From: a virus
Direction: 5' to 3' (one strand)
DNA length: 23,506 bases
IMG/VR virus record: IMGVR_UViG_3300043823_000365
Coordinates: 1-23,506 of that record
The notes under the pieces are model-generated. The model did not search any database. It was not told where the DNA came from and was given only the letters and a program-made list of their open reading frames with translations. Positions 1 to 23,506 of this stretch are shown here, in pieces (the stretch's first letter is position 1; every line of letters begins with the position of its first letter). The position numbers were made by a program, and so were the translations under genes.

Positions 1-6
1 CATTGT

Positions 7-174
7 TTATTCCTCGTATTTAAAAGATACTTCAGACACACAAATTGCTAAGAATATCAACCAACCCCAACTAGATTTATCTGCTTCTGACAATATAACC
101 ACGCCAGCAATACAAGCGCATATACAAACGGCTCGTAGAAACAAAGCCAAAGCAATCAAGTTTAATCTATTCAT
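7..174 (-). CDS. small two-helix membrane protein, 55 aa
   Basis: This short reading frame has an ATG preceded by AAAGGAATAAACA, the same ribosome-binding site used by its neighbours. The product has two hydrophobic stretches, about residues 5-28 and 38-48, separated by a charged turn (SEADKS), so it is probably a small inner-membrane protein with two passes. It starts 3 bases after the stop of the gene upstream (178-567). Its own last codons GAG GAA TAA supply the ribosome-binding site of the next gene, whose ATG is the complement of bases 1-3 and which leaves the window. Family and function are not recognised. Confidence 0.6.
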   Translation of the reverse strand: MNRLNLIALALFLRAVCICACIAGVVILSEADKSSWGWLIFLAICVSEVSFKYEE

Positions 175-177
175 TGT

Positions 178-567
178 TTATTCCTTTATTCCGTGTGAAG
201 CTATCTCTTTTGCGGCACGTTTAATATATTCGGCATCAACACATTCAAAATGCTTATCCAAAATGAGAATGAGTTGCTCCTCAGTAAGAGGCTTACGGGG
301 TTGTGGTGGGGAGGTGAGTGTCGGTGGCGTCTCAATCAGCACATAGCGCACTGCCGGCAACAAAGCACCAAACTCATGGAACGCCCATCGCAGTCGGTCG
401 GTGAACTCGCCAGGTGTTTCAACAAAAGGCCAGCGTTTTGTCGCCACAGGCTCTTGTTTTTCTAGGTCTGCTTTAGCTAACGCCTCTCTTGCCCATTGCT
501 GGTACTCATAGTCCATTGCATTTACGGTGGCTATTTTCTCAAGTGCTTGTTTTAATACTTTTAGCAT
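178..567 (-). CDS. mosaic phage family protein (VLKQ...EKQEPVA...PQPRKPLTEE), copy A
   Basis: One of five paralogues in this window. The N-terminus (MLKVLKQALEKIATV), the central LEKQEPVA and the C-terminal SPPQPRKPLTEEQL...GIKE are shared with the copies at 571-951, 963-1283, 18788-19273 and 19489-20013; the rest differs. Families of this build are common in phages of proteobacteria and have no known function. The ATG sits after GGAATAAACA. A 32-base block (277-308) is identical to 19591-19622 in copy E, which points to recombination between copies. The C-terminal GIKE is encoded by the ribosome-binding site of the next gene. Confidence 0.75.
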   Translation of the reverse strand: MLKVLKQALEKIATVNAMDYEYQQWAREALAKADLEKQEPVATKRWPFVETPGEFTDRLRWAFHEFGALLPAVRYVLIETPPTLTSPPQPRKPLTEEQLILILDKHFECVDAEYIKRAAKEIASHGIKE

Positions 568-570
568 TGT

Positions 571-951
571 TTATTCCTTTATTCCATATGCTTGTTCAAT
601 TGCTCTTATTATTTTCAGTTCCATTGGTCCGTATTCATGAATATATTTTGTAATACCTGCCTTATGCAATACTTCTCCAATTTCAATTTTCGTAAGAGGC
701 TTACGGGGTTGTGGCGATGTGTAGAGTGGTGTATATCCATCCTCCGATTCACTTAATAAATCAAACAAATTCCCTTTTTCGCTAAACCGCGCCCAGGCCA
801 CAGGCTTTTGCTTTTCTAGGTCTGCTATTGCTTGACGACCAATGGTAATAGCTTCATTGTTTTTATCCCACATTTTCTTTGGCGCATCTAACTCAAGCCA
901 TGCTCTATCTTCTCTCAACGCCTCAACCAGTTGTTTTAATACTTCAATCAT
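571..951 (-). CDS. mosaic phage family protein, copy B
   Basis: Paralogue of the previous gene. It begins MIEVLKQLVEALRED, has IADLEKQKPVAWARF in the middle and ends YTSPQPRKPLTKIEI...QAYGIKE. The central part (about residues 57-75) is unlike the other copies. Bases 803-840 are identical to 19143-19180 inside copy D, 18 kb away. The gene ends 3 bases before copy A and its terminal GIKE codons hold the AAAGGAAT ribosome-binding site for copy A. Function unknown. Confidence 0.75.
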   Translation of the reverse strand: MIEVLKQLVEALREDRAWLELDAPKKMWDKNNEAITIGRQAIADLEKQKPVAWARFSEKGNLFDLLSESEDGYTPLYTSPQPRKPLTKIEIGEVLHKAGITKYIHEYGPMELKIIRAIEQAYGIKE

Positions 952-962
952 TGTTTATTCCT

Positions 963-1283
963 TTATTCCATAGATGTGGAAAACTTTATACCATTTACAA
1001 TCATTACAGGCTCTTGGCATTGTGATGGATGGCGATATAGGGGTATCTCCTCCCAAAAATCTTCTTTGTATGTTTCCGCTTTGCGTGTTTTCCAAAAAAT
1101 TGGATGGGCATTGCACGTGAACCTTCCATGGCTTTCGTACGCCCATCCATAAGGCTCTTGCTTTTCTAGGTTTGCTATTGCTTGATTTAGAGAGTTGATA
1201 GCAAGATTTGCCGCTCTAGTTGCGCCTTCTTGCCATGAATATTCTTCCAGTGCCTCAAGTGCTTGTTTTAATACTTTAATCAT
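963..1283 (-). CDS. mosaic phage family protein, copy C, with altered C-terminus
   Basis: Starts at the ATG of MIKVLKQALEALEEYS, whose ATGA overlaps the upstream stop; a further ATG nine bases upstream is less likely. It carries IANLEKQEPYGWAYE and PLYRHPSQ, but then departs from the family: the expected PRKPLTEEE segment is absent and it ends STSME. The usual HIYGIKE ending is present in the DNA (to base 955) in another frame, so this copy looks frameshifted relative to its sisters. The protein may still be made (106 aa), but the C-terminal module is lost. Confidence 0.55.
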   Translation of the reverse strand: MIKVLKQALEALEEYSWQEGATRAANLAINSLNQAIANLEKQEPYGWAYESHGRFTCNAHPIFWKTRKAETYKEDFWEEIPLYRHPSQCQEPVMIVNGIKFSTSME

Positions 1284-1501
1284 GATACCCATCCATTATC
1301 CAGTGCATCCCAGACCCAATCTTTTTTGACTAACAAATGCCTTGCTGCATTCAAGCTATCCTGCCAGAAGTGCATCTCAAACTCGTACATCATTGCCAGT
1401 TCAAAATTTTCAAGGCGAATAGATTCCCTGCGATAGAAAGCAGCTTGTGAGTGCATCATCCTAGCCAGTAGGTATAAGTCAATTAATTCATCTTTTTTCA
1501 T
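1280..1501 (-). CDS. hypothetical phage protein, 73 aa
   Basis: Starts MKKDELIDLYLLARM and looks wholly helical, with many aromatic residues and a WQDSLNAARHLL segment; it ends DALDNGWVS. The start ATGA overlaps the stop of the upstream gene, and its own stop overlaps the start of copy C, so it is translationally coupled on both sides. The AGGGGACAAG before the ATG is the ribosome-binding site. Family not recognised. Confidence 0.6.
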   Translation of the reverse strand: MKKDELIDLYLLARMMHSQAAFYRRESIRLENFELAMMYEFEMHFWQDSLNAARHLLVKKDWVWDALDNGWVS

Positions 1502-1740
1502 TCTTGTCCCCTTGCTTTAATAGCATTTGATATTTCCTGTCTGACATTCCAAGGTTGTGAGTGTTTTATAAGATGAATCCATGCTAACTCCGCACACTCC
1601 TCACGTTCTTTTTCTGCCACCATCTTGGCAAAGTCAATGAGCTTTTCTGAACTTGTTAAGCCTATATCTACTCCACTTTTTGTAACAAGCTTAGACGCTC
1701 CAGATTGTCTAGCCATCTCTAAGATTTCATCATGTGTCAT
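1498..1740 (-). CDS. small phage protein, MTHDEILEMA family, 80 aa
   Basis: Paralogue of the next gene up. Both have the pattern M-T-[DH]-[DN]-E-I-L-E-M, a central FAK(M/L)(V/I)A(E/K)(K/E)ERE(E/S)CAE and an ending I(K/R)ARGQE. This layout is frequent among phage small proteins and its function is unknown. I chose the internal ATG at 1740 because it aligns with the sister gene and overlaps the upstream stop as ATGA, rather than an in-frame ATG at 1791. Its terminal codons GGA CAA GAA TGA contain the ribosome-binding site of the following gene. Confidence 0.65.
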   Translation of the reverse strand: MTHDEILEMARQSGASKLVTKSGVDIGLTSSEKLIDFAKMVAEKEREECAELAWIHLIKHSQPWNVRQEISNAIKARGQE

Positions 1741-1985
1741 TCTTGTCCCCTTGCTCTGATTGCTTCTGCTATGGGTTGGTCGTTGCCACATTCACGGCAG
1801 AAACTGTATTTGTCTGCAACCTCAGCACACGATTCACGTTCTTCTTTTGCTATCAACTTGGCAAATGTTAAAAGTTCGTATGTCTCGAACGTATATACAT
1901 TTCGGTAATCACCATGACCACAACATTCTTTTGTAAAACTTCCACCTGCTTCTTCCACCATCTCTAAGATTTCATTATCTGTCAT
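1737..1985 (-). CDS. small phage protein, MTDNEILEMV family, 82 aa
   Basis: Sister of 1498-1740 with the same N-terminal MTDNEILEM, central EERESCAEVADK and C-terminal IRARGQE. A CxxC (CREC) near residue 69 and a CCGHG near residue 20 give extra cysteines and a histidine, so metal binding is possible but unproven. The start at 1985 is preceded by GGAGGAAGATC, a strong ribosome-binding site. It overlaps the end of the gene upstream by 11 bases. Confidence 0.65.
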   Translation of the reverse strand: MTDNEILEMVEEAGGSFTKECCGHGDYRNVYTFETYELLTFAKLIAKEERESCAEVADKYSFCRECGNDQPIAEAIRARGQE

Positions 1986-2202
1986 GATCTTCCTCCAGGG
2001 GCACGTCGTGCCACTCGCCTTTGGCTTCAATTCTTACGCAGCCACAGCCAAAGTTCCCCGCGTGGCGCTGCTCCCACCACTGCTGCAGAACGCGGTAGGT
2101 CGGGACATGCGGCTTCCCTGTCATTGCGTTTACATAAAATGGATCTGGTTTGCCCTCGCGCTCAATGAAGCGCAGCTTGTTGGTTCTTATTAACGTGCTC
2201 AT
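1975..2202 (-). CDS. small phage protein with LRFIER...LQQWW...GEWHDVP pattern, 75 aa
   Basis: The combination LRFIERE, VLQQWWEQR and KGEWHDVPLEE is a recurring build of short phage proteins with no assigned role. The ATGA start overlaps the stop of the metallophosphoesterase, so the two are coupled. The composition is more GC-rich than the genes to its left, marking the edge of the AT-rich island that fills bases 1-1980. Confidence 0.65.
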   Translation of the reverse strand: MSTLIRTNKLRFIEREGKPDPFYVNAMTGKPHVPTYRVLQQWWEQRHAGNFGCGCVRIEAKGEWHDVPLEEDHDR

Positions 2203-2714
2203 ATGTCTCCTAGTTTTTTTCTGATCTCTTCAAATGATATGGGCCTAAAATTCGTGTGCTCCACGCTCACGCACAGGTACCAGGGATCGGGCTTATTGTC
2301 TTTCTTAATCACGTTCGAGTGCAGGTGCCCGTGCACGTTCGCCTTAAAGCGCCCCTTAGAGTCTGGGTGCACAGGTATGTGCGAGAACAAAATGTTATCA
2401 AGCACCAGGTACGCGCGAATGTCGCGAAAGTGCGGCGCGTAGTCCTCGGGCTTGAAGATGTCGTGATTACCCTTCACGAGCACTTTGTCGCCATTTAGCC
2501 GGTGCAGTACCTGCAGCGCCTTGCGGTTGATCACAACGTCGCCCAAATGGTACACCTTGTCGTTTGGCTTAACAGTCTCGTTCCACATGCGCACCATGTC
2601 CTCGTCCATCTTCTGCGGGTCATCCCACGGCCGCAGCTTAGAGCCATCCTCTCTTAAAAACTTACACACGCCGGCATGACCGAAGTGCGTGTCCGCCACA
2701 AAAAACGTATTCAT
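2199..2714 (-). CDS. metallophosphoesterase
   Basis: A calcineurin-like phosphoesterase of 171 aa. Metal-binding motifs appear in order: DTHFGH (residues 8-13), GDVV, KGNHD, SHIPVH and HGHLH. This is the complete two-metal site of the family, in the short form found in phages. The substrate (phosphoprotein, nucleotide or nucleic-acid end) cannot be told from sequence. The start at 2714 follows AGGAGGTTTT; an in-frame ATG at 2795 would run back through the terminator and is rejected. A likely extended -10 promoter (2743-2751) and the terminator of the reductase gene lie just upstream, so this gene probably begins a new transcript. Confidence 0.88.
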   Translation of the reverse strand: MNTFFVADTHFGHAGVCKFLREDGSKLRPWDDPQKMDEDMVRMWNETVKPNDKVYHLGDVVINRKALQVLHRLNGDKVLVKGNHDIFKPEDYAPHFRDIRAYLVLDNILFSHIPVHPDSKGRFKANVHGHLHSNVIKKDNKPDPWYLCVSVEHTNFRPISFEEIRKKLGDI

Positions 2715-2742
2715 AAAACCTCCTAGTTCTACGTGAAATTGC

Positions 2743-2751
2743 ATTGTACCA
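2743..2751 (-). promoter_or_regulatory. extended -10 promoter candidate
   Basis: On the minus strand the sequence reads TGGTACAATGC, an extended -10 (TGn plus TACAAT), directly after the terminator of the ribonucleotide reductase gene and 28 bases before the metallophosphoesterase start. There is no -35 match because that position is the terminator. Three similar elements occur at 5329, 15433 and 18099. Confidence 0.4.
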
Positions 2752-2752
2752 T

Positions 2753-2780
2753 AAAAAAGGGCCGCCTCAAAGGACGGCCC
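2753..2780 (-). terminator. intrinsic terminator after ribonucleotide reductase
   Basis: On the minus strand GGGCCG pairs with CGGCCC around a loop that can itself form a short CCT/AGG stem, followed by six T. It sits 22 bases after the reductase stop. Confidence 0.8.
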
Positions 2781-2802
2781 AAACCACCATGTCAACCAAA
2801 AA

Positions 2803-4671
2803 TTAAATCTCGCAAACCCCCGCCGTGCAGGCCAGCATCTGCGCTCCCTCGACGTTGTCCGTTATCTCCTTGAAATCTTTCCAGTTGATAACAGGCATCT
2901 TAGCCTTGAGATCCAGGTACTCCTGCTCAGTGCACTCCTCGTACGGCGCCTGGCGGTAAGTGCCGCCGTCGTAAGGTAGGTACGACACGCCGCTAATCTC
3001 GCCGAAATGCTCCCAAGTCCACGCGCCAACGCTTGGCCAATCTTTTTCCTCAACGGATATCGTAACAGACGGCTTATGCTCGCACCAATGTTGCTGATAG
3101 GTGAGCCATAGAGATAGATGTCCAACTGGAGTGACATCGCCTCTCGTAAGGCCGTCGGGTGCTCGTTGGGGGAAAGAGAAGACCACAGTCTGTTCAGGCT
3201 TGTATACGCAGTCCTCGGCAGGTACTCCGGCCTCTCTAAGAAACTGGCTAAGAGGGTCTTTTTTATCACCTCGTACTCGTCTGATGTAATACCTGGCGTG
3301 CCTTGGATGAATTCCAGAAGCGGAGTCAGTGAGCTGGGAGACTGTCCCACTCGGCTTGACACATGTAATAGCACAGCTCTCAGGTACTCCGAGGATGGAT
3401 GCCCATTCTTTATTAGTAGCGCGAGCAGTTTCTCGCAGGGTGTCGAGTAGGTCATTTAGCTCTTTTCCTTCCGTGCAGAGCAGTTTGTTGTCGTAGATGC
3501 CGGTAATTGAGACGCCGAGTAGCCTCTCCTCCTCTGTATTTCGTTGCCACACCTTACGCAGATAAGGGAACTTAGTGAATGTGCTCTGCATAGTGCCCAG
3601 AATGGTAGCAATTCGTACCTTCTCGAGTAGAGTCTCTTTAGTGTCATCATGGCGCGCTACAATCTCAGTAAGATTACAGAACTGGTACGGTCTAAGAATA
3701 ATCTCCGAGCAAGGATTAGTTCCGAACTCATGATTTGGATCTCTATGCCCGTATTTTTCAACCGTCTTTTTAGCAGCCTCCCGATTAAAAATCCCTCGCT
3801 CACCGGAGTGGGAGTTGTAAAGTGACAGCCACTCTTCCATGAACTTTCCGACAGTAGGTGTTTCGTTATACACCGCACTATTGTTCGCAAGTGCGCGGTG
3901 CGGCGCGGTTTCCCACCAAGGCCCAGATTTAGCATGTCTAATCCTCTCATCGTCAAGGTCTGATAAACTGATCATCGCGGAGCGACGCACGCCGCCAACC
4001 ACAACAACCTCACCAATCTTACACATCAGGTCGTGGCACTCCAGTGAGTTGAGCTTGCGGCCCCTTGCGCCCTTGAAGAGCTTAACCGAGAACTCAAACA
4101 GATCCACCAATGGGCCGGGGCCACTGGCACGACCGCCAAAAGTCTTTAAACGGGTCCCAGCGGCCCTAACGCCGCTCACGTCCCACTTAGGTACTTCGCC
4201 GGCGTATAAATGCGCTATGAGCAGGCGTAGGGCCTTTGCCCAGCCCTCTTTGGAGTCGTGCACCTTGATCACGCTCTCCGAGTCAAACATTTTCTCTGGG
4301 ATCTCTGGCAGCTTGCTGATGTTGCTGTTTTCAACGCTGAACCCGACGCCGGTGCCGCAGAGCAGGATGAACATGGCCTCGTCGAATGATTTGACGTCAT
4401 CCACAGGCAGGTAACTGCAGTTGTAGATACAGGTATTGTCGCGGTCCGCGCTCTTGCCGGCGGTCATCATGGCGCGCATGGACGGCATCACCTTGTGATT
4501 TAGAATTGCGTCATGTATTGTCTTCTTCAGATCAGAGCTAAGCGTTGGCAGTCTGCTGAACATGTAGTTGACAAAACGATCGGTTGTCTCTTCCCAGGTC
4601 TCGCGACGATTCTTGTCGTCTATAAATCTCGCGTAGCGACTGGCGGCGATGTACTCTCTGTATTGATCCAT
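2803..4671 (-). CDS. nrdJ: adenosylcobalamin-dependent (class II) ribonucleoside-triphosphate reductase
   Basis: Reduces ribonucleotides to deoxyribonucleotides for phage DNA synthesis with a B12-derived radical. Visible motifs: NTCIYNCSY (C85, likely partner of C332), NPCSEI (residues 319-324, with thiyl-radical cysteine C321 and E323), QFCNLTEI (C332), KPSGTVSQL (439-447) and a C-terminal CTAGVC pair (C615, C620) that would reload the active site. At 622 aa it is shorter than the roughly 740-residue Lactobacillus enzyme but has every catalytic landmark, so it is probably active. It needs host cobalamin and no second subunit. No Shine-Dalgarno is visible before the ATG (AAAACGAAAAATAAAACA). 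Intrinsic terminators on both sides make it a stand-alone transcription unit. Confidence 0.93.
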   Translation of the reverse strand: MDQYREYIAASRYARFIDDKNRRETWEETTDRFVNYMFSRLPTLSSDLKKTIHDAILNHKVMPSMRAMMTAGKSADRDNTCIYNCSYLPVDDVKSFDEAMFILLCGTGVGFSVENSNISKLPEIPEKMFDSESVIKVHDSKEGWAKALRLLIAHLYAGEVPKWDVSGVRAAGTRLKTFGGRASGPGPLVDLFEFSVKLFKGARGRKLNSLECHDLMCKIGEVVVVGGVRRSAMISLSDLDDERIRHAKSGPWWETAPHRALANNSAVYNETPTVGKFMEEWLSLYNSHSGERGIFNREAAKKTVEKYGHRDPNHEFGTNPCSEIILRPYQFCNLTEIVARHDDTKETLLEKVRIATILGTMQSTFTKFPYLRKVWQRNTEEERLLGVSITGIYDNKLLCTEGKELNDLLDTLRETARATNKEWASILGVPESCAITCVKPSGTVSQLTDSASGIHPRHARYYIRRVRGDKKDPLSQFLREAGVPAEDCVYKPEQTVVFSFPQRAPDGLTRGDVTPVGHLSLWLTYQQHWCEHKPSVTISVEEKDWPSVGAWTWEHFGEISGVSYLPYDGGTYRQAPYEECTEQEYLDLKAKMPVINWKDFKEITDNVEGAQMLACTAGVCEI

Positions 4672-4704
4672 TGTTTTATTTTTCGTTTTAGTTAATGATA
4701 GAGG

Positions 4705-4728
4705 GCAAAAAAGGGGCCGAAGCCCCTT
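4705..4728 (-). terminator. intrinsic terminator after DUF2815 gene
   Basis: Minus-strand AAGGGGC-TTCG-GCCCCTT followed by a T run: a 7-base-pair stem with a stable UUCG loop. It lies 19 bases after the DUF2815 stop and just before the reductase gene. Confidence 0.88.
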
Positions 4729-4746
4729 CTCTTTCCTCGCGCTTGA

Positions 4747-5262
4747 TTAGACCGCGAAATCCTCTGCAGCGCTTGAGCCGCCGCTGAGCTTCTCGCCGTC
4801 CTCCAGTTTTTGCACGTTGTTTAAACCGCATGCAATTCCTTTACCGCCCTTGGTGTCATACGGGTAGAACGTCAACGACGCGCGGCCGTAGCACCCGCTG
4901 TAGAACTCCTCTGGGTCGATGATCTCGTTCATGTCCGCGTCAACAACGCCAGGTCTGCGGGCTGAGTTGGCGTTGATAAAGAACATGCCCTGGTACTCTT
5001 CTCCGTCTCTCTCCTCGTCGCCGTCTCTCAGGCCGCCTTTGAGGCCCTTAACGGAGTTGTTGAACATAGACTTGTTAGCCTCCTTGCACTCCTCAATCGC
5101 CTTGTTGATCTTGTTGACCGTCTCCTTGTCGGACTTTGGGATCAAGAGCGCGGTGGAGTACTTTAGCGTGCCGCCCTCCTCGCTTGCCTTCGCCTGGAAC
5201 ACGTTGGCGTAAGAGAAACGAACCTTGCCGGTAACTACCTTGATTTTGACTGTTTGAGCCAT
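4747..5262 (-). CDS. DUF2815 single-stranded-DNA-binding protein
   Basis: The opening VKIKVVTGKVRFSYANVFQA, the middle YSTALLIPKSDKETV and the stretches GMFFINANSARRPGVVD and FYSGCYGRASLTFYPYD are typical of DUF2815, a phage replication family thought to act like a single-strand-binding protein with an OB fold. Length 171 aa is normal. The end, SSAAEDFAV, is acidic with a hydrophobic tip, like partner-binding tails of SSB proteins; the DUF2800 nuclease nearby ends in TTAEDFAS. An AAGGAAATAAA ribosome-binding site precedes the ATG. A possible promoter is at 5329-5337 and a terminator follows. Confidence 0.85.
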   Translation of the reverse strand: MAQTVKIKVVTGKVRFSYANVFQAKASEEGGTLKYSTALLIPKSDKETVNKINKAIEECKEANKSMFNNSVKGLKGGLRDGDEERDGEEYQGMFFINANSARRPGVVDADMNEIIDPEEFYSGCYGRASLTFYPYDTKGGKGIACGLNNVQKLEDGEKLSGGSSAAEDFAV

Positions 5263-5328
5263 TTTATTTCCTTGTTAGCATTAGACCTGGACTTAGCTGG
5301 GGGCCAGGCCGACAACCCCATAACGCGC

Positions 5329-5337
5329 ATTGTATCA
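5329..5337 (-). promoter_or_regulatory. extended -10 promoter candidate before DUF2815
   Basis: Minus strand GTGTGATACAATGCG: TG, one base, TACAAT. It lies right after the stop of the 85-aa gene and 67 bases before the DUF2815 start. No convincing -35 is visible. It shares AGTGTGATA with the element at 18099-18107. Confidence 0.4.
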
Positions 5338-5339
5338 CA

Positions 5340-5597
5340 CTAATCGTCGTACAGTTTCCTGTGTGACGATAACGCAACACGTATCGCCAGTGACTTCACA
5401 AAGTTGCCGTAGTGCTCCGCATTGGACAGAACCTGTCGGTTATCGGCTACGACAAACAGAATATCGTTAATGGCCTCGCGCAAGCGCTCAAGTGACCTAC
5501 GATTCTCCCATTGTATCATAGGTTTTGTCTCTTCTACGTATTTTTCTATCATTACCTCTGGTACTGTTACGGTAATACCAAAAAAGTCGATCATCAT
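5340..5597 (-). CDS. hypothetical protein, 85 aa
   Basis: Reads MMIDFFGITVTVPEVM and then a helical, arginine- and glutamate-rich segment (NRRSLERLREAIND), ending SSHRKLYDD. Not recognised. It lies between the DUF2800 nuclease and DUF2815. Its tandem ATGATG overlaps the DUF2800 stop (TCATGATG), so translation is probably coupled; the second ATG (5594) is an equally good start. Its position suggests an accessory to the same replication module, which is only inference. Confidence 0.6.
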   Translation of the reverse strand: MMIDFFGITVTVPEVMIEKYVEETKPMIQWENRRSLERLREAINDILFVVADNRQVLSNAEHYGNFVKSLAIRVALSSHRKLYDD

Positions 5598-6730
5598 GAC
5601 GCAAAGTCCTCGGCCGTTGTGTCCTTGATCTTGACGAGCTTAGGCGATCCGGCGGGGCGAACGATCAGATTACCGAGGGCGGTTGCGACGTGGCCCTTTG
5701 GCGCTAGTTTTTCCAGTGCGGCGATTGACTTGAGCTTTGGCTCCTCGAAGATCTTGCTCTTGGATAGTCCCAGCTCAATCAGAACCTCTTCGGCCAGCTT
5801 GTGATCGCTGATCTTGCGGTGAGTGACTGTCATGCCAAGCGTGTACCCGGGTGGCATGACCTGCTCATTAACGGCGCGGCTGAGCGCGAACTCCTCCACG
5901 TCGTTGGCCCAGGTCTTCAGCGAACCGACGCGCTCGAGCACAAGCGTGAGCTCATCCTCGCTCAGCAGTGGTGGCTCTCTGAAGTCTAGCTTCGCGAGCT
6001 CGTTGTTGAAGTCTGATCTGGCGCGGCACTGCGCCTTGGCGCGGCAGAATTGGCAGTGATCGCCAGGGACGAAATCTCCGGATCCACCCCACGCGCGCTT
6101 GGCCTTTGGCTTGACGTAGTACTGCGCCCAGTCGAGCAGCTTATCTATTGTTGTCTTGTCGGTTGTGATGGAGTCCAGTCGAGGTTGAACGATTGTGTAC
6201 TCAACCTCGGTGATGTCTGGGAACTCTTCTTTGAACTTACAGTACGCGCCGAGCGCGTAGAGTCTTAGCTGGCTGTTGTCCTTTGCGGACACTGGGATGC
6301 CTTTTCCAAACTTAAGGTCAATCACCCGGACCTTGTTCTTGGAGAGAATTACCACATCCGCCGTGCCAAACCCCTCGGGGACGTAGTCGCTGAAGTCGAC
6401 GCGCTGCTCAAATAGTGGCGTATCTCCATCGCCAATCTGAGAGCGCACGTAAAGAACGTAGTTAGTGACGTACTCGTGAAACTCTTTGCTGTAATACTCA
6501 GTGGATTTAACTTCTTTAATAATTTTGTCATGCTCTGCTTTCTTTATGTGACCGTATAGCAGGCTTAGCTCGGCGTCCGCCAGTGTGTGAGCCATTGTGC
6601 CCTCCTCGCTGTAGTTAAATGAACCGGTGGCTCTTTTTTGTTCGGGGAGTGTCGCCTCTAATCTGGCGCTTGGCGTGCAGGCCATCCATCTCTCTGATCC
6701 GGATGCTGAGAGTAGTGCGTGTGCGGTCAT
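5594..6730 (-). CDS. DUF2800 Cas4-like PD-(D/E)XK nuclease
   Basis: Belongs to the phage DUF2800 family of RecB/Cas4-type nucleases. The start (SASGSERWMACTPSARLE) holds C18; EGT at 43-45, D125 in GFGTADVVI and VIDLKFGKG (D138, K140) form the nuclease core; QLRLYALGAY follows as the QhxxY motif; C226xxC229 and C235 with C18 fit the four ligands of an iron-sulfur cluster as in Cas4. The likely role is end processing or recombination with the adjacent DUF2815 protein. Length 378 aa is normal. The C-terminus TTAEDFAS resembles the DUF2815 tail. The ribosome-binding site is weak (AGAAAGACTTAC). A terminator lies upstream, so the transcript starts close by; TGCATTATTATA at 6759-6770 may be the promoter. 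Confidence 0.85.
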   Translation of the reverse strand: MTAHALLSASGSERWMACTPSARLEATLPEQKRATGSFNYSEEGTMAHTLADAELSLLYGHIKKAEHDKIIKEVKSTEYYSKEFHEYVTNYVLYVRSQIGDGDTPLFEQRVDFSDYVPEGFGTADVVILSKNKVRVIDLKFGKGIPVSAKDNSQLRLYALGAYCKFKEEFPDITEVEYTIVQPRLDSITTDKTTIDKLLDWAQYYVKPKAKRAWGGSGDFVPGDHCQFCRAKAQCRARSDFNNELAKLDFREPPLLSEDELTLVLERVGSLKTWANDVEEFALSRAVNEQVMPPGYTLGMTVTHRKISDHKLAEEVLIELGLSKSKIFEEPKLKSIAALEKLAPKGHVATALGNLIVRPAGSPKLVKIKDTTAEDFAS

Positions 6731-6767
6731 GTAAGTCTTTCTATTCTAGTTAAGGTACTATAATAAT

Positions 6768-6792
6768 GCAAAAAGGACCCGCAGGTCCTTTC
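6768..6792 (-). terminator. intrinsic terminator after TerS-like gene
   Basis: AAAGGACC pairs with GGTCCTTT around a 4-base loop, with T's following on the minus strand. It ends the transcript of the TerS-like gene (stop at 6816). Confidence 0.78.
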
Positions 6793-6815
6793 AGTTTTTG
6801 AGACTTTATTTTAAT

Positions 6816-7208
6816 TTATTTTGATTCTTTTAGGGCGGATATTAGTTTAGCCACTTCGCCGCCAAAATCAATCGTGACCTCAGCCTTCACGTCAACTTTA
6901 TTTTCTTTGACCTCTCGGTAGTCTGCGGGAAAGAGTGATTTGGTCATGATTTCAAACAAACGAACGTTGTACGTTCTGTTGTTAAGATTTGCCAGCCCTT
7001 CGCGCTCCCAATACGCCTGAGATTCTGTAGTAGCACGACTCACAGCCTCTTCAAACTCTGGATGATTCTTTTGCCATGTGGCCGCGGTTGTTTTGCTAAT
7101 GCCGATATTGGACCACATGGTTTTTTGTGACGCACCAGCCTTACCGAGCTCAACAATTAGCTCGCAGTATTTTGGATCGTATTTTAAGATATTGGATTTT
7201 GTCGCCAT
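6816..7208 (-). CDS. terS: terminase small subunit-like DNA-binding protein
   Basis: 130 aa. The N-terminal half holds a helix-turn-helix (KTMWSNIGISKTTAATWQKNHPEFEEAV, about residues 29-56) followed by helices (ESQAYWEREGLANLNNRTYNVRLFEIMTKSLFPADYREV) that match the usual plan of phage small terminase subunits, which recognise the packaging site. The tail VDVKAEVTIDFGGEVAKLISALKE could be an oligomerisation or partner-binding part. It stands alone among replication genes next to tRNAs, far from the packaging-like genes at the right end, so another DNA-binding role is possible. Upstream of the start is only AT-rich sequence without a clear Shine-Dalgarno. Confidence 0.65.
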   Translation of the reverse strand: MATKSNILKYDPKYCELIVELGKAGASQKTMWSNIGISKTTAATWQKNHPEFEEAVSRATTESQAYWEREGLANLNNRTYNVRLFEIMTKSLFPADYREVKENKVDVKAEVTIDFGGEVAKLISALKESK

Positions 7209-7336
7209 GGTTTTTATTTTTATATTAGGTGGGGATTTATCACCCCCTAGTCACCGTACTCGTGCACGTCTGCACGCCTCACCTGTAGATCCAGGTTGCC
7301 TGGTGCGGCCCTTGCGGGTCCCGTGCCGGAGTATTT
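7209..7336. other. intergenic, GC-rich with hairpins, no gene seen
   Basis: Between tRNA-Met and the TerS-like gene. The part at 7226-7251 can form a GGGG/CCCC hairpin. On the minus strand 7260-7330 has short complementary runs (CAGG/CCTG, GCACG/CGTGC) that suggest a folded leader or tRNA trailer. No open frame with a start signal and no tRNA fold were found. Confidence 0.4.
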
Positions 7337-7411
7337 TGGAAGCGGGGCCTGGAATCGAACCAGGTATCTTCAGCTTATGAGACTAACGAGTTACCATTTC
7401 TCTTCCCCGCT
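7337..7411 (-). tRNA. tRNA-Met (anticodon CAT)
   Basis: Cloverleaf read from the minus strand: acceptor AGCGGGG with CCCCGCT, a 3-base-pair D stem with AAATGGTAA loop, anticodon stem TTAGT/GCTGA with loop CTCATAA, 5-base variable loop, T arm CCTGG-TTCGATT-CCAGG. CCA is encoded. The first pair is A-T and the discriminator is T, unusual for methionine tRNAs; without enzymatic data an isoleucine (lysidine-modified CAT) or initiator type cannot be excluded, though the paired first base argues against an initiator. Confidence 0.88.
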
Positions 7412-7424
7412 TACTGTTCTGTTC

Positions 7425-7500
7425 TGGTCGGGATGGGTCGATTTGAACGACCACTCCGGGCTTCCAAAGCCCGTTGACTACCAGGTTATCCTACACCCCG
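7425..7500 (-). tRNA. tRNA-Pro (anticodon TGG)
   Basis: Minus strand: acceptor CGGGGTG with CATCCCG, a D arm containing the CTGGTA loop, anticodon stem CGGGC/GCCCG with loop TTTGGAA, T arm GGTCG-TTCAAAT-CGACC, discriminator A and encoded CCA. It lies 13 bases upstream of tRNA-Met, so the two are probably co-transcribed. It reads CCA and, by wobble, other proline codons. Confidence 0.93.
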
Positions 7501-7504
7501 AGAT

Positions 7505-7570
7505 TGTTGGTACCAACTTGGATTTTTGGCTGGCCGTGTTATCCAGCTCACCAGCAGGCTGACACCAACA
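7505..7570 (-). ncRNA. tRNA-like structured element of unknown nature
   Basis: The ends TGTTGGT and ACCAACA form a perfect 7-base-pair closing stem. Two bases in, CAGC-CTGCTGGTGA-GCTG mimics a D arm; alternatively GCTGG pairs with CCAGC around ATAACACGG. No T arm or normal anticodon arm can be drawn, and the length (66) is below that of a tRNA. It lies 4 bases from the 5' end of tRNA-Pro, so it could be a decayed tRNA or a processing signal. Confidence 0.35.
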
Positions 7571-7573
7571 AAA

Positions 7574-7611
7574 TAAGTTTACAACAGTGTTTTTTTTTTA
7601 AGTTTACAACA
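7574..7611 (-). repeat. two direct copies of TGTTGTAAACTTA
   Basis: The 13-base word occurs at 7574-7586 and 7599-7611, separated by a run of T on the plus strand (7590-7599). A close variant (TGTTGATAACTTA) is at 7961-7973. Each follows a structured element on the minus strand. Confidence 0.7.
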
Positions 7612-7689
7612 TAAATGAGGACTGTACTCCAAGCTGTTTATGAATGTGGATATACCCATTCTGCTTTCCAATCCTCATGCGTCTTGGTT
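7612..7689 (-). repeat. direct repeat with structured core, copy 1 (downstream of tad2)
   Basis: Bases 7669-7689 are identical to 8030-8050, and the ACAGTCCTCA end is shared too. In each copy TGAGGAT pairs with GTCCTCA to close a 61-62-base loop whose inner sequence differs. In this copy GAATG/CATTC makes an inner hairpin. Confidence 0.6.
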
Positions 7690-7698
7690 GTTGGTGGC

Positions 7699-7947
7699 TC
7701 ACGCGAAAGAAGATACAAGGAGAGCCCAATCTTCAGCAAGAATATCCGTCTGACTAGCTAACCAAGGAACCTTAGCCCCAGGAGTATTCTTTGCATCCAA
7801 TGGGTAATTTATGTATATATAGGGAAGAGTCATCTTGCTATTGGCATCTGGAACTTGCAATTCCAGCCATAAACCAGCACCATTCCATCCACTACGGGAA
7901 ACCTTGTTACCTAACTTTAGTTGTTCAATAGCTTGCCCAAAGTTCAT
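7699..7947 (-). CDS. tad2: Tad2-like Thoeris anti-defence protein (DUF2829)
   Basis: 82 aa, normal for the DUF2829/MW1434 family. Diagnostic pieces: MNFGQAIEQLKLGNKVSRSGWNG at the start, GLWLELQVPD, YIYINYPLDAK and VPWLASQTDILAEDWALL at the end. Established for the family: Tad2 oligomers trap cyclic ADP-ribose-type signals made by Thoeris TIR proteins, and some also bind cyclic dinucleotides, so the executioner is not triggered. Inferred here: the phage meets Thoeris or related signalling defences. The gene stands alone between two copies of a structured direct repeat, with GGAGATAGGT before its ATG. Confidence 0.9.
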   Translation of the reverse strand: MNFGQAIEQLKLGNKVSRSGWNGAGLWLELQVPDANSKMTLPYIYINYPLDAKNTPGAKVPWLASQTDILAEDWALLVSSFA

Positions 7948-7960
7948 ACCTATCTCCGTT

Positions 7961-8050
7961 TAAGTTATCAACACGGCTGAGGACTGTCCCTGCTTTGAAC
8001 GGCACACCTTGGTACAGGGTAAGGCGATTCAATCCTCATGCGTCTTGGTT
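7961..8050 (-). repeat. direct repeat with structured core, copy 2 (upstream of tad2)
   Basis: Matches the copy at 7612-7689 in its outer parts (8030-8050 exactly; TGAGGAT/GTCCTCA stem; TGTTGATAACTTAAA at the end), with a different inner part in which CCCTG pairs with CAGGG. It forms the leader of the tad2 transcript on the minus strand. Confidence 0.6.
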
Positions 8051-8149
8051 CGCGTTTTCTCTAACCGTGAGGTACCTGGACTAGGTTCTCCTACGCGACA
8101 CGGCCCGTTTGTTGGTAGGGGGATATGCCCCCTACATATACTAATGCAA
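8051..8149 (-). other. non-coding structured stretch
   Basis: On the minus strand TCGCGT and ACGCGA (outer stem) enclose AACC/GGTT and ACCT/AGGT pairs, in about 8052-8100. Further upstream is the strong hairpin at 8115-8135. No reading frame with a start signal is seen. Confidence 0.4.
8115..8135 (-). terminator. strong hairpin, possible terminator
   Basis: A perfect 8-base-pair stem (GTAGGGGG/CCCCCTAC) with a 5-base loop, 15 bases after the stop of the 61-aa gene. No T run follows, so it may be an RNA-end protector or a factor-dependent stop. Confidence 0.45.
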
Positions 8150-8335
8150 TTACTTGGGCTCTTTCGCCCCAATTGCCTCATCGCGGGCCTTGGCGCGCTG
8201 CTTAGCCTCCGCCAGGGCCTCGTTCACCACAACGCGGGTGATGGCCCCCGCGAGCTCCATTCGGGCCTTTTCCTGGCCCTCCTTGTTCGAGATGCCGTTC
8301 TTGTCCATCAGCATCCTTAGAAGCTGGCTGCTCAT
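8150..8335 (-). CDS. hypothetical protein, 61 aa
   Basis: Helical, charged protein (SSQLLRMLMDKNGISNKEGQ, then NEALAEAKQRAKARDEAIGAKEPK). Not recognised. Its ATGA start overlaps the stop of the gene upstream, so the two are coupled. It is the last gene before the structured tad2 region. Confidence 0.6.
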   Translation of the reverse strand: MSSQLLRMLMDKNGISNKEGQEKARMELAGAITRVVVNEALAEAKQRAKARDEAIGAKEPK

Positions 8336-8571
8336 GCGCTGGCCTCTGCTGGCGCGGTTTCTGGCGCGGCTAGGTTAGCCTTCAGGGCGTCGATCTGTGG
8401 CCCAACTTGCTGCTGGATCGCGTTAATGAAGTTAGCCTTGAAGATGGTTGGCGCCTGCTCAGGGCTGTTCAAAAACGTGAGAAGGGAGTTAACCTCCTGC
8501 ACCTGGAACTTCATCGTCACGAACATGGTGAGCGTTGGGTCTTGTGGTTGTTGTACTGCTGCGTCTGTCAT
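8332..8571 (-). CDS. hypothetical protein, 79 aa
   Basis: Begins MTDAAVQQPQDPTLTMFVTM, has a central VQEVNSLLTFLNSPEQAP and an Ala/Pro-rich acidic tail. Not recognised; it may form a helical oligomer. Good ribosome-binding site AAGGAGAGAAAA. Ends in an ATGA overlap with the next gene. Confidence 0.6.
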   Translation of the reverse strand: MTDAAVQQPQDPTLTMFVTMKFQVQEVNSLLTFLNSPEQAPTIFKANFINAIQQQVGPQIDALKANLAAPETAPAEASA

Positions 8572-8593
8572 TTTTCTCTCCTTGGTAATAAAA

Positions 8594-8797
8594 TTAATAT
8601 TCTTTTACTTTACGCGCGAAGTCGTGCACAAAGTATGGGCCAATAACCTTGAGCGCGTTGATGTACTCCAGGTTGTTTGCTAGGTTGCGGTCGAGGTACG
8701 AGCCGGGCTCCGCCTCCGCCGCGTCGTTGATGTCATCCTCCAGGTCTTGGTACGCGGACACAAGCTCCTTCTCAAGCACTCTTCTAATTGACGTCAT
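8594..8797 (-). CDS. hypothetical protein, 67 aa
   Basis: Acidic helical protein (LEKELVSAYQDLEDDINDAAEAEPGSYLDRNLANNLEYINALKVI). Not recognised. Overlaps the DUF3310 gene by 14 bases, and the GAGAAGAT before its ATG lies inside that gene. Confidence 0.6.
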   Translation of the reverse strand: MTSIRRVLEKELVSAYQDLEDDINDAAEAEPGSYLDRNLANNLEYINALKVIGPYFVHDFARKVKEY

Positions 8798-8999
8798 TTG
8801 ATCTTCTCTCTATTTCACGGTTGATGTAGTACGCGGCTTTTTTCAGGTCCTCAATCGCGTCATTTTTTAGGTCCGCTCGCCAGATGTACTTGATCGCGTT
8901 GCCCAAGCAAAAGCTCATGTGCTCTGTGATCTGGATGCACTCCACGCCGCTTGGGTGCTTTGTGTAGTGCGCCGGCTTGTTCACGGGGTCATGATTCAT
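8784..8999 (-). CDS. DUF3310 family protein
   Basis: 71 aa. DPVNKPAHYTKHPSGVECIQITEHMSFCLGNAIKYIWRADLKNDAIEDLKKAAYYINREIE is a clear DUF3310 match: NxPxHY near the start, the central GNAxKYIWR and the DLxKAxxYIxREI helix. The family is very common in phages beside nucleotide and replication genes; its biochemical role is not established. Confidence 0.88.
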   Translation of the reverse strand: MNHDPVNKPAHYTKHPSGVECIQITEHMSFCLGNAIKYIWRADLKNDAIEDLKKAAYYINREIERRSNDVN

Positions 9000-9180
9000 C
9001 TCTCATCTTCCTAAGGTTGATTGACATTTTTTGTTGATCCTCCTCGTTCGCGAACATGTGAAAGCTCAGCACGTTTTTGTTGTAGTATCGCTCAAAGTCA
9101 AAATCTTCGGTGCTTGGGTAGTGATGCTGCTCGTACACGCCGTTCTCCAGCATCTCGATGATCAGGTACGGGTACTTCAT
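8989..9180 (-). CDS. hypothetical protein, 63 aa
   Basis: MKYPYLIIEMLENGVYEQHHYPSTEDFDFERYYNK..., an acidic, aromatic-rich small protein. Not recognised. AGGAGCTAAAGCT precedes its ATG, and it overlaps the DUF3310 start by 11 bases. Confidence 0.6.
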   Translation of the reverse strand: MKYPYLIIEMLENGVYEQHHYPSTEDFDFERYYNKNVLSFHMFANEEDQQKMSINLRKMRDES

Positions 9181-9485
9181 AGCTTTAGCTCCTGCTTAAT
9201 AAACTCAACGGCCTTGGCGAAGTGATAGCGCCAGTACTTTTCGGTCACGTTCACGTCGCCGCACGTGAGCCCATCAAGAAACGCCTCCATGATGAACTGC
9301 TGCTTCTCATTCATTCGCTCGCTGATGATCTTGCGTATGTCGTCAATGTCCTCCTGATCCCAGGGCAGCCAACCCTCAACAGACGGATCCGTCGAGTTCT
9401 TGTGGTCGTCTACCTCAATGGGATCAATGTCCTCATCAGAGAGCCGGGGCGTGACAGCGGCGTTAACGGTGTGTGTTGTTTTCAT
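9177..9485 (-). CDS. small protein with possible sigma region 4-like helix-turn-helix
   Basis: 102 aa from the ATG at 9485, which overlaps the SNF2 stop as ATGA. The first 40 residues are acidic and probably disordered. Residues 45-100 (DQEDIDDIRKIISERMNEKQ, then FIMEAFLDGLTCGDV and TEKYWRYHFAKAVEFIKQEL) follow the pattern of sigma-70 region 4: E-K-Q-x-x-[IV], a helix, a turn, then a recognition helix ending in a basic A-x-x-F/L-I-K. The spacing between the two core helices is short, so this is tentative; other helix-turn-helix activators fit as well. It is notable because the phage sigma factor at 17103-17675 lacks region 4. Confidence 0.5.
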   Translation of the reverse strand: MKTTHTVNAAVTPRLSDEDIDPIEVDDHKNSTDPSVEGWLPWDQEDIDDIRKIISERMNEKQQFIMEAFLDGLTCGDVNVTEKYWRYHFAKAVEFIKQELKL

Positions 9486-10837
9486 GGATATAATAATGCA
9501 CAATCTAGGGCATTCAGGACGGCCTGCTGAACATTTATTTTGTTCTCAACGACGTCTTTTGCCTGCTGATCAATTGTCTTGGGAATGATGAGGTGGTGAA
9601 TGATTACCGGCTTCTCCTGGCCTTGTCGGTATATCCTGGCGTTTGCTTGGATATAGTCCTGGCTGGACCAGGGCATGTCGAACCACACCAGCTGCGCCGT
9701 GTCCGCCGTGTTGCACTGCAGGTTCAGCCCAATGCCGCCCGACATCGGATGCGTCAAGAGCAGCGGCACCTTGCCGTTGTTGAAGTCTAGGATGTCCTGA
9801 TCGTTTGTCAGTAACCTGGCGTGCGGGAACCGCGCCTGTATGCTGGCCAGGGACTCCTTGTAGTGGTAGAACAGTAGCGTTGGTGTGTTCTCATCCAGGA
9901 TCTGCTCCAGGTAGTCCACCTTCTCCTCGTGCTGCCGGATTGGTGTCTTGTCCTCGGTGTACAAAAAGCCTGAGGTGAACTGCTGCAGCTTGTTAACGAG
10001 CGCCGCGGCGGTGATCGCCGTTATAGTCTCGCCATTGGTCTCAATCGCCATGTCCTTTGCCAGCTTGCGGTAGTTCTTCCACGTTGCGGGGTCGATTGGC
10101 ACGTTGTGGTATATCTGCGTGAGCTTTGGCATCGTGAGGTAATCCTCCGCGCGCAAAGAAAAGCAAATATCCCGGATCGCGTCGTGGATCTTTACGTCCA
10201 TGCCGGGCCTAATGCCCCACTTGTAGACCATGCCGGTGTGCCTATTGCGCTCAACGGGCTGCATGTAGCGGTCTCTAAACGCCGTCAGAGAGCGTCCAAG
10301 GCGCTGCCCTAGGTCAAGTATCGCCACCTGCGCCCAGAGGTCTCCTAGGCCCTGTGGCGTGGGCGTGCCGGTCAGAATTACTTTGCGCTTGAAGTGCCTA
10401 AGGTATTTTTTGAGCGCCTTAAATCTTTTCGTGGAGGCGTCCTTAAACCGGGATGACTCGTCGATCACCAGGTTATCGAATTGGTCCATGAAGCCCGCGG
10501 GGTGCTCGCACAGCCAGGCCACGTTCTCCTGGTTGATCACGTACACGTCGGCGCCGCCTTTGAGCGCGGTGATCCTCTGCGGCTCAGTGCCCAGGACCCT
10601 GGAGATGTGTAGGTGCCGCAGGTGCTCCCACTTATCCGCCTCCTGGGCCCACACAGACTCTGCGACCTTCTTAGGCGCTATTACCAGGGTCTTTCCCGTG
10701 AAGTGCTCCGCCACAATCGTTAGCGTCGTGGTGGTCTTGCCTAGACCTGGCGGCAGCAGCAGCCCCATCCCTGGCAGGTTCTTGGCCAGGTCCACAAAGT
10801 GAGTCTGGTACTGATGAAGTTGTGATCGTTTTAACAT
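9482..10837 (-). CDS. SNF2-type DNA helicase/translocase
   Basis: 451 aa, superfamily 2. Motif I PPGLGKTTT (29-37), Ia LVIAPKKV (51-58), II IDESSRFK (DESS in place of DEAH, common in phage SNF2 proteins), III LTGTPTPQGLGDLWAQ (155-170), V GGIGLNLQ and VI QANARIYRQGQ are all present. Paired with the VRR-NUC gene just upstream, as in many phages where the two probably process branched or recombining DNA. The ATG at 10837 is needed to keep the HQYQTHF Q-motif region; this start lies 167 bases inside the VRR-NUC reading frame and has only a weak ribosome-binding site (AGAGCAAA). Confidence 0.92.
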   Translation of the reverse strand: MLKRSQLHQYQTHFVDLAKNLPGMGLLLPPGLGKTTTTLTIVAEHFTGKTLVIAPKKVAESVWAQEADKWEHLRHLHISRVLGTEPQRITALKGGADVYVINQENVAWLCEHPAGFMDQFDNLVIDESSRFKDASTKRFKALKKYLRHFKRKVILTGTPTPQGLGDLWAQVAILDLGQRLGRSLTAFRDRYMQPVERNRHTGMVYKWGIRPGMDVKIHDAIRDICFSLRAEDYLTMPKLTQIYHNVPIDPATWKNYRKLAKDMAIETNGETITAITAAALVNKLQQFTSGFLYTEDKTPIRQHEEKVDYLEQILDENTPTLLFYHYKESLASIQARFPHARLLTNDQDILDFNNGKVPLLLTHPMSGGIGLNLQCNTADTAQLVWFDMPWSSQDYIQANARIYRQGQEKPVIIHHLIIPKTIDQQAKDVVENKINVQQAVLNALDCALLYP

Positions 10838-11099
10838 TTTGCTCTATGAACTGATCGACCTGCTCAGTCGAGTTTATTATTTTTACTGGGAACCCCTGGG
10901 TGAACAGATCCCGAAACACGAGAATCTGCCTCGGCGATAGCTTCCCAGTAGCTGATTTGAGCTCGATCAGGTGCATCCTCTTGTTTAGGAATACTATTCT
11001 GTCCGGCACTCCCGTTATCGTGCTTATCCACTTCAGGCTCATCCCCCCGTGCTTTTTTACTTGTTTGTTTAGATAGCTTTCTATTTTGCTTTCTTGCAT
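10671..11099 (-). CDS. VRR-NUC domain nuclease
   Basis: Residues 1-85 are a VRR-NUC fold of the PD-(D/E)XK class: an N-terminal helix (ESKIESYLNKQVKKHGG), GVPDRIVFL with the catalytic D, and LIELKSATGKLSPRQ with E-x-K. These standalone phage nucleases resemble Holliday-junction resolvases. The domain is complete by about residue 90. The frame then runs on for some 55 residues through the start of the SNF2 gene; that tail (GPGQEPARDGAAAAARSRQD) looks like overprinted sequence. The ATG has AGGAAACAAC before it. It overlaps the metallopeptidase frame by 236 bases. Confidence 0.8.
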   Translation of the reverse strand: MQESKIESYLNKQVKKHGGMSLKWISTITGVPDRIVFLNKRMHLIELKSATGKLSPRQILVFRDLFTQGFPVKIINSTEQVDQFIEQNVKTITTSSVPDSLCGPGQEPARDGAAAAARSRQDHHDANDCGGALHGKDPGNSA

Positions 11100-11478
11100 G
11101 TTGTTTCCTATGTGTTAGCACGCAGCGCCAAATGTTTTCAACAAGGAACTGAGTAAAGTACGCGCGGACCTCGTTCGTGATGTGATCCTCGCCGATCATC
11201 TCCGCCATGTTGTCGATGACGTGGCTGGCCTCGTGCGCGATGATGCCGCTGATGTCCGCGACGTGCTCCCCAATATCCTCAAGGTTGAATATCACGATGA
11301 TGATCCCGATCTTCTTGCCCTGGATAAAATGCGTCTCCGCGAGCCCGGACTCTAGCGGCTGAAAATCTGTGCTGAGCTCATAATCCTCAAGGATGCCGTG
11401 AAACGCCTCCTTGCTGAAGCACACGTTGATGATGTCCGGAAAAATACCGGATCTTACCTTAAAGTACTTATGCTTCAT
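10864..11478 (-). CDS. putative zinc metallopeptidase with HEASH motif
   Basis: 204 aa from the ATG at 11478, preceded by AAAGGAAAAGC. GIIAHEASHVIDNMAE gives the zinc motif H82-E83-A-S-H86, and E103 in TNEVRAYF is a plausible third ligand, as in gluzincin-like phage proteins whose substrate is unknown. The conserved part ends near residue 125 (CVLTHRKQ). The remaining 78 residues are basic or low complexity and are read from DNA that also codes for VRR-NUC in another frame, so they may be a new overprinted tail. An in-frame start further upstream (11607) would cover the neighbouring gene and is rejected. Confidence 0.7.
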   Translation of the reverse strand: MKHKYFKVRSGIFPDIINVCFSKEAFHGILEDYELSTDFQPLESGLAETHFIQGKKIGIIIVIFNLEDIGEHVADISGIIAHEASHVIDNMAEMIGEDHITNEVRAYFTQFLVENIWRCVLTHRKQHARKQNRKLSKQTSKKARGDEPEVDKHDNGSAGQNSIPKQEDAPDRAQISYWEAIAEADSRVSGSVHPGVPSKNNKLD

Positions 11479-11674
11479 GCTTTTCCTTTGGTGTGCCTGA
11501 GAGCTCAATATAATCCGCTCCAACTCGTCTCCTGTAGTCATTCCCACCGTCAACGGCCACGCTGCCGCACCTACACCAGTTGAAGTCGTGCCGATGCTTA
11601 CTCTCAATGATCTCGTTGCAGTGCACGCACTGGATTGCGTTCCTGTATAGTATTAGTTTGTTTTCTTGGTCCAC
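11468..11674 (-). CDS. small zinc-ribbon phage protein (YRNAIQCxxC...ESKHRHD)
   Basis: 68 aa starting at GTG, with AAGGAG eight bases upstream. LYRNAIQCVHCNEIIESKHR, then HDFNWCRCGSVAVDGGNDYRRR, is a well-known phage motif: CxxC and CxC probably hold one zinc. It overlaps the metallopeptidase start by 11 bases and the preceding zinc-ribbon gene by 22. Function unknown. Confidence 0.75.
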   Translation of the reverse strand: MDQENKLILYRNAIQCVHCNEIIESKHRHDFNWCRCGSVAVDGGNDYRRRVGADYIELSGTPKEKHEA

Positions 11675-11832
11675 GTAAATTTCTCCTTTAGCTCCTGCCA
11701 GAAGTCACTTAGCGCGTGACGAAACGCGTGCACGCACATAACCTCTGTCTTGGTGTAGCCAGCGGGGTAGTGCGTGGTCAGCTCGATTAGGGGCGCGCCG
11801 CAGCGCGTGCACTGGTATCTGCTGTCAGTCAT
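11653..11832 (-). CDS. small zinc-ribbon-like protein, 59 aa
   Basis: ATG at 11832; reads MTDSRYQCTRCGAPLIELTT, with CxxC at residues 8-11, then C33 and nearby histidines (CVHAFRH), compatible with a zinc finger. It ends KFTWTKKTN, and its last codons include the ribosome-binding site of the next gene. Its start lies within the end of the gene before it. Function unknown. Confidence 0.6.
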   Translation of the reverse strand: MTDSRYQCTRCGAPLIELTTHYPAGYTKTEVMCVHAFRHALSDFWQELKEKFTWTKKTN

Positions 11833-11998
11833 TTTCGTGCTCTTCTTTGGGTGGCGCGGTCTTGCTCTTCTTGCCGAAGATTCTGTCGTAGCCCTCCTCG
11901 TACTTCTGCTGATCAGTTGGGCGAGGGCTGTCGCCCTTACCCGCCTCAGAGTACATAGAGTCGCGCGCGACCTGGTTGGCGATCTCTTTCTTTTTCAT
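11825..11998 (-). CDS. small phage protein (MKKKEI...GKGDSPRP...YDRIFGKK), 57 aa
   Basis: ATG at 11998. The pattern GKGDSPRPTDQQKYEEGYDR followed by IFGKK occurs in many unrelated phages as a roughly 50-residue protein without known function. It starts two bases after the stop of the 35-aa membrane peptide. The basic tail follows the conserved part. Confidence 0.7.
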   Translation of the reverse strand: MKKKEIANQVARDSMYSEAGKGDSPRPTDQQKYEEGYDRIFGKKSKTAPPKEEHEND

Positions 11999-12000
11999 GC

Positions 12001-12108
12001 TCAGGCCCCCACTAAGATTTGCCCGAGGGCAATGCCCCCGAGGATCATCAGAATAACGACGAGAACAAGCCCCGCGTTAACTAAAACACCGTAAACAAAG
12101 TCATTCAT
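12001..12108 (-). CDS. single-pass membrane peptide, 35 aa
   Basis: ATG at 12108, one base after the stop of the SPFH lipoprotein gene (TAA C ATG), so expressed by re-initiation. Residues 5-33 (VYGVLVNAGLVLVVILMILG onward) form one long hydrophobic helix rich in glycine. A small subunit working with the SPFH protein or a pinholin-like peptide are both possible; neither is shown. Confidence 0.5.
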   Translation of the reverse strand: MNDFVYGVLVNAGLVLVVILMILGGIALGQILVGA

Positions 12109-12109
12109 G

Positions 12110-12904
12110 TTACTTGTCCGATACGTTGATCATGCCCTTAAAGTCAAAGGGTACTATCACGGTTCTTACTTTGCCATCTTTCACGCCCTCGGCGATGTCC
12201 TGGAGCGCCTTAGCCTCCATGTAGCGCACGTTTTGCCCGTTAGAGCTCAGCATGGCCAGGCGCTCTGCCTCGAGCTTGGCGGTGCCCACCTCGACCTGCT
12301 TAGCCTTGGCCAGGTTCTGCGCGTTGATCACGTTATTCGCCGAGTCGATGATGCTCTGCGCAGGGAGAATGTTCTTGACCTGCACCAGGTCAATGGTGAT
12401 GTCCTTGTCCAGGTGATCGGCGACGAGCGCCTCGCGCATGAAGCTGGCGATATCTGTCTCGATCTGGCTGCGTGCGCTTGTCGCGTCGAGCACGTTGACC
12501 TTTGCAACCGCCTTAAACGCAGCTGAGTTGGCCAGCGTGGACATGTAGTTGTGCATCAGGTACGTCTCGCCATTCTCGTACGAGTGAAAGCTGCGCGAGA
12601 GCTTGGTGTAGAGCTCGGCGACGGAGGCCGGGTTTACGTTGTAGACCACCGCAAAGTCAAGGTCACCCAGGCTGGACTTGTCCGCGGTCATGGGTCTGAG
12701 GCCGGACCAGCCAACTGAGAGCTGCTTGACCGGGAACACCAGCACGTCACCGATGATCTCTTGGTTAAATGAACCAGGCTGCAATTCGGTTTGCTGAACC
12801 TGCTTGTCGAACCCAACGCGCAGGCCGATCTCGCCGGTCTCAATGCGTGTGCAACCGACCACTGAGGCTGCGGCCAAGATGAGTAAAAGTTTGAAATATT
12901 TCAT
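12110..12904 (-). CDS. SPFH/Band 7 (prohibitin-like) lipoprotein
   Basis: 264 aa. Residues 1-18 are a lipoprotein signal (LLLILAAASVVGC) with lipobox VVGC and C18 as the lipidated residue, so the protein is probably anchored outside the inner membrane or in the outer membrane. The rest is a Band 7 domain: RIETGEIGLRVGFDK, DLDFAVVYNVNP, FMREALVADHLDKDITIDLV and the helix NAQNLAKAKQVEVGTAKLEAERLAML. Such proteins form ring-like membrane scaffolds; phage versions have no settled role (superinfection, lysis timing and protease control have been suggested). AAAGGAAACTAC is the ribosome-binding site. Confidence 0.85.
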   Translation of the reverse strand: MKYFKLLLILAAASVVGCTRIETGEIGLRVGFDKQVQQTELQPGSFNQEIIGDVLVFPVKQLSVGWSGLRPMTADKSSLGDLDFAVVYNVNPASVAELYTKLSRSFHSYENGETYLMHNYMSTLANSAAFKAVAKVNVLDATSARSQIETDIASFMREALVADHLDKDITIDLVQVKNILPAQSIIDSANNVINAQNLAKAKQVEVGTAKLEAERLAMLSSNGQNVRYMEAKALQDIAEGVKDGKVRTVIVPFDFKGMINVSDK

Positions 12905-12914
12905 GTAGTTTCCT

Positions 12915-13106
12915 TTAGAACATATTAACTAAAAATAAAATAAACACCGAGGTGATTGCCGCCGATGCCCCGCCGTAAAGCGCCGCCTTCAAAAGATCCT
13001 TACCAAACTCAAATTTTTGCTTGCGGGTCATGCGCCACATCACGATAATGTTGGCGGTGATGAAGACCCACAGCGCGGTGATGAATATCATCCCTCTGAT
13101 CATCAT
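12915..13106 (-). CDS. membrane protein with two transmembrane helices, 63 aa
   Basis: Helices at about residues 5-25 and 42-62 flank a short basic cytoplasmic segment (RMTRKQKFEFGKDLLK). AAGGAGG lies so close to the first ATG that the second (13103) may be used. Placed directly upstream of the SPFH lipoprotein, it may be its partner or a holin-like protein. Not recognised. Confidence 0.6.
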   Translation of the reverse strand: MMIRGMIFITALWVFITANIIVMWRMTRKQKFEFGKDLLKAALYGGASAAITSVFILFLVNMF

Positions 13107-13113
13107 TTCCTCC

Positions 13114-15426
13114 TTAAAAAACCTCGTTGTCCGTCATAAACTGCTCGTCAATGTAGACCTGCGCCTTGGCGTTTAGCTTAACGCCGCGGTAGATGTGCGA
13201 TCTTTTGCCGTCAGTCCTGTCTAAATCAGATTGTACCCTAAATTCCTGCGTCGCGGCCAAGAAACGTCGTTTAAATGCCAACTCTGTGCCTGGCGGCAAC
13301 GATTTTTTGAGCGCCCAGTGCTTGAAGCACGCGAACACCTCGTCCTTGTCCGCGATCCCGCTTGGATCCAGGATCAGCGCATCCTCTACAAACGATCCTA
13401 TCGGGTTGCCCAGCTCCGCCATGAGCTCGAGCAGCTCCTTGCCAGACGTGGGCTGCAGGAAGTGCCCACCACGCGCCAGTCGGCGTTTTAGTCCCTCCAG
13501 CGCCCAGTTGAAGATCCCTGAGAGCTCCTGCTCGAGCTTGTGCGCGAGCGCCGTGTCCTCCTGGTCGTAGAACGACTTGGTCATCTTCAGCACGACCATG
13601 CGCCCGGTGAGCGCGTTGGAGTTCTCGGTGAGCTGCAGCACCTCGTTGGAGTAGATCACGATTCTTGTTGGCAGGTACCCGTTCCAGCTCTCCTTGTTCT
13701 TTCGGTTAACGGTAATCGTGTCGCCGCCAACGATGCGCAGCAGCTGGCTAACAACAGCGCTTCTGTTGCGCTCAGGCGCCCTTGCGTCAGTAAAGCTAGC
13801 GAGCAGCTTGCCAAGCCAAGGCTGAAGCCCAAAAGTATCGCACAGCTCCTCCAGCTGAGGCGCCACGGTGTTGTGCTGCCCGAGCAGTGAGACCAGGACC
13901 TTGTTGATAGTTCCCTTTCCAGATCGTCTGGGGCCGATAATGTTGAAGAACTTCTGCTGACTGGTGTCCCCGGAGAGTATGTAGCCGAACATCTCCTGAA
14001 GACTGGATATCGACTCAGGGTCATCTCCCCAAACGGAGGCGAGAAAATTCTCCCAATTGGGGCACTGTGCGTTTGTGTCATATTCAAATGGTAGTGAGTT
14101 TTGTGTGAACAGTCCCAGTGAGTGCGGGTACAGCGTGCTGTCCTCCATGTCAAAGAGACCGTTAAGCAAACTTATAAGTTTGTTTTCTTTTGGTTTTCGT
14201 AACCTATAGGTTTCTAGCCATATCGGCGGCTTGGTGTTGGGCTTGTTCTCCAAGTGAACGATCGCCTTGACGCCGTCCAGCGCACCCGAGACCGTGGCCG
14301 GCGTTGGGTTGAACGGCACCAGCGCGCCGCCTCGGCCGTTCTTCTTGCACAGGTCCAGGAACGCGTATAGCTCCGAGCGAATCGTCGCCTCCTCCACGAT
14401 GTCGTAGTGCGTGCCCGTGTACTTGTAGAAGTCCTGCGCGTAGTGCACCAGCTCTCGGCCCTCCTCGGTGCTGTAGCGGCTGTCCAGGAACGCCCTCGCG
14501 TGCTCCATGACGTTGTTGGACAGGATCACCTCGCCGTTCGCGAGCGCCTCCTCGCGCTCCATCTGGTTGACCTGGAATATCAGCGAGCGCAGCGTGGCTC
14601 CTTGGCCCCTGTACGTGGCCCACTTCGCGCTGCAGCTGTCCGGGCCCGATGCCTTGTAGGTTGCGCCGCCCTGACTCCAGCGGTCCCAGGCCTCACAGGC
14701 CTCCACGTCTGAGCCAAACTGGTGGTGCAGTATCGCGCCGACCTTCAGCCAGTCGTGGTACCCGCACCCTGGGTCGAGCTTGGAGAGCAGCTCGGTCTCG
14801 ACGCGGTGAATGTCCCAGCCCTCGACCGGTGCGACGTAGTCCGCGAACGCGTCGCCAGTGCTCGTCGCGCCAGATCTCGCGGGCATGATCGCTGACAAGT
14901 CCTGTGGCTCCGCGGGGATCGCGCCGCCCAGGCTGTTACCCGTCACGGTGAAGAACCTAGACTGCGCGTAGATCTCAAGGCCTACGTCATGGTCCACGTG
15001 AGCGCTCGATATCGCGGCGCGTGTGAAGATCTTGATCCCGGTGCCGGACGGGCTTATCTCGACGTAGCCGGGTGTTGTGTCCTTGATGTCCTGCGCGAGC
15101 TCGTTCGTGATCTGCCCGCTCTGCTCATCAAGGCAGTCGTCCAGGTCGATGCCGACCAGGTTATCGTCCGCGGTGAACACGAAGCCCACCCCGGAGAACT
15201 TACCGGGCTCGCTCTCGTACGCGGACTGAACGGTTAGGAAGTCCACCCAGGTCTCTGGGTTGGTTGATGAGGCGTACTTGCCGGAGGCCTGAACGGGCAT
15301 CTTGGACCAGCGCCTGGAGTCCTCGTCGCCCACCTCGACGTAGCGCCACAGCACCCAGCGCGGAACGCGCTTGAGGTCCAGCGGTATGTTGTCGAAGCTA
15401 ACTGGTGGTGTGATTGGTTTTGTCAT
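13114..15426 (-). CDS. bifunctional primase-polymerase and D5-type superfamily 3 helicase
   Basis: 770 aa. The N-terminal AEP primase has SGVGFVFTADDNLVGIDLDD (metal ligands D94, D96), SPSGTGIKIF (125-134) and EIYAQSRFFTVTG (151-163). A PriCT-like segment (CGYHDWLKVGAILHHQFGSD, then the AWDRWSQGG region, 221-254) links it to a D5_N region and an SF3 helicase with Walker A GPRRSGKGT (498-506), FTDARAPERN (Walker B area) and VIYSNEV (sensor). It primes and unwinds phage DNA in one polypeptide. No Shine-Dalgarno precedes the ATG; a TGGTATAAT box is only 6 bases upstream, so a leaderless message is possible. Confidence 0.92.
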   Translation of the reverse strand: MTKPITPPVSFDNIPLDLKRVPRWVLWRYVEVGDEDSRRWSKMPVQASGKYASSTNPETWVDFLTVQSAYESEPGKFSGVGFVFTADDNLVGIDLDDCLDEQSGQITNELAQDIKDTTPGYVEISPSGTGIKIFTRAAISSAHVDHDVGLEIYAQSRFFTVTGNSLGGAIPAEPQDLSAIMPARSGATSTGDAFADYVAPVEGWDIHRVETELLSKLDPGCGYHDWLKVGAILHHQFGSDVEACEAWDRWSQGGATYKASGPDSCSAKWATYRGQGATLRSLIFQVNQMEREEALANGEVILSNNVMEHARAFLDSRYSTEEGRELVHYAQDFYKYTGTHYDIVEEATIRSELYAFLDLCKKNGRGGALVPFNPTPATVSGALDGVKAIVHLENKPNTKPPIWLETYRLRKPKENKLISLLNGLFDMEDSTLYPHSLGLFTQNSLPFEYDTNAQCPNWENFLASVWGDDPESISSLQEMFGYILSGDTSQQKFFNIIGPRRSGKGTINKVLVSLLGQHNTVAPQLEELCDTFGLQPWLGKLLASFTDARAPERNRSAVVSQLLRIVGGDTITVNRKNKESWNGYLPTRIVIYSNEVLQLTENSNALTGRMVVLKMTKSFYDQEDTALAHKLEQELSGIFNWALEGLKRRLARGGHFLQPTSGKELLELMAELGNPIGSFVEDALILDPSGIADKDEVFACFKHWALKKSLPPGTELAFKRRFLAATQEFRVQSDLDRTDGKRSHIYRGVKLNAKAQVYIDEQFMTDNEVF

Positions 15427-15432
15427 TTTGGC

Positions 15433-15441
15433 ATTATACCA
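15433..15441 (-). promoter_or_regulatory. extended -10 promoter candidate before primase
   Basis: Minus strand CTGTGGTATAATGCC: TG, one base, and a perfect TATAAT. Its predicted start site falls at or next to the primase ATG. No -35 match is seen. Confidence 0.45.
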
Positions 15442-15703
15442 CAGATAATTGATCCGGCTCGGTTGGCCACTGCGCGTAGTACACCGGGTGGCCGATTACG
15501 TCAGGGTACCGCTGCACGACCGCAATGAACTCGGCAAGAGGTAGGCGTACCTTGTTGTCGTTTGGCGCCTCTGAGGCCCGTTTGGCGGCCTCCCAGCCGG
15601 CTTTGAACCCGTCCATGTCCGACTGGTAATCGCGCTGCTTGTTTGTGAGCCCAAAAAACCAGCGCACATATTCCCAGTACCAATGTAGATTTTCTTTTCC
15701 CAT
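15434..15703 (-). CDS. hypothetical protein, 89 aa
   Basis: Starts at MGKENLHWYWEYVRWFFGLT because AAAGGGAATAAA lies directly before this ATG; an ATG 15 bases earlier would place that signal inside the gene. The middle DMDGFKAGWEAAKRA resembles the DGFxAGWxAA motif seen in many short phage proteins; the C-terminal part (EFIAVVQRYPDVIGHPVYYA) is not recognised. Confidence 0.6.
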   Translation of the reverse strand: MGKENLHWYWEYVRWFFGLTNKQRDYQSDMDGFKAGWEAAKRASEAPNDNKVRLPLAEFIAVVQRYPDVIGHPVYYAQWPTEPDQLSVV

Positions 15704-15712
15704 TTTATTCCC

Positions 15713-15727
15713 TTTCATATTATGAAA
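15713..15727. promoter_or_regulatory. perfect palindrome, operator candidate
   Basis: TTTCATATTATGAAA, a 15-base palindrome just upstream of the ribosome-binding site of the 89-aa gene. A dimeric regulator could bind here. Confidence 0.4.
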
Positions 15728-15852
15728 CGTTTGTACCGGTAGTACGTATCTATCTCACTTTTTATTTTATTATTTTCTTTAATAAAATAAAATAAATTAA
15801 AGAAAAGTTAAATAGACCCGTACTACTATGACAATCTTTTCGCATTGTGAAA
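15728..15852. repeat. nested inverted repeats around an AT-rich core
   Basis: An outer pair at 15739-15753 and 15812-15826 (15 bases, two mismatches; GTAGTACG/CGTACTAC exact) encloses a run of only A and T with few breaks (15761-15811) that can pair with itself. No gene is present. It resembles the arrangement at 22616-22732. Origin, control hairpin or recombination site are all possible. Confidence 0.55.
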
Positions 15853-16074
15853 TCACACAGACTCAAGCGTCGCAATTTCGTAGCCCTTGTCCTCCATGAG
15901 CTTGTAGGCCCAGGCCTGGAAGTTGGTTAGGTTGCGGGGCGTATGCTCCTCGCGCTCGTCCCACTCCGCCTGGATCACGAAGTTGCTGTCCTTGTCAAAA
16001 AACTCTATGCGCAGCAGCTTGTCGTTGATCTTGTCGTACACCCGCACTGGGTTCAGTTTAATTGGCGCTGTCAT
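15853..16074 (-). CDS. hypothetical protein, 73 aa
   Basis: MTAPIKLNPVRVYDKINDKL then LRIEFFDKDSNFVIQAEWDE and a helical end (FQAWAYKLMEDKGYEIATLESV). Reads like a compact beta-sheet plus helix domain. Not recognised. AAGGGAGAAGAGA precedes its ATG, inside the end of the upstream gene. Confidence 0.6.
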   Translation of the reverse strand: MTAPIKLNPVRVYDKINDKLLRIEFFDKDSNFVIQAEWDEREEHTPRNLTNFQAWAYKLMEDKGYEIATLESV

Positions 16075-16219
16075 TCTCTTCTCCCTTGGTTTGTGTTGCG
16101 AGCGCTAGGTCCCAACCGGCCAAGAAGGCTACCCTGGCCAGGCCGAGCTCGAACTCGTTAATATGCTTTGATAGCGTGCTCAAGTAGTTCTCCGCTATTT
16201 TTTCTCGTAAGTTATCCAT
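16058..16219 (-). CDS. hypothetical protein, 53 aa
   Basis: ATG at 16219, 8 bases inside the end of the preceding gene; ends at 16058, overlapping the next gene by 17 bases. Product begins MDNLREKIAENYLSTLSKHI and has ARVAFLAGWDLALAT, a FxAGWxxA-type motif also seen at 15434-15703. Function unknown. Confidence 0.55.
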   Translation of the reverse strand: MDNLREKIAENYLSTLSKHINEFELGLARVAFLAGWDLALATQTKGEENDSAN

Positions 16220-16499
16220 TGATTACCTCTGCTGATTTGATTTTTGTGGTGCTCCCGGATCGAACCAGTTCTATGCACGGGATATGCTCGGGTTTATAAA
16301 GGGTCTCTTTCCACCTGTTGTTGTTCGTAAAATCTGGGACGAGGTAGGTTGTCGTATCCTTAGGTTTGACCCTGTAGCATATATTTTCATCGAACCCTGG
16401 TCGTGAGATAAATGACCACTCCTTACGAGAGGGTGAATAATATTCGATCTCCTCCCCGTTAGCAAATGCGACGATTACGTCATAGTGTTTGTGTTTCAT
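16212..16499 (-). CDS. small phage protein (KHYDVIVAFANGEEIEYYSP), 95 aa
   Basis: The N-terminal KHYDVIVAFANGEEIEYYSP, W at 28 and ENICYRVKPKD match a repeated phage pattern (H-Y-[DE]-x-I-x-A-x-A-[ND]-G-x-[ETQ]-I-[EQ] ... W ... Y-R-[IV]-K-P). It probably forms a small beta domain; its role is unknown. It overlaps the stop of the gene upstream by 4 bases. Confidence 0.7.
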   Translation of the reverse strand: MKHKHYDVIVAFANGEEIEYYSPSRKEWSFISRPGFDENICYRVKPKDTTTYLVPDFTNNNRWKETLYKPEHIPCIELVRSGSTTKIKSAEVING

Positions 16500-16876
16500 T
16501 TTCTAGCCTCCATCATTGCATCTGCCATTTTGTAAGCATCTAATGCCAATCCTTTTCGCCACTCAAAGTCCCATCCTTCACTTCTAGCATTATTCGCATA
16601 ATTTTTGTATATTGCAGGAAGTACTTGAATTGCAAAGTAATCTCTCAGAGTCATACCTCTAGCCATTGACTTTAATTCATCAATGTTTTCTGGTTTTGCG
16701 CTTTGCATATCACTCACTGGAAACGCGCTGATTCTTTCATCCTCCATTTTAGTTCTCTCCTTTTCTATCGAGTAGTTTCTTGCCATAACAAATGCCTCGT
16801 AGCGCTCTCGTGTGCCCTCGCTGTACCCGCCATCACCGGCGTGGATATCTGCGCCGGCTTTGATGTTTTCGTTCAT
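16496..16876 (-). CDS. phage protein with GMTLRDYFA...MADAMMEAR motif, 126 aa
   Basis: Start at the ATG of MNENIKAGADIHAG, with GAGGAGTAAACAAG before it. The C-terminal half, ARGMTLRDYFAIQVLPAIYK and later DAYKMADAMMEARK, is a common phage module with no known role; the N-terminal half (GGYSEGTRERYEAFVMARNY) is another. The gene is more AT-rich than its neighbours, suggesting a recent arrival. Confidence 0.7.
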   Translation of the reverse strand: MNENIKAGADIHAGDGGYSEGTRERYEAFVMARNYSIEKERTKMEDERISAFPVSDMQSAKPENIDELKSMARGMTLRDYFAIQVLPAIYKNYANNARSEGWDFEWRKGLALDAYKMADAMMEARK

Positions 16877-16881
16877 CTTGT

Positions 16882-17106
16882 TTACTCCTCTAGGTTTGTG
16901 TCTATCCAACTGTCCAACGCGGCGTGCATGTAATCCCTCTCAGCCTGCGCGAGCGTTCTGCCGTCGCTAATCTTCCTTTGGTCGGCCATAGCTTTTTTGA
17001 AGCCCTCATGGCGAGTGAACGTGATAAATTTTTGGTCTTTCGCTCTCGCTACGACAAACGTCACGCTGCCCTCAAACGCTCTTATGTGCACCTCCTCGTT
17101 AATCAT
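16882..17106 (-). CDS. hypothetical protein, 74 aa
   Basis: MINEEVHIRAFEGSVTFVVA, then FITFTRHEGFKKAMADQRKI and an acidic helical end (QAERDYMHAALDSWIDTNLEE). Not recognised. Its ATGA overlaps the sigma-factor stop, and the GAAGAGGA coding for the sigma C-terminus acts as its ribosome-binding site. Confidence 0.6.
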   Translation of the reverse strand: MINEEVHIRAFEGSVTFVVARAKDQKFITFTRHEGFKKAMADQRKISDGRTLAQAERDYMHAALDSWIDTNLEE

Positions 17107-17675
17107 TCCTCTTCCCCCTCGCTTTGCTTCTCGTTGTTGATCATGTCCAGGCTTATCGGCTCGCGTGTCACGTAGCCCTGCAGCTGCGCGATCCTCGCAG
17201 GGGTCACCTGCAGCACCTTGGCGAGCTCATCGCTCGTAGGCTTGCGGCCCAGTATCTGCGTCAGCGCGCGCTCGTTGTACGCCATTCTGCGGATCGACTG
17301 CAGCACGTTGACCGGCAGCCGGATAATGTTCGCCGTGTTATCAAGCTCGCGCCTCACGCCGCGCTCGATCCATGGCCTGGCGTAGGCGCTGAAGCCCACG
17401 TTACCGACCGGCCTCCACTTACGCGCCGCTCGCAGCAGGCACTCGTTGCCAATTGCGATTAGGTCGTCCATGGGCAGCTTGCCGTGCCTCCAGGCGCTCA
17501 TGCGCGAGACCATGTGCACCACGAAGGGCAGGTTGTGCGTGACCAATCGGCCAAGCGCCGCCTCGTCACCCTGCGCGATCTTAGCGGCCAGCTCGTGCTC
17601 CTCAGCCGTGCTGAGTGGCGGGTACTTGTACAGAGCCTGCACGTACTCTGTTTTTCCGTCCACTGGCTTAGTCAT
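17103..17675 (-). CDS. sigma-70 family factor lacking region 4
   Basis: 190 aa. Residues 8-56 fit region 1.2/2.1 (PPLSTAEEHELAAKIAQGDE, LVTHNLPFVVHMV). Region 2 follows: PMDDLIAIGNECLLRAARKW (68-87), then GFSAYARPWIERGVRRELD (94-112), the -10-recognition helix, and NIIRLPV. Region 3 is at 127-180 (GRKPTSDELAKVLQVTPARI, then REPISLDMI). The chain stops just after it (NEKQSEGEEE), so region 4, which reads the -35 box and holds the beta flap, is missing. It may direct host polymerase to extended -10 promoters, alone or with a separate region 4-like protein (candidate at 9177-9485). Start ATG overlaps the 33-aa peptide. Confidence 0.88.
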   Translation of the reverse strand: MTKPVDGKTEYVQALYKYPPLSTAEEHELAAKIAQGDEAALGRLVTHNLPFVVHMVSRMSAWRHGKLPMDDLIAIGNECLLRAARKWRPVGNVGFSAYARPWIERGVRRELDNTANIIRLPVNVLQSIRRMAYNERALTQILGRKPTSDELAKVLQVTPARIAQLQGYVTREPISLDMINNEKQSEGEEE

Positions 17676-17769
17676 GCAGCTTCTCGATCACGCTGAGCCA
17701 AATGAGAGCGACGAGTCCGAGCATGCCCGCGAGCATCAGGATCTCAAAAATAAAGTCTATTAATTCCAT
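17668..17769 (-). CDS. single-pass membrane peptide, 33 aa
   Basis: ATG at 17769 with a very good ribosome-binding site (AAGGAGATAACACC). Residues 3-27 (LIDFIFEILMLAGMLGLVAL onward) form one hydrophobic helix, followed by SVIEKLHD. It ends 8 bases inside the sigma gene. It could be a small holin-like peptide for the SleB-type lysin two genes upstream, or only a leader peptide coupling translation of the sigma factor; both are inference. Confidence 0.55.
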   Translation of the reverse strand: MELIDFIFEILMLAGMLGLVALIWLSVIEKLHD

Positions 17770-17792
17770 GGTGTTATCTCCTTAGGTGGTGC

Positions 17793-18062
17793 TTATGCGA
17801 TCGCTCTTACGACCACGCGCTCATTTGATTTGGTGACGGTAACTTTCCTGAGGCTCTCCGCGTCGAGTATCTCGCGCACCAGGTCTGGCTTGATCAGCTC
17901 GCTGTCAAAGAACTGCACCTCTGCACGGTACAGCTCGCCGCCGTACTCACCCACGCCTTGCTGGATCAGCTCGGCCTTGAGCTTGCGGGCCGCTGACTCC
18001 AGGGCCTTGATCTCTTCGTTGATCGCGCCGAGGGCGTCCACTGTTTTCTTGAGGTCTGTCAT
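17793..18062 (-). CDS. phage coiled-coil protein, 89 aa
   Basis: An N-terminal coiled coil (LGAINEEIKALESAARKLKA) is followed by a small beta part (ELYRAEVQFFDSELIKPDLV, then TKSNERVVVRA). This layout is frequent in phage early regions and has no agreed name. GGAGAAACAGAC precedes the ATG and the extended -10 element at 18099-18107 is just upstream, so this gene probably leads the sigma-factor operon. Confidence 0.65.
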   Translation of the reverse strand: MTDLKKTVDALGAINEEIKALESAARKLKAELIQQGVGEYGGELYRAEVQFFDSELIKPDLVREILDAESLRKVTVTKSNERVVVRAIA

Positions 18063-18098
18063 GTCTGTTTCTCCTGTTTAGCTTGTTAAGATGACTCA

Positions 18099-18107
18099 AT
18101 CATATCA
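18099..18107 (-). promoter_or_regulatory. extended -10 promoter candidate for the sigma-factor operon
   Basis: Minus strand AGTGTGATATGATTG: TG, one base, TATGAT, 37 bases before the start of the coiled-coil gene. CACACT and AGTGTG flank it as an inverted repeat (18105-18127), which could be an operator. Confidence 0.4.
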
Positions 18108-18118
18108 CACTTTTTGCA

Positions 18119-18637
18119 TTAGTGTGGAATATCTGCAAAAAATATGTGCGCACCTGCAACGGCCACGGCCTTGCCCTGCTTGTCCCACTTTTTGTTGATC
18201 GCCAGCGTGTGATAGTGCAGTATGCGCGTGCTGTCCAGGCCCCTCACGCGCACGCCGGTCACGAGCGCGCCGGCCATGTCCATGAAGTGCGCGTACTGCT
18301 TGGGCGTCCAGCGCACCTCTCGGCGCTCATTGGTCCAGCTGAACTGAGCCGGCGCGAAGACCACGCGGCACAGATGATGCCCCCAGGTTCCCTCGCGAGC
18401 TCTGTTCACGTGCACCTGGCCGACAGCCATCTGCGCTGAGTCTGATTGGTTGCCCGCCTCGCGGTAGATCGAGTACGCCAGGCATTTGATGTCCTGCTCG
18501 TTCTGATCCCCCAGGTAGTGCGCGCCTACGTCAATGTTGTTCGCCGTGATGCGTGGGACCGGGCGGGCCCTTGCATGCGCGTTGGCGTACAACGAGAGCG
18601 CGACGGCGAGCGTGATGAGGACCCTACTCAGCATCAT
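18119..18637 (-). CDS. SleB-type cell wall hydrolase with signal peptide (lysin)
   Basis: 172 aa. Residues 1-22 are a Sec signal (LITLAVALSLYANAHA). The Hydrolase_2/SleB domain follows: DIKCLAYSIYREAGNQSDSA with catalytic E60, MAVGQVHVNRAREG, CRVVFAPAQFSWT and HYHTLAINKKWDKQGKAVAV. Such enzymes cut peptidoglycan glycan strands (lytic transglycosylase or amidase-like). With its own signal peptide it can be exported by the host and would not need a large-pore holin. It lies in the leftward block beside the sigma gene. Start 18637 or the next codon. Confidence 0.88.
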   Translation of the reverse strand: MMLSRVLITLAVALSLYANAHARARPVPRITANNIDVGAHYLGDQNEQDIKCLAYSIYREAGNQSDSAQMAVGQVHVNRAREGTWGHHLCRVVFAPAQFSWTNERREVRWTPKQYAHFMDMAGALVTGVRVRGLDSTRILHYHTLAINKKWDKQGKAVAVAGAHIFFADIPH

Positions 18638-18782
18638 CGTCCATCAACCAGAGCAGGTGCTCAATGGCCTCGTTCTCAGTTGCTCCGTGGCCCATGATGT
18701 CCTCACGCTCCTCGGTGAGCGCGATCCAGTCAAAGGCGCTGGTGCTGATGGGTGGTCGAATGTTTTTTGTGTGCAGCATCAT
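18624..18782 (-). CDS. small phage protein (FDWIALTEEREDIMGHGATENEAIEHLL), 52 aa
   Basis: Starts at one of two adjacent ATGs; AAGGAGTAATTAAA precedes. The segment FDWIALTE...GHGATENEAIEHLL follows the phage/bacterial pattern DWxAxxD...GxGxTxxEAIxdL found in short proteins of unknown role. Stop overlaps the lysin start. Confidence 0.65.
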   Translation of the reverse strand: MMLHTKNIRPPISTSAFDWIALTEEREDIMGHGATENEAIEHLLWLMDDDAE

Positions 18783-18787
18783 TTTAA

Positions 18788-19273
18788 TTACTCCTTGTTT
18801 ACGTTTTCGTCTAGCCACTCTTGAACCGCGCCGCCAGACCACGTCTTGCGCAGCGTCACCGGGAATTGTACTCTATTTTTGGGTTGTGGCGTTGTGTAGA
18901 GTGGAATTGGGTGATATGCCGTTGGCATTTCAGACCATGTATGCGTGTCACCTTGACCTCCTTGATTGCGAGAAATTGCCGCACTGCTAAGATTGGCTTG
19001 ATTGACCCATGCCACAGGCTCTTGCTGTAGGGGTTGTGGTGTTGTGTAGAGTGGCTCATTTAAATAGCCCGCCTCGCAAAAATCTTCGGCAAACCAAAAT
19101 CCAAGCTCTGGTTCATCGTGTAAAGAAACTCGCCACGCCACGGGCTTTTGCTTTTCTAGGTCTGCTATTGCTTGACGACCCGCATCAAGCGCTTCAAGCA
19201 TTTGCGCTGTTATCGGTTTGAGTTTTAGATCAGACTCAATCGATTCTACCAATTGTTTTAATACTTCGAGCAT
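18788..19273 (-). CDS. mosaic phage family protein, copy D (duplicated inner module)
   Basis: Starts MLEVLKQLVESIESD and has IADLEKQKPVAWRVS. It then carries two PLYTTPQP segments, each after a PVAW-containing block (QKPVAW and QEPVAW), so the central module is duplicated; the DNA near 18885-18902 and 19027-19053 is nearly repeated. The usual PRKPLTEEE...GIKE end is replaced by VQFPVTLRKTWSGGAVQEWL. The last codons AAG GAG TAA supply the next gene's ribosome-binding site. Function unknown. Confidence 0.7.
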   Translation of the reverse strand: MLEVLKQLVESIESDLKLKPITAQMLEALDAGRQAIADLEKQKPVAWRVSLHDEPELGFWFAEDFCEAGYLNEPLYTTPQPLQQEPVAWVNQANLSSAAISRNQGGQGDTHTWSEMPTAYHPIPLYTTPQPKNRVQFPVTLRKTWSGGAVQEWLDENVNKE

Positions 19274-19288
19274 TGTTTATTCCTTTAT

Positions 19289-19492
19289 TTATAGCCAACT
19301 TCCGTTAAGCACATACGGTTTTTTACCATGCTCTCTAACATCAATCTGTCTATATTTGAGCTTCAGTTTCTTCGCATAGTATCTCGCCTGTGCAAGTCTT
19401 GGTGTTTCAATGTAATTTTTCCAGCCGTCCTTTAGCTGTATGATCTTATTAAGACTCACACAGTATTTCTTGTTAGGGTAGCATTTCCTCAT
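19289..19492 (-). CDS. hypothetical basic protein, 67 aa
   Basis: MRKCYPNKKYCVSLNKIIQL, then ARYYAKKLKLKYRQIDVREH and PYVLNGSWL. Strongly basic, so nucleic-acid binding is conceivable. Not recognised. Start overlaps the end of copy E by 4 bases; AT-rich like its island. Confidence 0.55.
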   Translation of the reverse strand: MRKCYPNKKYCVSLNKIIQLKDGWKNYIETPRLAQARYYAKKLKLKYRQIDVREHGKKPYVLNGSWL

Positions 19493-20013
19493 ATCTTCTC
19501 CCCAATGCCATGTGCGCTCTCAATGGCTCTGGCAAAATCTATGGTCGATAACTGCGCCATACCTAAATCTTTGCAAATCGAATAAATCTCCTCCTCAGTA
19601 AGAGGCTTACGGGGTTGTGGTGATGTGTACAAGGGAAACAAATCTGCTTTTGGATCACTGTTTCTGCGCCACTCACAAGCTTTTTCATCCGCCACATCAG
19701 CACGCACAGATAAGGCTTGTACAACACCATGAGCTTTAACCATATAAGCCACAGGTTCTTGCTTTATAGGTTGTGCTGACAACCATCCTGCATGGAAAAA
19801 TTCTTCTGCTGTGGTTCGTCTAATGCGAGTATTCCAAAATGGAGGTAAAGTTTTGCAATAATCATCAAAAGACGTTACAGGCTTTTGCTTTTCTAAGTCT
19901 GAAATGGCTTGGCGTAATTTGTTAACAGTCTCTGTATCAAAATCACTCCAGTGAGGGTATCCCTTTCTCCAATCCAATAATGCTTCAAGTGCTTGTTTTA
20001 GTACTTCAATCAT
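19489..20013 (-). CDS. mosaic phage family protein, copy E
   Basis: 174 aa, the longest copy. MIEVLKQALEALLDW, ISDLEKQKPVTSFDD, a second QEPVAYMVK block, PLYTSPQPRKPLTEEEIYSI and ARAIESAHGIGEKI. It has the full set of family modules plus an inserted central region (TRIRRTTAEEFFHAGWLSAQ). Bases 19591-19622 are identical to 277-308 in copy A. It starts after AAAGGAATAAATC. Function unknown. Confidence 0.75.
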   Translation of the reverse strand: MIEVLKQALEALLDWRKGYPHWSDFDTETVNKLRQAISDLEKQKPVTSFDDYCKTLPPFWNTRIRRTTAEEFFHAGWLSAQPIKQEPVAYMVKAHGVVQALSVRADVADEKACEWRRNSDPKADLFPLYTSPQPRKPLTEEEIYSICKDLGMAQLSTIDFARAIESAHGIGEKI

Positions 20014-20045
20014 GATTTATTCCTTTATAACATTTTTAGTTCATT

Positions 20046-20064
20046 CTAACATGCGCAATGTTAG
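20046..20064 (-). terminator. hairpin overlapping the stop of the 71-aa gene
   Basis: CTAACAT/ATGTTAG, 7 base pairs with a 5-base loop, containing the stop codon at 20061-20063. No T run follows, so it is a weak terminator or an RNA-stability element. Confidence 0.35.
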
Positions 20065-20276
20065 ATATTTTGTGACCAAGACCCTGGCTTAGCTGCGGTG
20101 ATGAGGTAAATACGCTTATTGCTGGACTGCTGTGCCTCGAGCAAGAACCGGGCGGCCCACACGGCCTTGTAGGCCTTGGTCCTGCGGTTGTTGATCACGC
20201 GGACCGCGTCGATGGATCTCTTGTACCCGTTTGGGTTGCCGACCACCTGGTCGAGCGCGTCGTATATAAAGAACAT
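20061..20276 (-). CDS. hypothetical protein, 71 aa
   Basis: MFFIYDALDQVVGNPNGYKR, then VRVINNRRTKAYKAVWAARF and YLITAAKPGSWSQNI. Mixed beta/alpha and basic in the middle. Not recognised. GGAGCAAGCACC precedes the ATG. Confidence 0.55.
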   Translation of the reverse strand: MFFIYDALDQVVGNPNGYKRSIDAVRVINNRRTKAYKAVWAARFLLEAQQSSNKRIYLITAAKPGSWSQNI

Positions 20277-20299
20277 GGTGCTTGCTCCTTTTGATTATT

Positions 20300-20995
20300 T
20301 TACACTAGATCTTCAGGCAGGTCAATCTCTTCGCCCAGCTTGCTTGCGACGTAGCACCTCATGGCTGAGATGAGTGCAGTTGCGCCCTTACCACGAGCCT
20401 GTGAGCCTGTGATATCCGACCCCCAGGACCCGCCAGCGTTGTTGTGCCTAAGGGACATCAAGCAATATGTGTCGATATCCTCACGCTCAATGATAGGGCC
20501 GCCCTGGCCCCAGTCGAGTGAAGGTTGATAAGGAATGTCAACACCTTGCAACTGTCCATATACGCAAATTTTGCCTCTCTTTTTGACAATGCAAACGTTT
20601 GGCACGTCCTCACACTTGGCCACTGCCCAATCTAATTGAGCGCCTGTTAGTTCTGATGTTTTGGTTTTCGTGGTGGTTACTCCTTTTTGGGAGTTGACCA
20701 AGTTGACCACATATAACTTTGCGTTATGATCGTCACCTCCTATATGCCATTCAGTAATAAGTTTTACGGGTATTCCGCCCTCCCCGCAATAATTCACCCC
20801 GTCCTTGTAGTTGTAAACTGTGGCCAGGGTTCCATCCTCAAACTGAATAAACCACTCAGCATCGACTTTGTAGCCGTCACCGGGGAGTGGTTCACCGAAC
20901 AGATCCACCAAGGTATCATATGAGGCCTCAATGTATCCCTGCAGGTGTGTGCCCGTTGGGTCTATGTCTGTTATGTTATGTGTAGTGTATTTCAT
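20300..20995 (-). CDS. fusion of an LQGYIEASYDTLV-type phage domain with DUF2591
   Basis: 231 aa. Residues 1-95 (GTHLQGYIEASYDTLVDLFG, KVDAEWFIQFEDGTLATVYN, TEWHIGGDDHNAKLYV) are a phage domain usually found as a separate protein. Residues 110-231 (KTSELTGAQLDWAVAKCEDV, PSLDWGQGGPIIEREDID, AMRCYVASKLGEEIDLPEDL) match DUF2591, also usually separate. At the joint the DNA keeps AAAAAGGAG (20680-20688) and, 8 bases on, ACG in the place of a start (20669-20671), as if two adjacent genes had merged. Neither domain has a known function. Start after GGAGCGATCATC. Confidence 0.78.
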   Translation of the reverse strand: MKYTTHNITDIDPTGTHLQGYIEASYDTLVDLFGEPLPGDGYKVDAEWFIQFEDGTLATVYNYKDGVNYCGEGGIPVKLITEWHIGGDDHNAKLYVVNLVNSQKGVTTTKTKTSELTGAQLDWAVAKCEDVPNVCIVKKRGKICVYGQLQGVDIPYQPSLDWGQGGPIIEREDIDTYCLMSLRHNNAGGSWGSDITGSQARGKGATALISAMRCYVASKLGEEIDLPEDLV

Positions 20996-21013
20996 GATGA
21001 TCGCTCCTTTTGT

Positions 21014-21196
21014 TTATTTTCTGTAGTACTCGTACATTGTATCGCCAACGGTGATGACGTCGTGGCCCCGCGCCAGGAGCTCATTGATCCAGGACCTATC
21101 GGTCTTGTCCCAGCCTCCCCAATCTGAGCGCTCTGTGGCGACTAAGAACCAGCCGTTTTCGTCTCTGACGTGCATTGATATTAATGGGCTTTTCAT
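21014..21196 (-). CDS. hypothetical protein, 60 aa
   Basis: MKSPLISMHVRDENGWFLVA, then SDWGGWDKTDRSWINELLAR and VITVGDTMYEYYRK. Beta-rich with many tryptophans. Not recognised. ATGA start overlap with the gene upstream. Confidence 0.55.
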   Translation of the reverse strand: MKSPLISMHVRDENGWFLVATERSDWGGWDKTDRSWINELLARGHDVITVGDTMYEYYRK

Positions 21197-21357
21197 TCTG
21201 CTTTCTCCTGGACTTTGCGTAAGTAAATGACTAGGTCTGCTGTGTCTTTGAAGTCAAGGCCTGTGGCCTCTCTGATCAGCTTGAGCACAGCCTCTTTGCC
21301 TTGCTTGTACGCCTCGACGTGAGTGTCCATCATATCTTGTGCGCTGAATCTGTTCAT
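21193..21357 (-). CDS. hypothetical protein, 54 aa, first gene of the leftward operon
   Basis: ATG at 21357 with AAGGAGTAAACACT before it. MNRFSAQDMMDTHVEAYKQG, then KLIREATGLDFKDTADLVIY and LRKVQEKAE; helical and charged. It is the gene nearest the strong promoter at 21395-21422. Not recognised. Confidence 0.6.
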   Translation of the reverse strand: MNRFSAQDMMDTHVEAYKQGKEAVLKLIREATGLDFKDTADLVIYLRKVQEKAE

Positions 21358-21394
21358 AGTGTTTACTCCTTGTTGTTTGCTGTTGATGGACTCT

Positions 21395-21422
21395 ATTATG
21401 GCACAGATATGCACGTTGTCAA
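21395..21422 (-). promoter_or_regulatory. sigma-70 promoter for the leftward genes
   Basis: Minus strand TTGACA, 16 bases, CATAAT, with TGC directly before the -10. This is close to the bacterial consensus and stands 38 bases upstream of the first leftward gene, so it is probably the main early promoter read by the host polymerase. Confidence 0.65.
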
Positions 21423-21516
21423 CACCTTTCGCCCAAAATAATTAAAATATTTTCTGGTGTTAACTGTTGTTTTCAATTATGAGTATAAATGTAAACTTTG
21501 GTTTCTCATAACAAGG

Positions 21517-21547
21517 CTAATAACCATATGGGTGTTGTGGTTATTAG
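21517..21547. promoter_or_regulatory. inverted repeat in the divergent control region (operator candidate)
   Basis: Perfect 10-base arms CTAATAACCA and TGGTTATTAG, 11 bases apart, lying between the leftward promoter and the rightward CACTATACC element at 21554. No repressor gene was found in the window. Confidence 0.5.
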
Positions 21548-21550
21548 TAA

Positions 21551-21562
21551 TCTCACTATACC
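21551..21562 (+). promoter_or_regulatory. CACTATACC element 1
   Basis: TCTCACTATACC, about 90 bases before the HNH-like gene. One of a set repeated near the rightward genes. Confidence 0.45.
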
Positions 21563-21605
21563 TATTTGAGCGGCGCCGGTGCGCTGATCAGCTGGCTTTG
21601 TGTTT

Positions 21606-21623
21606 CGCCTCATCATTGAGGCG
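21606..21623 (+). other. leader hairpin before the HNH-like gene
   Basis: CGCCTCA-TCAT-TGAGGCG, a perfect 7-base-pair stem 32 bases before the ATG; GATCAGCT occurs on both sides of it. Confidence 0.4.
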
Positions 21624-21654
21624 GATCAGCTCGCTGGCGTGCATTACTATTGGC

Positions 21655-22044
21655 ATGACAGAAACAACACAGAAACGCCAGGCGCACGCTCGCGTCGTCG
21701 CACGCTCCAGGTTAACGGCCCGCGGCCGAGCCTATGTGATGCTCGACAACGCACGCGCCAGGGCCCGGCGCACCGGCGCCACGGTGAGCATCGACGTCGA
21801 CTGGATACTGGAGCGCCTCGAGCGCGGGACGTGCGAGCTCAGCGGTCTGCCGTTCAGCCTCGAGAGCAGCGCGGAGCACCGGGCGCACGCCTTCGCGCCG
21901 TCGCTGGACCGCATCAACAACGCCTGCAAGGATTACACGCCGGAGAACACGCGCGTCGTGCTTCACTCGGTTAACGTGGCGCTCAATGAGTACGGGCTGG
22001 ATCATTTGCTCACGATCTGTGAGGCTATTAAGGACAGGCAGTGA
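21655..22044 (+). CDS. HNH-like endonuclease
   Basis: 129 aa, starting MTETTQKRQAHARVV. Residues 38-121 (AYVMLDNARARARR near the start, then CELSGLPFSLESS, APSLDRINNACKDYTPENTR, VVLHSVNVALNEYG) follow a phage HNH-like family: C-x-[LI]-[ST]-G-x-x-F, then S-[LI]-D-R-I and Y-T-x-x-N-x-R-x-V. The classic first histidine is not evident, so catalysis is unproven. HNH proteins near terminases help cut at cos sites in many phages, and this gene flanks the repeat-rich region at 22045-22913. It is strikingly GC-rich between AT-rich flanks. No clear ribosome-binding site is seen. In-frame sequence upstream to 21457 codes for a hydrophobic stretch and is probably not translated. Confidence 0.7.
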   Translation: MTETTQKRQAHARVVARSRLTARGRAYVMLDNARARARRTGATVSIDVDWILERLERGTCELSGLPFSLESSAEHRAHAFAPSLDRINNACKDYTPENTRVVLHSVNVALNEYGLDHLLTICEAIKDRQ

Positions 22045-22147
22045 GCGCCAGCGTGGGGGCGCTGCTGTCTTGTGTTGAGGTGTGGTGGCGCGCGTCCATG
22101 ACCTGGGCTTCCGTGCGCTCGTAAAGCCTCACAAACCTATCGCCACG

Positions 22148-22165
22148 CCTCGATCGCGAGCGAGG
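22148..22165. repeat. short dyad CCTCG...CGAGG
   Basis: CCTCG ATCGCGAG CGAGG; a small hairpin with TCGCGA in the loop, in the GC-rich part of the non-coding region. Confidence 0.4.
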
Positions 22166-22238
22166 TAATACCCTAGTGACACCTGAGTGCGATCGCGCCT
22201 TGTAGGCCGTTTAAATCGGTCTGCCCTAGCAAGGGTTG

Positions 22239-22430
22239 TGCCAGGTTGGTGGCGTGGCTGATTGGCATGCTTCTTGCTTAGCCAAGCAAGCATCGTGCCA
22301 AGTGCGTGGCACGACTCGTGCTAGGCTAGCAGGATCCGTGCCAGTTAGGTGGGCTGGCCAAGTTGGCATGCTTCTTGCTTGGGCTAGCAGGATCCGTGCC
22401 AGGTTGGGGCAAGCAAGATGCGTGCCTGCC
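22239..22430. repeat. cluster of direct and inverted repeats
   Basis: TTGGCATGCTTCTTGCTT at 22262-22279 and 22363-22380; a 21-base exact repeat at 22324-22344 and 22382-22402 (core GCTAGCAGGATCCGTGCCAG); GTGCCAGGTTGG at 22239 and 22396; hairpin CGTGCCA-AGTGCG-TGGCACG at 22294-22313; AGCAAG/CTTGCT words in both directions. Iterated words of this kind are typical of protein-binding sites at origins and packaging sites. Confidence 0.75.
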
Positions 22431-22615
22431 TGAGAGGATTTTTTGTGGCCCTCCTATGTGGCCCGGTTCTTGCTTAAGCCATCACCCCTTTTAGGGTCCC
22501 ATCGCGGGTCGGTCGCCGGGGGGCCCCACAAAAATCAAGCTCGTAAGGATTTGGCTCCAGTTTTTGTCAGAAACTCTGGCCAATTTTTATTTTTTGAGGG
22601 CTTGCTGATTGGGTA

Positions 22616-22732
22616 TAGTGAAATCAGTATGGGTTGCGCCAGTAAATTACCCTCTCTTTATTTTATTTATTTTTTTAAAAATAAAAATAAAAATAACGTA
22701 AGTAAGGGGTATTACCCATACTGATTTCACTA
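22616..22732. repeat. 19-base perfect inverted repeat around an AT-rich palindromic core
   Basis: Arms 22616-22634 and 22714-22732 are exact complements. Between them T-rich 22655-22677 can pair with A-rich 22676-22696. The left arm contains CACTATACCC reading leftward (22611-22620), the right arm a broken version (CACTAGCCC). Confidence 0.75.
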
Positions 22733-22822
22733 GCCCTGGAAACCCGCGCCAATACTGGGTTTGCGGCGAATTGGGGGTCAAAGTATATTCATATTAACTA
22801 AAATTCGCATAAAAACAACAGA

Positions 22823-22855
22823 TTTATTTCACTATACCCGATAGAAACGCAGAAA
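22823..22855 (+). promoter_or_regulatory. CACTATACC element with GAAACGCAGAAA tail
   Basis: TTTATTTCACTATACCC at 22823-22839, then five bases on GAAACGCAGAAA. The tail matches the copy at 23282-23307, with only the five middle bases differing. TTTATTTCACTAT recurs 41 bases on, at 22864. Both stand before the gene at 22914. Confidence 0.5.
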
Positions 22856-22863
22856 AAAGGGCG

Positions 22864-22878
22864 TTTATTTCACTATCC
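22864..22878 (+). promoter_or_regulatory. CACTAT element, second copy before gene 22914
   Basis: TTTATTTCACTATCC, 36 bases before the GTG start. The 13-base word TTTATTTCACTAT is identical to the copy 41 bases earlier. Confidence 0.45.
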
Positions 22879-22913
22879 GTGCATTAATATAGATATACAA
22901 AAAGGAAAGTATT

Positions 22914-23297
22914 GTGAAACGAATTAACCCAAAAACGCAAAAACCTTATTCACGTCACGATACCCGGGGCAAAGATAACAAACTTTTCTTTGCCTACACC
23001 AACATTGTGAAGCGTGATGGGTACTTCAAGGAAATCTGGATTACGCCCGAGTCCATGGAAAAACAAATGAAGAACAACGCGAACATACACATGAAAAATT
23101 ATGTTCGCACATCTAACAGGCTACCACGCAACGCGGCGGCGTACTTTAAAAACAAGCCCAAGTCTAAGGCGGACTACTACAAGCTGATAAAAGAGATCAG
23201 GCAAGAGCCCACAATATCTATTGAGGATTTGCGTGAGCTGCTAGACAGCGGAGACGAGTGCGTGCTCAGCTACCTTAATGTCACTATACCAAGCTGA
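22914..23297 (+). CDS. hypothetical basic phage protein, 127 aa
   Basis: Starts at GTG with AAAGGAAAGTATT before it. KRINPKTQKPYSRHDTRGKD, then LFFAYTNIVKRDGYFKEIWI resembles the N-terminal part (RINPxTGKxxxxGDxR) of small phage proteins found next to packaging genes. The middle (NYVRTSNRLPRNAAAYFKNK) is basic, the end (SIEDLRELLDSGDECVLSYL) acidic. A nuclease-related or packaging-accessory role is possible but unsupported. Rightward orientation, two promoter-like elements upstream and one at its 3' end. Confidence 0.7.
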   Translation: MKRINPKTQKPYSRHDTRGKDNKLFFAYTNIVKRDGYFKEIWITPESMEKQMKNNANIHMKNYVRTSNRLPRNAAAYFKNKPKSKADYYKLIKEIRQEPTISIEDLRELLDSGDECVLSYLNVTIPS

Positions 23298-23307
23298 AAC
23301 GCAGAAA
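23280..23307 (+). promoter_or_regulatory. CACTATACC element before the right-end gene
   Basis: TGTCACTATACC at the very end of the 127-aa gene, then GAAACGCAGAAA running into the ATG of the next gene (23307-23309). Confidence 0.5.
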
Positions 23308-23506
23308 TGGCATTTACCGTAACCCAAAAAGTGCTCACGCTCGACTACTGGAAGTTAGTGGGTGCTCTGCAGAAAGGTGATTATGTGCTTACTCAGCAAG
23401 GAAAATTGGCACGAGTGGAGCTGGTTCAACTGTTCCGTCCCGCGCAGTGCTACGAGATCTGTTTCAATGATGGCCTATCCGTTTGTGGTGACGCCAACCT
23501 GGGATT
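23307..23506 (+). CDS. Hint-like domain protein, N-terminal fragment (possible large terminase)
   Basis: 66 codons are visible; the gene runs off the window. KVLTLDYWKLVGALQKGDYV, then QGKLARVELVQLFRPAQCYE and ICFNDGLSVCGDANLG, follows Hint/intein blocks A and B: a leading strand, the L-x-x-G-D-x-V turn, G-K-x-x-x-V, Y-E-[IV] and D-G-x-x-x-x-G-D. The catalytic first Cys/Ser and the block-B histidine are not present, so it is probably not self-splicing. I recall N-termini of this kind on large terminases of some aquatic phages, but the ATPase part is outside the window. The ribosome-binding site is weak (ACGCAGAA). Confidence 0.5.
   Translation, partial: MAFTVTQKVLTLDYWKLVGALQKGDYVLTQQGKLARVELVQLFRPAQCYEICFNDGLSVCGDANLG

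Follow-up and report, generated by a model that had tools for sequence, protein, structure and literature searches.

A Tad2-family gene within a variable island of repeated hairpins on a phage contig

How does a short gene come to lie alone in a block of structured non-coding DNA in a phage genome, and what does it encode? The question is raised by positions 7699 to 7947 of the IMG/VR virus record IMGVR_UViG_3300043823_000365, of which a stretch of 23,506 nucleotides (positions 1 to 23,506; hereafter the window) was analyzed. An initial annotation, made from the letters alone, described the 82-residue product as a Tad2 (Thoeris anti-defence) homologue of the DUF2829 family and proposed that it belongs to a movable anti-defence cassette, in a neighbourhood where other counter-defence genes might be sought. 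We consider it probable that the gene encodes a genuine Tad2, a gcADPR sponge like SPO1 Tad2, and that an island composed of mobile RNA modules carries it as an accessory gene.

The tad2 gene and its product

The tad2 open reading frame runs on the minus strand from 7947 to 7699, with an ATG start, 82 codons and a stop; the plus-strand reading of 7699-7947 is interrupted by stops. A GGAG sequence at 7954-7957 (minus strand), 6 nt before the ATG, is the likely ribosome-binding site. Residues 1-76 of the product match positions 1-72 of the 73 in the Pfam profile PF11195 (Tad2-like) with a score of 82.2 bits (E = 3.8e-23), the curated cut-off being 25 bits. The N- and C-terminal strings quoted in the initial annotation were both found in the minus-strand product, and its end-to-end DUF2829/Tad2 match holds. 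To judge from the profile score, a chance match to the Tad2 family is excluded. Relatives were found in 263 stretches of IMG/VR and in 220 INPHARED records (tblastn), and a phmmer search of solved structures matched the product to SptTad2, SPO1 Tad2 (Gp34.65), AcrIIA7, and ModTad2.

The AlphaFold model, computed from an input alignment (A1) of 60 homologues, has a pLDDT of 91.4 and displays the Tad2/AcrIIA7 fold, in agreement with the family assignment. Foldseek returned 24 matches at E ≤ 0.001, every one of them a Tad2/AcrIIA7 chain, and the best is SPO1 Tad2 with gcADPR (TM 0.75/0.83). Superposition of the model and SPO1 Tad2 with VIA-align gave a Z-score of 12.0 and an rmsd of 1.6 over 72 residues, with 43% identity. 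Tad2 entries had Z-scores of 11.0-12.0, while the first unrelated entry scored 5.8.

The gcADPR pocket has been described as consisting of the b1-b2 loop, the b3-b4 loop, b4, the b4-a3 loop, and a3 (review, PMC12043709). In the window protein these segments read R18-x-G20-W21-N22-G23 and P61-W62..S65-Q66-T67-D68..L70..D73-W74. Their residues are invariant or at least 90% conserved among the 60 homologues and, P61 excepted, identical in SPO1 Tad2. Ten of the 15 residues that are invariant among the homologues (G20, W21, P61, W62, S65, Q66, D68, L70, D73, and W74) lie within or beside the segments said to line the pocket. The ligand-pocket segments are therefore retained in the alignment, and at the level of segments the predicted pocket is intact.

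AcrIIA7/HgmTad2 and SptTad2 (8kbi-8kbm, 8wjd) share the fold (VIA Z 11.0-11.6) and also bind cyclic dinucleotides, an ability ascribed to a mid-domain insertion (review, PMC12043709). The long insertion of the HgmTad2/SptTad2 type is absent from the window protein, which at 82 residues, against 101-104, shows a gap in the alignments and lacks most of the region linked to cyclic dinucleotides. A gcADPR-type ligand is thus the better guess for this protein.

SPO1 Tad2 (PDB 8sme/8smf/8smg) has the same fold, WNG loop, and W..SQTD.LAEDW segments. By comparison the window protein, known here from sequence and model, has a shorter middle region and an invariant stretch of its own subfamily, PDxxSKM..PY, or in its fuller form PDxxSKM(T/S)xPYxY. 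Since this stretch is not seen in SPO1 Tad2, and since other activities are annotated for DUF2829 members (AcrIIA7), the sponge function might have been lost or altered. We regard this as improbable, as the invariant pocket-segment positions are the same as in SPO1 Tad2, the gene is intact, and the family is strongly conserved. On its sequence the product is a genuine short-form Tad2, an ordinary new member of a known and well-studied family, and we infer that it binds a ligand. Its most likely mode of action is that of SPO1 Tad2: presumably as a tetramer, it would bind a cyclic ADP-ribose isomer from a Thoeris TIR protein so that the effector is kept off.

The variable island upstream of the small terminase gene

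The tad2 gene lies between two hairpins of approximately 81 nt, upstream of two tRNAs and a small terminase gene, and all of these features are on the minus strand. Hairpin B (7968-8048) is located in the tad2 leader and has the frame CCAAGACG-CA-UGAGGAUUG / CAGUCCUCA-GC-CGUGUUGA around an interior payload. Hairpin A (7606-7687) begins 11 nt past the tad2 stop and has the same frame, drifted on its 3' side, around another payload. ARAGORN and Rfam both identify a tRNA-Pro (TGG) at 7425-7500 and a tRNA-Met (CAT) at 7337-7411, so that the gene is indeed set in a structured non-coding block, as had been noted. A minus-strand stem-loop at 8050-8098 (TCGCGT...ACGCGA-ACCA), which by its sequence resembles a tRNA acceptor and abuts hairpin B, is recognized by neither program. 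The next gene downstream of the island encodes the terminase small subunit (6816-7208; PHROG 309, E = 1.9e-13), and just upstream there is a conserved 61-aa gene (8150-8335, minus strand) whose product ends in GAKEPK, as it does in relatives.

Comparison with three syntenic IMG/VR contigs, L308, L309, and L310, defined the bounds of the variable island. The small terminase subunits are 73% identical to that of the window, and blastn aligns the contigs to the window with identities of approximately 79-80% for one flank and 72-82% for the second. These alignments end at 7166-7222 and restart at 8127-8132 (8127 for L309), which places the island at 7222-8127. Tad2 and the island tRNAs are missing from all three contigs, and the number of hairpins at the site is zero in L309, one in L308, and two in L310, as in the window. 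The L309 site is approximately 190 nt long and, with none of tad2, hairpins, and tRNAs, represents an empty site. Because the relatives have zero to two hairpins and lack tad2 and the tRNAs, 7222-8127 is an exchangeable island; and because the flanks align while the content varies, the interval is a hotspot in which tad2 represents an accessory insertion. The GC3 of tad2 is 0.35, compared to 0.46 and 0.82 in two flanking genes, although a few other genes in the window are equally low. The gene would have been acquired as accessory cargo by insertion into this island, which is exchangeable and immediately precedes the small terminase gene.

The proposal of a movable cassette therefore survives in part. 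The absence of tad2 from the three relatives, in one of them together with hairpins and tRNAs, and the shift in GC3 support an accessory insertion, but no unit of tad2 plus hairpin was found elsewhere. Among the 80 closest tad2 loci none had a hairpin within 4 kb, and we rejected the idea that tad2 and the hairpins form one mobile unit. It follows that Tad2 does not depend on the hairpins and that the pairing of gene and hairpins in the window could be coincidence.

Several other features of this region were observed. Upstream of the small terminase, the three relatives (L308:2001-2393, L309:3815-4005, and L310:848-1319) have a predicted fold of their own, consisting of a closing stem and a CUACAGACGUGUAG hairpin. 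The repeated hairpins appear to be inserted into this fold, which may be a larger ornate RNA. Three TAAGTTTACAACA-like copies are found beside the window hairpins (7574-7586, 7599-7611, and 7961-7973); the same GTTGTAAACTTA element also occurs next to hairpins of L130 and, in the form AAGTTTACAGT, next to those of L086 and L188. Elsewhere in the window, a DUF2815 RNA (RF03084; 5260-5319, minus strand) lies upstream of the DUF2815 single-strand DNA-binding gene and is also present in L308-L310. The phage encodes a sigma-70-family factor (17103-17675, minus strand; Pfam regions 1.2, 2, and 3), and positions 2803-4671 and 12110-12904 (minus strand) encode a B12-dependent-type ribonucleotide reductase and an SPFH/Band 7 protein. 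The helicase was rejected as a sign of a defence system, as its weak matches to DpdE/ZorD models reflect a shared SNF2 domain.

The hairpin frame and its exchangeable interiors

Hairpins A and B have an identical 21-nt core on both sides of tad2. The constant frame is CCAAsACG-CA-UGxxxxUUG ... CAGxxxxCA-GY-CGUGUUGG, with an interior of approximately 20-140 nt. The frame stem covaries: 13 stem types are 96% paired, compared to 71% (maximum 86.5%) with shuffled partners, and an independent scan yielded 21 stem types with 93% paired against 69% (maximum 80%). These counts used the two of our three gapped search patterns in which 4 bp of the inner stem are unspecified. Mismatches in the unspecified pairs are biased, with 43 G-U to 12 A-C (p = 3e-5), an excess which indicates that RNA of the tRNA-sense strand folds and which would be predicted neither by a DNA cruciform nor by the opposite strand. 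In a 29-row alignment (A3), 17 pairs are 96.3% formed and seven of them show double changes, whereas slid controls reached at most 48%; row 29 is the true L308 frame with its interior shortened by hand, affecting unpaired columns only. A covariance model (R1) built without the window hairpins recovered hairpin B (7968-8048) with an E-value of 5.7e-17 and hairpin A (7606-7687) with 5.2e-10.

The hairpin is present in at least 302 IMG/VR contigs. The exact 21-mer of the frame occurs in 28 other contigs, and each of the three gapped patterns in at least 119-120. Of 84,980 GTDB species genomes one contains the hairpin, on a small contig (L208) of a Burkholderiales MAG. A blastn search of INPHARED with the frame returned chance 21-nt matches only and no carrier phage, and a 13.6-kb piece of L368, alone among the contigs in having no metagenome number, had no match there. 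Surveying the literature on comparable hairpin arrays, subscription journals and preprints aside, returned nothing pertinent. Hairpins A and B have no match in Rfam 15, including GOLLD and ROOL, even at E ≤ 1, and the abiF antitoxin RNA (RF03085) has no match in the window. At gathering scores the arrays of approximately 50 other loci contain only tRNAs and one abiF. On these scans, at their respective thresholds, we rejected the view that the hairpin is a known RNA. The Rfam motif int-alpA occurs in some hairpin contigs, outside the arrays.

The interiors fold better than shuffled versions of themselves (mean z of -1.2, n = 90). We distinguished approximately 179 interior families among 367 oriented hairpins, 111 of them with a single member; since the structure-only detector matches some palindromic sequences on both strands, these counts, and those of genes between hairpins, are approximate. 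Internal stems of a 16-member family show repeated double changes, and hairpin A, compared with L101, L108, and L146, has four double changes that leave its inner stem paired. Hairpin B shares 90.8% identity with hairpins of the otherwise unrelated contigs L089 and L099, which outside this hairpin can be aligned to the window only at a tRNA-Met; hairpin A is 85% identical to a hairpin in L101. Backgrounds without alignable flanks were found for 52 of the 68 multi-member families, while 520 of the 654 contig pairs with alignable flanks have no interior family in common. L093 and L102 differ by exactly one linker plus hairpin unit, and L088, L094, L095, and L249 have the promoter region and downstream gene in common but not the interiors. 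Interiors thus move independently of the phage, with related phages carrying unrelated interiors and unrelated phages near-identical ones. A motif resembling the tRNA T-arm (GGTTCRANYCC) was seen in 8 of 242 interiors, for example in L086, where 0.05 were expected.

Modules adjoin each other and tRNAs end to end. In L084, L089, L178, and L277 the CCA end of a tRNA doubles as the first part of the hairpin frame, and the linkers between hairpins are often GUUGGUG/CACCAAC stems. A -10-like hexamer precedes the first hairpin in 30 of 121 cases, compared to 14.9 expected and a maximum of 25 in 300 shuffles, and several first hairpins begin 7-11 nt after such a hexamer. The strand bias, the tRNA junctions, and this modest excess suggest that the array is transcribed. 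The commonest recognizable genes downstream of arrays are terminases of several unrelated families. We also observed that in the GUUGGUG..CACCAAC linkers of L084, L104, L153, L164, and L173 the first and last loops are complementary (e.g. GGCUGAU with AUCAGC). These loops seem to co-vary and could be kissing loops in a tRNA-like fold.

In 206 hairpin contigs no other gene was found between two hairpins 130-2500 nt apart, within an approximate detection, and we therefore rejected the view that the arrays are general gene-cassette islands. The expectation that other counter-defence genes would be found nearby mostly fails on the same result; what speaks for it is a Tad2-domain gene after the array in a second phage group and an abiF motif ending one array. 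Turnover in the hairpin islands concerns RNA rather than genes. Conserved ends, a variable centre, the precise gain and loss of modules, and a gene between the two window sites would also be expected if the hairpins acted as DNA, folding as single strands into recombination sites of the integron attC kind, and if tad2 were a gene cassette. We consider this very unlikely. The ends, GTTGGTG, do not fit the R' box GTTRRRY, other arrays have no gene between sites, and no integrase was found among the 30 window ORFs scanned, the record being a fragment. The G-U bias and the structured interiors point to RNA, and tRNAs substitute for modules.

Possible roles of the modules and comparison with known systems

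The island would consist mainly of mobile RNA modules, in each of which a constant outer stem in two parts encloses a structured interior that can be exchanged; the modules adjoin one another, and also tRNAs, on what is probably the transcribed strand. Our leading guess is that they act as short RNAs and that their interiors interact with host factors that change rapidly, possibly toxins or nucleases of defence systems. In a rival reading, which we put forward tentatively, the hairpins serve in counter-defence, as RNA decoys or as mimics of RNA antitoxins built on a constant scaffold; phages would exchange them in the course of an arms race, and Tad2 would share the island through shared function. 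The extreme turnover of the interiors (approximately 179 families in 367 hairpins) is consistent with this, as is the fact that interiors are structured, conserved within families, and in some cases carry tRNA T-arm motifs. Besides tad2 between the two window hairpins, a second Tad2-domain gene lies directly after an array: L125 (6319-6819, plus strand), and likewise L134 and L165, encode, 147 nt past the hairpin array and downstream of the array and a tRNA, a 167-aa protein that has a YIGTKIIKAKPM stretch in its N-terminal part and a Tad2 domain in its C-terminal part. These are, however, two independent cases of adjacency, and tad2 genes generally have no hairpins nearby, nor do other arrays have genes between hairpins.

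The L122 array ends in an Rfam abiF RNA motif (RF03085, 55 bits; 1269-1305, plus strand), which directly follows the hairpins, doubles as a terminator, and could be an RNA decoy. The abiF RNA acts as an antitoxin by binding and neutralizing the AbiF toxin (PMC12373285), and phage can escape from ToxIN through RNA mimicry of ToxI (PMC5772629). No AbiF-like gene was recognized on the L122 contig, which at 4 kb is too short to rule out AbiF elsewhere. Against a decoy role, the motif occurs in one of 441 loci and is perhaps simply a terminator. That the hairpin RNAs themselves are counter-defence decoys is plausible; that the arrays, with a constant recognition stem and swappable structured payloads among tRNAs, form an RNA counter-defence arsenal in phages of uncultured bacteria, occasionally lodging a protein sponge such as Tad2, is a suggestion that we likewise make tentatively.

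On present evidence it is about as likely that the hairpins are 5'-leader or processing elements which cap, stabilize, or space the transcripts of the downstream operon and the tRNAs, with an interior that is largely free, although this too is a reading that we hold with reserve. It would account for arrays that lie directly upstream of terminase genes, as they often do, for those that start 7-11 nt after a -10-like hexamer or within a tRNA CCA end (L084, L089, L178, L277), and for the position of hairpin B within the tad2 leader. The interiors, however, are not free, as they covary and as copies in unrelated phages are 81-91% identical. In L088, L094, L095, and L249 unrelated interiors are tolerated alongside one promoter and one downstream gene, and arrays also come after other modules rather than a promoter.

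The RNA island is the unexpected part of this locus and deserves separate study. Found in hundreds of phage contigs but missing from Rfam, a hairpin that combines one constant frame with at least 179 families of interiors would constitute a new class of mobile RNA. As syntenic phages carry different modules, cultured relatives would permit direct swap experiments. If the payloads are decoys, a large natural library would be added to the few examples of RNA-based counter-defence; if the hairpins are leader elements, they would still explain a highly variable stretch beside the phage packaging genes.

Among known systems, GOLLD and ROOL resemble the hairpin arrays in being large or clustered structured phage RNAs near tRNAs. 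Some of them have tRNAs inside, and their function is unknown (PMC12286853). They differ in that each is one large conserved RNA, whereas the arrays, which have no Rfam match, are composed of short exchangeable hairpin modules. Integron attC sites likewise are imperfect hairpins with conserved ends, a variable centre, and a flanking cassette-like gene, but the window hairpins lack the GTTRRRY box, the arrays are gene-free, and the strand bias is of the RNA type. With the type III toxin-antitoxin RNAs (ToxI, abiF/RCd22) and the ToxI mimics, the hairpins share the character of repeated short structured RNAs that a phage can carry for escape from a toxin; unlike those RNAs, the hairpins of the window have no adjacent toxin gene, and the interiors vary between copies.
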